A DNA stretch of 64,000 nt from positions 310,001 to 374,000 of the forward strand of contig NZ_JAHNZT010000003.1 of NCBI RefSeq assembly GCF_019039035.1, read 5' to 3'. Origin of the DNA: Citreicoccus inhibens. GTDB lineage: Bacteria > Myxococcota > Myxococcia > Myxococcales > Myxococcaceae. Positions 1-64,000 of this stretch are shown piece after piece. The number at the start of each line of letters is the position of its first letter. Position 1 is the stretch's first letter. The notes below the pieces were generated by a model. It had not been told where the DNA came from. It ran no database searches and saw only the letters and a list, made by a program, of their open reading frames with translations. A program made the position numbers and the translations under genes.

Positions 1-36
1 GCGGAGATGTGGGGGGTTGCCATGGATGAGACCTCT

Positions 37-1428
37 TCAGCGCGCGGTCGACAGACCGGCCGTGCCCGCGGCAGGGACCGTCACGGTCGCCGGCGCAACG
101 GGGGTACAGGGAGCAGCGACGGACGGCGTCGTGGCGCCGTCCAAGGAAACCGCGGCCACGGCGGGGGCCTGCGTCGCGGGAGGCATGCGACGCGGCGGCA
201 ACACCATGGCGGGAGGAATGGGGCAGTGCGTGCACGGGCCGCGCAGCGGGATGGTGAGCACCTGACCGATGCGCAGGAAGGTGTTCTTCATGCGGCTGGC
301 CTTCTTGATGCCCGCCACGCTCGAGTTGTAGCGCAGCGCGATCGCCCCCAACGTGTCGCCCGAGCGCACGCGATGCGACAGCATGTTGTGCTCGGGCTGG
401 AGCGCCAGGAGCGGCGCCACCCGGCGCCCCAGCTCCTGCGCGCGCGCGTTGTAGAAGCGCACGTGGAAGTGGTCCCGGTGGTGCCGGGCGTGCTTGAGGA
501 TGGAGGACGGCCCGGCGTTGAACAGCGAGTTCAACCACGCCTTGTCCTCACCGTGCGCCAGCGCGTAGTCGTACAGGACCTTCTGGACCCGCTTGTCCAC
601 GAGGATCATCTGGACGTCGGTGGTCGTCACCAACGTGCGCACCAGCTCCCAGTTCAGGCCCACGTCGATGTAGCGCTCGCGCTCACGGGCCCGCACCGGA
701 TCCACCGTCGGGTAGTAGAAGCCCAGGTCCACGTCCCGGCCGTTCTGGTGGCTCTTGTGCGGACGGATGTAGCCACCCTCCTTCGCGCTCATCGCGTTGA
801 CCCGGATGGGCGGCGCGTTGGGGAAGCGCGAGCGAACGTCGCGGATGACCCCGGACAGCGCATCCACCGTCTCATTGGTGGCCCACGCCAGCTCCGGCGA
901 GACGACAATCCAGTCCTTGCCCTGAGGGAACTGGACGCTGTTCACCATGCGCCCGCTCTCCACGAAGCCCACCGACATGGAGCCCAGCGACGCGGGCTCC
1001 TTCTTCCACTTGTCGGTGAGGTCCGCGTCAGACAACTCCGCCGTGTACACCGGCCCCGCGGGCGCGGTGCTCGTCGCGGTGTCCTGCATCTCGCCGACCT
1101 CGCCGTCGGTCTCGGCGTCCGCGGGAAGGCTCTCGGCGTCATCGTCCTCCTCGGCCAGGGCCTCGGCGGACTCGGTGCACGGAGCCAGGGCGCTGGCGCC
1201 CTCGGGCGGGGCGGGCGTGGCGCTCGCGGCGACGGGGCCACTGGCTGGGCTCGCGGGCGCCGCGGAACCGCTCACGGGCGCGGCGGCTTCGGGCGGAGGC
1301 GCGACGGACTCCGGCGCGGGCGCGGCGGCTTCCGGACGCACGGCGACGGCGGCGGGCGCCGCGACGGGGGAGACGACACGCGCGGCACAGCCCGCGCAGA
1401 CCAAGAGGAGCCAGTAGGGATAACGCAC
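37..1428 (-). CDS. LysM-containing murein endopeptidase (M74, MepA-like) lipoprotein
   Basis: Likely penicillin-insensitive murein DD-endopeptidase cutting peptidoglycan cross-links in the periplasm. The central domain shows the M74 zinc pattern: SHQNGRDVD and, further on, HRDHFHVRF. A C-terminal LysM domain (RSGDTLGAIALRYN) should bind glycan. A long Ala/Pro-rich linker follows a lipoprotein-like start (WLLLVCAGC). I chose the GTG at 1428 because it begins this signal; the frame stays open to 1560 and a GGAGGTGAG sits farther upstream at about 1455-1465, so the start is uncertain. The fusion of M74 with LysM at the C-terminus and a roughly 150-residue low-complexity linker makes it longer than E. 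coli MepA (about 270 aa). It is encoded alone. Confidence 0.85.
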   Translation of the reverse strand: MRYPYWLLLVCAGCAARVVSPVAAPAAVAVRPEAAAPAPESVAPPPEAAAPVSGSAAPASPASGPVAASATPAPPEGASALAPCTESAEALAEEDDDAESLPADAETDGEVGEMQDTATSTAPAGPVYTAELSDADLTDKWKKEPASLGSMSVGFVESGRMVNSVQFPQGKDWIVVSPELAWATNETVDALSGVIRDVRSRFPNAPPIRVNAMSAKEGGYIRPHKSHQNGRDVDLGFYYPTVDPVRARERERYIDVGLNWELVRTLVTTTDVQMILVDKRVQKVLYDYALAHGEDKAWLNSLFNAGPSSILKHARHHRDHFHVRFYNARAQELGRRVAPLLALQPEHNMLSHRVRSGDTLGAIALRYNSSVAGIKKASRMKNTFLRIGQVLTIPLRGPCTHCPIPPAMVLPPRRMPPATQAPAVAAVSLDGATTPSVAAPCTPVAPATVTVPAAGTAGLSTAR

Positions 1429-1597
1429 CGGGGCGCAGGATGGACCGACTTGGCCCTCACCTCCAAGGTTTGAACGCGTTTTTGACTCGCGGTACGGACC
1501 CTGCGCCTGCCCGGTCCCCAGAGCGCCAGGCATCGGCGCGCCAGGGCTCGGGCGTCCCACGGCGGGGATTCAGCGTCCCCGCCGCGTGAGCCAGGGA

Positions 1598-2701
1598 TTA
1601 CGGCAGGCTCGGGTTGTTCTCCGCGAAGTACTCGTGGCTGTCGGCGTTATCGAGCGCCTGGCTCGGATCCGACAGGGCGAGGCTCTGCGCACCGCTCTGG
1701 CCGTAGACCCAGTCATCCGTGCCGGCCGTGGCGGTGAAGTGGCTCATCTCGTGGATGAGCGTGCCGCCCTTGGAATCCGTGCCCGTCATCGGCGCGGACC
1801 AGAACGCCTTGCACACGTAAATCTTGTACGGCTGATTCGGGTAGACGTAGGCGTAGTAGGACTTCTTGCAGCCGCAGTCGACCGTCACCGGCTTGGTGTC
1901 GAACGCGTTCTTGATGGACGTGAAGTGGCTCGCCGCCGTGTTCCAACCGGACGAGGAGAACGCCCCGAACCACGTGGTGTAGCGCGACGTGGCCGACGCG
2001 GGGCCGCCCAGGTAGCTCGTCGCGCCGTTCGCGTACGTCGACGCGGCGTTGACGGCCTGGAGGACCGTGGCCTGCTGGGTGGCGTCGCACTTCGTATAGG
2101 ACACGTTGGCGGTGAGCGCATACACCGGCGCGTCCGCCTCCTGGCGCGCGTTGGCACGGCCGGAGATCCACAGAGCCAGCTCGTTGGACTGGAGCAGCGC
2201 GCCCGCCTTGCCGGAGCCGTGCAGCTTCGAGCGGTCCACGCGGAAGCGCACCACGTAGCGCCCCGTGCGCGACAGATCATAGAGGTCCGAGAGAATCACC
2301 GGCCCCGAGATGGTCTCGCCCGGATGCAGCCGGCGGTAGTCGACCTCGGCGGGCATGGGGCGCTTGTAATGGGGCCCCAGGAACGGCACGGGCTTGCCGT
2401 CGAGCGTCACCTGGAACAGCGGCTCCTCCATGCCATCCAGGGGCATGAACCAGCGCAGCAGATTGACGGGGCGCGGAGAGATGTTGGTGAAGCTCACGGA
2501 CACCTTGACGGCGTCGGCCTGGTCGAAGCTGGGCTGGACCGCGGTCAACACCACCGAGACATCCGAGGACTGCAGTGCCGAGTCGGTCTCGGCCAGCACC
2601 GGTGTGGCGTCGGAGAGTTCCTCGCCGGGTCCACCGCACGCACCAAGCAGCGATACACCGAGGGCCAACCATCCAAGACGATCACGCAGGCTCTTGTTCA
2701 T
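1598..2701 (-). CDS. secreted aspzincin metallopeptidase (M35, peptidyl-Lys type)
   Basis: 367-aa exported zinc peptidase. The active site is the aspzincin signature: HEMSH near the C-terminus followed by GTDDWVYG, in which Asp replaces the usual third His/Glu ligand. This matches the lysine-specific metallo-endopeptidase branch of M35, for which Myxococcus enzymes are known. The start MNKSLRDRLG with a hydrophobic stretch ending LLGACGG suggests a lipoprotein signal; ATG at 2701 is preceded by GGAAG. An N-terminal region of about 190 residues lies between the signal and the catalytic domain and could be a propeptide or Ig-like domain. Activity is inferred from family motifs only. Confidence 0.85.
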   Translation of the reverse strand: MNKSLRDRLGWLALGVSLLGACGGPGEELSDATPVLAETDSALQSSDVSVVLTAVQPSFDQADAVKVSVSFTNISPRPVNLLRWFMPLDGMEEPLFQVTLDGKPVPFLGPHYKRPMPAEVDYRRLHPGETISGPVILSDLYDLSRTGRYVVRFRVDRSKLHGSGKAGALLQSNELALWISGRANARQEADAPVYALTANVSYTKCDATQQATVLQAVNAASTYANGATSYLGGPASATSRYTTWFGAFSSSGWNTAASHFTSIKNAFDTKPVTVDCGCKKSYYAYVYPNQPYKIYVCKAFWSAPMTGTDSKGGTLIHEMSHFTATAGTDDWVYGQSGAQSLALSDPSQALDNADSHEYFAENNPSLP

Positions 2702-2862
2702 GAGAAGCACTTCCTTTGTTGGGGGAACTGTCAGCGAACGTGCCCACCGTGGAATTCGCGCACGTGAGCCAGTCGCGGGCAAGGCCCCTCGCGTTCGTCC
2801 CCCGTGAGCGCGAGGCGCAAATGACACTGCGGGTCCCCTGAGACATCGCACGTGACACTGAC

Positions 2863-3324
2863 TTACTGCCGCGGGGTGACCTCCGGATCCGCGTGCGCCA
2901 GCCGTCGGGTGGCCTGCCGGGGAGAGAGAATGTCGAAGGGGAGCCGCTGGCCACCAGCCATGGATAACAACCGTCTGTCCTTGCTCACCAGCCAGGCCGC
3001 GCCCGAGCGATCCGCCAGCTCCAGGAACTTTTGATCATCCGCGTCACGACAGCGCGGCAGCTCACGGCCCCCCCCGTCCAGCGAGGCCACCCGTGCGAGC
3101 GATTGATAGCGCACCCAGACGGCACGCTGCGCCACCGCGTCCAGCGCGAAGGAAGGATAGGCCAGCACCAGCTCCAGCTCTCTCAACGTGGCGGCGTCCA
3201 CCCACGCGATCAGCGCGCCCTGCTCCAAGGGGGCCCTCAGCGGGCGAGCCCATGCGTCATCGAAGACAAACAGGTCCAACACGACGTTGGTATCGAGCAC
3301 GACGGAGCGCGGCGTGGCGGGCAA
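2863..3324 (-). CDS. PIN-domain protein (putative toxin RNase)
   Basis: 153-aa PIN-domain protein, a magnesium-dependent ribonuclease fold. The four acidic positions are visible: VVLDTNVV near the N-terminus, LRELEL, CRDADDQKF and LVSKDRRL. I chose the TTG at 3324 because AGGAAGGA lies 6 nt upstream and it directly precedes the conserved start (LPATPRSVVLDTN); the frame stays open upstream but without a better start. No small antitoxin gene is adjacent: the neighbours are an M35 peptidase and an opposite-strand gene. It may be an orphan, or a PIN protein of the type annotated as putative toxin-antitoxin component. Confidence 0.75.
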   Translation of the reverse strand: MPATPRSVVLDTNVVLDLFVFDDAWARPLRAPLEQGALIAWVDAATLRELELVLAYPSFALDAVAQRAVWVRYQSLARVASLDGGGRELPRCRDADDQKFLELADRSGAAWLVSKDRRLLSMAGGQRLPFDILSPRQATRRLAHADPEVTPRQ

Positions 3325-3521
3325 GCGACGTCCTTCCTCATCCGCCTCGCGAGTTCGAGACGTCCCGGGCACCCCCGGCGCCGCGCAAGTGTAGACACCG
3401 TCCTGGGTAGACGCGACCCCTCCCTGAAGGGCCACGGCGGCGTCGATGCGCGAACGAGGGGCCCGGGGCATCCTGTGGGCTGGCGGTGGCGCCGCGAGGC
3501 CTCGCCGGTATCGAGGGAGTC

Positions 3522-3860
3522 ATGACCGCACCCGTCAGCCTCGACGACGCGCAACGCGTGGCCCAGGTCCGCACGCTCGCGGATGCGATCCGCCTCGCGC
3601 TGGCCACGGGGCGGAACCTCGCGCGCACCGCGACGAACGAGTACCGGGTGGAGACGTGGCGCACGGAGGAGGATGCCGCGCAGGCCGCGCGGGTGGCGGT
3701 GCGCGCCTCGCTGCGAGAGGACGGCAGCCTCGTGCTCCATGCCTCGCGGGGCGCGAACGAGGGGGTGCCCCCCGCGCTTCCCTTGGTGGTGTTCGCGTGG
3801 GGCGAGCAGGAGGCCCCGCCCTCGGGAGGCACGCCGATGCCCCCCCGAGCTTCCCACTGA
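3522..3860 (+). CDS. small hypothetical protein
   Basis: 112-aa protein of unknown function (MTAPVSLDDAQRVAQVRTL...). ATG at 3522 follows GAGGGAG, so this start is preferred over 3486. It has no signal peptide or membrane segment; it is mostly helical at the N-terminus and Pro-rich at the C-terminus. It is divergent from the PIN gene and its stop lies 1 nt from the stop of the convergent subtilisin gene. Confidence 0.6.
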   Translation: MTAPVSLDDAQRVAQVRTLADAIRLALATGRNLARTATNEYRVETWRTEEDAAQAARVAVRASLREDGSLVLHASRGANEGVPPALPLVVFAWGEQEAPPSGGTPMPPRASH

Positions 3861-3861
3861 G

Positions 3862-5142
3862 CTACTCAGCGCCCTGACGGACCGTGGGCTGCACGGGCGA
3901 GATGAACCCCGAGAACGCCATCCGCGTGGGCGAGCAGCGCCCCGCATGGCTCACCTTGTCCGGCGTGGCGTTGTCCACCAGCGCGCGCGCCACCGCCTCG
4001 GGCGAGGCCGTGGGGTTGGCCTCCAGGTAGAGCGCCACGGCGCCCGTGACATGCGGGCTCGCCATGGACGTGCCGCTCAGGACCTGCGTGGCCGAGTCGT
4101 CTGTCATCCACGCGGACACGATGCCCTCGCCGGGCGCGAAGAGGTCCACGCACTGGCCATAGTTGGAGAACGAGGCGCGCGCGTCGCCCACGTTGGTGGC
4201 GCCCACGCTCAGCACCTCATCGACACGCGCCGGAGAGTGCAGACAGGCGTCCTCGCTCTCGTTGCCCGCCGCCACCACGAACGTGACACCCGAGCGGACG
4301 GCGCGGCGCACCGCCTCGTCCAGGACCGCGTCCACCGGCCCCCCCAGGCTCATGTTCGCCACCGCGGGGGACTGATGGTGCGCCGCGACCCAATCCACGC
4401 CCGCCACCACGCCCGCCGTGGTGCCGCCGCCCGTGCAGCCGAGCACCCGCACCGCGTGGAGCTGCGCGTCCTTCGCCATGCCATACACGCGCCCGCCCAC
4501 CGTGGCGGCGACATGCGTGCCGTGGCCGTGACAGTCGATGCCCTTGCCGCCCACCTCCGCGGAATCGAACGGCGCGTCGGCGCGTCCACCGAACTCCCGA
4601 TGCGTGGGACGGATGCCCGTATCCAGCAGGTACACGTGCACGCCGCGCCCGCTCCGGCGATAGAGGTAGTGCTGATCCAACGGGAGGTCGCGCTGATCCA
4701 TGCGGTCGATTCCCCACGTGGCGCCCGTCTGCGTCTCCTCCAACCGCAGCACGCCGTTCTCCTGCACGAGCGCGACCTCCGGCGCCGCGGCCATGGCCCG
4801 AGCCTGCGCCTCGGTCATGCGGCTGGCGAAGCCGCGCAGCGCGCTCGCATAGACCTGGAACGGAGTGCCGCCATGGCGCGCGGAGAGCTGCGCGACGCTC
4901 GCGGAGACCTCCTGCGCGGACAGCCCTCGCGCGGGCTCGGCGAGCACGACGACATACTCACCGGGGACCTTCCGCGCGACGGTGATGAACTTCTCGCGCG
5001 TCGCGGCGGGGCCGGCCAGCGAGGCGCGACACGGGGTCTCCTCGGGCGGGGTGGGGGGCGGTGAGTGCGACGTGCGACACGCCGCGCCCACGGCCAGGGA
5101 CACGACGCAGACGAACACCCGCGACAGCGACGGTGGCGACAT
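3862..5142 (-). CDS. secreted subtilisin-like serine protease (S8, proteinase K type)
   Basis: 426-aa S8 protease. An N-terminal signal with a lipoprotein-like Cys (AVGAACRTS) is followed by an inhibitor-I9 propeptide (VPGEYVVVL...). The catalytic domain carries Asp in YLLDTGIRPTHREF, His in CHGHGTHVAATV and Ser in LSGTSMASPHVTG, with the oxyanion Asn in VVAAGNESED. The closest family is the fungal/bacterial proteinase K branch. ATG at 5142 is preceded by GGGGAA. It is probably autoprocessed and secreted as part of predatory or nutritional proteolysis. Confidence 0.92.
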   Translation of the reverse strand: MSPPSLSRVFVCVVSLAVGAACRTSHSPPPTPPEETPCRASLAGPAATREKFITVARKVPGEYVVVLAEPARGLSAQEVSASVAQLSARHGGTPFQVYASALRGFASRMTEAQARAMAAAPEVALVQENGVLRLEETQTGATWGIDRMDQRDLPLDQHYLYRRSGRGVHVYLLDTGIRPTHREFGGRADAPFDSAEVGGKGIDCHGHGTHVAATVGGRVYGMAKDAQLHAVRVLGCTGGGTTAGVVAGVDWVAAHHQSPAVANMSLGGPVDAVLDEAVRRAVRSGVTFVVAAGNESEDACLHSPARVDEVLSVGATNVGDARASFSNYGQCVDLFAPGEGIVSAWMTDDSATQVLSGTSMASPHVTGAVALYLEANPTASPEAVARALVDNATPDKVSHAGRCSPTRMAFSGFISPVQPTVRQGAE

Positions 5143-5264
5143 GGATTCCCCCGAGGTGAAGGTGCCGCAGGAGCGCGCGGCACTCGCACCATTCCAGCAC
5201 GCCGCGCCGTCGCGGGGAGCGCCCGGCACTCCCGGGCCGGCGAGCGTCGCGCGGTGGGCAGCGG

Positions 5265-6815
5265 CTACTTCGCGGCGGGCTTCGCGACGCGGTCCGCCAG
5301 GAACGTCGCCTGCCGACGCGCCAGGTTCCACTCCCGCCACGCGCTCTCGGGCCCCGCGCCGGGGTGCAGCACGTAGCGGCGGAAGAAGCGCTCCGTCCAC
5401 TCCGGCTCTCGCTCGGACAGCAGCGCCGCCACTTCGGGCGCCGCGTCCGCGGAGAGACCCATGAGGTAGTCCAGGTCCGGCAGCTCCTCCCCCGACACGC
5501 GCGCCAGGTTGTGGCGGACGATGAACGCATCGGGGTTGATGACATTGAGCGCCAGCACCGCACCCAGCGCCGTGACGAACGCGCCCACGGCGAAGCGCTC
5601 GGGTCGCCACCACAGCGTCACCGCGCGCCAGCCCAGCACACCGCCCAGCGCGAACATGAAGACGTGCGTGTAGAGACGAAGCTGCGTGTAGCCGAACGCA
5701 TCCTCGTAGAGCCCCATCCGCTTCACCGCCGAGGCGACGATGACCAGCGTGAGCGCCACCATCACGGACGTCGCGCCGCGGAACAGCAGCTCGGCGGAGC
5801 GCGACTCCCGGCGCGTCCACCGCGCCAGCGCCATCACCAACCCCAGCGTCAGCGTGGAGACGAGCATCAGCTCGGAGAAGCCCTGTCGCGCGTACTGCGC
5901 ATATGTGTACCCGGGCGCCGGCGACGTCGCGTCTCCAATGAACAGGTACATCACCTGGAACGCGGCGAAGACGAGGAACAGCGCGTCCACGGTGAACACG
6001 AGCGTGAGCGCCTCGATGAGCCCCAAGCGCGGCGCGACAGGCGCCTCCTCCTGCTCCCCCAGCTCATCCAGGCTCCGCCGCCGCAGCGCGTGGCCGAGGA
6101 TGCCCGCCGCCACGCACGCCGAGAACACCGTGGCGATGCCCCGCGCCGTCGCCACGGCCACGACCTCCGTCAGCACCTCCGAGGACAGGAGGCGCTCCAC
6201 CGCCGTGCTGAACGCCACATCCGCGGACTCCAACAGGACGCCGAACACGAAGAGCACCGGGACCGCGAGCAGCAGGCCCCGCGCGAGCGCCTTCAAGCCA
6301 ACGGCGTGCTGCCGTACGCCCTGGAGATTCACGCCGTCACGCAGCAGCACCTGCGGATAGCGCAGGGGCTGCACCGAGGCGTTCAGCACCACGCGCGGGT
6401 AGCCCATCAATCCCAGCCGCGCCACGCGCCCCGCCGCCCAGAAGTGCGTCAGCAACATCATCAACACGGCCGAGGTCAACACGTTCACCCCCGTCAGCCA
6501 GTCGCTGTCCCGCACCGCGACGAACCCCGACACCACCACCAGCGGCACGATGAGCCAGGCGTTCGGCCGCGCGCGCTCCCACCCTTCCCGGCCCCCCATC
6601 CACAGCAAGGCCCCCAGCACGACGAGCACCACCAGCGGGAAGGACACGCCCCACATCCCGGGCTGATACAGCAGGGCCTGCGTCGCGTACCCCACCGCCA
6701 ACGCGGCGACCAGCATGCGGCGGGGCTTCGTCACCGAGGGCAGCCACGACGACGGGGAGCGGTGGGCGGAGAGGACCTTGTACGGCTCGGGCGAAGACGA
6801 AGCGGAAACGGACAT
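5265..6815 (-). CDS. DUF4153/DUF4173 polytopic membrane protein
   Basis: 516-aa integral membrane protein with about 10-12 hydrophobic segments and a soluble C-terminal tail (from WTERFFRRY onwards). It matches the DUF4173 proteins common in myxobacteria and actinobacteria; the molecular function is unknown. ATG at 6815 is preceded by GAGGTG about 8 nt upstream. It is separated by about 120 nt from the subtilisin gene and diverges from the amylase gene. Confidence 0.75.
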   Translation of the reverse strand: MSVSASSSPEPYKVLSAHRSPSSWLPSVTKPRRMLVAALAVGYATQALLYQPGMWGVSFPLVVLVVLGALLWMGGREGWERARPNAWLIVPLVVVSGFVAVRDSDWLTGVNVLTSAVLMMLLTHFWAAGRVARLGLMGYPRVVLNASVQPLRYPQVLLRDGVNLQGVRQHAVGLKALARGLLLAVPVLFVFGVLLESADVAFSTAVERLLSSEVLTEVVAVATARGIATVFSACVAAGILGHALRRRSLDELGEQEEAPVAPRLGLIEALTLVFTVDALFLVFAAFQVMYLFIGDATSPAPGYTYAQYARQGFSELMLVSTLTLGLVMALARWTRRESRSAELLFRGATSVMVALTLVIVASAVKRMGLYEDAFGYTQLRLYTHVFMFALGGVLGWRAVTLWWRPERFAVGAFVTALGAVLALNVINPDAFIVRHNLARVSGEELPDLDYLMGLSADAAPEVAALLSEREPEWTERFFRRYVLHPGAGPESAWREWNLARRQATFLADRVAKPAAK

Positions 6816-7049
6816 GGCGGCGCACCTCGGGGCCGCGCGCTCGGCGCGGCAACGACCGCCACCATGCCCAGTGCGCGGGCCCGGGCTCGAACCGAGCGGC
6901 CGAGCGGTCGGGGCGATGTCCTGAACGGCTCCGGTCCACCCCTGGCCGGCCCCCGCCCGGCAAGCCGCCAACGATTTACAACTTGAACAACGTGATTTTC
7001 TTGAAAACGAGCGATACGTCCCGCGCGCCTCTCAACGTGGGAGTCGTTC

Positions 7050-8327
7050 ATGGACAAGAAGCGAGTGATGCATCGGGCGTGGGCGGTGGGGGTGTCGCTG
7101 TGCGCCGGGTTGTTCGCGGGGTTGTTCGCCGTATCCGCCAGCGCGGGCGAGTTGGATGGCAACAGCAGCGCGGTGATGCTGCAGGGCTTCCACTGGCGCT
7201 CGCAGGAGACGAAGCCGTGGTGGAACGTCATCCAGTCCAATGCCGCGAGCATCGCGGCGGGCGGCTTCACGATGGTGTGGCTGCCGCCGTCGGGTGACGC
7301 GGCCTCGCTGGAGGGCTACCTGCCGCGCCGGCTCTCGGTGCAGGACAGTGCCTACGGCACCGAGGCCCAGTTGAAGGCCGCCATCGCCGCGCTGCATGGC
7401 CAGGGCGTGCGCGTGCTGGCGGACGTCGTCATCAACCACCGCGTGGGCACCACCGGGTGGGCGGACTTCACCTTCCCCACGTGGGGCTGCAGCGCGGTGG
7501 TGGCCGGGGATGAGTGGACCGGCGCGTGCGGCGGCGCGGACTCCGGCGACGGCTTCAGCGCGGCGCGGGACCTCGACCACAGCAAGACCTTCGTCCAGAC
7601 GGACCTCATCGCGTGGCTCAACTGGATGAAGACGACCATCGGGTACGACGGCTGGCGCTACGACTACGTGAAGGGCTACGCGGGCAGCTACGTGGGCCAG
7701 TACAACGCGGCCACGTCGCCCTACTTCTCCGTGGGCGAGCTGTGGACCGACCTCAACCTGGCCAACCCCGATGCGCACCGTCAGCTCATCATGAACTGGC
7801 TGGACGCCACGGGCGGGCGCTCGGCGGCGTTCGACTTCACCACCAAGGGGCTGCTCCAGCAGGCCGTGCAGTACAACGAGTTCTGGCGCCTCAAGGACAG
7901 CCAGGGCAAGCCCGCGGGCGCGATGGGCTGGTGGCCAGCCAAGACGGTGACGTTCATCGACAACCACGACACCGGCCCCAGCTATCCGAGCGGCGGACAG
8001 AATCACTGGCCGTTCCCCAGCGACAAGGTCATGCAGGGCTACGCCTACATCCTCACCCACCCCGGCGTGCCCACCGTGTACTGGGTGCACTACTACGACT
8101 GGAACCAGGCCGCGGAGATCAACAAGCTCATCCAGGTGCGGCGCGCGAAGGGCGTCACGTCCACGTCGGCCGTGAACATCGTGGCCGCGGACACCAGCCG
8201 CTACGCCGCCATCATCACGGGCAACACTGGCAGCGTGGCGATGAAGATTGGCCCCGGCGCGTGGACGCCCGGCGCGGGCTGGACGCTGGCCACCTCGGGC
8301 AGCAACTACGCTGTCTGGACGCAGTAG
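7050..8327 (+). CDS. secreted alpha-amylase (GH13)
   Basis: 425-aa exported alpha-amylase with a clear signal peptide ending about ASAG (residue 33). GH13 conserved regions are present: DVVINHR (I), GWRYDYVKG with nucleophile Asp205 (II), GELW with acid/base Glu230 (III) and FIDNHD with Asp307 (IV). A C-terminal beta-sheet domain ends the protein. Its short (beta/alpha)8 architecture resembles the plant-type/liquefying amylases. ATG at 7050 follows GGGAG. A strong hairpin lies 24 nt past the stop, so it is likely monocistronic. Confidence 0.93.
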   Translation: MDKKRVMHRAWAVGVSLCAGLFAGLFAVSASAGELDGNSSAVMLQGFHWRSQETKPWWNVIQSNAASIAAGGFTMVWLPPSGDAASLEGYLPRRLSVQDSAYGTEAQLKAAIAALHGQGVRVLADVVINHRVGTTGWADFTFPTWGCSAVVAGDEWTGACGGADSGDGFSAARDLDHSKTFVQTDLIAWLNWMKTTIGYDGWRYDYVKGYAGSYVGQYNAATSPYFSVGELWTDLNLANPDAHRQLIMNWLDATGGRSAAFDFTTKGLLQQAVQYNEFWRLKDSQGKPAGAMGWWPAKTVTFIDNHDTGPSYPSGGQNHWPFPSDKVMQGYAYILTHPGVPTVYWVHYYDWNQAAEINKLIQVRRAKGVTSTSAVNIVAADTSRYAAIITGNTGSVAMKIGPGAWTPGAGWTLATSGSNYAVWTQ

Positions 8328-8350
8328 GCGCGATCCGGAAAGGCCCGGAC

Positions 8351-8378
8351 GCCTCGCGAGCCCCACCGCTCGCGGGGC
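8351..8378 (+). terminator. stem-loop after amylase gene
   Basis: An 11-bp stem (one T-G wobble) with a CCCACC loop starts 24 nt after the amylase stop. There is no U-tract, as is usual in this GC range, so intrinsic termination is inferred. Confidence 0.5.
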
Positions 8379-8427
8379 GCCCGCGGCGAGCCGGGGCCCG
8401 GGACGCGGGTGCTACGCTGCCGGCCCC

Positions 8428-9396
8428 ATGGCTCGTCTCCTGTATCGCGTCGGCGCGTGGTTCGGACTCCTTCTCGCCGCGGCGGGATGCGACGGGCGCT
8501 CCATCGCCCGTGAGCCAGAGGACGTGGTGGACCCGTGCGCCGTCGAGGCGTGCCCTCCAGCGACGAAGCCCGTCGCCCGCGAGGACGTGGTCCGCATCGC
8601 CGCCTTCAACGTGCACCGCCTGTTCGACACGGTGTGTGACTCCGGCGCGTGCGGCGGCTCGAACTACGAGGCCCTGCCCTCCCCCGAGGCCTTCGCGCTC
8701 CAGGTGCAGCAGCTCGCGACCGCCATCGCCTCGCTCGACGCGGACATCGTGATGCTGGAGGAGGTGGAGACGCAGGCCTCTCTGGACGCGCTCCAGGGCC
8801 TGCTGCCGCGCTTCCCGCACGCGGTGCTCGGCGAGACGGGGGCACCGGCCTCCGTGGACGTCGCGGTGCTCTCCGCGTTCCCCATCACCGGCGTGAAGAG
8901 TCACTACCGGGAGGTGCTCACCCGTCCGGATGGCTCGTCGACGCGCTTCTCGCGCGACCTGCTGGAGGTCCACGTGAGCGCGAAGGGCGGCGAGGCCATC
9001 GTGTTCGCGGCGCACTTCCGCTCGAAGGTCAGCGACGATCCCGGCCGCCGCGAAGCCGAGGCGAATGGCGCGCGCACCCTCGTCTCCGCCGCGGCCACCG
9101 CGGCGCCGCAAGCGCTGGTGGTGCTCGGCGGGGACCTCAACGACGTGCCCGGCTCACCGCCGCTCGTGGCGCTGGAGGCCGGGGGCGCGCTGTCACGCGT
9201 CGCCGCGGACAGGCCCAGCGGAGACACGTGGACGTACGCCTACAACGGGCAATTGCAGGCCATCGACCACCTGTACCTGGCGCGCGGCGGCGGCACGTAC
9301 GTGCCCGGCTCGTTCCGCGTGGCGCGCGACCGGACCGGCCTGGGTGGCTCGGACCACGGCGCCGTGTTCGCGGACTTCCAGTACGCGGCGCCCTGA
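8428..9396 (+). CDS. endonuclease/exonuclease/phosphatase-family lipoprotein
   Basis: 322-aa lipoprotein: a hydrophobic N-terminus ending LLAAAGCDG gives a good lipobox. The body is an EEP (DNase I-like) fold with AAFNVHRLFD, MLEEVET (metal-binding Glu), VVLGGDLNDVPGS and a final GGSDHGAVFADF carrying the catalytic His. The substrate could be nucleic acid or a phosphodiester/lipid. It is monocistronic and convergent with the following membrane transferase gene (15-nt gap). Confidence 0.85.
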   Translation: MARLLYRVGAWFGLLLAAAGCDGRSIAREPEDVVDPCAVEACPPATKPVAREDVVRIAAFNVHRLFDTVCDSGACGGSNYEALPSPEAFALQVQQLATAIASLDADIVMLEEVETQASLDALQGLLPRFPHAVLGETGAPASVDVAVLSAFPITGVKSHYREVLTRPDGSSTRFSRDLLEVHVSAKGGEAIVFAAHFRSKVSDDPGRREAEANGARTLVSAAATAAPQALVVLGGDLNDVPGSPPLVALEAGGALSRVAADRPSGDTWTYAYNGQLQAIDHLYLARGGGTYVPGSFRVARDRTGLGGSDHGAVFADFQYAAP

Positions 9397-9411
9397 GGCG
9401 GGCCGCGTCGC

Positions 9412-10545
9412 TCAGGCGGTGGGAGGCAGCGCGAGCCCCGCGCGCCTCCGCCAGCTACGCCGCGCCTGCGCCGCGAGCGTCTCCACGCCCAGGCCCGCGC
9501 AGACCGACAGCGCCGGCAGGACGAGCAGCAGGTACTGCGGCCAGCGCGTGGGCCACACCATGAGGAACACCAGGCCCACCCCCGCCCACGCCAGCCACAC
9601 CGGGCGCGTGCGCGCCGCGCGGGGCACTCCCAGCACGGCCAGGGGCACCATCAGCCACGCGCTCGCGCCCGTCAGGAAGACGCCGTCATGCCAGCGCACG
9701 GGCTCCGGGTGCGTCAGGTAGAGCCACGGCTGATACCAGGGCAGCCCGGCGCGCTGGACGTGCGCGCTCTGGGAGTAGCTCCAATGGAAGGACACCGACT
9801 CCCAGAGATTGCCCACGGGCGAGGACCACAGCCCCGGGTGCAGCAGGAAGAACGCCGCGAGCGTGGCCAGCCCGAACACGCCCCAGGGCCCCAGCCGCGC
9901 GCGCGTGGGCAGCCCGAGGAAGGGGGCCAGGGCGAGCCCCACCACCAGTCCGTAGGGGTACTTGCACGCCGCGGCGGCGCCGAGCAGCGCGCCCGAGAGG
10001 ACCAGGGGCCCCCGCCGGAACGCGCGGGGTGAGCCCGGGGCCGTCCGCCGCGCGCGCTCGAAGGCGAGCACCGCCAGGACGGCCAGCAAGCCTGGCACCG
10101 CCTCCAGGTAGGCCTGGGACGTGTACTTCGCGTGGTACGCGTCGAACGCGAGCAGCAACGCGCCCGGCGCCGAGACGACCGCGACCAGCGCCACCTGGAG
10201 CACGCCCATCACCGCGGACAGGCCGCGCGTCACGTGAAAGACCGGGACGGCCGCCGCGGGGAGGGGATGTCCCACCTCCACCTGCTTCCACTCGGGCTCG
10301 GGCGCGCCCGACACCCACAGCCCCGTGGCGAAGAGCAGCTTCACCAGCGGGGGGTGCTCGAAGTTCTCGCGGAACTTCGCCACCTCGCCCCAGCGGCCGG
10401 ACGCCAGCATCGCCTCGTAGCGATACGCCACGGGCAGATAGGTCAGCTCGTCGTAGTCCGGAGGCAGCCGCCGGACGGCCACATCGCGCTGCCATGCCGC
10501 CCCCGCCACCGCCGCCAGGATGAGGCCCAGGAGAAGCGCGCGCAT
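9412..10545 (-). CDS. GT-C-type membrane glycosyltransferase (PMT/GT39-like)
   Basis: 377-aa polytopic protein. The first lumenal loop has the acidic motif PPDYDELTYLP typical of GT-C enzymes that use polyprenyl-phosphate sugars, followed by ENFEHPPLVKL and about nine hydrophobic helices. It most resembles the PMT_2/dolichyl-phosphate-mannose-protein mannosyltransferase superfamily. ATG at 10545 was chosen because the hydrophobic first helix (MRALLLGLILAAVAG) begins there. Donor and acceptor are unknown. Confidence 0.7.
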   Translation of the reverse strand: MRALLLGLILAAVAGAAWQRDVAVRRLPPDYDELTYLPVAYRYEAMLASGRWGEVAKFRENFEHPPLVKLLFATGLWVSGAPEPEWKQVEVGHPLPAAAVPVFHVTRGLSAVMGVLQVALVAVVSAPGALLLAFDAYHAKYTSQAYLEAVPGLLAVLAVLAFERARRTAPGSPRAFRRGPLVLSGALLGAAAACKYPYGLVVGLALAPFLGLPTRARLGPWGVFGLATLAAFFLLHPGLWSSPVGNLWESVSFHWSYSQSAHVQRAGLPWYQPWLYLTHPEPVRWHDGVFLTGASAWLMVPLAVLGVPRAARTRPVWLAWAGVGLVFLMVWPTRWPQYLLLVLPALSVCAGLGVETLAAQARRSWRRRAGLALPPTA

Positions 10546-10711
10546 GGTCCCTGGACATAGCACACGGCCCGGCGGCCCCACGGCTCCACCCCCGCTCGCC
10601 CCCAAGGACTGACACCGCGACGCGGGCAATCCATTTGAATCCAAACAAATATCAGCGACGGGTCAGGCGGTCGCCAATCGAGGCGTGCGGCGGGCCACTT
10701 GTCGGAGGGGC

Positions 10712-12337
10712 ATGCGACTCTCAGCATGCTTTGTCGTGACACCCGAGGCACCACAACAAGCACGCCAGCCGCTGCGGCGCCCTGGTAGTGTCGCGCCGCT
10801 CTTCAGAAGGTCTCCCATTCTCCCGATACGTCATCACCCGCGCCCGGATTCGGGCGTGTTGGCATTGGCCACGCTGCTGTTCGTGCTTCCTTCGATTGTC
10901 TATGGAAGCGCGGTCTTCCATCGCTATGGGATGCGGGATGACTACGCCATCCTGCGCGAAGCTCGCGAGGACCCGGGCAAGATCACCCGCGTGCTCGCCT
11001 CCCAGGGCCGCCCCATCTACGGCTGGATTCTCGAGTGGTCCGCGCACGCCGCGAACACCATCGAGGGGCTGAGCGGGCTGCGCCTGTTGGGCGTCCTGGG
11101 GCTCGGGCTGCTCGGCGCCGCGCTCTTCCTGCTGCTGCGCCGCGAGGGCTGGCCCCTGCTCACCTCGGCCCTGCTCGCCGCGCTGCTGACCCTCACGCCC
11201 TCGGCGCAGGTCATCGCGAGCTGGGGCATCTGTTGGCCGCAAGCCGTGGCCCTGGTGCTGGGCGTGGCGGCCTTCGGGCTGGCCCGCCGCGGACTGCCCC
11301 CGCCCTCCGAGCCCGCCACCGGCGGCGTGGGCTGGCGCATCGCCGCGGCCTGCGTCATCGCGGTGGCCACGCTCATCTATCAGGCCAGCGGGCTCGTCTA
11401 CGCCGTGCTGCTGGCCGCGGTCCTGGTGCTGCGCCACGACGACCGGTTCCCCGACACGCTGCGCTGGCTCCTGAGGCACCTCATCGTCATGGGCGCGGGC
11501 CTGCTCATGGCGTTCGCCGTCACCAAGACGCTCTTCCTCACCGGCCTGGTGGCGCCCTCCCCGCGCATCGCGTTCGAGACCCACTGGGTGGACAAGACGC
11601 TCTGGGCCATCACCCACGTGCTGCCCAACGCGCTGGCCCTCATCGCGCTCAACGACACGCCCACCGGGATGCCGCGCGGCTCCGAGCTCATGGTGGCCGC
11701 GACGCTCGGGGTGCTCGCCGTGGGCCTCGCCGTCGAGGTTCGCCGCGGGGGCCTGCGCGGCGGCGGGCGGTGGCTCCTCGTGCTGCTCACGCTCTCCGCC
11801 GCGGCGTACTCGGTCAGCTTCCTCGCCTTCGAGCGCTGGCCCACCTACCGCACGCTCTACGCGCTCACCGGGGTGTGGAGCGTGTTCGTCGCCGGCTCGC
11901 TCATGAACCTGGGGAGCTGCTGGCCTCGGCGCGGCCCGTGGGCCATGACGGGCGCGTTGGCGCTGTTCGTCGGGGCCGGCGCGCTGCTGGCGCATCGGCA
12001 GTCCCTGGAGCTGTTCGCGCTGCCCCAGGCCCGCGAGCTGGCGCTCATGGAGCAAGGCGCGCGGCAGGTGGAGCCGGCGAAGCAGTCGCGCGTCTTCGTG
12101 CTCACCGCGCGCCAGACGGACACGTCCGCCCCGCGCCGCTACCTGGATGAGTTCGGCTCGGTCTCCGTGGACGCCGAGTGGGTGGCCAAGGAGATGCTCA
12201 AGGCGGTGATGAAGGAGCGCTTCCCCCAGGAGCGGGACCCGAGCCACCTGTACCGCTTCGCCGCGGGGCCCAACCTCCCCGAGCCGCGCAACTACGACAT
12301 CCTCATCGACATGCGGAAGATGCGGCAGGGCGGCTGA
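10712..12337 (+). CDS. GtrII-like integral membrane protein (putative glycosyltransferase)
   Basis: About 540-aa membrane protein with some 10-11 hydrophobic segments. The sequence after the first helix (GMRDDYAILREA ... GRPIYGWIL) resembles the DD and GRP motifs of GtrII/glucosyltransferase-domain proteins that modify surface polysaccharide. ATG at 10712 follows GGAGG with only 3 nt spacing; GTG at 10685 or one near 10857 at the first helix are alternatives. It is divergent from the other membrane transferase, suggesting a small surface-glycan locus. Confidence 0.65.
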   Translation: MRLSACFVVTPEAPQQARQPLRRPGSVAPLFRRSPILPIRHHPRPDSGVLALATLLFVLPSIVYGSAVFHRYGMRDDYAILREAREDPGKITRVLASQGRPIYGWILEWSAHAANTIEGLSGLRLLGVLGLGLLGAALFLLLRREGWPLLTSALLAALLTLTPSAQVIASWGICWPQAVALVLGVAAFGLARRGLPPPSEPATGGVGWRIAAACVIAVATLIYQASGLVYAVLLAAVLVLRHDDRFPDTLRWLLRHLIVMGAGLLMAFAVTKTLFLTGLVAPSPRIAFETHWVDKTLWAITHVLPNALALIALNDTPTGMPRGSELMVAATLGVLAVGLAVEVRRGGLRGGGRWLLVLLTLSAAAYSVSFLAFERWPTYRTLYALTGVWSVFVAGSLMNLGSCWPRRGPWAMTGALALFVGAGALLAHRQSLELFALPQARELALMEQGARQVEPAKQSRVFVLTARQTDTSAPRRYLDEFGSVSVDAEWVAKEMLKAVMKERFPQERDPSHLYRFAAGPNLPEPRNYDILIDMRKMRQGG

Positions 12338-12367
12338 AGTCCCGCCGCCCGCCGCGGCCCTGTCGCG

Positions 12368-12622
12368 TCAGTCCAGCGTCGTGCACTGCCACTGATTGAA
12401 GGGAATGTCCTGGCAGTAGCAGGTGCCGGGCGTCCCGTCGCTGAAGACACACGGCAGCTCCGAGAACGGGCCACACCCCCGGCCCTGGAGCCGCGAGCAC
12501 GCATCCACCAGTCCCGCCTTCTGCTGCCCCGTCACGGCCTCGTCCGCCTGGGGCTCGGTGCCGCCACAGCCCAGCGAGACACCCGCGGCGAGCAGCGTCG
12601 ATACAAGAATTCGTCGCAACAT
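12368..12622 (-). CDS. small Cys-containing lipoprotein
   Basis: 84-aa secreted protein. ATG at 12622 has AAGGAG upstream; a signal segment ending AAGVSLGCGG suggests lipidation, although the lipobox is atypical. The mature part has six Cys residues (for example GRGCGPFSELPCVF and GTCYCQDIPF), probably disulfide-bonded. Function is unknown. It is convergent with the membrane protein and divergent from the next gene. Confidence 0.7.
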   Translation of the reverse strand: MLRRILVSTLLAAGVSLGCGGTEPQADEAVTGQQKAGLVDACSRLQGRGCGPFSELPCVFSDGTPGTCYCQDIPFNQWQCTTLD

Positions 12623-12704
12623 GGGCAAAGCTCCTTGGGTGAGGAATGCCTCCGGATAAGATGACGGGACTCCCATGGCAGGCAATGGGAGCCGGGGGCC
12701 GCGC

Positions 12705-13499
12705 ATGAATGCGACGCAATGGAGTGAGTTCCAGAAAGACCCAGTGGCGTATCTGGGCACCCGGACGGTGCGCATCCCGGACGACAAGGTGGGCAACAAG
12801 AAGGAGAGCGCGGCGGGAAAGCTGGTGGTGGAGAGCGAGGAGATGGCGACGCTGCAATACGCGGCGCGCCACAACGTGAGGGACCTCTACCTGCGCGACC
12901 TTGGGGACGGAGGGCTGGACGTCGCCTTCCAAGCGCCGCCCGCGCCCACGGGCTTCTTCAGCTTCCTCCAGTCCACGCCGGTGTCGAAGAAGGTGAGCGC
13001 GTACTTCCTGCCCTGGAGCACCGGCAAGGCCTATCACCTGACGTTGCATGCCACGTCAGGGGTTGAGTTCTTCGCCACCGCGCCCCTCAATGGCTGCTGC
13101 TTGTATGTGAATGGGTTGGAGCGCAAGCCGCTGGTCGCGCACGCCAACTATGATTCGCCTCGGCTCACCGTCGCGTTTGACGCGTCCAAGACGGTGGAGG
13201 AGCAGTTCGCGGCCACGGCCGTGCACCAGATGAAGGTGTACACGAAGTTCTACGGGAAGCTGGAGGGCGTGATGTCGTCCTTTCTCCCGGGCTGGAAGAA
13301 GGCCGAGCCGACCTCGCAGTTCGGCCCGGCCCAGTATCTCCATGTCAGCTCGCAGGCCCGGGTGTTTGGCTTCAACCGGGGCGGAGACTGGACGCTGTAT
13401 TACAACCTGGAGCGCGTCACCCGGGAGGGCGGCCGCGTCACCGCGCGCACCGGCATCACCACCGAGCTGTGGCCCCACTTCCAGGGCATCGAGGTCTGA
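12705..13499 (+). CDS. hypothetical protein
   Basis: 264-aa protein I do not recognise (MNATQWSEFQKDPVAYLG...). It is soluble, with a mixed alpha/beta look and no signal peptide. The start could also be ATG at 12675, ten codons upstream; 12705 is chosen because the protein-like sequence begins there. It is convergent with the S9 peptidase gene (9 nt between stops). Confidence 0.65.
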   Translation: MNATQWSEFQKDPVAYLGTRTVRIPDDKVGNKKESAAGKLVVESEEMATLQYAARHNVRDLYLRDLGDGGLDVAFQAPPAPTGFFSFLQSTPVSKKVSAYFLPWSTGKAYHLTLHATSGVEFFATAPLNGCCLYVNGLERKPLVAHANYDSPRLTVAFDASKTVEEQFAATAVHQMKVYTKFYGKLEGVMSSFLPGWKKAEPTSQFGPAQYLHVSSQARVFGFNRGGDWTLYYNLERVTREGGRVTARTGITTELWPHFQGIEV

Positions 13500-13508
13500 G
13501 GCGCGCCG

Positions 13509-15689
13509 TCAGAGGTTGTCCTGGAAGAAGCGCATCACGCGCTGCCACTGGCGCTCGCTGACCGCGGGGTTGGACAGCATGTGCGAAGAGCCCGCGAGCG
13601 GGAGCAGTTCGTGGGCCTTGCCAGCCTGGAACAGCGCGTCCGACAGCTTCAGGGAGTGGAGGAAGAAGACGTTGTCGTCGTTCGTGCCGTGGATGAGCAG
13701 CAGCTTGCCCATGGGCGTGTCCTGCTTCGCGTAGGTGAGCAGCGAGGCCTTCTCATAGGCCTCCGGGTGTTCCTGCGGCGTCCCAAGGAAACGCTCGGTG
13801 CAGTGCGTGTCGTAGTCGCGCCAGTCCACCACCGGCGCGCCCGCCACCGCGGCCTTGAAGACCTCCGCTCGCTTGAGCACGGCCATGGCGGACATGTAGC
13901 CACCGTGGCTCCAGCCGGTGATGCCCACGCGGCGCAGGTCCATCTCGGGGACCTCGGCGGCCAGGGCGCGCAGCGCGGTCACCTGGTCATCCAGCGGCAC
14001 GCCCCCGAAGTCATACTTGAGCGCGCGCTCCCAATCCCTCCCCCGATAGGAGGTGCCGCGCCCGTCGAGCTTCACGACGATGAAGCCCTGGTCCGCCATC
14101 CACTGAGACAACAGGTTGCGCGCCATGGACTGCTGCACGAGCGGAACGGCGGCGCCGTAGACCTCCACGATGACGGGGAGCTTCACGCCGGGACGGAAGT
14201 CGCGCGGCCGGGTGATGGCGGTCCAGAACTTCTCCGCGCCCACCTGACGCACCTCCGTGGTCGGCGTGAAGGGCGGCTCCTCCGCGAGCGAAGGCAACAC
14301 ACCCACCTCGGTGCCGTCCGCGCGGACGATGCGCTGGCGCCGCATCTGCGTGGGGCTCTCGGACGTGATGACGAAGAGGCCGGCCCGCGCGCTCGTGCTC
14401 GCGGACTCCAGCGCGGGGCCACCGGACGTCACCCGCGTGGGCGCCCCGCCCCGCGTCACGCGATACAGGTAGCGCTCGGTGGGATTGGGGCCACCGAGGA
14501 AGTCGACGATGTCCTCCCGCGGCTGGTAGTTCACGAGCCGGCGGTACCCCGCGTCGGGCTTCACCAGCGAGCGGACCCGGCTCCCATCCGGGGCACGCAG
14601 CTCCAGCTCAGGCGCGCCGTTGCGCTCAGTGGACCAGAGAAAGCCGCTGCCATCATCCAGCCACTTGGGGAAGGTCTGATCCAGGTTGATCCAAGCGGGG
14701 TCTCGCTCGGTGAGCAGGGTGCGCGTCTTGCCTGTCTTCTCGTCGACGGCGAGCAGCACCTCCTCCGTCTGCGCGCGGTTCTGCACCAGGACGGTCAGCG
14801 GCCCCTTCTTGGGCCAGGTGACGGTGGCGAGATAGGGATAGGTCTTCGCGTCCCACTCCACCCAGACGGTCGCGCCGCCATTGAGGGGCGCGATGCCCAG
14901 CTTCACCACCGCGTTCGGTGTGCCCGCGCGGGGATAGGACAGCGTCTCGCCGCCGCGCTCGGGGTACATGGGGTCCACGAAGGTGCGCTTCTCCACCCCG
15001 CGGGTATCCGACTCGGTGAAGGCGATGGCGTTGGAGTCCGGGCTCCACCAGTAGCCCTCGAAGCGCCCCATCTCCTCCTGGGCGATGAACTCGGCCAGAC
15101 CGTGGCTCTTCGCCGCCGTGCCGCCCTTGGAGACGCGCTGCACGCGGCCCGTCGCGAGTTCCACGCGGTACACGTCGTTGTCGCGGACGAACGCGGCCTG
15201 CTTCCCGTCGCGTGAGAAGGAGGGGACCAGGACGCCCGGCTCCAGCGGCAGCTCCGTCACCTTCTGGGTCGCGGTCTCCACCACATACACCCGGCCCGAC
15301 AGCGTGAGCCGCACCTTCGTGCCGTCCTCGGAGAGCTCATACGTGCTGAAGCCCGCGTTGGACATGCGCATGCGCTCGCGCCGAGCGCGCTCCTCGGGGG
15401 TCAGCGTCTCGGCCGCGCCGTGCAGCACCGTCGCCGGGGTGAGCACCTCGCGCGTCTGGCCTGTCGCCACGTCAAAGGCAAACAGCGTCATGACGTTGGA
15501 GCGGGGCGACGCGCGGAGGAAATAGACGGTCTTTTCATCGGGCGAGATGCCCGCCGCCACGGGGCGCCCGCTGTTGAACATGCGGGTCTCCGCGAGCTGC
15601 CGGAGGAACGACGGCGGACCGGAGGCTGTCTGGCTTTGCGCCAGGACCGGGGCGGACAGCAGGACGAGCAGCACGAGGAGGCTTCGCAT
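13509..15689 (-). CDS. S9 prolyl oligopeptidase/dipeptidyl peptidase IV-like
   Basis: 726-aa exported serine peptidase. The signal peptide (MRSLLVLLVLLSAPVLAQ) is followed by a DPP IV-type beta-propeller (DPPIV_N, with the Glu-rich EFIAQEEMGRFEGYWW stretch that contacts the substrate N-terminus). The C-terminal alpha/beta hydrolase has Ser594 in GWSHGGYMS, Asp in HGTNDDNVF and His in GSSHMLSN. It should remove dipeptides from peptide N-termini in the periplasm. ATG at 15689 has GAGGTCC upstream. The ORF extends to 15740 but the signal peptide fixes the start. Confidence 0.9.
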   Translation of the reverse strand: MRSLLVLLVLLSAPVLAQSQTASGPPSFLRQLAETRMFNSGRPVAAGISPDEKTVYFLRASPRSNVMTLFAFDVATGQTREVLTPATVLHGAAETLTPEERARRERMRMSNAGFSTYELSEDGTKVRLTLSGRVYVVETATQKVTELPLEPGVLVPSFSRDGKQAAFVRDNDVYRVELATGRVQRVSKGGTAAKSHGLAEFIAQEEMGRFEGYWWSPDSNAIAFTESDTRGVEKRTFVDPMYPERGGETLSYPRAGTPNAVVKLGIAPLNGGATVWVEWDAKTYPYLATVTWPKKGPLTVLVQNRAQTEEVLLAVDEKTGKTRTLLTERDPAWINLDQTFPKWLDDGSGFLWSTERNGAPELELRAPDGSRVRSLVKPDAGYRRLVNYQPREDIVDFLGGPNPTERYLYRVTRGGAPTRVTSGGPALESASTSARAGLFVITSESPTQMRRQRIVRADGTEVGVLPSLAEEPPFTPTTEVRQVGAEKFWTAITRPRDFRPGVKLPVIVEVYGAAVPLVQQSMARNLLSQWMADQGFIVVKLDGRGTSYRGRDWERALKYDFGGVPLDDQVTALRALAAEVPEMDLRRVGITGWSHGGYMSAMAVLKRAEVFKAAVAGAPVVDWRDYDTHCTERFLGTPQEHPEAYEKASLLTYAKQDTPMGKLLLIHGTNDDNVFFLHSLKLSDALFQAGKAHELLPLAGSSHMLSNPAVSERQWQRVMRFFQDNL

Positions 15690-15743
15690 GAGGACCTCGG
15701 AAACGCCGAGATTGAATGACTCCGACGGGCGCTGCGCCACCCG

Positions 15744-15924
15744 TCACGACTGCAACAGCTTGCGCAGCGTCGTAGCTGCCCAGCGCGCCCAGCATCGCGC
15801 GGTGGTGGACGCCTCGCACGGGGCAGGCAACGCCGTGGGCCTCGAGCAGCGAGCGGATGACCGCCGCTTCGGGCTCATCGGCGCAGGCATGAAGTGGCAC
15901 CCACAGAGACTCCACGACGTCCAT
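15744..15924 (-). pseudogene. DUF2007-like small protein, C-terminus frameshifted
   Basis: ATG at 15924 follows GGGAGGGTGG and starts a protein that fits DUF2007 for about 45 residues (VPLHACADEPEAAVIRSLLE ... HHRAMLGALGSY). Right after LGSY the family-like continuation (LRKLLQS, then stop at 15744) is in another frame. The uninterrupted frame runs on to 15535, overlapping the start of the S9 gene by about 155 bp, which is unlikely. I infer a 1- or 2-base indel near 15770. The domain is thought to have signal-transducing or binding roles. Confidence 0.5.
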
Positions 15925-16019
15925 CCACCCTCCCCATGCGCCAGCCCCTCTGCGCGAGCCATGATGGCGGCGGAGCCTGAAGCCAAACGCGGAGAGCGTC
16001 AACCCCAGACATCGCCAGG

Positions 16020-17339
16020 GTGGCGCACACAGGTGTATCCGTAGTGAACTGCTCCGCCGTGACCGCCCTCACCCCCGCCACGACCCCGCCTCAGACACGC
16101 CCTGTCGGTCCGTGGCAGTTGTTGGCGCTCGGCGTCAACGGCATCGTCGGCGTGGGCATCTTCTTCGCGCCCGCCGAGGTGGCCGCGCTGGCGCCCGGGC
16201 GGGGCGCGGTGCTCGCGTTCGCGCTCACGGGCCTGGCGCTCGTCCCGGTGGCGCTGGCCTTCGCGGTGTTGGGCCGTCGCTTCGACGCGGATGGAGGTCC
16301 GGTCGTCTTCGCGCGCGCGGCCTTTGGGGAGCGTGCGTCCTTCCTGGTGGGCTGGGTGGCGTATGTCAGCGCGTTCCTCAGCACGTCCGCCGTGGTGGCC
16401 GGGCTCGCGCGGGCCCTGGCGCCTTCGCTGGGGCTCTCGGAAGCCGTGGGGCAGCGCGCGTTGGCCACGGGGTTGGCGACGGTGCTCGCGGCGGTGGTGG
16501 CCTCGGGCATCCGCGTCTCGGCTCGCGCGTGGACCACGCTCACGGTGCTCAAGCTGTTGCCGCTCGCGGGCTTGCTCGCCGCCTTCGCGGTGGCGGGAGG
16601 GCCCCACGTGCCGCTCGTTCCCGCGGAGTCGGGAGCCTCGTGGCTGCGCGCGGGGCTGGCGGTGATGTTCGCGTACCAGGGGTTCGAGATTGTTCCGGTC
16701 ATCGCGGGACAGGTGAGGTCCTCCGAGCGCACCGTGCCGCTGGCGACCGTGGGCTCGCTGCTCGCGGCCGTCGGGCTCTACGTGGGATTGGTGTGGGCGT
16801 GCGTCGCGGCCCTGCCCCGGCTCGGGCAGGCGGCGGCTCCGCTGGCGGCGGCCTCCGGGGTGTGGGGCGGCGCGAGGCTGGAGCAGTGGGTGGGCCTGGG
16901 CACGAGTGTCTCCGCGCTCGGCATCTGTCTGGGCATGCTGGTGACGACGCCGCGCTACTTGTCCGCGCTCGCCTCGGGCTCGCGTTCGCTCTTGGGCTTG
17001 GAGCACATGACGGCGGCGGGAGTGCCCGCGCGAGCGCTCGCGGTGACGTGGGGGCTGGTGGTGCTGTTCGTCAACCTGGGGGACTTGTCGGAGCTCTTCG
17101 CGCTGTCCAGCATCGCAGTGCTGCTCCAGTACGGCGTGACGGCCACGGCGCTGGCGGTGCTCGCTCGGCGCAGAGCGCGAGGACTGCGCCCCGCGCATGC
17201 GTGGCTGGCGCTGCCCACGCTCGTGCTGGGCGCGACGCTCGTCATCTCGGGAGCGAGCGCCCGCGAGGCGGGGGTCGCCAGCGTCACCGTGCTCGCGGGA
17301 CTCGGGCTGATGCGCCTGACGCGCGCTCGCGAAGGCTGA
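16020..17339 (+). CDS. APC-superfamily amino acid permease
   Basis: About 439-aa transporter with 12 predicted hydrophobic helices. The first helix has the APC substrate motif GVNGIVGVGIFF (unwound GxG), and AYQGFEIVPVIAGQ marks TM6. It probably imports or exports an amino acid by proton coupling. The start is uncertain: GTG at 16020, 16041 or 16062 are all possible, and no strong ribosome binding site separates them. It is encoded alone; a hairpin about 105 nt downstream may end it. Confidence 0.85.
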   Translation: MAHTGVSVVNCSAVTALTPATTPPQTRPVGPWQLLALGVNGIVGVGIFFAPAEVAALAPGRGAVLAFALTGLALVPVALAFAVLGRRFDADGGPVVFARAAFGERASFLVGWVAYVSAFLSTSAVVAGLARALAPSLGLSEAVGQRALATGLATVLAAVVASGIRVSARAWTTLTVLKLLPLAGLLAAFAVAGGPHVPLVPAESGASWLRAGLAVMFAYQGFEIVPVIAGQVRSSERTVPLATVGSLLAAVGLYVGLVWACVAALPRLGQAAAPLAAASGVWGGARLEQWVGLGTSVSALGICLGMLVTTPRYLSALASGSRSLLGLEHMTAAGVPARALAVTWGLVVLFVNLGDLSELFALSSIAVLLQYGVTATALAVLARRRARGLRPAHAWLALPTLVLGATLVISGASAREAGVASVTVLAGLGLMRLTRAREG

Positions 17340-17443
17340 CCCGCCTCGGGCATGCGCGAATCGGGGCCGGGCCGCACGGCCGCGCGTTGTCCGCCGCCCG
17401 AGCGTGCGAAGACAGACGCCGCATCGCGCCGGGTCGCCCGCCC

Positions 17444-17466
17444 GCCAGGCGCACCGCGCGCCTGGC
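17444..17466 (+). terminator. perfect 9-bp stem-loop between permease and AbiGi-like gene
   Basis: GCCAGGCGC and GCGCCTGGC pair perfectly around an ACCGC loop. It lies in the 265-nt gap 17340-17604, which otherwise holds nothing I recognise. No U-tract; it could terminate the permease transcript. Confidence 0.4.
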
Positions 17467-17604
17467 CGCGGCGGCCGTGACGACCAGGGTTCACGGCGGT
17501 CGCGCTCGCTGGCCTGTGCATCGAGCGGCCACGATGGGGCTCGGGAAGGAAGGCTTGCCGCGCGGGACAGGCTCCGGAACAGTGGACACCGGGGGTCGAC
17601 GGCG

Positions 17605-18330
17605 ATGCTCGGCTATCAAGCGAATTCACAGTGGCGGGACATGTCCGACTTCGTGGTGCACTTCACGAGGCCCGGGCCGCCGTACGACGACGCCTACCAG
17701 AACATGATGAGCATTCTGGGCATGCGCACGCTCATCCCCGGCGCGGAGGGCTTTGGCATCGCGCGTCGCGAGCCCTCGGTGGCCGAGCGGCAACGCTCCG
17801 TGTGCTTCAGCGAGATTCCGCTCGATCAACTGGGCCGGCTCGTCGAGCGGCGCAGCCTGTATGGCATTGCGTTCCGGAAGAGCTACGTCCTGTCTCAAGG
17901 GGGCGGCCCCGTCTGGTACGTGCAATACGGCTCGCCCGCGCACCTCGCGATGAAGCAGCAGCTTCAGCAGGCGCTCGCGGCGCCGGACGCGTCTCGCGAG
18001 CCGCTCTGGGCCATGACGCCCTTCGTGGACATCCAAGGCGACACCCACAACGCGCCCTACAGCTATCGCTTCGATTGGGAGCGGGAGTGGCGCGTCCCGG
18101 GCCTGCTGCGCTTCACCGAGTACGACGTCGCCGTGCTCTTCCTGCCGGAAGAGGTCCACTCGGTGGCGAGAGACTTCTTCGCATGGGCCGTGCGCGAGCA
18201 GGCCGGGCCGGGCTACTTCTGCCCCGTGCTGGATCCGCGCTGGTCGCCGGAGCGCATCGCCCAGGCGCTCGCGGACGAGTCGGCGGATGTGCCTCGGCCG
18301 CTGCCCGGTCGAGACCGCGCCGCGCGCTGA
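17605..18330 (+). CDS. AbiGi-like protein (putative abortive phage resistance)
   Basis: 241-aa protein matching the AbiGi family (described as putative abortive phage resistance, antitoxin side). Recognisable blocks are DFVVHFTRPG, VCFSEIPLDQLGRL, LYGIAFRKSYV and GGGPVWYVQYG. ATG at 17605 follows a GGGGG tract; ATG at 17641 (MSDFVVHF) is an alternative start closer to the conserved domain. No partner toxin (AbiGii type) is adjacent: the next gene, a sigma factor, ends 3 nt downstream on the opposite strand. Role in phage defence is inferred from the family name alone. Confidence 0.7.
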   Translation: MLGYQANSQWRDMSDFVVHFTRPGPPYDDAYQNMMSILGMRTLIPGAEGFGIARREPSVAERQRSVCFSEIPLDQLGRLVERRSLYGIAFRKSYVLSQGGGPVWYVQYGSPAHLAMKQQLQQALAAPDASREPLWAMTPFVDIQGDTHNAPYSYRFDWEREWRVPGLLRFTEYDVAVLFLPEEVHSVARDFFAWAVREQAGPGYFCPVLDPRWSPERIAQALADESADVPRPLPGRDRAAR

Positions 18331-18333
18331 GGC

Positions 18334-19221
18334 TCAGTCCATCCAGCGGTGGATGCTGAAATCCAACCGGCTGCGCACGAGCCCCAGGAGGCTCTCCAGC
18401 TCGGAGCCCTCCAGTCGCGCGCGCGAGGCCAGGGCCGCGCGGATCAACTTCAACAACCGCTCGCGCGCCTGCGTCACCTTGCGAGCCACGCTCGAGCGCG
18501 GCTCGCCATACATCGTGGAGAGCCGGTCCATGGTCAGGCCATGCACGTGGTGCAGGCGCAAGAGGGCGCGCTCGCGCTCGGACAGCGCGGCCAGGCCGGA
18601 GCGCAGGGCCTCCGCCAGCGCCTGCCGCGTGTCTTCCTTCAGGAGCGTGCGCTCCGGGTCGTCCGGCGAGAACATCCGCGCCAGCGCCTCGGGCGGCTCG
18701 TCGAAGAGTTCCTGGCGTCCGTCCTGGCTCGCCAGCTCACCCACGATGCGCGTGGCGATGATGCGCACCCACGCCAGCAGCGGCCCCCGCCCCGAGTAGT
18801 CGGAGATCTTCGCGGGCGAGTCTGTCCGCCCCAAGAGCAGGCGCTGGCGCATCACCTGGAGCACCTCGTCCACGGTGGCGGAAGGCAGCGCGCCCAGCCG
18901 AGGCGGGACCTTCTCCAACACGTGCTGCTCGAAGGCGGCCAACGCCCGGCGCTCGCCCGTGGCGCACGCGCACGCCAGATACAGGTCCGCCACATGAAGC
19001 TGACCCAGCGCGTCCGGCACGGGCGCCGAGGGCAGGTGGCGCGCCACGTGTTGGATGAAGGTCGCCCCGCTCATCTCCAGCTCGGGCCACGCCGTGTGGG
19101 CCTTCTCCACCAGCTCCGCGAGGCGCGCCTCCAAGCCCTCCACGGAGTCCAGCTCTGCCTGACGCGTGGCGGGCAGCCGCTCCCGAAACGCCGCCACGAG
19201 GGAGTCACGGGATTGGCTCAT
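18334..19221 (-). CDS. sigma-70 family RNA polymerase sigma factor (Myxococcales type)
   Basis: 295-aa sigma factor with a myxobacterial N-terminal extension. Region 2 is around GPLLAWVRIIATRIVGEL and region 4 around LSERERALLRLHHVHGLTMD with a helix-turn-helix in MYGEPRSSVARKV. It fits the Myxococcales-specific sigma-70 group of ECF-like factors (remembered as TIGR03001). ATG at 19221 overlaps the stop of the upstream kinase gene (ATGA), so the two are translationally coupled. The kinase bears an anti-sigma zinc motif, making it the likely regulator. Confidence 0.88.
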   Translation of the reverse strand: MSQSRDSLVAAFRERLPATRQAELDSVEGLEARLAELVEKAHTAWPELEMSGATFIQHVARHLPSAPVPDALGQLHVADLYLACACATGERRALAAFEQHVLEKVPPRLGALPSATVDEVLQVMRQRLLLGRTDSPAKISDYSGRGPLLAWVRIIATRIVGELASQDGRQELFDEPPEALARMFSPDDPERTLLKEDTRQALAEALRSGLAALSERERALLRLHHVHGLTMDRLSTMYGEPRSSVARKVTQARERLLKLIRAALASRARLEGSELESLLGLVRSRLDFSIHRWMD

Positions 19222-22200
19222 GGAGTCACCTCGTGTCGGGCCAGGGAGGGGGCCTCGGACTGACGGGCCAACCAGCCCTGCACCTCCTTCAGCTCCTGTG
19301 TGGCGCGCACCCCCAGCTTCGTCATGCAGGCGCGCGCGGCCTCCACCCGCTCGGTGGCGCGCTGCGCGTCGCCGGGCCCTCCTCGCACGGCCAAGGCCTT
19401 CCCCAAGAGGAAGGTGGCCCATCCCTCGTCGAGCGGATCTCGCGAGGCGACCACATGCACCCGCAGCGCCCGCTCCAGCAACGGCACCGCGGGGTCCACC
19501 GAGCCCAGTGCGAGCTGCGCCTCCGCGATGCACGCGAGATCCAACGCCACGTCGGGGGACTCGGAACCCTGCGCCTTCTCATCGAGCTTCAAGGCCCGCT
19601 CGCAATGGGCCTGGGCCTGCTTGGGTGTGTTGGTGGCCAGCTCCAGGTGCGCCAAGGGGCGGAGCGCGAAGCCCACCGTGGCGCTCTCCGGCCCGTTCTC
19701 CATCTCCCAGAGCTGGACGGAGCGCTGGAGGTTGCGCCGCGCCTCGGCGTTGCGGCCCAGGCGCTGCTGCGCCATCCCCATGTACATGAGCGCGGGCGCG
19801 GCTCGCGACGTGTCCGCGCCGAGCGCGCGCTGGAGCCGCTCCACCGCTTGCCGGTGATAGGACAGGGCCTCCTCGAAGTGCTGCGAGTCGTAGGCCACCA
19901 TGCCCACGCCCGACAGCGCGATGGCCGTGTTGGGGTGGTCCGTCCCCTTGCTGTGCTCGAAGATGGCGACCGCCCGAGTCAGGTACTCGCGCGCCTCGTC
20001 CAGCCGGCCGAGCACGCGCAGCACCGAGCCCAGGTTGTTGAGCGGCGCCGCAAGGCTGGGGTGGTCCGCCGCGCGCGAGGCCTCCAGCAGCGCCAGCGAG
20101 CGACGCCACACCGAGATGGCCTCTTCGCGCCGCCCCAAGGACATCAGCTCCGCGGCGATGTTGCTCAAGTTCAGCGCGAGCCCCGGGTGGTCCGGTCCCC
20201 AGATGGCCTCGCGCTGCGCCTGGGCCTTGCGGTACAGCGCCAGCGCCTCCGCGGACCGCAGCTGGCGCGAGCGGACCCGGCCCAGGCCGGAGACGAAGTA
20301 GGAGGTGCGCAGGCTCTCCTGCCCGTAGGCCTTGCGAGACAGGGCCAGGCCCTCGGTGAACTCCTCGTCGGCGCGCTCCAGCCGGCCCTCCACCAACCAC
20401 ACGCCACCCAGTCGCAAATGCAAGTCCGTGGCGATACCAGGGAAGCGGTCGCGCCCGAGCCGCTCCACCGCGGCGCGGGCATGCTGGGCCAGCCGGTCCG
20501 CCTCGCCCACCCGAGCGAGCTGATCTCCCACCACCCAGATGAGGAGAATCCAGGCGCGGGCCACCGTCTCGTCGTCGCGGCTGGCCTCGGCCGCCCAGAG
20601 CGCGCGGTAGAGGATGCCCTCGGCCTCGGTGAGCTTGCCGGCCATGCCGTGCAGGTGGCCGTGGAGCAGCAGGACCTCGGCCTCCAGCGGGCGGTAGTCG
20701 ATGCTCGCGATGTCCTTGAGCAGCGCCGTGGTCAGCACGATGCCGTCGGCGTGGCGACCGGCCTCCATGCGAGCCCGCGCCTCGGCCAGCTTTCGGCGGG
20801 CCGCGTCCACCTTCGGGCGGAGCGCCTCCAACGGCTGAGGCCGCGTGGAGAGCACCGGCGCGTCGCGGCACCCCTCCAGCCCCTCCAGGGAGGAGATCAT
20901 CTGCTGCGCGTTCTGGACCGTCTGCGCGTCCGCGTTCTCCAGCACCTCGGTGATGGCGGCGAGCTGCCACAGCCGCGCGTCCAGGCAGGCCTGGGTCTGC
21001 CAGGCGGCCTCGGGCGCGGAGCCTCCGGCCGCGAGGCACGCCTCGGTGCGCAGCGCGCGCCACTGGCCCGCGTGCGCGTCCAGCTCCGCGGAGAGGGTCT
21101 CCCACGCGGAGGTGGCGTAGGCCTTGCCGGTGGCGAGGAAGGCCTGATGCACCCGCTCACGCTGCGCGGGCCCCCACACTCGGGCGAGGTTCTCCGCCTC
21201 CTGCTCGCAGCGGACCTCGCGGCGGTGCGCGCCGCCGTAGCCCACGACCAGCCCCACCAGACACGCGAACGCGACGGCCGTCGCCCACAGGCCCACCCGA
21301 CGCACGGGGTGGCGGGTGAGCGCGGCGAGCAGCACCTCCATCGAGGGGAAGCGGTCCTCGGGCTTGGGGCTCAGTCCACGCAACACCACGGCGCGCAGCC
21401 AGGCCGGCACGCGGCTGTCGCGCGGCGGGGGTCGCACCCGACCGGCGAGCGCGGCCTCCCCCAGGGCCTCAGGCGTCACGCCCTCGAACGGGCGCAGGCC
21501 ATAGAGGGCCTCGTGCAGCGCCACGCAGAAGCTGAACTGGTCGGACAGCGCGTCGGCGCTCCCGCCCATGAGCTGCTCCGGGGCCATGTACGCGGGCGTC
21601 CCCAGCAGCGCGCCCGTGCGGGTCAGCAGCGCGTCGGCGCCGCCTTCCGGGGCAGGAGGCACCGCCACCGGAGCCTCGACAGGAGGACCTCCCCGGTTGG
21701 AGGGTCGGGCCAGACCGAAGTCCGTCACCCGCACGCGCCCGTCCTTGCCCACCAGGACGTTGGCCGGCTTGAAGTCGCGGTGCACCAGCCCCGCCGTGTG
21801 CGCCGCCGCGAGCCCTCGGCCCGCGTCCAGGAAGATGCGCAGCACCTCCGGCCAGGGGCGCGGGGACTTCACCCAATCCGCCAGGGTGGTGCCCTCCACC
21901 AGCTCCAGCGCCAGGAAGATGCCGTCGCCGCAGACGCCCACGTCGTGGACGGCCACCACGTTGGGGTGCGAGAGGCGCGCGAGCGACTGCGCCTCGCGCA
22001 AGAGCCGCATCCGCAGCTCCTCCATGTGCCGGCCCTCGGGGCGCAGCAGCTTGAGCGCCACCTGGCGGTCCAGCTCCGGGTCGTAGGCCGCGTACACCAC
22101 GCCCATGGCCCCCACGCCAATGGGCTCCAGCACCACGTAGCGCGCCAGCAGGGCCCCGCGCTGGAGCATCACGGGGGGGTCCGTCCAGGGCACCTCCAGC

Positions 22201-22340
22201 CGAGGCGAGTCCTCCGCCGCCGCCAGCGCGCGCTGACAGGACGGGCAGCCCTCCACGTGCGTCAGCACGGACGCCCGGCGCTCCTCCGAGAGCGCGCCGA
22301 CCAGGAAGTCGCTCAGCGTCGTTTCATCCGGGCAGCCCAT
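19218..22340 (-). CDS. Ser/Thr protein kinase with N-terminal ZAS motif, TM helix and TPR domain
   Basis: 1040-aa protein. Residues 1-40 contain C3 and H28-x3-C32-x2-C35, the zinc anti-sigma (ZAS/zf-HC2) pattern. A Hanks-type kinase follows: GVGAMG loop, VALKLL with Lys97, HRDFKPANV and DFGLA. A single TM helix (VGLWATAVAFACLVGLVVGY) leads to a long TPR-rich region (repeats such as ALNLSNIAAELMSLGRREEA). ATG at 22340 has a GGGGGG tract upstream. It overlaps the sigma gene by 4 bp. I infer a membrane sensor whose kinase end may hold or release the sigma factor; the known members of this arrangement are typical of myxobacteria. Confidence 0.9.
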   Translation of the reverse strand: MGCPDETTLSDFLVGALSEERRASVLTHVEGCPSCQRALAAAEDSPRLEVPWTDPPVMLQRGALLARYVVLEPIGVGAMGVVYAAYDPELDRQVALKLLRPEGRHMEELRMRLLREAQSLARLSHPNVVAVHDVGVCGDGIFLALELVEGTTLADWVKSPRPWPEVLRIFLDAGRGLAAAHTAGLVHRDFKPANVLVGKDGRVRVTDFGLARPSNRGGPPVEAPVAVPPAPEGGADALLTRTGALLGTPAYMAPEQLMGGSADALSDQFSFCVALHEALYGLRPFEGVTPEALGEAALAGRVRPPPRDSRVPAWLRAVVLRGLSPKPEDRFPSMEVLLAALTRHPVRRVGLWATAVAFACLVGLVVGYGGAHRREVRCEQEAENLARVWGPAQRERVHQAFLATGKAYATSAWETLSAELDAHAGQWRALRTEACLAAGGSAPEAAWQTQACLDARLWQLAAITEVLENADAQTVQNAQQMISSLEGLEGCRDAPVLSTRPQPLEALRPKVDAARRKLAEARARMEAGRHADGIVLTTALLKDIASIDYRPLEAEVLLLHGHLHGMAGKLTEAEGILYRALWAAEASRDDETVARAWILLIWVVGDQLARVGEADRLAQHARAAVERLGRDRFPGIATDLHLRLGGVWLVEGRLERADEEFTEGLALSRKAYGQESLRTSYFVSGLGRVRSRQLRSAEALALYRKAQAQREAIWGPDHPGLALNLSNIAAELMSLGRREEAISVWRRSLALLEASRAADHPSLAAPLNNLGSVLRVLGRLDEAREYLTRAVAIFEHSKGTDHPNTAIALSGVGMVAYDSQHFEEALSYHRQAVERLQRALGADTSRAAPALMYMGMAQQRLGRNAEARRNLQRSVQLWEMENGPESATVGFALRPLAHLELATNTPKQAQAHCERALKLDEKAQGSESPDVALDLACIAEAQLALGSVDPAVPLLERALRVHVVASRDPLDEGWATFLLGKALAVRGGPGDAQRATERVEAARACMTKLGVRATQELKEVQGWLARQSEAPSLARHEVTP

Positions 22341-22663
22341 CGGCCCCCCAAAGTATCAGAACCTAGAAATTACGGAGGGTTCCGTATCTGGAGGGCGGCT
22401 CCCTTCCAGGCAGAAATCATTTTTCTGGGATGCGCGAACGGCCGGGGCCTCTTCTCAAGTGAGTTGGCCTTCCTCCCCGAAGGCTCCGCTCCCAAGCCCT
22501 TCTCCCAGGGCGCCCCGGTCCCGGGGGACTCTCCCCTCCCCCGCGGACCGTGGGCCAGGCGCCTTGCCCCCCCTGGCGCTGGGGCCCGCTCGTCCCCGTC
22601 GCCCTCCGAGCGGCCGGTGGGGCGTCCCCGGTGGCGCCCATGGCCACGGCCTAGCTTTGGGCC
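22341..22663. other. 323-nt intergenic region with dyad at 22371-22386
   Basis: This region separates the kinase-sigma operon from the divergent secreted-protein gene. It has a perfect dyad TACGGA-GGGT-TCCGTA at 22371-22386, about 30 nt upstream of the kinase start, and a smaller CAGAAA/TTTCTG pair near 22411-22427. These could be operator or promoter elements; nothing else is recognised. Confidence 0.3.
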
Positions 22664-23188
22664 ATGAAGACCGTCCGCATTGTCGCCGCCTCGCTGCTCG
22701 TGGGGACCCTGGCGTTCGCCCGCTCCGAGAAGCGCCTGGAGCTGAGCGCGCCCGCCTTCAACGTCACGGCGGAAGTCACCCCGCGAAATATCTCCAGCCC
22801 CGAGCTTCAGCTCGACCTGTCCCCGTCCGCCGTGCGCGGGCAGGCCTACGGCCAACCGGTAGACCTCAAGGCCGCGGGGAGCCGCATCCAGGGGCGCACG
22901 GGCAAGGGCCCAGTGGACCTGAAGCTCCAGAAGGAGCCCGAGTCCGTGGCGGCGAATGGCACGTTCGGAGGCAAGCCCTCGCACCTGACGCTGAGCCCCG
23001 AGGAGCTCATCGGCAACGTGGGCGCGTGCAGCTACGACCTCATCGCCCACGACAAGCACGAGTACATCGGTTGGCGCGAGTGCGCGGACCGGCGCGAGTC
23101 CCCCGTGAAGCTCATCATCCCCGAGACGCTCGACCGAGCCCCCGAGGCCCAGCGCATCGCGGCGCTCTCGGTGCTGCTCTCGAACTAG
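22664..23188 (+). CDS. secreted hypothetical protein
   Basis: 174-aa protein with a signal peptide (MKTVRIVAASLLVGTLAFARS). The mature part is beta-rich with repeated short strands (LQLDLSPSAVRGQAYGQ, PVDLKAAGSRIQG, GPVDLKLQKE). Two Cys residues (GACSYDL and RECADR) could form a disulfide. No family recognised. A large inverted repeat begins right at its stop codon. Confidence 0.7.
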   Translation: MKTVRIVAASLLVGTLAFARSEKRLELSAPAFNVTAEVTPRNISSPELQLDLSPSAVRGQAYGQPVDLKAAGSRIQGRTGKGPVDLKLQKEPESVAANGTFGGKPSHLTLSPEELIGNVGACSYDLIAHDKHEYIGWRECADRRESPVKLIIPETLDRAPEAQRIAALSVLLSN

Positions 23189-23254
23189 GACTGGAGACAA
23201 CCGTCAAGAAGCGCGGGACTGGAGGACCGCGATTCTTGAAGGCTGTCTCCAGTC
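23189..23254. repeat. 28-bp imperfect inverted repeat (large hairpin)
   Basis: Left arm 23189-23216 and right arm 23227-23254 pair over 28 bp with three mismatches, around a 10-nt loop. The element starts at the stop codon of the secreted-protein gene. It may act as a terminator, or be paired ends of a mobile element, since an IS-like fragment lies 100 nt away. Confidence 0.6.
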
Positions 23255-23357
23255 GAGGCATCTGACGTGATGAAGAGTTCGTCGTGGGTCAACCCCCAAA
23301 CAGGCCCCACCAACGACTCTCCGCCTGGGCCGTTCCCAGAGGACATCGTCCCTGCGT

Positions 23358-23495
23358 TCATCGCGGACTCGGAGTCGGCGGAGTTGATTCTTCCAGGCGC
23401 TTCTTCTTGGGGCGAGGCGGAGGCAGCAAGGGAGCCACGCGCTGCCAGAAGGCGTCGGGGACAATTTCGCGGACAATGCCCCTCCACTTGGACAT
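23358..23495 (-). pseudogene. N-terminal remnant of IS5/IS402-like transposase
   Basis: A 45-codon frame from ATG at 23495 begins MSKWRGIVREIVPD and continues AFWQRVAPLLPPPRPKKK, the hallmark N-terminus of IS5-type transposases (DxxWxxxxPLLPP). It ends at a stop at 23358 after unrelated codons; the catalytic DDE part is absent. The remnant shows past IS activity in this decayed region. Confidence 0.65.
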
Positions 23496-23831
23496 GGCCG
23501 TTGCCAGCGACCCGCTCAACCCCAAACAGACCACGGCCCCTCCCGAGTCGCACCTCCAGCCTCATTCCCGAACACCCCGCCGGTCGCGGAGTTCGCCGAA
23601 CACCGCAGCCGTATGTCTTCAACCTCTCTCTCCACGTCACTGACCGGACGGTTACTTGCGCCGCTGGAAGACGAACACCTCCGTCCTCGCCCGGAGTGCA
23701 CGACGATGGGTGACCGGCGGCGCGCCCGAGTTCCTGTCGACCAGGCCGTGCTCAAGCTGCACTTGCGACGCCGCCCTTGTTGCGACGCCAATGCTCCGTG
23801 CGGCAATCGCCGTTTTCTCACCAAGCGCGCA
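23496..23831. other. 336-nt region without a recognised gene
   Basis: No convincing gene or RNA is seen here on either strand. A minus-strand frame ending near 23653 (…RTEVFVFQRRK) looks protein-like but has no clear start or family; it may be another decayed fragment. Confidence 0.3.
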
Positions 23832-24286
23832 TCATTCAGGAGGGCTGGCGTGCGGATTCAACCGAAGCGCATCGACCCAATCGGCAGCAACCCCACGTCC
23901 AAGCAGATATCCATGGGGTTCAAACCACAAAAACCAATCAAAATCCGCCCCGAAAATTCCAAACTCAAACAAAGCACATCCCGACAAAACAGCCACCACA
24001 TCCCCCTTGTCCCGAAACGAAAACGCCCCTCTTTCCTCATCAGTCGGAAAAATCATCCACAGCGCCCCCTGAACGGCATTCGTCCAATGTCAACCCATGG
24101 TGCTGTCGACTCGACACCCGATGCATCAGAGGCATCGGACCAAAGTTTCGCGTAGCTACCATCGGGAGCAAGGCTCGAGACAACTTGCGCTCTCAGTCGG
24201 GCCCCTTCCTCTATCGACAATTCCTCGAACGTCAGACCTTGCTTTGCCGCAGATTCAAACAGCTCACTTCGCGCCGTCCAAGCCAT
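23832..24286 (-). pseudogene. hypothetical protein, split by a single-base frameshift
   Basis: Two adjoining minus-strand frames read as one protein of about 151 aa. The first starts MAWTARSELFESAAKQG and reaches APWVD; the second continues HWTNAVQGALWMIFPTDEE to ALRLNPHASPPE. One extra base near 24089 (GAC-CAT-TGG) would join them. The C-terminal half is aromatic-rich (GADFDWFLWFEPHG). Function is unknown. The base composition is less GC-rich than the surroundings. It sits 6 nt after the previous gene of the same operon. Confidence 0.5.
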
Positions 24287-24292
24287 AGACTT

Positions 24293-25137
24293 TCACCTCC
24301 CAGCGGGCACTTCATCAACGGTGAAGAACGCCCCCTCCTCCGGCTCGTACATCGTCAGGGGTGGGGGCAAGATATCCGCGTCGAAGACCGCGGCCCGAAC
24401 CCTTGAACCCGGCCCACTCAGCGCGGAGACCGTCAAGGTATTGGACTCAGGCAGCGTCACGTTCGCGGTGAACGACTTCTTGTCGGCCGAGGACAGCCCG
24501 GCGAGCACATTCACGCCATTGAGCACGACGCTCCCATCAGCGTCCACCCCCTCCATGTTGACCATCAGCACGCCAGCGTGGCTGGGCCGTGCGGCGCGAA
24601 GTTCAGCGTGGGAGGCGCCTGTCCGGCACTCACATGGCCCGAATCCGCCATCATGCATGGCAGCGAGCCGAGTGCCGCCACCAACACGCGAACACGACCA
24701 CTCCCCGTCGCGCTCATCGCGAGCTGATTCGTCGCGGCGAACGTGACCCGCTTCACCGCCAGCGGCGTTCCCGCCGCAATCCCTGCGACCGAGACCCCCA
24801 TTGAGCGTCAGCGTCGCGGCCTGCACCTCCCCACTGCCTCGGGCGTCTCGTTCTGGACAACGACCAGCGCCTGCTCACCATCGGTGCCGCCAACGTGGGC
24901 CGTCCCCTGACTGCCCCCCTGCACCACCAGGGCGCCACTGCGCCAGGAGGGATTCACCGACTCGGGAACCTCCGCCGCGCACGCAGGCGCGAGCTCCTGC
25001 GCAGAGAGCTTCATCCGCGTGGAGGCCTTCGCCGCCCGGGACTCGGACTCGACAGGCTCCGACTTGCGAGGGCTCCCCGCGCGCAACACCAGCGACAGGA
25101 TTCCCCAACCCCACACCCAGGCTCGGGTCTTCATCAC
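24293..25137 (-). pseudogene. secreted hypothetical protein with three frameshifts
   Basis: Three minus-strand frames join into one protein of about 280 aa: MKTRAWVWGWGILSLVL (signal-like) to PEAVG, then VQAATLTLNG, then VSVAGIAAGTPLAV to GPATLA, then VLMVNMEGVDADG to EVPAGR. Each junction needs a 1-base change in a G-rich run: about 24829, 24803 and 24570. The start overlaps the parvulin gene's stop (GTGATG), which indicates coupling. It is either a decayed gene or sequencing error. Confidence 0.55.
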
Positions 25138-25898
25138 TGCTCCCCGTCCGCCTTCTTCTGCCCCCCACCCAACAGCCGCTCGGGGTAGCGCCGAACCGGA
25201 ATGTCTTCCCGCAACCGACGCATCAGCGTCTCCTCAGCCTCATGGCGAGCCTCCGCGGCCAGTTGCCCACGTCCTTCCTGGAACGTCGGCACCATGGTCC
25301 TCGGCGCATCCAGGGCCCGCGCGACATGGAGCCCATACGCCGTCTCGAATGGCTGGGACACTTCGCCCGGCTTCAGCGCGGCGACGGCAGCGAAAAAGCT
25401 GGCATCGCGCTGCCCCTCGCGCACGAGCCCCAGAGTTCCCCCCAGCGCCACCGTCGCGAAGTCCTCCCCGCGCACAAGGCGGGCATGCGCCGCGTTGCTC
25501 TTCGCCTGCACCTCGGTCCGCGCTCGACGATCCGCACCCGCCGCGAGCCGGACCACGAGGTGGGCCACATGCACTTCCCGGCGCGATAGCCCGTCCCGAC
25601 GTGCCTCATATCGCGCCCTCAACGCGTCATCGGAGGAGGACTCATGCGCCAGACGGTCAAGGTACGCATTCGCGAGCACCTCGCGACGTGCGGCCTCGAC
25701 AAGCGCCGCAACCTCGGGCTCCTTCAAGAGCGCGTCTTCCCGCGCCTTCTCGACAAGGAACGTGCGCTCGACCACACCTTTGAGCGCCCCTTCCGCCGAC
25801 CCCACCCCTTCGTGCGTCTGGAGCCACAGCGCCACATCCGCCCGTGTCACGGGCGTGCGTCCCACCTTCGCCACCACGTCGGCCGAATCGCACCCCAC
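25134..25898 (-). CDS. parvulin-type peptidyl-prolyl isomerase lipoprotein
   Basis: 254-aa PpiC/SurA-like protein: an N-terminal SurA-N-like helical part (VVERTFLVEKAREDALL) then a parvulin domain (REVHVAHLVVRLAAG ... GEDFATVALGGTLGLV ... PFETAYGLHVARAL). It would help fold exported proteins. The GTG at 25898 begins VGCDSADVV, which looks like the mature end of a lipoprotein; a start at GTG 25932, overlapping the upstream stop, would give a signal peptide (…AILGGVL) only if one or two bases were changed in G-runs near 25905-25925. Confidence 0.75.
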   Translation of the reverse strand: MGCDSADVVAKVGRTPVTRADVALWLQTHEGVGSAEGALKGVVERTFLVEKAREDALLKEPEVAALVEAARREVLANAYLDRLAHESSSDDALRARYEARRDGLSRREVHVAHLVVRLAAGADRRARTEVQAKSNAAHARLVRGEDFATVALGGTLGLVREGQRDASFFAAVAALKPGEVSQPFETAYGLHVARALDAPRTMVPTFQEGRGQLAAEARHEAEETLMRRLREDIPVRRYPERLLGGGQKKADGEQ

Positions 25899-25928
25899 CC
25901 CAACACTCCGCCCAGAATCGCCCCCGAT

Positions 25929-26183
25929 TCACTGTCCGCCTCCCAGGAACTCGCAGTCACCATCAACACAAGTCGTGGAGCCCAAGTCCCCCCTCACAAC
26001 TCGCTCAGTACGCCGGCCCGCTGCGCCCAGCGTCCAGACGCCAGGAGTGAATGCACCACGCAGGACTGACATACCGTCCGATGCATCGGGCTTCAGCCAT
26101 GCCCCGCCGTCCCAAACGAGCGCCAGCGACCGCCACACCCACGTAGCAGTTGGCGAGTGGGATTCTCTTGCGACGGATAACAA
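25929..26183 (-). CDS. hypothetical protein, possibly a C-terminal fragment
   Basis: 84-aa frame ending GDCEFLGGGQ whose TGA overlaps a GTG that could start the parvulin gene. The sequence (WVWRSLALVWDGGAWLKPD, TTCVDGDCEF) is protein-like, but the start at 26183 has no clear ribosome site and the frame is open only to a TAG near 26208. It is the likely first, possibly truncated, member of the decayed operon. No family recognised. Confidence 0.4.
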   Translation of the reverse strand: MLSVARESHSPTATWVWRSLALVWDGGAWLKPDASDGMSVLRGAFTPGVWTLGAAGRRTERVVRGDLGSTTCVDGDCEFLGGGQ

Positions 26184-26502
26184 AGCCTCGCCGAGCTTCA
26201 GCGGACGTGACTACGAGATTCGGCACGCTATTGCTCGCCAGACAACCTCGTAGGGCCAAGTGGAGTCGTGAGCGCACTCGTCCGGGCTCCTTCGACTTTA
26301 CCGAGAGGACATCCCAAAGAGCAGTGCGCTCAGGTCCCCTGCCATACGCGCTACCATCGGCGTCGGGGCACCGCGCGAGTAGGCTCGGGCTTGTTCGGGA
26401 GCAATCCCCGCACCGCTCACAGGTGAGCAACCCGGTCCGAGCCCCGTCGCACGTGGAGCAGTCCAAGCTCGGCGCAACCGCAACTGGAACGACGGAGGCG
26501 AC
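26184..26502. other. 319-nt region without a recognised gene
   Basis: This lies between the minus-strand remnant and the acyl-CoA ligase gene. Short open frames on the minus strand (one with CSTCDGARTGLLTCERCGDC) have no family or start I can support. The ligase promoter must be in it. Confidence 0.3.
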
Positions 26503-28032
26503 ATGGAGCTCGCAGACACCTTGACGGGACTCCTCTCGCGCGGCGCGGACGCGGACCTCGCGGTGAGCGCGCCGGGCAGGCCGGCATTGACCCATGGCGG
26601 CCTGAGAGCACTCATCCAACACACGGTGCGCGCGCTCAATGACCTCGGACTGGGGCGCGGCGACCGCATCGCACTGGTGCTCCCCAATGGCCCCGAGGCA
26701 GCCACCGCGTTCGTCGCCGTGGCGAGCGGCGCGACCACGGCCCCGCTCAATCCGGCCTATCGCGAAGAGGAGTTCGAGTTCTCCCTCACCGATCTGCGCG
26801 CCTTGGCGCTCATCATTCCCCAGGGCATGGCCAGCCCGGCGCGAACCGTGGCGGCGAGGCATGGCCTGCGCGTGCTGGAGCTGTGCGTCGCCCCAGCAGG
26901 GCCCGCCGGCACCTTCACGCTGCAACCTGACACGGCCACGACCAGCGAGGCGCGGAGGCCCGGCTTCGCGCAGGCCGAGGACGTGGCGCTCATGCTCCAC
27001 ACATCCGGGACCACCGCGCGCCCCAAGCTGGTGCCACTGAAACACCGGAACCTCGTGGCGTCCGCGACGCGAATCGCCGAGACGTTGGCGCTCCGCCGCG
27101 AGGACGTGTGCCTCAACATCATGCCGCTGTTCCACATCCACGGCCTCGTGGCCGCGGTGCTCGCGAGCCTGAGCGCCGGCGCGAGCGTGGTGTGCACTCC
27201 CGGCTTCAACGCACTGAAGTTCTTCTCCTGGTTCGAGGAGGCACGGCCCACCTGGTACACGGCCGTGCCCACGATGCATCAAGCCCTGCTGGAGCGCGCG
27301 GCCCGCCACACAGCCCTCCTCCAAGCAGGTCGACTGCGCTTCCTGCGCTCCTCCTCTGCCTCGCTCCCGCCAGTCGTGATGGAGCGCCTGGAGTCCACCT
27401 TCGGCGTGCCCGTCATCGAGAGCTACGGCATGACCGAGGCCTCGCACCAGATGGCCTCCAACCCGCTGCCACCGCGCCCCCGCTACCCGGGCTCGGTGGG
27501 CATCGCCGCCGGTCCCGAAGTGGCCATCCTCGGAGACACGGGCGAACTCCTGCCGCCCGGCGCGCTCGGCGAAGTGGTCATCCGTGGCCCCGGAGTCATG
27601 GACGGCTATGAGAACAACCTCGAGGCCAACGCCCGGGCCTTCACGCGAGGCTGGTTCCGCACGGGCGACCAGGGCACGCTCGACACCGACGGATATCTGC
27701 GCCTCACCGGGCGACTGAAGGAACTCATCAACCGAGGCGGCGAGAAGGTCAGCCCGCTGGAGGTGGACATGGTGCTCCTGGAACATCCCGCCGTGCAGCA
27801 GGCCCTCGCGTTCGCGCTGCCGCATCCACTGCTCGGCGAAGAGGTCGCCGCCGCGGTCGTCACGCGAGAAGGAGCACAAGTCTCCGAGCGAGCGCTGCGG
27901 GACTTCGTGGCGCGCCGGCTGGCGGACTTCAAGGTGCCGCGCCGAGTGGTGTTCCTCTCCGAGTTGCCCAAGGGCCCCACCGGCAAGGTGCAGCGGCTGG
28001 GACTCGCCGAGCGACTGGGACTCACTTCATGA
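26503..28032 (+). CDS. AMP-dependent acyl-CoA synthetase/ligase
   Basis: 509-aa ANL-superfamily enzyme that activates a carboxylate with ATP and CoA. Motifs: P-loop-like HTSGTTARPKLVP, SYGMTEASHQM, WFRTGDQG and the hinge/catalytic PKGPTGKVQR. Overall it is closest to the short ligases of the oxalate/Pcs60-AAE3 type, but the substrate cannot be read from the sequence. ATG at 26503 has GGAGG 6 nt upstream. It overlaps the next gene by 4 bp (ATGA), so both probably act in one pathway. Confidence 0.87.
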   Translation: MELADTLTGLLSRGADADLAVSAPGRPALTHGGLRALIQHTVRALNDLGLGRGDRIALVLPNGPEAATAFVAVASGATTAPLNPAYREEEFEFSLTDLRALALIIPQGMASPARTVAARHGLRVLELCVAPAGPAGTFTLQPDTATTSEARRPGFAQAEDVALMLHTSGTTARPKLVPLKHRNLVASATRIAETLALRREDVCLNIMPLFHIHGLVAAVLASLSAGASVVCTPGFNALKFFSWFEEARPTWYTAVPTMHQALLERAARHTALLQAGRLRFLRSSSASLPPVVMERLESTFGVPVIESYGMTEASHQMASNPLPPRPRYPGSVGIAAGPEVAILGDTGELLPPGALGEVVIRGPGVMDGYENNLEANARAFTRGWFRTGDQGTLDTDGYLRLTGRLKELINRGGEKVSPLEVDMVLLEHPAVQQALAFALPHPLLGEEVAAAVVTREGAQVSERALRDFVARRLADFKVPRRVVFLSELPKGPTGKVQRLGLAERLGLTS

Positions 28033-29012
28033 AGGTCGCCATCTTCGGCGCCGGAGCGATTGGCGGCCTCCTGGGCGTCAAGCTGATCCAAGCGGGCGCG
28101 GACGTCACCCTCATCGCCCGAGGGGCGCACCTGGCCGCGATGCGCGAGCACGGCCTCACGCTGGTGAGCGACGGAGCCACCCTCACCGTCCATCCACGCT
28201 GCACGGACTCGCCCGACGAGGCAGGCCCACAAGACGCGGTCTTCCTCACGCTCAAGGCCCATGCCCTGACGGGTGCGGCGCTCGACATCGCCCGCCTGTT
28301 CGGGCCGGAGACTGCGCTCGTCACCGCGGTGAACGGCGTCCCCTATTGGTACTTCCATGCACTCGACAGCCCGTACCGAGACCATGTCCTCCAGAGCGTG
28401 GATCCGGGCGGAGGGCTCTGGCGCACGCTGCCTCCATCGCGCGTCATCGGCGCGGTCGTCTACCCCGCGGCGGAGGTCACCGGCCCAGGCGTCATCACGC
28501 ACCTGTACGGAGACCGGATCGTCCTCGGTGAGCCGGATGGGTCGCGCACTCCGCGCGTGGAAGCCTTGTCCGCGCTCCTCACGAAGGCGGGCTTCAAGGC
28601 GCCCATCCGTCCCCGCATCCGCGACGAACTGTGGATGAAGCTCTGGGGCAACCTCGCCTTCAATCCCCTGTCCGCGCTCACGGGCGCCACGCTGGACACG
28701 CTCGCGACGGCGCCGGACCTCCGAGACATCGCGCGACGGATGATGCTCGAGGCCCAAGCGGTGGGCGAAGCGCTGGGCGCACGCTTCCTGCTCCCCGTGG
28801 ATCAACGCATCCAAGGCGCGGCGGCGGTGGGCGCGCACAAGACCTCCATGCTCCAGGACCTGGAGCGCGGGCGCCCGATGGAAATCGACGCGCTGCTCGG
28901 CGCGGTGGTGGAGCTGGGACATCTGGTGGGGAAGCCATTGCCCACCGCGGAGCTGGTGCTCACCCTGGTGCGAGAACGCGCGCGCGCCACGGGCTGCTAT
29001 CCCGCGAGGTGA
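28029..29012 (+). CDS. ketopantoate reductase-family oxidoreductase (ApbA/PanE)
   Basis: 327-aa NADPH-dependent 2-dehydropantoate 2-reductase family protein. The Rossmann motif GAGAIGGLLG is at the N-terminus, catalytic Lys is likely in LTLKAHAL, and the C-terminal helical domain has the family's KLWGNLAFNPLSAL. Because it is coupled to an acyl-CoA ligase rather than pantothenate genes, a different 2-keto acid substrate is plausible. Confidence 0.85.
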   Translation: MKVAIFGAGAIGGLLGVKLIQAGADVTLIARGAHLAAMREHGLTLVSDGATLTVHPRCTDSPDEAGPQDAVFLTLKAHALTGAALDIARLFGPETALVTAVNGVPYWYFHALDSPYRDHVLQSVDPGGGLWRTLPPSRVIGAVVYPAAEVTGPGVITHLYGDRIVLGEPDGSRTPRVEALSALLTKAGFKAPIRPRIRDELWMKLWGNLAFNPLSALTGATLDTLATAPDLRDIARRMMLEAQAVGEALGARFLLPVDQRIQGAAAVGAHKTSMLQDLERGRPMEIDALLGAVVELGHLVGKPLPTAELVLTLVRERARATGCYPAR

Positions 29013-29018
29013 CCGCAC

Positions 29019-30767
29019 CTAGTGGTGGAAGCGCAGCCACGCCAGCGCGCCCAGCATCAACGCCACGGCGCCCACGATGGCCACCTTCCGCCACGGTGAC
29101 ACTTCGAGGATCTCCACGGGAGGTGGCTCCTGCATGGACACCAACTCTTCCAGGAGCGCGTTCCAGCGCCGAGCGTCCTCCACCAGTTGGGTCAGCAGGG
29201 GAATCCAGCCGGCGCCTCCCGAGAAGAGTTGCAGCGTCTCGCGGGTGAGCAGCGCCATCGCGCGAGCCCCGACGCGCAAGCACAGGCCCACGCGCGTGAG
29301 TCGCTCGGTCAGGTCCCTCAGGCGCGGCGGCTCGGCGGCGGGGCCCACGACGACGCAGACGTCACCATCCAGCCGCAACCGGCACGCCACGAGACCGCGC
29401 CCCGCGCCCACTCGCATCTCCCCGGCGAGGAAGGGCTCAATGCCCTCGACGAACATCGCCATGGCCTTGCGCAGCGTCGTGAACACCACGCTGGCGTGCT
29501 GGTACGCGTAGCGGATGAGGTTCCACCAGAAGGTCTTCGCGTGCGCCATGCCCCGCGCCAGCACCGATGCGACCGTCGTCAGCGAGTCGCCCACCATCGT
29601 CAGCCGCCGGCCCAGCCACCGCGCGCCGCGGGAGAGTCCATCCCAGAGGAAGAAGATGGGGTCGCGCGGAATGGTGTGCGTCCACACGTCCTTCATCTCC
29701 TGCGGGTTCTCGGCCACGAAGCGCGCGACGAGCTCCGGCGCCACCTCCGCATGGGTGTGCTCGGCCGCCAGAGCATCCACCAACGCTTCATCGATGCGCT
29801 CACCCCGCTCCGCCAGCGCCTCTTCCGAGTGCTCCTGGTCGCGCCAGAAGGCGACGAGCGCCTCGCGCAGCAACCTCCGCCCCACGTCCGTGTCCGTGCG
29901 CGCATCGAGCGCGCCCACGTCGTAGCCGAGCAACCACAGCTCGGAGCGCACCAGCCGACGGATGAACCGCACGGCCTCCGACTCATCCTCCGAACCCTCC
30001 ACGAGCAGCGGCGTCCGAACCCTGTGCCCGAGCGACAGCAACGCATCGTCATCGAACGCCAACTCCAACGCGGCCCGGTCCGTCAGCGCGCTCCCGCCAT
30101 CGAGCCCCAGCGCGCGGACCACCGCCTTGAACCGGTCCAGCGGCTCACGCAGTTCCTTCGCCCGAGCGGTCGCGGGCGCCTCGAAGCCCAGCATGCGCAA
30201 GCGCAACGCCAGCGCTCGTACCAGCGCGGGCCTCGGCTCATCTCCGGGCAGCAACCAGTGCGTCAGGTCGAGCGGCGGCTCCAGGGTGATGAGCGCCTGG
30301 AGCGCCATCCACGTCTCCAGCCCGACCCAGCCGTCCTGGACAATCCCCGCCTCTGCCTGGAAGCGCCGAACCTCGCGACGAAGCGGGGCGTCCAGGCGGT
30401 GGCTCGACACGTCCCGCACGGAGTACCCCAGGAGCGCGAGCCGCGCCCGGACCGCGCGGACACGCGGCTCCAATTCGCGCGTCATCCGTTGCGGATCCTC
30501 GAACGGATCCTCGGCGGGCAGTGACGCCAGCGCCAGGCCCCGCTCGAAGCGCTCCATCCCCGCCTCCAGGCCGTGCATCGCCAGGAAGCGCGCGCGCATC
30601 GCCTCGGGCTCGCTCTCCGCCGCCGAGTCCATCCACGAGGACGGCACGGACTGCGCCGCCCGCTCCATGCCGCCCCCACCCTCCCGAGGGACGGGGTCCA
30701 GGCTCAGCCGCGCCGCGGACTCACCGCCCCCCAGCTCCGTGAGGAAGTCCTCCCACGAGGTGCTCAC
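29019..30767 (-). CDS. peptidoglycan-binding-domain membrane protein
   Basis: 582-aa protein with no signal peptide. A PG_binding_1 domain lies around residues 105-165 (ARLALLGYSV ... LRREVRRFQAEAGI ... DGWVGLETWMAL), with two weaker repeats following (RLRMLGFEAP; SELWLLGYDVGALD). The C-terminus ends in one TM helix (KVAIVGAVALMLGALAWL), a tail-anchor layout. It lies 15 nt downstream of the 125-aa gene and probably forms an operon with it. Role unknown; it could tether a cytoplasmic assembly to the membrane. Confidence 0.65.
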   Translation of the reverse strand: MSTSWEDFLTELGGGESAARLSLDPVPREGGGGMERAAQSVPSSWMDSAAESEPEAMRARFLAMHGLEAGMERFERGLALASLPAEDPFEDPQRMTRELEPRVRAVRARLALLGYSVRDVSSHRLDAPLRREVRRFQAEAGIVQDGWVGLETWMALQALITLEPPLDLTHWLLPGDEPRPALVRALALRLRMLGFEAPATARAKELREPLDRFKAVVRALGLDGGSALTDRAALELAFDDDALLSLGHRVRTPLLVEGSEDESEAVRFIRRLVRSELWLLGYDVGALDARTDTDVGRRLLREALVAFWRDQEHSEEALAERGERIDEALVDALAAEHTHAEVAPELVARFVAENPQEMKDVWTHTIPRDPIFFLWDGLSRGARWLGRRLTMVGDSLTTVASVLARGMAHAKTFWWNLIRYAYQHASVVFTTLRKAMAMFVEGIEPFLAGEMRVGAGRGLVACRLRLDGDVCVVVGPAAEPPRLRDLTERLTRVGLCLRVGARAMALLTRETLQLFSGGAGWIPLLTQLVEDARRWNALLEELVSMQEPPPVEILEVSPWRKVAIVGAVALMLGALAWLRFHH

Positions 30768-30782
30768 CCGGCCTCCCCCGCG

Positions 30783-31160
30783 CTACTTCTGGAACTTGGG
30801 GACGAGCGCCTTGAGGTTGTCCGCGAAGTATTGGATCAGCGCGGTGCGCGCGCTCCGGCCGCTCTGCACGGATTGGTCATGCAGCCGCAGCAAGTCATCC
30901 AGCCGCTCCAACTTCTCCTGGGTCTGGAAGTTCTGCACGTCCCCATCGAAGAGCACGCGCGTGGCCGCCACCAGCTTCAGCGTCCCCTGCGCCTGCGCCC
31001 CCGCGGCCCGGGTGAACAGCCCATCCCAGTCGATGCCCTGCCCATCCGGTTTGAGGACCGCCGAGATGTCCCCCGTGTAGGTCAGCACCTCCAACGACGA
31101 GAAATCCGCCGCCAGGTCCCCCAACTTCGTCAACGCCTCCTGGAGCTTCGTCTCCGCCAT
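30783..31160 (-). CDS. small hypothetical protein
   Basis: 125-aa soluble, helical protein (MAETKLQEALTKLGDLA ... YFADNLKALVPKFQK). ATG at 31160 follows GGGGGGAC, so the longer frame to 31352 is not used. It contains SSLEVLTYTGDISAVLKPDG, a beta-like middle. It is the first gene of a pair with the peptidoglycan-binding protein. No family recognised. Confidence 0.65.
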   Translation of the reverse strand: MAETKLQEALTKLGDLAADFSSLEVLTYTGDISAVLKPDGQGIDWDGLFTRAAGAQAQGTLKLVAATRVLFDGDVQNFQTQEKLERLDDLLRLHDQSVQSGRSARTALIQYFADNLKALVPKFQK

Positions 31161-31210
31161 GTCGTCCCCCCGAGCCGCAAGCCGCCCACAGGCGAGGCTC
31201 GAATCGCTCC

Positions 31211-31216
31211 AGTATA
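31211..31216 (-). promoter_or_regulatory. possible -10 element (TATACT)
   Basis: On the minus strand TATACT lies about 50 nt upstream of the 125-aa gene in an AT-richer stretch. A -35 match is weak (TTGCGC at 19 nt). Confidence 0.25.
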
Positions 31217-31366
31217 GGAAAACGAGATGAAACCGGCGCAAGCCGCCATGTCGGACAAGGTGTGCTTTCGGGTTATTCCGACGGACTGTGCGAAAAAACA
31301 CCCTCCGGGCACAACATTCGAAGGCGCACCTCCGATGATAGAGGAAACGCACTTCAGGAGAATCTC

Positions 31367-33025
31367 GTGGCCCGTATCGACAACAGTGGTAGCCGGTCCG
31401 CGCCGCGCCCGAAGCCGGCGAGCTTCATCAACCCGAAGGCGCTTCAGGATGTCGCTGCCCAGGTGCAGAAGGACATCAAGAAGCTGGCCAACTCGTCCAA
31501 CAGCACCGTCAAGGCGAACAAGGACGGCTCGGTCAGCCGCTCGTCGACCACGACGAAGAAGCAGACCACTCAGTCCAAGGAGCTGACCACCTCCAAGGGT
31601 CCCCTGGGCGAGTCCAAGTTCAAGTACGCCACCACGTCCAAGACGGGCGGGACGACGGCGAAGAACACCCGCACCACCCAGTCCGACACCTTCGGTCGCA
31701 CCACGTCCACGCACCAGCGTGAGGTCACCCGCGAGAAGGGCAACACCGCGAAGACCGAGACGAACACCAAGACGACCGACCACCGCGGCACGAAGAAGGA
31801 AGTGGACGCCAAGAGCACCAAGGTGACCACGGGCAACACGTCCAAGACGGACACGCGCTCGGTCACCACGGACTCGCACGGCAACAAGGCGGTGACGAAG
31901 GAGACCAGCACCGCCACGAAGAACGGCAACACGACCTCCACCAAGACCTCCAAGGAGACGACGGGCACCGAGCGGACCAACACCGCCGTCTCCAAGTTCG
32001 AGGACGGCAAGTACGTCTTCGGCAACCAGACCGACTGGAAGAACAACAAGTTCAACAAGGAGGTCGGTGCCAACAAGGAGAAGGAGCTGAAGCCCAGCTC
32101 CGCCGACAGCGGCTTCACCCAGGCGAAGAAGGACAAGCTGAGCCGCGCGCAGACGGCCGGTGACCTCCTGGGCGCCGCGGGCGTGAAGAAGGAGTGGAAG
32201 GCCGAGTTCGACCACGTCAAGGAGCACAACACCTCCACCGCGCCGGGCACCTTCGTGGGCTCGCGCGTGGGCACCTCCGGCTCGCAGAGCTTCAGCGTGG
32301 GCGCGGATGGCGTGAACGCCTCCTACAACCGCGAGGCCAAGGCCGGCCTGTACGCGGAGAAGTCCGGCAAGACGACGGGCAAGTACGGCGAGGCCTCGTA
32401 CAAGGCCGGCGCGAAGCTCGAGGCCAAGGCCAGCGTTGACGCGAAGGGCAAGCTCAACACCAACGGCCTGGACGCCAGCGTGTCCGCCAAGGCCGGCGCC
32501 TCCGTCGAGGTGAACATCACCGGCAAGGCGCAGACCAAGAGCGTGAAGGTCGCGGGCGTGGACCTCAACGCCTCCGTCGAGGGCAAGGCCAAGGCGTCCG
32601 CCGAGGTCTCCGCCGAGGCCACCGGCAAGGTGAAGGTCACGCGCAATCCTCCCACGGCCATCGCCGAGGGCACGGTGGGCGCCTCCGCGGTCGCCAAGGT
32701 CGAGGGCGAGGTCAAGGCCTCGGCCGGCCCCTTCGCGGTGAAGGCCAGCGCGTACGGCAGCGCCGGCGCCGAGGCGAAGGCCACGGGCGTCATCGGCTAC
32801 GAGGACGGCAAGCTGAAGATTGGCGGCAGCGCGGGCGCGGCGCTCGGCCTGGGCGCGGGCGCGTCTGCCACGGTGGAGATCGACGTGAAGCAGGTCGGTG
32901 AGATGGCGAAGAACACGGCCATCTCCGTGGCCGACGCCAACCACGACGGCAAGCTCGGCCTCGACGACGCGAAGGCCATCGCGAGCAGCGCGAAGAAGAA
33001 GGTCCTCGGCTGGATCGGCCTCTAA
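31367..33025 (+). CDS. Thr/Lys/Ala-rich repetitive protein with terminal EF-hand loop
   Basis: 552-aa protein. GTG at 31367 has CAGGAG 6 nt upstream. Residues about 40-220 are Thr/Lys/Ser/Asn-rich with alternating polar motifs ([17 protein letters not shown]). The second half is Gly/Ala-rich with repeated alternating strands ([33 protein letters not shown]). The C-terminus has an EF-hand-like loop, [13 protein letters not shown]. No signal peptide and no Cys. It looks like an elongated beta-structured or disordered polypeptide, maybe a surface or spore/matrix component; no family recognised. A strong hairpin ends it. Confidence 0.75.
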
Positions 33026-33038
33026 GCCTTTCACTCGA

Positions 33039-33069
33039 CTCACCCGCTCGTCTTCTCCGAGCGGGTGAG
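33039..33069 (+). terminator. perfect 12-bp stem-loop
   Basis: CTCACCCGCTCG and its exact complement flank a 7-nt loop (TCTTCTC), 14 nt past the stop of the repetitive protein and 15 nt before the TPR gene start. It separates the two genes; it lacks a U-tract. Confidence 0.65.
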
Positions 33070-33083
33070 GAATACTCCCGCCC

Positions 33084-34400
33084 ATGGCCCAGAGTGACCT
33101 GTACCGCCGTGGGTATGAGCAGCTGAAGGCTGGGAATTACGAAGAGGCCAAGCGCCTCTTCCGCGAGAACGAGGCCGCGTCCGGCACCACCGCCGCGACG
33201 CAGGCCCTCCTGAAGCAAGCCGACGCGAAGCTGCGCGAGGGCGACCTGAAGCAGGCCGCCACCCTCTTCGAGCAGGTCCTCGACCGCAATCCGTCCCTCC
33301 CCGAGGTGTACCAGGGCCTCGCGCGCATCAGCCTCTTCACGGGCGATGGCGACTCGGCCCGCGTGCACGCCACCGCCGCGGTGCGACTGGGCCCCGGCCA
33401 GGGCCTGTCGTGGACGCTGATGGGCTTGGTGCACGAGGCCGCGGGCGAAGTGGAGACCGCGCTCCAACACCTGCAGAAGGGCGCGGAGCTGTCCCCCACG
33501 GTGTTCCTGTGCCAGTTCAACCTGGGCCGCGTGCTCGCCGCCGCGGGGCGGGGCGCGTGGGGCGTCCTGCCGCTCAAGCAGGCCACCGAGTTGGAGCCGA
33601 ACAACCCGGATGGCTTCTACACGCTGGGCATGGCGTACAAGCAGACGCGCCAGTACGAGAACTCGCTGCGCGCCTTCGAGAAGGCCCGCGACCTGGCGCC
33701 CACCAACGTGGACATGTGGGCCACGCTCGCGGACGTGCTCTTCGAGCTGAAGGAGTACAAGGCCGCGCGCGACGTGCTGGACCACGGGCTCGCGCGCTGC
33801 GGTGACCATCCCGCCCTGCTGGAGAAGGCGCTCGCCGCGTCGATGATGCTCTCCGACACCGAGGCCAGCGTGGGCTACGTGGAGCGCGAGCTGAAGGTCG
33901 CGCCCAACTACGAGCAGGCGTGGCTCAACCTCGCCAACCTCACGCTGCTGGAGAAGGACTTCGAGCGCAGTGAGCAGGCCGCGCGCGAGCTGCTCAAGCG
34001 CAACCCCAAGAGCTGGGAGGCGTACTTCCACCTGGGCAACCTCTTCGAGGCCGTGCCCGCGGAGAAGGAAGCCGAGGACGCGTACCGCAAGGCGGTGGAG
34101 CTGGCGCCGGACAACTGGAAGCCGCTCACCAACCTCGCGGGCCTGCTCATCCAGATGAAGAACCCGGCCAAGAACGCCGAGGCGGTTCCGCTCCTGGAGA
34201 AGGCCCTCAAGCTCGCGCCGGCGGGCGACTGGACCGTGATGTACAACCTGGCGCTCGCGCACACCCAACTGGGACAGCGCGACCGCGCCATGGAGCTGGC
34301 CCGCCGCATCCAGCAGGAAGCGCCCGCGGGGAACGACATGGCCGAGCAGGCGCGGCGGCTGGAGTCCAACCTGAAGGAAGCGGCGGCGCGCTCGCGCTGA
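33084..34400 (+). CDS. TPR-repeat protein
   Basis: 438-aa soluble protein made almost wholly of tetratricopeptide repeats, about 10-11 of them (for example GYEQLKAGNYEEAKRLF, FNLGRVLAAAGRGAW, FYTLGMAYKQTRQYENSLRA). It should be a protein-protein interaction scaffold. No signal peptide. The ATG at 33084 lies 14 nt after the hairpin. Partner unknown. Confidence 0.85.
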   Translation: MAQSDLYRRGYEQLKAGNYEEAKRLFRENEAASGTTAATQALLKQADAKLREGDLKQAATLFEQVLDRNPSLPEVYQGLARISLFTGDGDSARVHATAAVRLGPGQGLSWTLMGLVHEAAGEVETALQHLQKGAELSPTVFLCQFNLGRVLAAAGRGAWGVLPLKQATELEPNNPDGFYTLGMAYKQTRQYENSLRAFEKARDLAPTNVDMWATLADVLFELKEYKAARDVLDHGLARCGDHPALLEKALAASMMLSDTEASVGYVERELKVAPNYEQAWLNLANLTLLEKDFERSEQAARELLKRNPKSWEAYFHLGNLFEAVPAEKEAEDAYRKAVELAPDNWKPLTNLAGLLIQMKNPAKNAEAVPLLEKALKLAPAGDWTVMYNLALAHTQLGQRDRAMELARRIQQEAPAGNDMAEQARRLESNLKEAAARSR

Positions 34401-34434
34401 CCTCGCGCCGCCGGCGGAGCACCGAGGCCCGCGA

Positions 34435-35208
34435 CTACGGGGCGGGCTTCACGAACTTGAGCGCGAAGCGGTCACCGGTGCCACGACGCGCGCCGGCCGC
34501 GCCCGGGCTCGCGCTCCAGTCGCGCGTGTCCTCGGGGTTGCGCCACGCCGCGCTCTCGCCCGCGAGCTGGAAGCCCGCGGCGAGCACCTCGGCGCGCACC
34601 GCCTGCTCGTCGATGCGGTGGAGCGTCTTCACGTCCGCGACGCCCGTGCCCGCCTTCGCGCTGGAGTCGATGACGACGTAGACGCCACCGGGCTTGAGCG
34701 ACTGGAAGATGGCCGCGTTCATCTTGGCGCGGTCCGTCCCCGTCCAGACGGTGTCATGGTAGATGGCGTTGCTCACCACCGCGTCCAGGCCCGTCGCCTC
34801 GGGCGGCAGCGGCGAGTCGAGCTCGCGGTCCACGCGCACCACGCGCTGGTTGATGGGACGCGCCAGGCGCTCGCTCCACGGCTTCTCCGCGAAGAGCTCC
34901 AGCACCCACTTCGGGTTGTGGCCGTAGACGACGCCCTCGGGGCCCACCGCGCGGGCGAGCAGCTCCGTGGTGTAGCCACCGCCCGCCATCACCTCGGCGA
35001 CCTTCATGCCGGGCCGCACGCCGATGAACTCCAGCATCTCGGCCGGGTGGCGGCCCGCATCCAGGGCGCGGTCCGCCTCGAGACGATCCGCCGCGTCGAC
35101 GATGGCGCGCGCCGAGGACGCCGTGGCGGCAGAGGTGGACGCATCCGGCGAGGCGGTGTGGGCACACCCCGCGAGGGAGAGACAAGCAGTGAGCAGGAGG
35201 AATCGCAT
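34435..35208 (-). CDS. SAM-dependent methyltransferase-like lipoprotein
   Basis: 257-aa protein with a clean lipobox (LSLAGCAH). The body is a class I methyltransferase fold: SAM motif I EVMAGGGYTTELLA, a following acidic strand (VVRVDRELDSPL), and LKPGGVYVVIDSS. Members of this secreted methyltransferase-like family occur in many proteobacteria; the substrate is unknown and export of a SAM enzyme is odd. ATG at 35208 has AGGAGG upstream. The N-terminal 14 residues form the signal; the longer frame to 35229 is not used. Confidence 0.82.
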   Translation of the reverse strand: MRFLLLTACLSLAGCAHTASPDASTSAATASSARAIVDAADRLEADRALDAGRHPAEMLEFIGVRPGMKVAEVMAGGGYTTELLARAVGPEGVVYGHNPKWVLELFAEKPWSERLARPINQRVVRVDRELDSPLPPEATGLDAVVSNAIYHDTVWTGTDRAKMNAAIFQSLKPGGVYVVIDSSAKAGTGVADVKTLHRIDEQAVRAEVLAAGFQLAGESAAWRNPEDTRDWSASPGAAGARRGTGDRFALKFVKPAP

Positions 35209-35420
35209 GGGGCCTCCTCTTAGCCTCAAGCCCCACGCGCCGCTGGGGAAACCACCTACCCTGCGGGTGTCCTTTCCCTACACCCCTCGGGCCCCTGGGG
35301 TGGCAAGCGACCGCGCCACTGTTCAATCTCCGGGGGACGCACTGCACGAAACCAGCACGGACGGAATCGTGTGCGCCATCCCGCCTGCGGTCTCTCGAGG
35401 CCTCTGGTACGTGTCGTGAC

Positions 35421-36710
35421 ATGAAGCTCACGCGGCTGGAGATCCATGGCTACCGCGAGGTCGCACCCGGAACGGTGCTCACGTTCGGGCCCACGCACAA
35501 CCTGGTGCTGGGCGACAACGGCACGGGCCGCACCACGCTGCTGGAGCTCATCTCGCAAGTGCTGCGCGCGGACTTCTCCACGCTGCGCCATGAGCCCTTC
35601 TCGCTCGCGTGGCGCGTGGAGCTGCCCGGCATGACGCTGGACATGGCCGTGCGCAACCTGCCCGCCACGGCTGACGCGGTGAGCGCGCCCGTCGTCCCGC
35701 CGCGCATCGCGCTCGCGCTGCCGGCCTCCGAGCCCGACACCGGGCTGCACCCCTACCTGGAGGCCGACGTCCGCCTCTCCGGGCCCGACACGCGGCTGCG
35801 CGTGCGCGCGGACGCCTCGGGGTTGGGCTGCGAGGTGGATGGCGTGTCCGTCTGGTCTCGCGGCATGCATTGGTCCGTGTTGGATCGCACGGTGTGGACG
35901 CTGCTCTTCATGGGCGCGCAATACATCGACCGCGGCTTGCGCGAGCGGCTGCGCGAACTCCTGCGCCGCACGTTCCTCCTGTCGCCGTCGCGCTTCGACG
36001 AGGCGCTCGGGACGTTCGAGCGCATTGGCACACATCGCTACGCGATGGAGTCGCACGGCGACGACGTGTTCCCCCTGGGGCTGATGGCCCTGCCCACGTG
36101 GCTGCCGGGCTGGCTGCGCCGACAGGTGGAGCGCGAGCCCCCACGCGAGGCCCTGGAGTTCGCGCACCATGAGCTGGAGCGGAACTTCCTGGCGCGGTTC
36201 GTGGAGCTGGCTGGGTTTGCCTCGGGGACGATGCGGGTGGAGGTGCTGGAGCGGCGCGACTACGAGGACGGCGGGAGGCTGGCCTTCGGTCGCTTCGGCT
36301 TCCGCTTCACGCGACGGGATGGCGTCACGCTGAGCCAGGAGCAGCTCGGCTATGGACAGAAGCGGCTCTTGTCCTTCCTGTACTACCTGGACGTGAACGA
36401 GGACTTCGTCATCGCGGACGAGTTGCCCAACGGACTGCATCCCCGTCACGTCGCGACCTGCGTGGACGAACTGGGCGCGCGACAAGCCTTTCTCACCAGC
36501 CAGAACCCGCTGCTGCTCGAACACGTCGCGTTCCGCTCGGCCCAGGAGCTGCGCCGCTCCGTCATCCACTGCGCTGTGGAGCGCGGCTCAGGCCCCGAGC
36601 GCCTGCGCTGGACGCAGCCCGACGCGGACGTGGCCACCCGGCTCTTCCCCGCGTGGTGCGATGCGCCTCATGGTCGCGGCGCGCTGCTGCGTACCCATGG
36701 GCTCGAATGA
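35421..36710 (+). CDS. ABC/SMC-type AAA ATPase with Arg in Walker A
   Basis: 429-aa stand-alone ATPase of the AAA_15/AAA_21 class (RecF/OLD-like head). Walker A reads GDNGTGRTT, with Arg where Lys is usual; a signature-like LGYGQKRLLSF precedes Walker B FVIADELPNGLH, and a D-loop/switch FLTSQNPLLLE follows. There is no TOPRIM nuclease domain, so it is not a full OLD protein. It may be a regulatory or defence ATPase; no effector partner is adjacent. Confidence 0.78.
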   Translation: MKLTRLEIHGYREVAPGTVLTFGPTHNLVLGDNGTGRTTLLELISQVLRADFSTLRHEPFSLAWRVELPGMTLDMAVRNLPATADAVSAPVVPPRIALALPASEPDTGLHPYLEADVRLSGPDTRLRVRADASGLGCEVDGVSVWSRGMHWSVLDRTVWTLLFMGAQYIDRGLRERLRELLRRTFLLSPSRFDEALGTFERIGTHRYAMESHGDDVFPLGLMALPTWLPGWLRRQVEREPPREALEFAHHELERNFLARFVELAGFASGTMRVEVLERRDYEDGGRLAFGRFGFRFTRRDGVTLSQEQLGYGQKRLLSFLYYLDVNEDFVIADELPNGLHPRHVATCVDELGARQAFLTSQNPLLLEHVAFRSAQELRRSVIHCAVERGSGPERLRWTQPDADVATRLFPAWCDAPHGRGALLRTHGLE

Positions 36711-36754
36711 GTGGAGCGGCTCGCGCCCGTGAGCGGGGTGCGGCGCGAAGTCGA

Positions 36755-37123
36755 TCACCACTTCATGATGCCCACGAGGACCGAACCCCACAGTCCGAGC
36801 GCCGCGAGCGCACCCACCGCAAGCGCGATCCATCCCATTCGCATGCGCTGGTGAGGCGTGCGCCCCCAGAGACAGAACAGCCCAACGACCGTGCCCAGGA
36901 ACGCGCCGGTGGGAGTGCCCAGGACCAATCCCATCACGCCGGGGAGTCCATGGGGATCCGAGTCGATGGCCTTGTCGATCACCACGCCCAGCGTGAGCCC
37001 GACCGCGCCACCGGCGAGGAGGAACGCGACGAGGAGGAACGCGGCGCTCGCCAACGGATGGCCTGTCGAGGTGTCCGAGGAGAAAAGAGGGGCGCCTGGA
37101 GGGGTCGCGGGCTCAGTGGGCAT
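36755..37123 (-). CDS. small membrane protein
   Basis: 122-aa protein with three hydrophobic helices (AAFLLVAFLLAGGAVGLTLG; GVMGLVLGTPTGAFLGTVVG; WIALAVGALAALGLWGSV). Start taken at ATG 37123 (MPTEPATPP); ribosome site is weak. It is divergent from the WYL regulator by about 90 nt and might be its target. No family recognised. Confidence 0.6.
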   Translation of the reverse strand: MPTEPATPPGAPLFSSDTSTGHPLASAAFLLVAFLLAGGAVGLTLGVVIDKAIDSDPHGLPGVMGLVLGTPTGAFLGTVVGLFCLWGRTPHQRMRMGWIALAVGALAALGLWGSVLVGIMKW

Positions 37124-37214
37124 GGGTGTGAACGCTCGTGAGGACAGAGGACAGACAGCGCCGCGTGTCGAGACACTACCCCAAGGAGCCGAAATCGGCG
37201 CTACGGTGCCCACC

Positions 37215-37904
37215 GTGTCTCGCGCGGAACGACTGCTCGACCTGCTTCAACACCTCCGACGACAGCGAGGCCCCGTCAGCGGATCCACTCTGGCGGAGGA
37301 GTTGGGCATCAGCCTGCGCACGCTCTACCGGGACATCGCCAGCCTCCAGGCCCAGGGCGCGCGCATCGAGGGAGAGCCCGGCTTCGGCTACGTCCTGCGC
37401 CCGGGCTTCACGCTGCCCCCGTTGATGTTCTCCGAGGAGGAGCTGGAGGCGCTGGTGCTCGGCTCGCGCTGGGTGGCGCACCGCGCGGATGGACGGCTGG
37501 GACGCGCGGCCAGCGACGCCCTCGCCAAGATTGCCGCCGTGCTGCCCACGGACCTGCGCGAGGAACTGGAGTCCACGACCCTGCTCGTGGGCCCGGGCGA
37601 CCCCATCATCGCGGGAGACATCGACCTGGGCGCCCTGCGTCGAGCCATCCGCGAGGAGCGCAAGGTCGTCATCTCCTACCGAGACAAGACAGACACTGCG
37701 AGCACCCGGACCCTCTGGCCCTTCGCCGTGGGCTTCTTCGACCGCGTGCGAGTCATTGTCGCGTGGTGCGAGCTGCGCGATGGCTTTCGCCACTTCCGCG
37801 TGGACCGCATCAGCGCCCTGGAGACCACCGACACGCGCTACCCCCGGTCCCGCCGGGAACTCCTGCGCACCTGGTTCGAGTCCGAGCGCATCCCACCCCA
37901 GTAG
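37215..37904 (+). CDS. YafY-type WYL-domain transcriptional regulator
   Basis: 229-aa DNA-binding regulator. An N-terminal helix-turn-helix (HTH_11; LAEELGISLRTLYRDIASLQ) is followed by a WYL ligand-binding domain (VVISYRDKTDTASTRTLWPF ... RVIVAWCELRDGFRHFRVDR). GTG at 37215 gives the usual family start (MSRAERLLDLLQ). Its last 60 codons and 27 nt of 3' flank are duplicated at 41891-42097, so the locus was the target of an insertion. The regulated genes are probably the VOC/EVE pair now 4 kb away. Confidence 0.88.
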   Translation: MSRAERLLDLLQHLRRQRGPVSGSTLAEELGISLRTLYRDIASLQAQGARIEGEPGFGYVLRPGFTLPPLMFSEEELEALVLGSRWVAHRADGRLGRAASDALAKIAAVLPTDLREELESTTLLVGPGDPIIAGDIDLGALRRAIREERKVVISYRDKTDTASTRTLWPFAVGFFDRVRVIVAWCELRDGFRHFRVDRISALETTDTRYPRSRRELLRTWFESERIPPQ

Positions 37905-37931
37905 CCCTGCGCCCTGCTGACAGAAACTGAC
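37725..37931 (+). repeat. direct repeat, left copy (3' end of WYL regulator)
   Basis: 207 bp matching 41891-42097 with about 12 mismatches (about 94% identity). It covers the last 60 codons, the TAG and the 3' flank through CTGACAGAAACTGAC. It borders the left edge of the effector cassette. Confidence 0.92.
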
Positions 37932-37970
37932 TGCTGTGACCTCCGAGGAGCACGTCCGCAAGCGCGCGCC

Positions 37971-38687
37971 TCAGAGCAAGTCGAGGGTGACATACCCCGA
38001 CGTTGTCTCGCGAATCCTGGCCTCCTCGCCCCAAGCGGACACCAGAGCCTGCCGCGAGAGCAACTCCCTGGAGATACCGTTGTACATGCCGACGTCATCC
38101 CTGGACGGCATCTTTATCTCATCTGCCGATCTTGCAGCTCGATTACGCTCCGGCCAGCTCAAGAGCCGCTGCGCGAATTCTCTGGGCTCAACCGGCACCA
38201 ACGGTCCTTCGTTGTCATTATAGACAATGAATGCCGAGGCGCGCGTCGCACTTGCGAGGGACAAGCAGAGATGGATAAGCGACTGCTTAGGGTCAGCTTC
38301 AGCGTTCGCTTGCGCGACATCCGGATAGAGATTCCGATCGAGCAGGGTCCCAAAACTCACGGAGAGGCATGGAGTGCCTCGAAAACTAGGCGGGTACCGA
38401 TACAAGCTGACCCGACTGTGGAGTTCGAGCGAATGGCTCCAAAGGCTGCAATCGAGTACCAACCCTAGGTTCAAGCGGACAAAATCCTCCAGACTGAACT
38501 GGCTCTCATCGAATGCCTCTCCGGTCGCCCAATCATCGTCGTGTTCAAGGTACTCGAGTCCTGCCAAACAGCTTTGGGGGTCATCCAGTCCAAAACTCGC
38601 ACAGAGACACTCGACGACACGCGTCCACAAGTCGACCATGTCGCAATCTACCGGCGAATAATCTATATTGATGCTGCGGCCTGACAT
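37971..38687 (-). CDS. putative immunity protein of the PAAR-like effector
   Basis: 238-aa soluble acidic protein (MSGRSINIDYSPVDCDMVDL...). ATG at 38687 is 1 nt after the effector's stop and has AGGAGC upstream within the effector's last codons, so the two are tightly coupled. Its GC content is clearly below that of the flanking chromosome. I recognise no family. Immunity function is inferred purely from its position after a toxin-like gene. The gene ends about 40 nt from the duplicated WYL regulator end. Confidence 0.65.
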   Translation of the reverse strand: MSGRSINIDYSPVDCDMVDLWTRVVECLCASFGLDDPQSCLAGLEYLEHDDDWATGEAFDESQFSLEDFVRLNLGLVLDCSLWSHSLELHSRVSLYRYPPSFRGTPCLSVSFGTLLDRNLYPDVAQANAEADPKQSLIHLCLSLASATRASAFIVYNDNEGPLVPVEPREFAQRLLSWPERNRAARSADEIKMPSRDDVGMYNGISRELLSRQALVSAWGEEARIRETTSGYVTLDLL

Positions 38688-38688
38688 C

Positions 38689-39696
38689 TCAGTGCTCCTG
38701 GATGACGCGGTCGTAACCTGCGCCCTTGTTGGTCATCTTACGCCCGCCGGACCTGACGAAGCGCTTCAGCGCCTCGCCGCGCTGTTTCCCGTCACCTGGG
38801 ACTGCGAGGTGAACGACCGTGCCAAAGGGTGCCACCAGGGGGTCTCGTGCCAGTTCTCTTTCTTTGTAGAACTGGCCGACTTTGACAGCCTGGCCGCTCT
38901 CCTTCACTTCCTTGTACGTTCCATTCGCGGTGACGACATCGAATTCTGCGAGGATCTTGCCGCACACCGAACAGCACACCTTGACAGAGACTTCCTTGGC
39001 CTTGGTATCTCGCGCGACTCTGGCTTCGAAGCGCTTGTCCTTTGCCCCGTCTCGAGTATGCGCCGCTCTACGCTTGAGGTCGGCGCTTCTGGCCATATCC
39101 ACCTCCTGCATCGCCTCAATCATCTTCTCGTCCGCGAGCTTGTCGAGCCGATTGGCCTCATCATCCAGGCTTTTGGCAAGCTCTTCCGATGAACGCGTCT
39201 CCGTACCAAGGGCAGGCTCGCGCCGAATCTGCGGGTGGGTACACGACCCGGCCACCATCTTCGCAGCCTGCATCTCACCCGCCATGGTCGCCGCGTTCGG
39301 CGGGCTACCACCCGGGCCGCAGTTGTTGAGCATCGGGTCACCGAGGAGCTGTACATTCTTTCCCTCGATTTTGACGCTCATCGACCCCGGACCGACGAAC
39401 CTCGTCGGCCCCTGGGTGTTCGCCGAAACCATCCCACCGCCGGTCCCCTTGCTGGCAATGTCTCCCTGAGAACCGAAGCTGGCGCCCTGGATCGCGACTG
39501 CGTGGCCATCAATCGTGACACTCTTTGAGTAGCCCTTCGGTGAGTCATTGCTTCGCCCTACATTCGGCAGTGGGGTCGGCACGAACGGCGCGGGAGGCCC
39601 CGGCATCTTGCAGACATTCGGGAGCGTGGCCGCAGCAACGCCATCGCTCCCCAACGTGACAGGAGTCTTGGGCGGATGAATCGCGACAGTCGACAT
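38689..39696 (-). CDS. DUF4150 PAAR-like T6SS effector with probable nuclease C-terminus
   Basis: 335-aa protein. Residues about 1-130 are a DUF4150/Tox-PAAR-like domain (PNVCKMPGPPAPFVPTPLPN ... SVTIDGHAVAIQGASF ... VQLLGDPMLNNCG), which tips the type VI secretion spike. A charged helical linker (residues 160-225) leads to a C-terminal domain with VCCSVCGKILAEFDVV and YKEVKESG: Asp then E-x-K spacing fits a PD-(D/E)XK nuclease, preceded by a Cys cluster. ATG at 39696 has GAGGA upstream. The toxin activity is inferred. Confidence 0.8.
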   Translation of the reverse strand: MSTVAIHPPKTPVTLGSDGVAAATLPNVCKMPGPPAPFVPTPLPNVGRSNDSPKGYSKSVTIDGHAVAIQGASFGSQGDIASKGTGGGMVSANTQGPTRFVGPGSMSVKIEGKNVQLLGDPMLNNCGPGGSPPNAATMAGEMQAAKMVAGSCTHPQIRREPALGTETRSSEELAKSLDDEANRLDKLADEKMIEAMQEVDMARSADLKRRAAHTRDGAKDKRFEARVARDTKAKEVSVKVCCSVCGKILAEFDVVTANGTYKEVKESGQAVKVGQFYKERELARDPLVAPFGTVVHLAVPGDGKQRGEALKRFVRSGGRKMTNKGAGYDRVIQEH

Positions 39697-39710
39697 TCAG
39701 ATTTCCTCGT

Positions 39711-40754
39711 TCACACTGGACTCTCGAGCAGCAACGCCCCGCGCAAGCCATCCCCGCTGCTGGCCACTACGACCGCGCGGGGGCCACGCGCATAGCGGCG
39801 AACGAAAGATTGTACGGCGAGCACACTCCCGAGGACTCCGGAGGCCGCACCCACATCACCCCAACATCCAGCGGGAGCGTGATACCCCGGGGACTTCCAG
39901 ACGGATGGGGCGCGGAGCAGCGCGAAGCCCCACTCCTCACTACGAAACCTCTCACCGTTGATGTCACTGTACACAGTATCGATGGCGTCTCGCGGAAGTT
40001 CGAGAGCACTGACCGCCCTCTGAATGGACTCACTCAACGCGACACCCAGGGGATTGCCATCAGAATGAGCAGCGGGCTGTTCCTGCGCGGTACCAACACC
40101 CCGGATATGAGCGAGGCCGTGGAGGCACAGACGCGAGCAGAGTCCAGCGTTTGCAAGAACCAAACATCCAGCGGCCTCTCCTGGCGTGAAGCCGTCGCGA
40201 GCGCCGTTACGAACGAGCCGACGGGTGCTGCCAAGCCAGTGGAGCGTCTCGGCCTCATGGTAACTATCAACCCCAGCAACCACGAAAAGCGTATCTTCAT
40301 TTCCCCGCATGTCCTGCACTGCACTCTCGACCGCGCGAATTGCTCCGGCATGTCCGCGGCCCGCGAGCGTCACCCGCATTGATGGCGGCGAACGCCAGCG
40401 CGCACGTAGCGAATCAAGCATCCCATTTGCATCGCTTTCCGAAAAGCCAGGACGCGACTCGGGAAGGGCAAGATACAAGGCGAGCTGCCGGACACGAGGC
40501 ATGGCCGCTGATAGCTTGGTGACAACCTCCGCGAGAGCGCTCTCCGCCAGGACCACCATGCGGTCCCGCGCACCGAGTTGCGGATCGAGCAGGCCGTCTG
40601 ACGCGAAGACAAGCGGTTCGCCACTCGCGTCCACCAGGATTGGGTGCTCACGGACTCGGCTGATCTGGGCACGAACCGCGGCAGCGGAGCTCTCTGCGGA
40701 GAGCCCAACCGGGGTGCGTGCCCCCACCGCGACGACGTCGACCTTCGTGTTCAC
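39711..40754 (-). CDS. thiolase-like (beta-ketoacyl synthase-like) protein of T6SS cassette
   Basis: 347-aa protein with a beta-ketoacyl synthase/thiolase-like fold (VVAVGARTPVGLSAESSA at the start, VVAGVDSYHEAETLHWLG, FTPGEAAGCLVLANAG, GDVGAASGVLGSVLA). Proteins of this kind are often encoded between DUF2169 and DUF4150 genes; their function there is not established. The GTG start at 40754 overlaps the DUF2169 stop (GTGA). The usual active Cys is not evident (VDSYHEA where C would be), so it may be non-catalytic. Confidence 0.78.
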   Translation of the reverse strand: MNTKVDVVAVGARTPVGLSAESSAAAVRAQISRVREHPILVDASGEPLVFASDGLLDPQLGARDRMVVLAESALAEVVTKLSAAMPRVRQLALYLALPESRPGFSESDANGMLDSLRARWRSPPSMRVTLAGRGHAGAIRAVESAVQDMRGNEDTLFVVAGVDSYHEAETLHWLGSTRRLVRNGARDGFTPGEAAGCLVLANAGLCSRLCLHGLAHIRGVGTAQEQPAAHSDGNPLGVALSESIQRAVSALELPRDAIDTVYSDINGERFRSEEWGFALLRAPSVWKSPGYHAPAGCWGDVGAASGVLGSVLAVQSFVRRYARGPRAVVVASSGDGLRGALLLESPV

Positions 40755-41761
40755 AGAGCACCCTCTCTCTCCACGATCTCGGTCTCGTCGAGATAGTCGA
40801 CTTCCTGGGCGGCGACACGAAGCGCGGTCTGCCACACGACCAGGAGACGGTGCTCTTCGGGTTCGACAATGACCGTCACCATCTGGCCAGCATGCTCGCG
40901 ACGACGAGCGCCAAAACGGCTCCGAAAAGAGAGGACAATCGTCGGCAGTCGCAGCCGGAGAACACCCTCCGGCGTCATGTGAACCAGTTCGATCAGCTCT
41001 CCGCCGACAAGATATCGGTGAAGACATTGATCCATGGGAGCGGAGCGCGCGAAGGCAGGGTCATAATCCTCCGGAAGCAGTGGCCGCTTCGTTCGAGCCC
41101 AACGTTCGTCATATGTCCCTGCCAGGTTGCGACGTGGAACCCAGGAGCGATCAATCGCACCGAACCCTGCCGGCCCCATCACCGCAGCATCACCTTGAAG
41201 GTACTCGAGGCAATGAGCCGGCTGGTCAACGAGACTCGCCGACTTCACGGCGAGACCGCGCCCAATCGGATTGCGCTCATCCATGCGATGTTTTCGTGAA
41301 TCCGGGTCCGAAAAGTCCTGCCCGCCAAATGCCCACTCATACCGGATCTGCCGCGAGGAGAATGGACGAGGCGGAGACAGGTTCAACCCGAATACGCCTC
41401 GGCGATAGAAACGCTCCCCATGGACCAGCAGCCGCTTGTCCAATCCGCCCACCCGCAATGCGACCGGCACGGCTGCCGCAGGCTTGCCGCCAGGGGCATG
41501 GGCGTGGGCATTGACCAGAACGTCGGTGCCCGGCTTGGCTGCGAGAAGATCAGAATCGTACCGCAGACTCGAGGCCCCCGGCTCGCCGTAGTACTCGGGA
41601 ACCAGAACAGGCAACATCTGCTCATCCGCGAGCTTGAGCTTCCCAGTAGGGAGTACATCGAAGGTTGCCTTGACGGCGACTACCCACCAATGAGCGCCAT
41701 CGCGATCCCGCGTCCAGTTCCGCTCAGCAGCGTAGGCCGTGCGATTCTTCAGACACCACAT
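40751..41761 (-). CDS. DUF2169 protein (T6SS effector-associated)
   Basis: 336-aa DUF2169 protein. The family start is MWCLKNRTAYAAERNWTRDR, with VVAVKATFDVLPTG and YEWAFGGQDFSDPDSR as other conserved blocks. It is regularly found beside DUF4150 PAAR-like proteins and thought to assist effector loading. I chose ATG at 41761 because the family begins there; the frame is open 12 codons further. A short remnant of another gene lies just upstream. Confidence 0.82.
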   Translation of the reverse strand: MWCLKNRTAYAAERNWTRDRDGAHWWVVAVKATFDVLPTGKLKLADEQMLPVLVPEYYGEPGASSLRYDSDLLAAKPGTDVLVNAHAHAPGGKPAAAVPVALRVGGLDKRLLVHGERFYRRGVFGLNLSPPRPFSSRQIRYEWAFGGQDFSDPDSRKHRMDERNPIGRGLAVKSASLVDQPAHCLEYLQGDAAVMGPAGFGAIDRSWVPRRNLAGTYDERWARTKRPLLPEDYDPAFARSAPMDQCLHRYLVGGELIELVHMTPEGVLRLRLPTIVLSFRSRFGARRREHAGQMVTVIVEPEEHRLLVVWQTALRVAAQEVDYLDETEIVEREGAL

Positions 41762-41812
41762 AGTGCGCTCAAGCCCAGATTCGGCCTCGGCTTGCAATGA
41801 TAGGTCACTCCA

Positions 41813-41890
41813 TCAGCCACCCGCCGAACTCAAAGTGCCAAGGGCAGCAAAGCCCTCCTGGTGTGTTGGGGATAAGACAGCTTCAGCCGG
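41813..41890 (-). pseudogene. C-terminal remnant of an upstream cassette gene
   Basis: About 25 codons, PAEAVLSPTHQEGFAALG and on to a TGA at 41813, look protein-like and end just before the DUF2169 region. Their 5' side runs into the duplicated WYL fragment at 41891, so the original gene is cut. It could be the end of a spike or adaptor gene; too short to identify. Confidence 0.35.
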
Positions 41891-42097
41891 GTCGTGGGTT
41901 TCTTCGACCGCGTGCGAGTCATTGTTGCGTGGTGCGAGCTGCGCGACGGCTTCCGCCACTTCCGGGTCGACCGCATCAGCGCCCTGGAGACCACCGACAC
42001 GCGCTACCCCCGGTCCCGCCGGGAACTCCTGCGCTCCTGGTTCGAGTCCGAGCGCATCCCACCCCGGTAGCCACGCGCGCTGCTGACAGAAACTGAC
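41891..42097 (+). repeat. direct repeat, right copy; truncated WYL regulator 3' fragment
   Basis: This is the second copy of 37725-37931. It reads VVGFFDRVRVIVAWCELRD through SERIPPR and TAG at 42068-42070, with no start or HTH domain, so it is a dead regulator fragment. Differences from the left copy are mostly synonymous, suggesting divergence between two strains' alleles, not a recent copy. Confidence 0.9.
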
Positions 42098-42189
42098 AGC
42101 ACCGTCCCCTATGAGTCGTTTCACCGAACGCGGCGAACCCGCCTCGGACGACGGGGCCTTTCCCGTCGAGCCCTTCGGAAAACAAGCTC

Positions 42190-42561
42190 ATGGCCACGCC
42201 CAACTTCATCCTCCTCTACGTCGACAACCCCACCGCCAGCGCCGCCTTCTACGCGAGCCTCCTGGGCCAGCCGCCCGTCGAGGCCTCCCCCACCTTCGCC
42301 ATGTTCGCCCTGCCCTCCGGCTACATGCTGGGCCTCTGGGCCAGGCACACCGTGGCGCCCGCCGCCCAAGGCGCGGTGAGCGGCAGCGAGCTGGCCTTCA
42401 CCGTCCCGGACGCCGACACCGTTCGTGCGTGGTACGCGGACTGGAAGGGCCGGGGACTCCCCATCGCCCAGGCGCCCACCGAGATGGACTTCGGCCACAC
42501 CTTCGTCGCGCTCGACCCGGACGGGCACCGCCTGCGCGTCTTCGCGCCGGGGGCGCCGTGA
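42190..42561 (+). CDS. VOC (glyoxalase/bleomycin resistance) family protein
   Basis: 123-aa VOC-fold protein ([20 protein letters not shown] ... [13 protein letters not shown] ... [17 protein letters not shown]). Metal ligands are not fully conserved, so it may bind a ligand and not catalyse. ATG at 42190 follows GGAAAAC. It overlaps the next gene by 4 bp (GTGA) and originally followed the WYL regulator directly, making it a likely target of that regulator. Confidence 0.85.
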
Positions 42562-43049
42562 GTCAGGGCTGGCTGGCGGTGGCCTCCGAGGAGCACGTCC
42601 TCCGAGGCCGACAGGGCGGCTTCATGCAGGTCTGCCATGGCAAGGGAGCACCGCTGCGACGCATCCATCCAGGAGACCGGGTGGTCTATTACTCGCCGAC
42701 GGCGACGTTCCAGGGAAAGGACACGCTCCAAGCCTTCACGGCGCTCGGCATCGTGAAGACAGGCGAGCCCTACCGCTTCGACATGGGCGGCGGCTTCATC
42801 CCCTTCCGCCGAGACGTGAACTGGGTGGAGGCGACCAGAGCACACATCCGCCCGCTCTTGGATGTCTTGGATTTCTCAGCGGGCGTGCGCAACTGGGGCT
42901 ACCGCCTGCGCGGCGGCTTGATTCCTCTCAGCGAGCACGACCTGGCGCTCATCTCCTCCGCGATGGGAGTGATGACTCAGGGCCGCGTGAGCGCGTTCTC
43001 GGCGAGCGCCTGGACGGAGAAGACCGCGAGGAGCTGTTCCGTCAGGTAA
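42558..43049 (+). CDS. EVE domain-containing protein
   Basis: 163-aa EVE-domain protein, a PUA-like fold that in other families reads modified bases. Conserved blocks: [33 protein letters not shown] and [11 protein letters not shown] at 42558 overlaps the VOC stop. An 18-bp piece of its 5' coding region (CCTCCGAGGAGCACGTCC) also occurs at 37940-37957 at the left edge of the effector cassette. Confidence 0.83.
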
Positions 43050-43191
43050 TACCAGACCAGCACAGCAGCGAGGGCTCCACCAGGGAGCCCGTTGCCAATC
43101 CCCTGGAGGTCACGGGAATCCGCGGCACCACCACCATGCAGGCCCCGGCCCGCGCCCTCCTCCACGCCGAAGGAGGACGCTTGAGGCGCGA

Positions 43192-44190
43192 CTACTTGTT
43201 CTTGCTGTACTCGCGGCTCGCGATGACGCCCTGGACCTCCGCCAGCGCGCGGGCTCCCGAGGCGGACTCCAGCGCCTTCTCAGCGATGGTCTGCACCTGG
43301 CGCTTCGCCTCCGCCAACTCCGCCTGCAGGGCCTGGAGCGCCGCGGCCTGACGTACGTTCGTCTCCTTCAGCGAGGACACCTCCATCCCCGCCACGCGCT
43401 GCGCCGTCTCCGCGTCCTTCTGCGCCAGCGTGAACTTCAGCTCCCACTCCGACTTCACCCGGCTGCCGACAATGGCCGAGGCGGCATCCACCTCGCGCTT
43501 CGTCACCGCCGGGAAGTCGGCCACCTGCTTGCGCAGGTCCGTCAATTCCTTCTCACGCAGCGCCAGCGCCTCCTCGCGCGTCGCCCAGTCCTTCTCCAGC
43601 TTCTCCTTGCGGTCACGCTCCTGGGCCGACTGCTGGCGCAGCACCTCCTGGAACGCGTCCTGCTCCTTCTTGCGGTGGAGCTGGATGTCATAGACATACG
43701 CCTCATCGGAACGCTTGCGAGCGACCTCCGCCGCCTCGCGGTCCGCCGTCAACTCGGCCTGGAAGCGCGCGCGGGACTCCGCGGCCTCCTTCTGCATCCG
43801 CTCCAACTCCACGTGCAGCTCCGCCTTGCGGCGATCGTACTCCGCCACCAGCACGTCGATGGCGCTCGCGGCCACGTCTCGGCCGTGCAGGGCCGCCAGC
43901 TCCTCGGTCTTCAGCCGGATGGCCTCATCCAGCTTCTTCAGCTCCTCCACGAGCGCAATCACCTGCTCGTTGATGCCGCCGAGCGTCTTGTTGATGGTGA
44001 GCCCCGCCTCGGTCACCTTCTTCACGGCCGACTCGGCCGTGAGCCCCGCCACGCCCGTCAGCACGCTGCGCGCGTGGATATTCCGAGCGTCCTGCTCCTT
44101 CGCCGGAATGACAGGCTTGTTACGAACCTTGCGAGACATGTCATCAAACGCAGCCTTGGTCTCCTCGGTAGAACGATTGCGCGCGGCCAT
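43192..44190 (-). CDS. coiled-coil protein
   Basis: 332-aa cytoplasmic protein, almost all helical from residue 60 on, with heptad-rich Glu/Lys/Ala stretches (VEELKKLDEAIRLKTEELA, RKEKLEKDWATREEALALRE). No signal peptide or TM segment. ATG at 44190 has GGAGG 5 nt upstream, a very good site. It probably oligomerises; function unknown. Confidence 0.75.
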   Translation of the reverse strand: MAARNRSTEETKAAFDDMSRKVRNKPVIPAKEQDARNIHARSVLTGVAGLTAESAVKKVTEAGLTINKTLGGINEQVIALVEELKKLDEAIRLKTEELAALHGRDVAASAIDVLVAEYDRRKAELHVELERMQKEAAESRARFQAELTADREAAEVARKRSDEAYVYDIQLHRKKEQDAFQEVLRQQSAQERDRKEKLEKDWATREEALALREKELTDLRKQVADFPAVTKREVDAASAIVGSRVKSEWELKFTLAQKDAETAQRVAGMEVSSLKETNVRQAAALQALQAELAEAKRQVQTIAEKALESASGARALAEVQGVIASREYSKNK

Positions 44191-44543
44191 GGAATCCTCC
44201 AGGTATGGGAATGGCGTGGAAATGGGATGGCCCGAGAGCGCCGCTTCGGCGCTGCCCCCTCTCGGCTGGCCATGCGAGAGTTCTACCCTTCAGGTCTGAC
44301 ATTGCCGGCGGTGAGGACCGCCAGGACAGGGCCCCTCGCCCGCCTCCTCACGACGACCTGGGGAAGTGCCCCCGTGTCCGCCCAAGTCTCCAAGTATGAC
44401 CACCGGGCCTGGACGAATGGACCAAGGAAACGGAGTTTCGCACATGGTTCGTCCGGACCCTCCGGACTAGTTCTACGCCATCGAAAGGGAGTCACTCACC
44501 GGCCCTTCATGGCGAAGGGCGTGGACTCCCATTGAGGCAGCAC
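44191..44543. other. 353-nt intergenic region
   Basis: It contains the promoters of the coiled-coil gene and the divergent NmrA-like gene. Two TCCGGA repeats near 44455-44467 are the only structure noticed. No gene is supported. Confidence 0.3.
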
Positions 44544-45401
44544 ATGTTCGTCGTGACCGGAGCCAATGGAAGTGTCGGCAACGCGCTGGTGCGGAATCTG
44601 CGGCGAGCGGGCCACGCCACGCGGGCCGTGACGAGGGATGCGAAGCGGACGGTGGTGCCCGAGGGCACCGAGGTCGTGACCGGCGACCTGACGAAGGCGG
44701 AGTCCCTGCGGCCCGCGTTGCACGGGGCCCAAGCGCTGTTCCTGTTGATGACCGCGGGTGACGTGGCCAACCGCGTGAACCTGCCCTCCGTGCTCGCCCT
44801 GGCGCGCGACGCGGGGGTGAAGCGGGTGGTGGTGGTGTCGTCCCTGCTCGCGGGGACGCATCCCCACACGCTCCCCGGCGGCGGCGCGCTCATGGGCGAG
44901 CAGTTCGTGCGGAACAGCGGGCTCGAGTGGACGATCCTGCGGCCCTGGGAGTTCGCCTCGAATGTCATGGCATGGGTGCCCACCATCCAGTCCGAGGGCG
45001 TCGTGCGAGTCGTCACTTCTGGCCTGCCCTCCGTGGCGGTCCACCCCGGTGACATCGCCGACGTGGCCTTCCATGCCCTCACCGAGTCGGGCCACGCGAG
45101 GGCCATCTACCCGCTCACCGGACCCGAGGCGCTCACGCCGCAGCAGAAGGCTCACGCCATCAGCGTGGCCCTCGGACGGGAGCTGACGTTCATCGACCAG
45201 AATGACACGCAGGCGCTCGCCGAGCTGGCGAAGCAGGCCCCGGACGACGACTCCGTGAAGTTGATGATCCCGGGCGTGTGCGGCCTCGAGAGCCCCGCCT
45301 ACGTCCCCACCATGGAGCGAATCGCGGGCATGCCGGCGCGCACCTTCCAGCAGTGGGCCCATGAGCACGTGAACGCCTTCCGTCTGGCTCGCTCGGCGTG
45401 A
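44544..45401 (+). CDS. NmrA-like NAD(P)-binding protein
   Basis: 285-aa atypical short-chain dehydrogenase of the NmrA/HSCARG type. The N-terminus has the dinucleotide motif TGANGSVGNALVRNL; it lacks a clear YxxxK pair, so it may be a redox sensor or a reductase. ATG at 44544 (MFVVTG) follows GAGGCAGC; the frame extends 4 codons upstream to a TTG. Encoded alone. Confidence 0.83.
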   Translation: MFVVTGANGSVGNALVRNLRRAGHATRAVTRDAKRTVVPEGTEVVTGDLTKAESLRPALHGAQALFLLMTAGDVANRVNLPSVLALARDAGVKRVVVVSSLLAGTHPHTLPGGGALMGEQFVRNSGLEWTILRPWEFASNVMAWVPTIQSEGVVRVVTSGLPSVAVHPGDIADVAFHALTESGHARAIYPLTGPEALTPQQKAHAISVALGRELTFIDQNDTQALAELAKQAPDDDSVKLMIPGVCGLESPAYVPTMERIAGMPARTFQQWAHEHVNAFRLARSA

Positions 45402-45596
45402 GCAGTCATTGCCTACTCTCCCGGGGCGGCGCGAACCTGCCGCTCTGGGAGGGCCTGTGTTGATTACCCAACAGGGATTGATTCTGAACACTCCCGAGGG
45501 ATTGAGGAACCAGCGCCCATCCTGCTTAGCGTGTCTCACCTGGTGCGGCGACGCTCCATTCCCGGAGCGACGCCGAGCACAAGGGGGGAGCTGGTC

Positions 45597-46058
45597 ATGA
45601 AGCTGGGAATCACGATGCTGCGCGCTGTGGTGGCGGTGTCCGCGGTGCTGGCCCTGAGCGCCTGTGGTTCGGTGCCGTCGGATGAGGCCTCGATGGCCGG
45701 GGACGAGTCCTTGACGGAGTCCAAGGCGGGCCTGGGCAGCTGCCCAGGCTATGACTCCTGCGCCAACTTCTCCCCCTGGTACGAAACCAACGCGAACGCC
45801 TACTGCGACGTCGCCGGGTCCTGTGGCTATGTGTGGGCGTGTGACAATTACTGCATCGGAGGCGGCCAGGCGCCCGCCGAGGTGAAGCCTGGCAGCGACC
45901 CGAGCCTCATCCCGGATTGCCCGTGCGGCAACGCCTACCGCCAGGCCAAGCCCGCCACGTACGGACTCCAGGAGCGCTACCGCTACTGCTACAATCAGGC
46001 TGGCCAGGGCTGCACCGACTACGAGCACCAGTACGCAGTGCACGCCTGCGGTTGCTGA
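45597..46058 (+). CDS. Cys-rich lipoprotein, tandem copy 1
   Basis: 153-aa lipoprotein (MKLGITMLRAVVAVSAVLAL, lipobox LSACG). The mature part has paired Cys residues: GSCPGYDSCANFSPW, GSCGYVWACDNYC, DCPCG, YRYCYNQAGQGCTDY and a final CGC. ATG at 45597 follows GGGGGGAG. It is a paralogue of the next gene with exactly the same length, and each has its own hairpin. Function unknown; disulfide-rich outer-surface role inferred. Confidence 0.8.
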   Translation: MKLGITMLRAVVAVSAVLALSACGSVPSDEASMAGDESLTESKAGLGSCPGYDSCANFSPWYETNANAYCDVAGSCGYVWACDNYCIGGGQAPAEVKPGSDPSLIPDCPCGNAYRQAKPATYGLQERYRYCYNQAGQGCTDYEHQYAVHACGC

Positions 46059-46075
46059 AGCCCTCCGCCGAGTCC

Positions 46076-46099
46076 CCGCTCCCCCTCCTGGGGGAGCGG
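46076..46099 (+). terminator. 9-bp stem-loop after lipoprotein 1
   Basis: CCGCTCCCC and GGGGAGCGG pair perfectly around CTCCTG, 17 nt past the stop. The second paralogue has a similar CCGCTC…GAGCGG hairpin. Confidence 0.6.
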
Positions 46100-46259
46100 T
46101 CCGCTCACGGCCCCACCGCATCTGTCCTTGAGCGAACAGTGGTGGATGCCCGACAGACCGCACTCTTGATAGGGCAAGCTCATTCGAGCCTAATCTGAAA
46201 TTCCCGTGTCGCTACGCCTCATCCTCGGGGCGCACGCCGGCACGAGGAAGGAACAGCCC

Positions 46260-46721
46260 ATGAAGGTAGGAATGACGTTGCTGCGCGCGGTGGCGGCGGT
46301 GACCGCGGTGTTGGCCTTGAGCGCCTGCGGCGCGATGGCGAGCGATGAGGCCCCGATGACGGGCGATGACTCCGTGATGGAATCCAAGGCCGCGCTGGGA
46401 AACTGCCCGGGCTATGACTCCTGTGCCGAGTTCTCGCCCTGGGTCGACGTCGCCGGTTCCACCTCCTGCGGCAACGACACGGGATGTGGCATCGCCTATC
46501 TTTGCGTCTATTGCGTCGCGGGCGAGCCGCAGGACAGCCAGAAGCACGACGCCGACCCGAGCTTCATCCCCGTTTGCGAAGATGGCAAGTGCCTGCAGAC
46601 CACGGGCAAGCCCGCCACCTTCGGGCAGCAGACCCGCTACCGCGTCTGCTACAACCCGACGGGCCAGAGCTGCACGGATCGGCAATACCAGACGGGCGCG
46701 CGGCTCCGCTGCGGCTGCTGA
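46260..46721 (+). CDS. Cys-rich lipoprotein, tandem copy 2
   Basis: 153-aa paralogue of the preceding gene: same signal (MKVGMTLLRAVAAVTAVLAL, LSACG), same NCPGYDSCAEFSPW block and a matching end (KPATFGQQTRYRVCYN, QSCTD, CGC). The middle Cys spacing has changed. ATG at 46260 follows GAGGAAGGA. The pair arose by tandem duplication including promoter-proximal sequence (the segment around the start) and terminator. Confidence 0.8.
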   Translation: MKVGMTLLRAVAAVTAVLALSACGAMASDEAPMTGDDSVMESKAALGNCPGYDSCAEFSPWVDVAGSTSCGNDTGCGIAYLCVYCVAGEPQDSQKHDADPSFIPVCEDGKCLQTTGKPATFGQQTRYRVCYNPTGQSCTDRQYQTGARLRCGC

Positions 46722-46739
46722 GTCCCGAGCCCGCGCACA

Positions 46740-46764
46740 CCGCTCCTCGCCGTAAGAGGAGCGG
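46740..46764 (+). terminator. 9-bp stem-loop after lipoprotein 2
   Basis: CCGCTCCTC and GAGGAGCGG pair perfectly around GCCGTAA, 18 nt past the stop; equivalent to the hairpin after copy 1. Confidence 0.6.
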
Positions 46765-46994
46765 TCCCACCGCCAGCGTGCACCCGCCCATGGCCGTTCC
46801 CAGAACATCCGTGGCGCAGCGGTGCGCGGGTTCAGCCTTCAGGGTGGGTGCGCGGTGGAGGACCTTCTCGCCGTAACGGGAAGAGTCACAGCCCGCCCCG
46901 AAGAGTAGCGGATTGTGCCACAGCGGGACGTGTTCGACCGAGGCGCCCCATTCGCCGCCCCCCGACCACACTGGCTATTCACTTATTTCCGGAC

Positions 46995-47011
46995 TTGGCA
47001 CGCATATTGCA
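46995..47011 (+). promoter_or_regulatory. sigma54 (-24/-12) promoter
   Basis: TTGGCACGCATATTGCA matches the sigma54 consensus (TGGCAC-N5-TTGCW) exactly, including the GG and GC pairs with normal spacing. Predicted start of transcription is near 47022, about 65 nt before the TTG of the secreted-protein gene. It lies in the 365-nt gap 46722-47086, which has no gene. Confidence 0.75.
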
Positions 47012-47086
47012 ATGCCAACCTCCGCCACCTTGAGTGAGGTGGTCGGCGCTTGAGTGAACCAGTAACTGTTGAGCGGGGATCCTCTC

Positions 47087-47713
47087 TTGAAGACAGACTC
47101 ATTGAAGCTCTCGACTCTCTGCGTGGCTCTTTCTCTCATGTCCGGCTCCGCGATGGCCGGAGACCGTTTGGGCGGAGCTCCGCAGTCCCGAGCGGCTGGT
47201 TCGGCGACTGCGTCGGCTTGCATGGATCTGTCGAGTGACCTCATCCAGGCAGCCGATGCCAAAGGCATCCCTATCAACAAGGAGGAGATTGTCACGATGA
47301 CGGCGGAGGACCTCGCCTTCGCCGCCACCAGCATCGCCGGCTCCGAGCAGATCCCGGCCACTCGGTTCAATGACGGCGTCGATGTTGCCTTCGTTTACCT
47401 CAACTCTCCTGACTCCGGCATTCCGGCTGGCTTCTATCGTCTGAACGCCAGAGCCAATGCGAGCGACATCCGGGTCGGCTCGTATTCCGGTACGGTCGGC
47501 CTCATCGACCAAGATGGACTAGAGGTCACGAGGCTCGCCGCCAGCTTCGAAACCGCCACTCTGACGGTCCCCACTCCACTGCCATTCCCCCGGACGATGA
47601 TCTCGTCGAGGATTGACACCTTGAGCATCAATAGGAAGAAGCTCAAGGAGGTCTGGGTCGTCGCTGTTCTCGGGTACAACCATATCATCATTGCTCTCTA
47701 CGACGAGAAATGA
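47087..47713 (+). CDS. secreted hypothetical protein behind a sigma54 promoter
   Basis: 208-aa exported protein. TTG at 47087 starts LKTDSLKLSTLCVALSLMSG with a signal peptide ending SAMA; GCGGGGA is upstream. Mature sequence is beta-rich with no known family (DGVDVAFVYLNSPDSGIPAG; RIDTLSINRKKLKEVWVVAV). Codon use is less GC-biased than in its neighbours. The consensus sigma54 promoter implies activation by an enhancer-binding protein, perhaps during development or starvation. Confidence 0.7.
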   Translation: MKTDSLKLSTLCVALSLMSGSAMAGDRLGGAPQSRAAGSATASACMDLSSDLIQAADAKGIPINKEEIVTMTAEDLAFAATSIAGSEQIPATRFNDGVDVAFVYLNSPDSGIPAGFYRLNARANASDIRVGSYSGTVGLIDQDGLEVTRLAASFETATLTVPTPLPFPRTMISSRIDTLSINRKKLKEVWVVAVLGYNHIIIALYDEK

Positions 47714-48152
47714 CTCTTCGCCCGAGGTCGGGCTGCGCCTGACATGCACTGGGATTCAGGCCCCCGACGCTTGAGTGAGCACCGCCTCCAGGCGGGCCAG
47801 CGCCCTCACTGTCCATGGTCGGGCAGTGAGGGCTGCCCGACCAATACCCGAACGGCGAATTCCTCTCCTGCGGCTGCTGGGTTCGCTCCCGCTCCCCGAA
47901 CGGGCCGTCATCCCGCCTGACAGCCAGACGTCATGGCCTTGCCTTGGATGTGACCCGACGGGACGGCGGGCGCACTCCGCCCCTCCAGCCACCTCCCTTC
48001 ATCGCCCAGCTGAAGTCCGGGAATCCCGGGCGACGTGGCGCATGCCCTCCTGCGTCATGTGCCCTGGCGTCGCACCGGACCAAGGATTCGGGCGCCGGCC
48101 GTTGTAGGAGACGACACGCGCCACGCGGACGTGGGAAGGGACGAGGGGGCAC
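47714..48152. other. 439-nt intergenic region
   Basis: No gene is supported. It holds two overlapping hairpins at 47802-47839 and the leader of the GMC oxidoreductase cluster. A CTTGAGTGA motif at 47770 repeats one found twice near the sigma54 start. Confidence 0.3.
47802..47839 (+). promoter_or_regulatory. overlapping, mutually exclusive hairpins
   Basis: GCCCTCACTG (47802-47811) pairs with CAGTGAGGGC (47824-47833), while CGGGCAG (47820-47826) can instead pair with CTGCCCG (47833-47839). The first hairpin could be a terminator for the secreted-protein gene; the alternation is reminiscent of attenuation, but no switch family is recognised. Confidence 0.35.
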
Positions 48153-50477
48153 ATGGGGCACGCGTACGATTGCCTGGTCATCGGCACCGGCTTTGGGGGC
48201 GCGGTGGCCGCATGCCGGCTGGCCCAGGCGGGCCTGTCCGTGCGCGTGCTGGAGCGTGGGCGCCGCTACCCGAAGAACTCCTTCCCTCGGGACTGGTCCA
48301 ACCCGCTCAACGGCTGGCTGTGGCAACACGCGCAGGGCCTCTTCGACGTGAAGCTCATGCCAGGGATGAGCATGGTGCAGGCCGCGGGTTACGGCGGCGG
48401 CTCGCTCATCTACGCGAACGTGCACCTGCGCCCGCCCGCCGAGACGTTCGCCTCGGGCTGGCCCGAGGGCTACGGCCGCGCCGAGTTGGATCCATACTAC
48501 GACCTGGTCGCGTACATGCTGGACCTCCAGCCCATCACCGCGCGCGCGGGCGAGCTGCCCATCAAGACGCGGCGCATGCGCGAGGTGGCGCGCTCCCTCG
48601 GACGTGAGGCGCAGTTCTTCCACCCCGATCTCGCGGTCAACTTCACGCCCGCGCGCGAGACGGTCCTCAACAAGTTCAATGTCCCGCAAGAGGGCTGCAA
48701 CCTCTGCGGCGAGTGCGACATCGGCTGCAACGTCCACGCGAAGAACACGCTGGACCTCAACTACCTCGCCGTCGCCGAGCAGCGCGGCGCCGAGGTGACG
48801 ACCCAGGCCGAGGTCACCCGCATCGAGCCGCTGTCCCTTGGCTATCGCGTCACGTACACGGACCACGCCACGGGCGGAGTGCCGCGCTCCGTGGACGCGC
48901 GCCGCGTCTTCCTCTGCGCCGGCGCGGTCAACACCACCGAGTTGCTGCTGCGCTGTCGCGATGATTGGGGCACGCTGCCTCGGCTGAGCGAGCGGCTCGG
49001 GTGCCGCTACTCGGCCAATGGAGACTTCCTCGCGTTCGCCTTCGACACGCGCGAGATGTGGGACCCCGCTCAGGGCCCCACCATCACGACCAGCCTCGTG
49101 GTGGACCAGGGTCAGGGCGCGGACAAGACGTGGTTCCTCTTCCAGGAGGGCGGCCACCCGTCGCAGATCGCCGGCCTGATGCACCTCATGGCGCCGGGGC
49201 ATGACGCCTCAGTGCCCTCGGACGCGCTTCAGGCCGAGTTGGTGAAGGCCCTGCGGCTGCGCTCCCGCGACCTGGCCGCCATCGACGCCCAGGCGGGCCG
49301 CTTCCAGGCCGTGTTCCTCGCCATGGGCCGCGACAAGGGCAACGGCAAGCTGTCCCTCGCGCCCCTCACGCGAGAGCTGAAGGTGAAGTGGGACGTGCCC
49401 GGCAACCTGCCCCTGTACCGGACTCAAGAGCAGCTCTGCGAGGACGTGGCCCGGGCCCTGGGCGGACGCGCGGCCTACAACCCGCTCTGGTCGCGGCTGC
49501 ACATCCCTGTGTCCGTGCACAACCTGGGCGGCTGCGCCATGGCCGAGGAGCCCGCCTACGGCGTGCTCACGCCCGACGGTGAAGTTCACGGCCATCCCGG
49601 TCTCTACGTGCTCGATGGCGCGGCGCTGCCCGCCAGCACGGGCGTCAATCCATCCTCCACCATCGCCGCCGTGGCCGAGCGCAACGTCGAGCGAGCCATT
49701 CGCGTGGCGCGCGGGGCTCCGACCTGGACCGCGCCCGAGCGCGCCCCCGCGCCGTTCACCTCGGCCCTCCGCGCGACACCGCCGCGCGTGGTGCCCCGCA
49801 TCGACCCCATGGCGTCCGTGGTGATTCCCAAGGAGGGCACCCCGCCCTCTGCCACCCCGGTGGTGGGCCTGCGCTTCACCGAGCGGATGCGGGGCTTCAT
49901 CGCCCCAGGCCACCTCCCCGTGGACGACTACGCCGGCGCGGAGCGCGTGGGCCAACGCGCGGGCACCGTGGCCGACTTCACGGTCACCATCAGCGCGCTC
50001 AACCTGGACCGATTCCTCGCGGAGCCCACCCACGCGGCGCTCGCGCAAGGCACCGTGCACGTGCACGGCCTCACCCCGCCCGAGGGCGCGACGGTAGAGC
50101 ACGGCCTCTTCAACCTCTTCGTGGACGCGGCCGGCTTCTACGAGCGGCGCATGTTGTACCTGCTGCCGTTCACCGGGATGGATGGGCAGCCCTATCTGCT
50201 GGATGGCTTCAAGGACGTGAGAGACCACGGCGCCTTCGACGTCTGGGGGGCCACCGCCACGCTCCACACCGTCATCCGCCGAGGCCACCTGCGCGGCGGG
50301 CCCGTGGTGTCCAGCGGCATCATCCGTCTGCATCTGCCGGACTTCGTGCGACAGGTCACCACCTTCGAGGTGCTCGGCACCACCTCCCCCGTGACCCAGG
50401 CGGACGCGCTGCGACGCTTCGGGGCCATGTTCATGGGCTCGCTGTGGGACGTCTTCGTGCGTCCCCGAATGGAATAG
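48153..50477 (+). CDS. GMC-family FAD oxidoreductase with extra C-terminal domain
   Basis: 774-aa protein. FAD motif GTGFGGAVAA near the N-terminus; GMC C-terminal motif HNLGGCAM and NPSSTIAAVAERN. C182-x2-C185-x2-C188-x3-C192 (CNLCGECDIGC) has ferredoxin-like spacing, typical of this cholesterol-oxidase-like branch. Residues about 560-774 form an added beta-rich domain (VHVHGLTPPEGATVEHGLFN). In actinobacteria similar proteins are, as I recall, fused to an alpha/beta hydrolase; here a separate hydrolase gene follows. Likely oxidises a sterol or other hydrophobic alcohol. Confidence 0.85.
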   Translation: MGHAYDCLVIGTGFGGAVAACRLAQAGLSVRVLERGRRYPKNSFPRDWSNPLNGWLWQHAQGLFDVKLMPGMSMVQAAGYGGGSLIYANVHLRPPAETFASGWPEGYGRAELDPYYDLVAYMLDLQPITARAGELPIKTRRMREVARSLGREAQFFHPDLAVNFTPARETVLNKFNVPQEGCNLCGECDIGCNVHAKNTLDLNYLAVAEQRGAEVTTQAEVTRIEPLSLGYRVTYTDHATGGVPRSVDARRVFLCAGAVNTTELLLRCRDDWGTLPRLSERLGCRYSANGDFLAFAFDTREMWDPAQGPTITTSLVVDQGQGADKTWFLFQEGGHPSQIAGLMHLMAPGHDASVPSDALQAELVKALRLRSRDLAAIDAQAGRFQAVFLAMGRDKGNGKLSLAPLTRELKVKWDVPGNLPLYRTQEQLCEDVARALGGRAAYNPLWSRLHIPVSVHNLGGCAMAEEPAYGVLTPDGEVHGHPGLYVLDGAALPASTGVNPSSTIAAVAERNVERAIRVARGAPTWTAPERAPAPFTSALRATPPRVVPRIDPMASVVIPKEGTPPSATPVVGLRFTERMRGFIAPGHLPVDDYAGAERVGQRAGTVADFTVTISALNLDRFLAEPTHAALAQGTVHVHGLTPPEGATVEHGLFNLFVDAAGFYERRMLYLLPFTGMDGQPYLLDGFKDVRDHGAFDVWGATATLHTVIRRGHLRGGPVVSSGIIRLHLPDFVRQVTTFEVLGTTSPVTQADALRRFGAMFMGSLWDVFVRPRME

Positions 50478-50489
50478 GAGACGCGCGAC

Positions 50490-52037
50490 GTGGTGACGGC
50501 AACGCGGTACGACGTGGTGGTGGTGGGCTCTGGCTTCGGCGGATCCATCAGCGCCCTGCGCCTGGCGCAGGCCGGCAAGTCGGTGGCGGTGCTGGAGCGC
50601 GGGCGGCGCTACCCCCCCGGCCAGTTCCCCCGAGACGTCACGCAGGCGGACTCCCTGCTGTGGCGTCACGCGTCCCGGCCGAGCGCCCAGGGCCTCTACG
50701 ACGTGCGCTTCCTGTCTGGCATTGGCACGGTGACAGCCAGTGGCGTGGGCGGAGGCTCGCTCATCTACGCCAACATCCACGTGCGCCCGGATGCCGTCGT
50801 GTTCCAGGACCCGCGCTGGCCGCGCACCTGGACCCGCGACGCGCTGGAGCCCTACTTCGACAAGGTCGCGCGCGAGCTGCGGCTGTCGCCCGTGCCCGAG
50901 TCCTTCCACCTGCCCAAGCGCGAGGCGTTCAAGCGCGCCGCGAACCACATGGGCCGCCCCACATTCGACCCGCCCGAGGCCGTGTCCTGGACGGAGGCCT
51001 CCGCGCCGGGCCGCAAGCCGTGTCAGCTCTGCGCCGAATGCGAGTTCGGCTGTCAGCACGGCGCGAAGAACACGATGGACCTCACCTATCTGGCGCGCGC
51101 CGAGGCGCTGGGCACCACCGTCCTGCCGCGCATGCAGGTGTCCCACGTCGAGCCCGTCGCGGGCGGCTACCGCGTGCACGCCACCGACCTGGCCACGGGC
51201 GAGGCGCGCGTCGTGGAGGGCGCTCGCGTGGTGCTGTCCGCCGGCACGCTGGGCACGGTGGAGATCCTGCTGCGCAGCCGAGACCGGGCGCGCACCCTGC
51301 CCCGCGTCAGCGCGCGACTGGGGCATGGGTATTCGGGCAACGGAGACTTCCTCGGCTCGCTCCAGAACGCCCGGGAGGACTTGCAGCCGTGGGTGGGCCC
51401 GGACGTGGCCACGGTGATGAAGTTCTTTGACGCCGAGCCGCGCTTCACCCTGGTGACGGCCACCTTCAACCAGCCCGTGACGGAGGTGCTCGCGGGCATG
51501 GGGCAGCCGAAGCTCGGCCCCTTCCAAGGCATTGGCGCGCCGCTGTGGACCTGCCTGGGCCCCTTGCTGCACCAGGCCCTGGCCAAGGGGCTCTTGAGCA
51601 AGCCATTGGGCCCCGTGGCGAACGCGGCGGGCGCGTGCAACCTGTTCGCCATTGGCCAGGACAACGCCAATGGGCGCATGGGCCTCAAGGGGGACCGCCT
51701 GGACGTGGAGTGGGACTTCGCGCGGGAGAACGCCGCGCTCGTCGCGCGCATCTCCGAGGCGATGGACGAGCTGGCCTCGCAGTACGGCGCCACGTACGTG
51801 CCGCTCGTCACGTGGCAGCTCTTCCGCCGCCCCATCACCGTGCACTCGCTGGGCGGAGCGCACCTGGCCGAGTCACCCGAGCAGGGCGTGGTGAGCACCG
51901 AGGGCGAGGTGTTCCATCACCCGGGCCTCTACGTGGCGGATGGCTCGGTCATCCCCACGGCCATCGGCTTCCATCCGGTGATGACCATCAGCGCGGCGGC
52001 GGAGCGGATCGCCGAGTCCGTGGCGCAGAGCTTCTGA
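50490..52037 (+). CDS. GMC-family FAD oxidoreductase
   Basis: 515-aa paralogue of the preceding gene without the extra C-terminal domain. FAD motif GSGFGGSISALRL; the C178-x2-C181-x2-C184-x3-C188 cluster (CQLCAECEFGC) is conserved; active-site His in HSLGGAHLAE and a second His in GFHPVMTISA. GTG at 50490 has GGAGA upstream, 12 nt after the first gene's stop, so both are in one operon. Confidence 0.87.
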   Translation: MVTATRYDVVVVGSGFGGSISALRLAQAGKSVAVLERGRRYPPGQFPRDVTQADSLLWRHASRPSAQGLYDVRFLSGIGTVTASGVGGGSLIYANIHVRPDAVVFQDPRWPRTWTRDALEPYFDKVARELRLSPVPESFHLPKREAFKRAANHMGRPTFDPPEAVSWTEASAPGRKPCQLCAECEFGCQHGAKNTMDLTYLARAEALGTTVLPRMQVSHVEPVAGGYRVHATDLATGEARVVEGARVVLSAGTLGTVEILLRSRDRARTLPRVSARLGHGYSGNGDFLGSLQNAREDLQPWVGPDVATVMKFFDAEPRFTLVTATFNQPVTEVLAGMGQPKLGPFQGIGAPLWTCLGPLLHQALAKGLLSKPLGPVANAAGACNLFAIGQDNANGRMGLKGDRLDVEWDFARENAALVARISEAMDELASQYGATYVPLVTWQLFRRPITVHSLGGAHLAESPEQGVVSTEGEVFHHPGLYVADGSVIPTAIGFHPVMTISAAAERIAESVAQSF

Positions 52038-52060
52038 CCTCTTTCGACATGGAGCAGACC

Positions 52061-53104
52061 ATGGTTTCCCTCCCCTCTCCCGAGCGCCACGACTTCTTCG
52101 CGGACGACGGCTCGCCCCTCCAGCTCACGCGCTATCGGGGCGGCGCGAAGGGCCCGGTGCTGCTGGTGCACGGCGCGGGCGTGTGGAGCGGCATGTTCAT
52201 GCTGCCCACCCTCGAGGAGAACTTCGTGCAGCACCTGGTGCGCCATGGCTACGACACGTGGCTCTTGGACTGGCGCGCGAGCACGGAGATGCCACTCACG
52301 CAGTTCTCGCTCGATGACGCGGCGGCGAACGACATGCCCGCCGCGGTGAAGAAGATGCGCCAGATGACGGGCGCGCCGTCCGTGCAGGCGGTGGTGCACT
52401 GCGCGGGCTCGGTGACGTTCTTCATGGCGCTGGCCTCGGGCCTGTTGCCGGACGTGCGCGCCGTGGTGGCCTCGCAGGTGGCGATGCACCAGGACGTTCC
52501 GCCGGTGACTCAAATCAAGTCCCTGATGCGCGTGCCCGAGCTGCTGGATATCGGGCTCGACTCGCTGTCTCCCACCGAGGATGCGCAGCACCCCTTGTTC
52601 CAAGCCGCGTTCGGGGCGCTGGCCAATGCGCTCCACCTCGAGTGCGACAGCACCGTGTGTCATCGCCTCACGTTCATGTACGGGCACCTGTTCCAGCACG
52701 CGCGCCTCAACCGCGAGACGCACGCGCGGTTGGATGAACAGTTCGGCCGGTGCAATCTCCAGACGTTCCGCCACCTGGCGCAGATGGCTCGCGCGGGCCA
52801 CTCGGTGGGCTACGACCACGGGCGCGCGGAGAACCTGCGCCGCCATGGGCAGACCACGCCGCGCACGTACCTGCATCCCGAGCACCTGCGCCTGCCCATC
52901 ACCTTCGTGTCCGGGGAGCACAACCGGACGTACCTGCCCACGTCCACGGAGCGCACCTGCGCATGGCTGCGCGCGGCGCACGGCGAGGGCCTCTATCAGC
53001 GCCACCTCCTGGAAGGCTACGGCCACCTGGACACGTTCATGGGGGCCACCGCGGCGCGGGACACCTACCCCGTGATGCGCGAGGCGCTCGAGGCCACCGC
53101 CTGA
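52061..53104 (+). CDS. alpha/beta hydrolase
   Basis: 347-aa alpha/beta hydrolase. Nucleophile Ser117 lies in the motif HCAGSVT (C-x-G-S in place of the common GxSxG), and GYGHLD holds the catalytic His. ATG at 52061 has GGAGCAG 7 nt upstream and is preferred over ATG 52049. It is third in the GMC operon (23-nt gap); cleavage of an ester released or made by the oxidoreductases is inferred. Its last bases overlap the left copy of a 32-bp repeat derived from the FAH gene end. Confidence 0.82.
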   Translation: MVSLPSPERHDFFADDGSPLQLTRYRGGAKGPVLLVHGAGVWSGMFMLPTLEENFVQHLVRHGYDTWLLDWRASTEMPLTQFSLDDAAANDMPAAVKKMRQMTGAPSVQAVVHCAGSVTFFMALASGLLPDVRAVVASQVAMHQDVPPVTQIKSLMRVPELLDIGLDSLSPTEDAQHPLFQAAFGALANALHLECDSTVCHRLTFMYGHLFQHARLNRETHARLDEQFGRCNLQTFRHLAQMARAGHSVGYDHGRAENLRRHGQTTPRTYLHPEHLRLPITFVSGEHNRTYLPTSTERTCAWLRAAHGEGLYQRHLLEGYGHLDTFMGATAARDTYPVMREALEATA

Positions 53105-53128
53105 GTCACGGTGAAGCGCTGGCGGCCC
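53097..53128. repeat. 32-bp repeat, left copy (remnant of FAH gene 3' end)
   Basis: Matches 53912-53943 at 29 of 32 positions. Read on the minus strand it encodes RQRFTVTQA, like the FAH protein's HHRFTVTQA. The two copies flank the GST gene. Confidence 0.7.
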
Positions 53129-53203
53129 CGTTCAACCGCGCTCGGTCTTCTTGCGACGGCGGGACTCCGCGGCCAAGGATGGTCCCCCAGGAGGAGGTAC
53201 GCG

Positions 53204-53857
53204 ATGACCATCACCCTCACCGCCTTTGACCGCTCACCCGATGGTGGCAAGGGACTGGCGCGCGATACACGCGTCCGCTGGGCGCTCGAGGAAGTGGGCC
53301 TGCCCTACGACGTTCGCCCGGTTTCGTTTCGCGCCATGAAGGAGCCGGCCCATCTGGCGATTCACCCCTTCGGCCAGATTCCGACCTATGAGGAAGGCGA
53401 CCTCGTCCTGTTCGAGTCGGGGTCGATCGTGCTCCACCTCGCGGAGCGCCATGCGGGCCTGCTGCCGGACGATGCCCCTGCACGGGCGCGGGCGATCTCC
53501 TGGATGTTCGCCGCGGTCAACACGATGGAGCCGCCAATCCTTGACTTCGCCAACATGCGAATCCAGGAGCGGGACAAGCCTTGGTACGAGGCACGTCTGC
53601 CTTTGGCGGAGGAGCGCGTCCGAGGCCGGCTGAGTCAACTCTCCACGCGGCTGGGCGATGCCGACTGGCTCGACGGGGCCTTCAGCGCAGGAGACCTGAT
53701 GATGGTCTCGGTGCTGCTCCGATTGAGAGCATCGGGCCTCCTGGATGACGCTCCGAACCTGGTCGCCTATGTCGCCCGTGGGGAAGCACGGCCGGCCTAC
53801 CAGCGGGCGTTCGAAGCGCAGCGGGCGTTCAACACCGGCCAGCCGGCGCCCCGTTGA
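53204..53857 (+). CDS. glutathione S-transferase family protein
   Basis: 217-aa GST: thioredoxin-like N-terminal half (RWALEEVGLPYDVRPVSFRA ... HPFGQIPTYEEGDLVLFESG) and helical C-terminal half. ATG at 53204 has GGAGGAGGT upstream. Base composition is slightly lower in GC than the neighbouring cluster genes. It is flanked by a duplicated piece of the FAH gene end, so it appears to have been inserted between the hydrolase and FAH genes. Its 3' end overlaps the FAH 3' end by 29 bp. Confidence 0.88.
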   Translation: MTITLTAFDRSPDGGKGLARDTRVRWALEEVGLPYDVRPVSFRAMKEPAHLAIHPFGQIPTYEEGDLVLFESGSIVLHLAERHAGLLPDDAPARARAISWMFAAVNTMEPPILDFANMRIQERDKPWYEARLPLAEERVRGRLSQLSTRLGDADWLDGAFSAGDLMMVSVLLRLRASGLLDDAPNLVAYVARGEARPAYQRAFEAQRAFNTGQPAPR

Positions 53858-54821
53858 CGGTGAGGGCGTCCGCGCCACGCGACGTACCGCCCGAGCCGGT
53901 GCGCAGCGCTCCCGCCTGAGTCACCGTGAAGCGGTGGTGGCCCAACACTCCGGCCTCCATCTCCACCACATCCCCCGGGCGGAGCATGCGCGGGTTCTCC
54001 GCGTGGGCGCGCAGCGCCGCGGACAGTCGGGCAAGCGGCCCCGGCAAGAGTGACGCGAGCCGGCGCTTCCAGGCGGGCACCGTGAAGGCCACACCCGACG
54101 GCGTGCCGGTGAGCACCACGTCGCCTCGGGCCAGGAGCCCATCCGGTGCGGCGCGGGCCGCGAGGGTGAGCAGTTCGCGCGGGGTCGCGATGAGGTCCAT
54201 CGTGCGACCGCGCTGCCGGAGTTCGCCGTTGACGCGGAGGGTGAGCGTCACGTCCAGGCAGGCATCGACCTGGGGCACGTCCGGCACCCACAACGTGGGC
54301 CCTGGCACCAAGAAGCCCGGGAAGCTCTTCGCCGCGCCCCAGAAGGCCATGCGGTCGGGACGTCCCTCGCCCAGCACCTGCACCGTGCGCGCAGTCACAT
54401 CATTGGCGACGAAGTAGCCCACCGGCGGCGCGAAGTCCTCCCGCGCGAGCGCCTCCGCTCGCACGTCTTCGAGCAGCAAGAGGCCCAGCTCCACTTCGTA
54501 ATCCAGGAGCGGCGGCAGCGCGGGGAAGCGCGCCGCGAGTCGAGCCGCGAGCGTGGCATCCAACCGCGACACCGCCTCCACCAACGCTTCGCGCGGCGGG
54601 GCCATGACCTCACTGCCTTCTCGCAGCAAGGACGCGGCCTCCTTGGCGAAGACGGCGGGGCCACCCGACTCGCCCCCGGTCTCACGCAGGTGGGCCGCAT
54701 GGGTGAGCCCCAAGGCGTGCACGCGCCCCGGTGACAGGCGCAGCGGCTCGGTATGTCCCGGCGCGTGGTCCGCGGCGAGCGCGCGCATGAGCGCGGGTGC
54801 GGCCGAGCGGGCGCGGCTCAT
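53829..54821 (-). CDS. fumarylacetoacetate hydrolase (FAH) family protein
   Basis: 330-aa FAH-family protein. Metal ligands are in LDYEVELGLLL (E-x-E) and VGYFVANDVTARTVQ, with AKSFPGFLVPGP, RGDVVLTGTPSGVAF and RPGDVVEMEAG as later blocks. It may hydrolyse or decarboxylate a beta-diketone or hydroxymuconate. The last 25 or so residues after FTVTQA are not family-like and read into the GST gene's end, consistent with replacement of its C-terminus by an insertion. It overlaps the upstream gene by 4 bp. Confidence 0.83.
   Translation of the reverse strand: MSRARSAAPALMRALAADHAPGHTEPLRLSPGRVHALGLTHAAHLRETGGESGGPAVFAKEAASLLREGSEVMAPPREALVEAVSRLDATLAARLAARFPALPPLLDYEVELGLLLLEDVRAEALAREDFAPPVGYFVANDVTARTVQVLGEGRPDRMAFWGAAKSFPGFLVPGPTLWVPDVPQVDACLDVTLTLRVNGELRQRGRTMDLIATPRELLTLAARAAPDGLLARGDVVLTGTPSGVAFTVPAWKRRLASLLPGPLARLSAALRAHAENPRMLRPGDVVEMEAGVLGHHRFTVTQAGALRTGSGGTSRGADALTVNGAPAGRC
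53912..53943. repeat. 32-bp repeat, right copy (inside FAH gene)
   Basis: Partner of 53097-53128; lies within the FAH coding region encoding HHRFTVTQA on the minus strand. 815 bp separate the two copies. Confidence 0.7.
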
Positions 54822-55888
54822 CCGACGTCCCCCATCGCGCGCGGCGTAGGCTCGGAAAGCGCGGCGTCATCCCAGCCCAGGTAGCGCACGTGCTCCAGCT
54901 TCTCGGGGGCGTGGAACTCCAACGCGCCCACCGTCGAGGTCAACCGCCCCGTCTGTCGCCACGCCGCGAATGGATGCGGCCGCGTGAAAAGCTCCACCTC
55001 ACAGCGCGCTACATCGCTCTGCGCGACGTGCACGTCCCAGCCCTCCGGGTCTCGGTAGGCGTACCCCACCAGCGTGCGGGGATCGCACCATGCGCGCCCT
55101 CGCATCGCGGCCGTGGCCGTGGCCGTCCGGAAGTGAACCTCACCGGGGCGCGGTGACTCCATGCGCGAGAAGAGGAGCCCGGGCACCTCGTGAAACGTGT
55201 GCCGTGCGTCGGCCGTGCGCAGGTAGATGGGTGTCAGCCGAGGCGACAGCGCGCTTCGCCGGGGCAGCACGGTGAGCGCCTCCAGCCGCGCCTCGGGGTC
55301 CTCTTGGAAGCGCGGGCAGTACAGCCACGTCAGCTCCTCCAGGCGCCTCCGCCCCCACAGGTGCTTCTGCAATCCGGGCGCGCCGCGCACGTCGTAGCGC
55401 TGGCCGTCCACCGTGACGGTGCCCGTGAAGGACACATCGTCCTGCGAGTGGTGCACGTGCGTAGGCAGCGGCAACAGGCCGGTGCCCCGAGGCTCGCGCC
55501 GCACCGACACGGCGTCCTCGGGCGAGGAGCGCAGGTCCCACGCAATGGAATGGCCGCCGGAGTCCACGCGGCCATGGCAACGCCCAGGCGCCAGCTCCGA
55601 CTCGCCAATGCGGATGCCGAAGCGCCCCGTCGTGGAGGCCTCGAAGTCCGTGACGGGGTGGATGGACTTGAGCGCCACCGCGGGCCGGGCATCCGAGGCG
55701 CAATCGAAGGCCGCCGCCCACACCGTGGCCCGAGGCTCGCCCGGCGCTCCCGGGGCCGGCGTGAAGAGGGTGTAGCGCAGCCACCAGGCGCGATCGCCCC
55801 CAAGGTCCAACACCACCACGAACCAGATCTCGAAGAACCCGGCCTGCCCCCTCCAGCGCGGCAGGTTGGCGCGCTCACTCGACCGCAT
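54818..55888 (-). CDS. lipocalin-like (AttH/CrtC-type) protein
   Basis: 356-aa protein without signal peptide. It resembles the double-lipocalin fold of AttH/carotenoid 1,2-hydratase-like proteins: GFFEIWFVVVLDLGG with WWLRYTLF at the start, GLQKHLWGRRRLEELTWLYC in the middle. These proteins bind or hydrate hydrophobic molecules. ATG at 55888 has GGGGAG upstream. The stop overlaps the FAH start (ATGA), so both are co-translated. Confidence 0.65.
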   Translation of the reverse strand: MRSSERANLPRWRGQAGFFEIWFVVVLDLGGDRAWWLRYTLFTPAPGAPGEPRATVWAAAFDCASDARPAVALKSIHPVTDFEASTTGRFGIRIGESELAPGRCHGRVDSGGHSIAWDLRSSPEDAVSVRREPRGTGLLPLPTHVHHSQDDVSFTGTVTVDGQRYDVRGAPGLQKHLWGRRRLEELTWLYCPRFQEDPEARLEALTVLPRRSALSPRLTPIYLRTADARHTFHEVPGLLFSRMESPRPGEVHFRTATATAAMRGRAWCDPRTLVGYAYRDPEGWDVHVAQSDVARCEVELFTRPHPFAAWRQTGRLTSTVGALEFHAPEKLEHVRYLGWDDAALSEPTPRAMGDVG

Positions 55889-55996
55889 GCGACTCCCCCC
55901 ATCCAGATGACGGCGCGTACCACCGGCCCGGCAGCCCTCACACCGTCGCAGACGCGGAGCGCTCCAGGCAAGGCCCTGACGTCCGAGCGCGGCCCG

Positions 55997-56551
55997 CTAG
56001 AAGTCGTCGCCGCCCCAGGTGATGCGGTAGGTGACCGTCTCCTCGTCGAACACGAGCACCTCCACCTGCGTGGCCGGCCCTCCGGCGGCGCGCGCCGTGG
56101 CGAGCATGACCCCTTGCTTGAAGTAGCGCAGCATGCCGGGCTCGTTCAGCCAGAGGTCCACCGTGTTGGAGCCCCGCTCGGTGAGCTTGACCTCGGTGTA
56201 GTTGTTTCCGGTGCGGAAGCTGTGCTGCGCGCGGCCCAGCACCCGGCGCGTGCCCAACAGCTTGAGCACCCCCAGGAGCGCCCGGCCCACCATCGTGTCG
56301 CGGTAGCCGTCAATCATGCGCTCTCCCAAGAGGCGCCACGCCACCGCGTCCGGCTCGCCCGGATGGAGCGCCTTGGCCGTCAATGCCACGCAGCGGATCC
56401 ACGCCTCCAGCGGGTACGCCGGCAACAAGGGGCGGTCCAGGTCCAGCCCCTCCTTGCGCAGCTGCTCCTTGAGGGCGTACGGCACCCTGCCATTCAGCCC
56501 CCGGACGAAGAGGCCCTCAACGATGGGCGGGAACACGAGACGCTCGGCCAT
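55997..56551 (-). CDS. DUF2378 family protein (Myxococcales-specific)
   Basis: 184-aa protein that fits DUF2378 (TIGR02265), a paralogous family found in Myxococcales. Typical blocks: VFPPIVEGLFVRGLNG, KEGLDLDRPLLPAYPLEAW and SFRTGNNYTEVKL. Role unknown in the family. ATG at 56551 starts the conserved domain. It lies upstream of, and in line with, the CrtC-like/FAH pair (108-nt gap), and diverges from the SDR gene. Confidence 0.85.
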   Translation of the reverse strand: MAERLVFPPIVEGLFVRGLNGRVPYALKEQLRKEGLDLDRPLLPAYPLEAWIRCVALTAKALHPGEPDAVAWRLLGERMIDGYRDTMVGRALLGVLKLLGTRRVLGRAQHSFRTGNNYTEVKLTERGSNTVDLWLNEPGMLRYFKQGVMLATARAAGGPATQVEVLVFDEETVTYRITWGGDDF

Positions 56552-56643
56552 GGTCCCCTTCCTGCCCGGGACCGTGAACGCGGGTCAAGCCCCCCTCCGC
56601 CCCAGACGCTACACTCCGCGCCACCTTCGAGGTGGGAGTGGAC

Positions 56644-57414
56644 ATGGAGCAGCGAGTCATCGTCATCACGGGTGCGAGCGCCGGCATTGGCGCGGAGCTG
56701 GCGCGGCGCTGTGGCGAAGAAGGCGCGAAGGTCGTGCTGGCCGCGCGCCGCCGCACGGAGCTGGAGGCCGTGGCCGCCCGCGCCGGCCCCGAGGCGCTCG
56801 CCGTCGTCACCGACGTCACGCGTCGGGGCGACGTGGAGCGACTGCGAGACCGGGCCCTGGAGCGCTTCGGCCGCATCGACGTCTGGGTGAACAACGCCGG
56901 GCATGGCATCTCGCGCTCGGTGGCGGAGCTGACGGACGAGGACCTGGAGTCAATGTGGCGAGACAACGTCCACAGCGCGCTCTATGGCATGCAGGCCGTG
57001 CTGCCCCACTTCCAGGCGCGGGGAACGGGACAGATTGTCAACGTCTCCAGCGAGCTGGGGCGCCTGCCTTTGATTCCGCCCCGCTCGGCGTACAGCGCGG
57101 CCAAGCACGCCCTCAACGCGCTCAGCGCGTGCCTGCGCTTGGAGCTGGCGCGCACCCACCCGGGCCTCATGGTCAGCGTGGTGATGCCGGGCCTCGTCGC
57201 CACCGAGTTCGGCGTCAACGCACGTGGTGGCGGCCCGGACTCCCGCGCGATTCCCGGAGCCCAGAGCGTCGAGGACGCCGCGGCGGTCCTCCTCGACGTC
57301 ATCGCGAACCCGAGGCCCGAGGCGTACACCCGCCCCGGCACTCACGCCGAAGTGGAGCGCTACTACCGCGACGTGGCCGCGTTCGAAGCCCAGGCCCTCG
57401 CGCGGTTTCCGTGA
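56644..57414 (+). CDS. short-chain dehydrogenase/reductase
   Basis: 256-aa classical SDR. NAD(P) motif TGASAGIGAELA, NNAGHGIS, catalytic Ser in NVSSELG, and YSAAKHAL (YxxxK). ATG at 56644 follows GAGGTGGGAG; a GTG four codons upstream is an alternative. Oxidation or reduction of a hydroxyl in the pathway of the neighbouring GMC and FAH genes is likely. Its stop is 1 nt from the stop of the convergent DUF5996 gene. Confidence 0.92.
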   Translation: MEQRVIVITGASAGIGAELARRCGEEGAKVVLAARRRTELEAVAARAGPEALAVVTDVTRRGDVERLRDRALERFGRIDVWVNNAGHGISRSVAELTDEDLESMWRDNVHSALYGMQAVLPHFQARGTGQIVNVSSELGRLPLIPPRSAYSAAKHALNALSACLRLELARTHPGLMVSVVMPGLVATEFGVNARGGGPDSRAIPGAQSVEDAAAVLLDVIANPRPEAYTRPGTHAEVERYYRDVAAFEAQALARFP

Positions 57415-57415
57415 G

Positions 57416-58393
57416 TCACGGCGGGGCGGACTCCCGCGCCGCATGGGCATCGCGCTCCGAGAGGATGAGCGGACGCTCCAAGCGCTTGCGGTCCCAATGC
57501 CCCAGGTCGGCGCAGGCTTCGTAGGTGCTCTGGAAGAAGTCCAGCAGGTAGGCGCGGGGCGCGCTCGCGCGCCGGACGTCGTCATAGGACAACAAGAACT
57601 CCTGGATGCCGGTGTCGTAGCGCGCCGCGTCCGGCCGCACGCGGGCCGCGGAGAACCCCTCGGGCGCGGGGGCGCCGTAGCAGTAGAAGGCGGCGCCCTT
57701 CGTCGCGTCCGAGCCCGGCCAGAAGCCCACGCTGCACACCTCCTCGCAGTAGGACTCCAGGGTGACGAGGTCCGCGCCCGGGCGCTCGGGAGCACGTCGC
57801 CCCGAGAAGCGCGTCACGGCCAGGTCGAAGCTCCCCCAGAAGAACTGCACGGGGCTGCACTTGCCCGTGAAGCGCGCCCGAAACTCAGTCATCGCCAGAT
57901 GGGCTTGCACCAGGGCGAGCCACCAGCGGTGGACGTATTCCGGGTCATAGCTGGCGTGATGCCGGTCCTGACTGAACGGCGTGGTGTCATCTGGAATCTC
58001 CACCGGCACATCCCAGATGCTCACCTCGACCCCCAAGGACCGCAGCGTCGCCATGACATCCCGGTAGAACTCCGCCACCGACCGGGCCTCCAGCGCGAGC
58101 GTGCGAGTCTCGCCATTGATGGCGCGGAAGGACAGCTCATGGTCGACGAAGTCGAAGTCCACCTCGAAGGCCCCGAAGCCCGAGGGCATCAAGGCGGAGC
58201 GCAGTCCACGCGCCGTCACGCGGAAGGTGACGTTCCACCAGTGATTCGCTGGAGGAGTCAGTGCGAGCTGAACCTTGCCGATGACCTGCGTCCAGCGATG
58301 CAGGGTAGCGAAGGTGTCCTTCCAGGCGTCCAATGGCAGCTCAGGCCATGCCTCCTGCAGGGTTTCCACGCCGGGCGTCGATGCGCTGGCCAT
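57416..58393 (-). CDS. DUF5996 family protein
   Basis: 325-aa soluble protein matching DUF5996 (WPELPLDAWKDTFATLHRWT, NHWWNVTFRVTARGLRSALM, FWGSFDLAVTRFSGRRAP, AAFYCYGAPAPEGF). Function unknown. ATG at 58393 has GGAGGAG upstream; the frame to 58477 is not used. Confidence 0.85.
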   Translation of the reverse strand: MASASTPGVETLQEAWPELPLDAWKDTFATLHRWTQVIGKVQLALTPPANHWWNVTFRVTARGLRSALMPSGFGAFEVDFDFVDHELSFRAINGETRTLALEARSVAEFYRDVMATLRSLGVEVSIWDVPVEIPDDTTPFSQDRHHASYDPEYVHRWWLALVQAHLAMTEFRARFTGKCSPVQFFWGSFDLAVTRFSGRRAPERPGADLVTLESYCEEVCSVGFWPGSDATKGAAFYCYGAPAPEGFSAARVRPDAARYDTGIQEFLLSYDDVRRASAPRAYLLDFFQSTYEACADLGHWDRKRLERPLILSERDAHAARESAPP

Positions 58394-58563
58394 ACGGCTC
58401 CTCCCATGGGGCCCATGTCTGCCCCTGAGGGTGAGCCCCGCGTCGCCCAGGCGCCAGCGCCCCCAGGCCGGGCGCAAGCAGACCGAACAACTTCCCGAGC
58501 GCCGGCTCGCTCGGCCCTTGTCACTTTGGCAGCGCGGGGAGGCGTGCCAGGACTACCCCTCCA

Positions 58564-59238
58564 CTATCCCCGGAACTGGAGGCGCAGCCCGGGCTGGAGC
58601 CAGGCATGCAGCTTCTGCATGTCCTTGGGGATGCTCAGCGTATCCATCTGGAAGAAGCTCTGGGTGGAGCGGCTCCCATAGGTCGAGCTCACCTTGGAGT
58701 ACTGCGCCATGGCGGCCGTGACGTAGGGGCCCACGGACATCGAGGGACTGAGCTGGAAGTCGAGCCCCACGTTCGCGTGCCCCAGCTCAAATCCCCGGAG
58801 CCGATACGTCAGGCGCGTGTCCGTCGCCGCTTCGTCTTCCTTCCGATTGAGAATCTCGTATCCCGCGCCCACCCCCACCCAGGGACGCAGCCGCGCGACG
58901 GGCGCGAACTGATAATTCAGGTCCACCCCGAAGCGCATCAGGGAGTGAGCGCACGTGCTGCCCGGCGGGCAGTTCCCCTTCAGGGACGCCCCATACTGGA
59001 AGTACCCTCCCAGCGAGAGCTGCTCGTTGAAGAAGTACGACACATCCAGCTGCGGCGACAGCGTCTTTCCCACGTACGACTGAGGGATGAGGATGACCAC
59101 ATTCCCCACGGGAAGACCCAACGCGCCTCTCAAACCCATCGCGAATCCCGAGCGCGGAGCCGACTCCTCCGCGACCGCGGGAAGCGCGAATGACAAGGCA
59201 AACATCATCACGGCTGACAAAAAGACTCGATTGTTCAT
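58564..59238 (-). CDS. outer-membrane beta-barrel protein, tandem copy 1
   Basis: 224-aa exported protein with a signal peptide (MNNRVFLSAVMMFALSF ... AVAEE) and alternating beta-strands ending in an aromatic-rich C-terminus (LQPGLRLQFRG). Two Cys (NCPPGSTCAH) may pair. Paralogue of the following gene, with GSFGLQLDVSYFFN-type blocks shared (LSPQLDVSYFFNEQLSLGGY). ATG at 59238 follows GAGAGTGAC. Likely small OmpA/OmpW-like barrel. Confidence 0.78.
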   Translation of the reverse strand: MNNRVFLSAVMMFALSFALPAVAEESAPRSGFAMGLRGALGLPVGNVVILIPQSYVGKTLSPQLDVSYFFNEQLSLGGYFQYGASLKGNCPPGSTCAHSLMRFGVDLNYQFAPVARLRPWVGVGAGYEILNRKEDEAATDTRLTYRLRGFELGHANVGLDFQLSPSMSVGPYVTAAMAQYSKVSSTYGSRSTQSFFQMDTLSIPKDMQKLHAWLQPGLRLQFRG

Positions 59239-59396
59239 GTCACTCTCGGGGCAGGACCGTCTTTCAAACCGCAGGTCCGTGGTACGGCGAAGTGCCTCAT
59301 TGCAAGGGCACTGCCAACACCACACCCAGCGACTGGGCGCCCTTCACTCCGGGACGCCCGTTTCCCCCCGGGGACCGCTGCGACGAAGCAGCGCGG

Positions 59397-60065
59397 CTAC
59401 AGCCGGAACAGGAGACGCACACCGGGCTGAACCCAGAGGTGCAACGCCTTGACGCTGTCCGGAACGTCGCCTGTCTCGGTCTCGGAAGAACCCGGGATGC
59501 CCAGCGCCTCGGTCGTCACGGTCGCCGTCGAATACTGGGCCAGCGTGGTCGTGAGGTAGGGCCCCACGGACACGGAGGGACTGAGCTGAATGTCCAAGCC
59601 CGCGTTCAGATGCCCCAGTTCATACCCCCCCAGCGATGTCTCGATGCGCGTCACGTCCGTCTTGAACGTCCGTTGGATCCGCTCATAGCCCGCGCCCACC
59701 CCCACCCACGGCCGCAGGAACGCCCCGGGAGCGAAGTGATAGTTCAGGTCCACGCCGAGGCGCATGACGCTGCCGGAGCACCTCTTGTCAAACTGGCAGT
59801 TCCCGCCCATTGACACGCCGTACTGGAAGTACCCGCCCAAAGACAGCTGCCCGTTGAAGAAGTAGGCCACATCCAACTGCGGTGCCAGCGCATCCCCAAA
59901 GGCAGACTGCTCGATGGGCTCAAAGGCCGTCCCCGTGGGAAGGCCATACGCGCCCCGCAGTCCAATCGCGAGGCCCGAGTTTCGGGCCGCGTCCTCCGCG
60001 GCCGCGGGAAGCGCCAGCAACGAAGCGACGACCATCAGGGATGAACAGGAGGCTCGAGAAGTCAT
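59397..60065 (-). CDS. outer-membrane beta-barrel protein, tandem copy 2
   Basis: 222-aa paralogue of the neighbouring barrel: signal peptide (MTSRASCSSLMVVASLLALP), LAPQLDVAYFFNGQLSLGGY, NCQFDKRCSG with the Cys pair, and RPWVGVGAGYE. I took ATG at 60065 because GAGTGAC precedes it as in copy 1; ATG 60074 is an alternative. It probably precedes copy 1 in a shared transcript with about 160 nt between. Confidence 0.78.
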   Translation of the reverse strand: MTSRASCSSLMVVASLLALPAAAEDAARNSGLAIGLRGAYGLPTGTAFEPIEQSAFGDALAPQLDVAYFFNGQLSLGGYFQYGVSMGGNCQFDKRCSGSVMRLGVDLNYHFAPGAFLRPWVGVGAGYERIQRTFKTDVTRIETSLGGYELGHLNAGLDIQLSPSVSVGPYLTTTLAQYSTATVTTEALGIPGSSETETGDVPDSVKALHLWVQPGVRLLFRL

Positions 60066-60355
60066 GTCACTCATCGGGGTTGGGCCGTCCTCGAGACGGC
60101 GGGGCCATGGTGCGCGGCGTCCCAGGAAAAGGCGCGGCCCGCACCGCCCCCCTAGCTATCACGCCCGGCACCCCAACCCGCCTCGCCGCCCCTGCGCTCT
60201 CAGTCCATGGGATTCTGAAAGGCCCGTGACGCCGTCGCCCCCGGGACCGGAAGCACAGGCAGCCCAGGAATCCCTAGCAGGCGCGCAGGCGCGCGAGTCA
60301 CGCTCAAGCCCCAAGTCGAGGTAGGGTGGGTTTTTTCCGAGGACCCATTGCCATC

Positions 60356-60979
60356 ATGACTACCGCCATCCAGCAGCGCCCCCACAGCAACCTGGCCGCC
60401 GGCCGCTTCGCCCAGACCCGCTACATGATTCGCCGGAAGTTCTTCAAGATTTTCGGCGGCGCGTTCCACATCTACGACGCGATGGGCAACCTCGCCTTCT
60501 ACTCGAAGATGAAGGCGTTCAAGCTGAAGGAGGACCTGCGCGTCTATACCGGCGAGGACATGCAGGAGGAGGTCCTCGTCATCAAGGCCCGGAGCATCCT
60601 GGACTTCGGCGCGACCTATGACGTGCAGGACTCCGCCACCGGCACCCGCCTGGGCGCCCTGCGCCGCAAGGGCCTCAAGTCCATGCTGCGCGACGAGTGG
60701 CTCATCCTTGACGTGAATGACAAGGAAGTCGGCACCATCCAGGAGGACAGCATGCTGCTGGCGCTCGTGCGCCGGCTGCTGACCAACCTGGTGCCCCAGA
60801 CGTTCGTGGGCAATATGGGCGGCGCGCCCGTGCTCACCTTCAAGCAGCACTTCAACCCGTTCATCCAGAAGATCGACCTGGACTACTCCGTGGACGTCCA
60901 GGGGCAGTTGGATCGCCGCCTCGGCATCGCCGCGGCCATCCTCCTGTGCGCAATCGAAGGCCGTCAGTCTGGCGGGTGA
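60356..60979 (+). CDS. LURP-one-related (DUF567/YxjI) protein
   Basis: 207-aa protein of the LURP-one-related/YxjI fold, a 12-stranded barrel around a central helix similar to Tubby and scramblase domains. Blocks: TRYMIRRKFFKIFGGAFHIYD, VLVIKARSILDFGATYDV, and the C-terminal hydrophobic helix (LGIAAAILLCAIEG). Membrane or phospholipid association is inferred. ATG at 60356 follows GAGGA. Confidence 0.8.
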   Translation: MTTAIQQRPHSNLAAGRFAQTRYMIRRKFFKIFGGAFHIYDAMGNLAFYSKMKAFKLKEDLRVYTGEDMQEEVLVIKARSILDFGATYDVQDSATGTRLGALRRKGLKSMLRDEWLILDVNDKEVGTIQEDSMLLALVRRLLTNLVPQTFVGNMGGAPVLTFKQHFNPFIQKIDLDYSVDVQGQLDRRLGIAAAILLCAIEGRQSGG

Positions 60980-61132
60980 TGCCCGCACGCCGCGTGGCGC
61001 TCGCCTGTCGCACGGGGTGACGCCTCGCGCGGTCGTGCTCGATTCGCGCTGGCGTGGGTCCTGGGACTGACGTGTCCCAGGGTCCCGGCCTCTCGGACTC
61101 GGCCCTTCTCGAGCCGTGATAGTTTGAAAGCC

Positions 61133-62554
<1,422 letters not shown>

Positions 62555-62557
62555 GGG

Positions 62558-63901
62558 TCAGCCGCGGGCGCCCACGCGCCACCGGTCCTCCCGGCCACGG
62601 ACGGGCTCGAGCAAGAGCCCGTCCTCCAGGCCGCGCAGCGCCGCGCCGCTGGCCACCACGCCGGCGGACCCGGACGGCTCCACCCAGTCCGGCAAGCGCG
62701 CCAGCCCGCCCTCGGTGGAGCGCCCCGCCACGTGCACGGTGAGGCTCAGCGGGACGGGCAGGTTCGCCAACGTGCGCGCCGCGTCCAGCACCCGGGCGCG
62801 GAGTTCACGTGCCGCATCCATGTCCTCGGGCAGCGCGGCCATCGCGAGCAGACAGCCGCAGCCTTCCAGCCGCGCGTCCAGGCCCGCGTCACGCGCCAAC
62901 CGGAGCGCTCGCTCCAGGGCGGCATCGAGCGCGTCGAGCGACTCGGCGGATTCGAGCGCCTGCGCGCAGCCCTCGGCGTACAGCGCCACCGCGTGCTCGG
63001 GCGCATCGCGCGCGGACGTGCCTCGCACCGCGCCGCGCAGGTCCTCCATCAACGCATCCACGTCCGGGTAGCGCTCCTCGCGGCGCTTGCGCAGACACCG
63101 CAGCACCACCGCGTCCAACGCGGCGGGCACGGGCGCGCGCTCGCTGGGGCGAGGCGGCGGCGCGTGCAGGTGCTGCTCCTCGACTTCGTGTCGCGTGGGG
63201 CCCGGAAACGGTGGCTGCCCCGTGACGAGTTGGAAGAGGAGCACGCCGAGCGCGTAGAGGTCCGTGCGCGTGTCGGGCACCTCGCCGCGCACTTGCTCAG
63301 GGGCCATGGACAGCGGCGTGCCCATCGCCGTGCCAGTGTGGGTCAGCGTGGAGTTCCCCGGAGCGCCCGGACGCAGGCCCTTGGCCACGCCAAAGTCCAC
63401 CAGCTTCACCCGAGGCGACTCCCCGCTCCCGGCCAGGCGCACCACGTTCTGCGGCTTGAGGTCACGGTGGACGACGCCGGCCGCGTGCGCCTCGCGCAGC
63501 GCCGAGCCCACCTGCTCCATCACCTCCAGCGCTTCACGCGGGGACAGCGGCCCTCGCTGGGCCAGCTCCGCCGCGAGGTCCCGTCCCTCCAACCACTCCA
63601 TGGCGATGAAGGGGCGCCCATCCGCCAGGGTGCCGTGGCCGCGCACCTCGACGATGTGCGGGTGGCGCAGTCGCTGGAGCGTCGCCGCCTCCCGGCGGAA
63701 GCGCCGCAAGGCGAGCGGCGCGAGCGACGCGTGGGAATGCAGCACCTTCAGCGCGGCGGGCGTGCCGTCCTGCACGTGCCGCGCACGGTACAGCGAGGAG
63801 ACCGGCCCGGCGGCGTGCACGGCCACCACCACCCACGGGCCCACGAGCGCGCCGGGGCGCAGCTCCTCGCCGTACAGCGCCTCTTCCCCGGGAGGGGCCA
63901 T
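62558..63901 (-). CDS. Ser/Thr protein kinase with degenerate glycine loop
   Basis: 447-aa Hanks-type kinase. Catalytic HRDLKPQNV, DFGVAK and APEQ are present with AALKVLHS for the ATP Lys. The glycine loop reads HAAGPVSSLYRAR, not GxGxxG, so nucleotide binding may be altered. C-terminal part (about 290-447) is Ala/Leu-rich and helical with no known domain and no TM helix. ATG at 63901. Adjacent FHA activator is a natural candidate substrate reader. Confidence 0.85.
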   Translation of the reverse strand: MAPPGEEALYGEELRPGALVGPWVVVAVHAAGPVSSLYRARHVQDGTPAALKVLHSHASLAPLALRRFRREAATLQRLRHPHIVEVRGHGTLADGRPFIAMEWLEGRDLAAELAQRGPLSPREALEVMEQVGSALREAHAAGVVHRDLKPQNVVRLAGSGESPRVKLVDFGVAKGLRPGAPGNSTLTHTGTAMGTPLSMAPEQVRGEVPDTRTDLYALGVLLFQLVTGQPPFPGPTRHEVEEQHLHAPPPRPSERAPVPAALDAVVLRCLRKRREERYPDVDALMEDLRGAVRGTSARDAPEHAVALYAEGCAQALESAESLDALDAALERALRLARDAGLDARLEGCGCLLAMAALPEDMDAARELRARVLDAARTLANLPVPLSLTVHVAGRSTEGGLARLPDWVEPSGSAGVVASGAALRGLEDGLLLEPVRGREDRWRVGARG

Positions 63902-63904
63902 GCG

Positions 63905-64000
63905 CTACTTCGAGCCCCTCTTGTTCGCCACCCGCTTGCACAGCTCGGCGCCCGGGCTGGTCGAGGTGGGGTCGCACGGCATGTGGAGGAAGGTGGTCAC
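63905..64000 (-). CDS. partial gene, C-terminus only
   Basis: The last 31 codons of a gene that continues beyond the window end in TAG at 63905-63907 (…GAELCKRVANKRGSK). Two Cys residues (MPCDP, ELCKR) are visible. Its stop is 3 nt upstream of the kinase start, so the two genes are in one operon. Too short to identify. Confidence 0.55.
   Translation of the reverse strand: MTTFLHMPCDPTSTSPGAELCKRVANKRGSK

Follow-up and report, generated by a model that had tools for sequence, protein, structure and literature searches.

A membrane Ser/Thr kinase carrying a zinc anti-sigma module is paired with its own TIGR03001 sigma factor in Myxococcota

A membrane Ser/Thr kinase with a zinc anti-sigma (ZAS) module at its N-terminus is encoded beside a TIGR03001 family sigma factor in Citreicoccus inhibens, and this kinase–sigma pair is real and deeply conserved. 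Two kinds of regulator are known for ECF sigma factors, namely anti-sigma factors and Ser/Thr kinases. In this pair the two forms of control are fused, conserved across Myxococcota, and matched one-to-one with a single sigma family. We consider it fairly likely that the two proteins form a dedicated pair, in which the anti-sigma module of the kinase holds the sigma factor at the membrane and activation of the kinase frees it. Searches of the open literature for a ZAS–kinase fusion or for TIGR03001 gave no description of this pair, in a set of papers that did not extend to the groups of the ECF reclassification. The following features were assigned in the window, which denotes the whole 64,000-nucleotide stretch of DNA that was analysed.

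18334..19221, minus strand: sigma factor of the TIGR03001 (Sig-70_gmx1) family, 295 aa (profile score, Foldseek)
18337..18450, minus strand: C-terminal part of the sigma factor, residues 258–295, comprising the end of region 4 and a family-specific tail (column counts, pLDDT)
19218..19221, minus strand: ATGA overlap of kinase stop and sigma start (sequence)
19218..22340, minus strand: membrane Ser/Thr kinase of 1040 aa, with a zinc anti-sigma module at its N-terminus and TPRs at its C-terminus (reading frame and translation, Pfam, hydropathy)
19218..21218, minus strand: C-terminal TPR region, presumably periplasmic (TPR_12, E 4.4e-46, six stretches)
21240..21296, minus strand: predicted single transmembrane segment, residues 349–367 (hydropathy, with presumed topology)
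21336..22139, minus strand: kinase catalytic domain, residues 68–335 (Pkinase, E 1.1e-35)
22236..22334, minus strand: ZAS motif, residues 3–35, C3-x24-H28-x3-C32-x2-C35 (conservation, profile matches, model, Foldseek)
22371..22386, no strand assigned: dyad TACGGAGGGTTCCGTA upstream of the kinase, unsupported as a conserved operator (genome search, homologue comparison)

Architecture of the kinase and its zinc module

The kinase reading frame (19218–22340, minus strand) starts with ATG, and the protein begins MGCPDETTLSDFLVGALSEERRASVLTHVEGCPSCQ. The elements expected of a Hanks-type kinase, namely the glycine loop, catalytic Lys, HRD and DFG, were all present and intact (GVGAMGVV, VALK, HRDFKPAN and DFGL). 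Because the catalytic motifs were also unbroken in essentially all homologous ZAS kinases, these kinases are probably catalytically active. At residues 349–367, a stretch of 19 residues, hydropathy reached 2.22, far above that of any other segment of the kinase. The sequence-only reading had proposed a single membrane protein combining a ZAS motif with a periplasmic TPR sensor; Pfam and hydropathy bore out the membrane kinase, its ZAS motif and its C-terminal TPRs, while the periplasmic side of the TPRs is the presumed topology. Sensor regions varied among the subfamilies of homologous kinases around a constant ZAS–kinase core, with TPRs in one, nSTAND1 with an FGE-sulfatase-like domain in another, and a pilus-assembly N-terminal domain in a third.

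The zinc ligands C3, H28, C32 and C35 lie exactly where the sequence-only reading had placed them, and zf-HC2 matched residues 9–36 with 27.4 bits against a Pfam cut-off of 22.2. Zinc domains of this type normally sit on sigma inhibitors. The module showed both the Hx3Cx2C pattern with a further ligand about 25 residues upstream and homology to solved anti-sigma factors. When a profile built from 26 diverse kinase N-termini was run against the PDB, the five best matches were all solved anti-sigma factors: RslA (7.5e-6), ChrR twice (1.2e-4), DdvA (4.2e-4) and RsiW (1e-3). Moreover, the AlphaFold model of kinase residues 1–66 contained the three-helix bundle expected of a ZAS module (helices 6–13, 19–31 and 33–44, then coil), with pLDDT of about 92 across residues 11–40. 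The eight best Foldseek chains for this model were RsiW, RslA and ChrR, although the E values, at 0.8 or worse, were weak because of the shortness of the chain, and VIA-align gave Z scores of 5.7 to RsiW and 5.6 to RslA. These comparisons support the assignment of the zinc motif as a real ZAS module.

The module differs from its solved relatives beyond the third helix. RslA (3hug), ChrR (2q1z), RsiW (5wuq) and DdvA (8rlz) share its homologous three-helix zinc module, their genes adjoin cognate sigma genes and several are membrane proteins, like the window kinase; they have helix 4 and no kinase, whereas in the window protein the module is followed by a predicted coil of some 30 residues or more and then by a Ser/Thr kinase. 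Helix 4 was not seen in the isolated model of residues 1–66, where residues 45–66 were coil with pLDDT of 54–66, although folding of this helix upon binding would be compatible with such a model. The module was accordingly filed as a ZAS core, and not as a complete class I anti-sigma domain (ASDI) of four helices. In class I domains, helix 1 binds sigma4 and helix 4 binds sigma2, of which it is the main covering element, over regions 2.1/2.2 (PMC7406223). Any capture of the sigma factor, as proposed in the sequence-only reading, may be partial, since the modelled residues lack helix 4.

Pairing and conservation of the kinase and sigma genes

The sigma factor scored 317.1 bits against TIGR03001, about twice the curated cut-off of 154.6, and its model matched the ECF chains sigmaE, AlgU, SigK and SigH at a Foldseek probability of about 1. 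It is thus a clear member of this NCBIfam family, whose model covers the sigma factor alone, without the ZAS-kinase partner. The family was found in 88/96 family-level genomes, and a plasmid search returned no match to a TIGR03001 sigma. The ATGA overlap between kinase and sigma genes, already proposed from the sequence, was confirmed at 19218–19221. In the sigma tail, Ser277 was invariant and Ser289 was present in 84% of 62 homologues (column counts), and pLDDT dropped to 42–59 over residues 271–295; this tail is a candidate region for contact or phosphorylation.

Conservation of the pair was evaluated in 63 TIGR03001 loci from Myxococcaceae genomes. A ZAS-bearing kinase lay within about 7 kb of the sigma gene in 62 of them, and no ZAS partner was seen nearby at the remaining locus (L055). 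The gene order was kinase first in 31 loci, sigma first in 17 and divergent in 14, and nearly all of the 31 kinase-first loci kept the stop/start overlap (TGA inside ATGA or GTGA). Loss of the Cys/His residues in homologues, which the sequence-only reading had named as evidence against itself, was looked for, and all four ligands were invariant in the 62/62 kinases beside TIGR03001 sigmas, with spacings x24, x3 and x2. Chance falls far short of explaining the ZAS motif, which is invariant in this set and homologous to solved anti-sigma factors. In more distant Myxococcota families, 18/20 loci had a ZAS kinase no farther than about 8 kb away, and none was seen within that distance at the other two (L163 and L172).

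Since the kinases at the sampled loci were chosen partly by their ZAS pattern, the unbiased test is provided by whole-genome counts. The window genome contains three TIGR03001 sigmas over the cut-off and about 95 kinase genes. Of its 20 zf-HC2 matches that pass the cut-off, exactly three fall in kinase frames; these three kinases are the neighbours of the three sigmas. A second genome (G062) has five sigmas, one of which falls slightly short of the TIGR03001 cut-off; of its roughly 112 kinases, five carry zf-HC2, and each of these adjoins a sigma gene. In a third (G007), a reading frame with zf-HC2 lies no more than about 4 kb from each of ten sigmas, the kinase having been read directly for five of the ten frames. 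Furthermore, distance correlations were 0.91 for sigma and ZAS and 0.88 for sigma and kinase, compared with at most 0.42 in 1000 partner shuffles within genomes; as linkage inflates such correlations, they show a stable partnership and not contact. A position beside an ECF sigma gene is usual for anti-sigma factors. Many of the other zf-HC2 matches in the window genome also adjoin other ECF sigma genes.

Acidobacteriota provided an outgroup of 21 loci (20 fetched loci and L154), whose TIGR03001-like sigmas score below the family cut-off. In 21/21, a protein free of kinase motifs and carrying [C/H]-x24-H-x3-C-x2-C is encoded directly downstream of the sigma gene; the first spacing is 25 or 26 instead of x24 in two of these proteins, and many have a membrane segment. 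The sigma factor without a kinase thus apparently has a standalone zinc anti-sigma factor, to judge from these sequences. As the ZAS partners in all outgroup loci are kinase-free, the window kinase would carry a sigma-partner module fused in cis, and this is the strongest evidence for such a module. The simplest reading is that the ZAS module was joined to the kinase in Myxococcota, the direction of change being presumed.

Proposed control of the sigma factor and alternative explanations

We propose that the cognate TIGR03001 sigma docks at the membrane on the three-helix zinc module of the kinase N-terminus, while gene overlap would keep kinase and sigma at matched levels. Docking would most likely occur via sigma region 4 (sigma4), perhaps with help from the kinase domain; a sigma4-centred hold is the most likely one given that helix 4 was not seen, and RslA has a higher affinity for sigma4 than for sigma2 (PMC2877774). 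The C-terminal TPR region would sense an envelope signal, upon which the activated kinase would phosphorylate itself in its cytoplasmic part, the bound sigma, or both, loosening the complex and freeing the sigma for RNA polymerase. We infer that the module binds the sigma, that binding inhibits it and that phosphorylation releases it, and likewise the nature of the signal. The homologue alignment showed no Ser/Thr that is strictly conserved within the ZAS–kinase linker. In M. tuberculosis, PknB acts on the zinc anti-sigma factors RshA and RseA, and its phosphorylation of them releases their sigmas, SigH and SigE (PMC8999054). PknB and its anti-sigma factors are separate proteins, whereas kinase and anti-sigma module form one chain here; they are a two-protein precedent for a release that would occur within a single chain. 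The myxobacterial kinase probably senses a signal, holds the sigma and controls its release, all in one protein. More tentatively, and with slightly less than even confidence, we suggest a phylum-wide third form of ECF control, in which one membrane protein, derived from the fusion of a standalone zinc anti-sigma factor to a kinase, serves as anti-sigma factor, sensor and kinase, its sigma being held by a reduced zinc module and released by phosphorylation in cis.

Other Ser/Thr kinases are likewise coupled to their own sigma genes, as in the ECF43 pairs PknS/EcfK of Xanthomonas and PknT/EcfP of Vibrio. A kinase gene beside the sigma gene, as in ECF43, was found in 62/63 Myxococcaceae loci. 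However, ECF43 sigmas have uncharged residues at two sigma2.2 positions (PMC13147305, PMC8999054), whereas the window sigma family keeps acidic residues there: an acidic residue stands at position 119, three residues ahead of the invariant Gln, in 62/62, and at position 118, one residue further ahead, in 82%. ECF43-type activation, which combines an uncharged sigma2.2 with a phosphorylatable Thr, is not supported, given the retained acidic residues. This absence of the known switch also weakens a broader explanation, namely that the zinc module serves for docking only and that the tethered kinase activates the sigma by phosphorylation, as in EcfP/PknT, without inhibition at rest. Inhibition by the reduced zinc module may indeed be weak or absent, because the isolated model shows no helix 4, and the serines of the sigma tail lie where model confidence falls. 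In addition, PknS resembles the window kinase in being membrane-bound and in having TPRs, which in PknS are periplasmic, although no zinc module is mentioned in the passages on PknS consulted (PMC13147305). The kinase-free ZAS partners of Acidobacteriota nevertheless point to an inhibitory ancestor, and activation after mere docking appears unlikely, at roughly one chance in four.

The proposal of hold and release must also be weighed against a role of the zinc module as the sensor itself, with the sigma released upon oxidation or zinc loss, as for RsrA and RslA, and the kinase as a second input. The CxxC is invariant, and oxidized RslA loses zinc, its affinity for sigmaL falling about 8-fold (PMC2877774). 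However, the zinc of membrane-bound anti-sigma factors often has a structural role (PMC7406223), and a constant ZAS beside varying TPR, nSTAND1 and pilus-type regions suggests sensing elsewhere; we regard this explanation as improbable. It is least credible, and barely so, that the module is a generic zinc finger with no special link to the sigma, adjacent to it through operon inheritance alone. Although zf-HC2 also occurs in proteins without an adjoining sigma gene, the pairing is exclusive and one-to-one across whole genomes and persists through three gene orders, and the outgroup partners are ZAS proteins in every locus.

Through this pairing, partners are identified for a set of myxobacterial kinases, and the question of how one kinase can hold a sigma as well as let it go becomes open to experiment. 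For such work, the subfamilies offer natural input swaps of TPR, nSTAND1 and pilus-type sensors on a constant core, and the kinase-free Acidobacteriota relatives a natural before-and-after comparison.

The dyad upstream of the kinase gene

The dyad, with exact arms TACGGA/TCCGTA, lies 31–46 nt upstream of the kinase ATG and had been suggested as an autoregulatory site. This suggestion did not hold, as no conserved operator emerged and dyads upstream of homologues were no commoner than by chance: perfect dyads with arms of at least 6 were found upstream of 6/31 homologous operons, compared with 3.9 ± 1.8 expected, and 37/200 shuffles reached 6 operons. The exact sequence is unique in the window genome, and with up to 2 mismatches it was matched in 45/100 shuffles of the window; nothing supports a locus-specific site. 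A putative ECF promoter that overlaps the dyad, GGAAC-N16-TCTGA, looked plausible in the window but was rejected, since other genera do not keep it. The dyad itself was absent upstream of homologous operons in other genera, and the only congener carries it with one mismatch, in one arm.

Putative promoter elements

A -10-like element, TG[AG]TA[AC], was found approximately 15-25 nt 5' of the kinase start in about half of the 31 kinase-first loci of the Myxococcaceae sample, and the window carries an example:

22340-22365: stretch upstream of the kinase with the -10-like element TG[AG]TA[AC]

Five sigma-first loci in which a gap separates sigma from kinase (L071, L078, L087, L093, and L106) share TTTTTCGCGG..GTGCAAC..GGCCGGTG immediately 3' of the sigma stop, which is possibly a promoter.

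Sigma factor tail and Acidobacteriota partners

The partner sigma factor ends in a family-specific tail:

18337-18450: sigma C-terminal tail; Ser277 is invariant, and model confidence declines along the tail

In Acidobacteriota (L198-L217 and L154), each TIGR03001-like sigma is followed by a kinase-free zinc-finger protein. Seven of these proteins have Cys as the first ligand, and the other 14 have His.

Zinc anti-sigma (ZAS) kinases and a further profile match

The ZAS kinases at L053:8067-12065, L061, and L093 have sensors that differ from that of the window kinase: either nSTAND1 is combined with an FGE-sulfatase-like domain, or the sensor is a pilus-assembly N-terminal domain. At L171, two tandem ZAS kinases (L171:1722-7915) adjoin a single sigma gene. 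The PDB search with the ZAS profile, built from 26 diverse kinase N-termini, matched the N-terminus of a CHAT-domain protein (PDB 8rot; E 0.0044).
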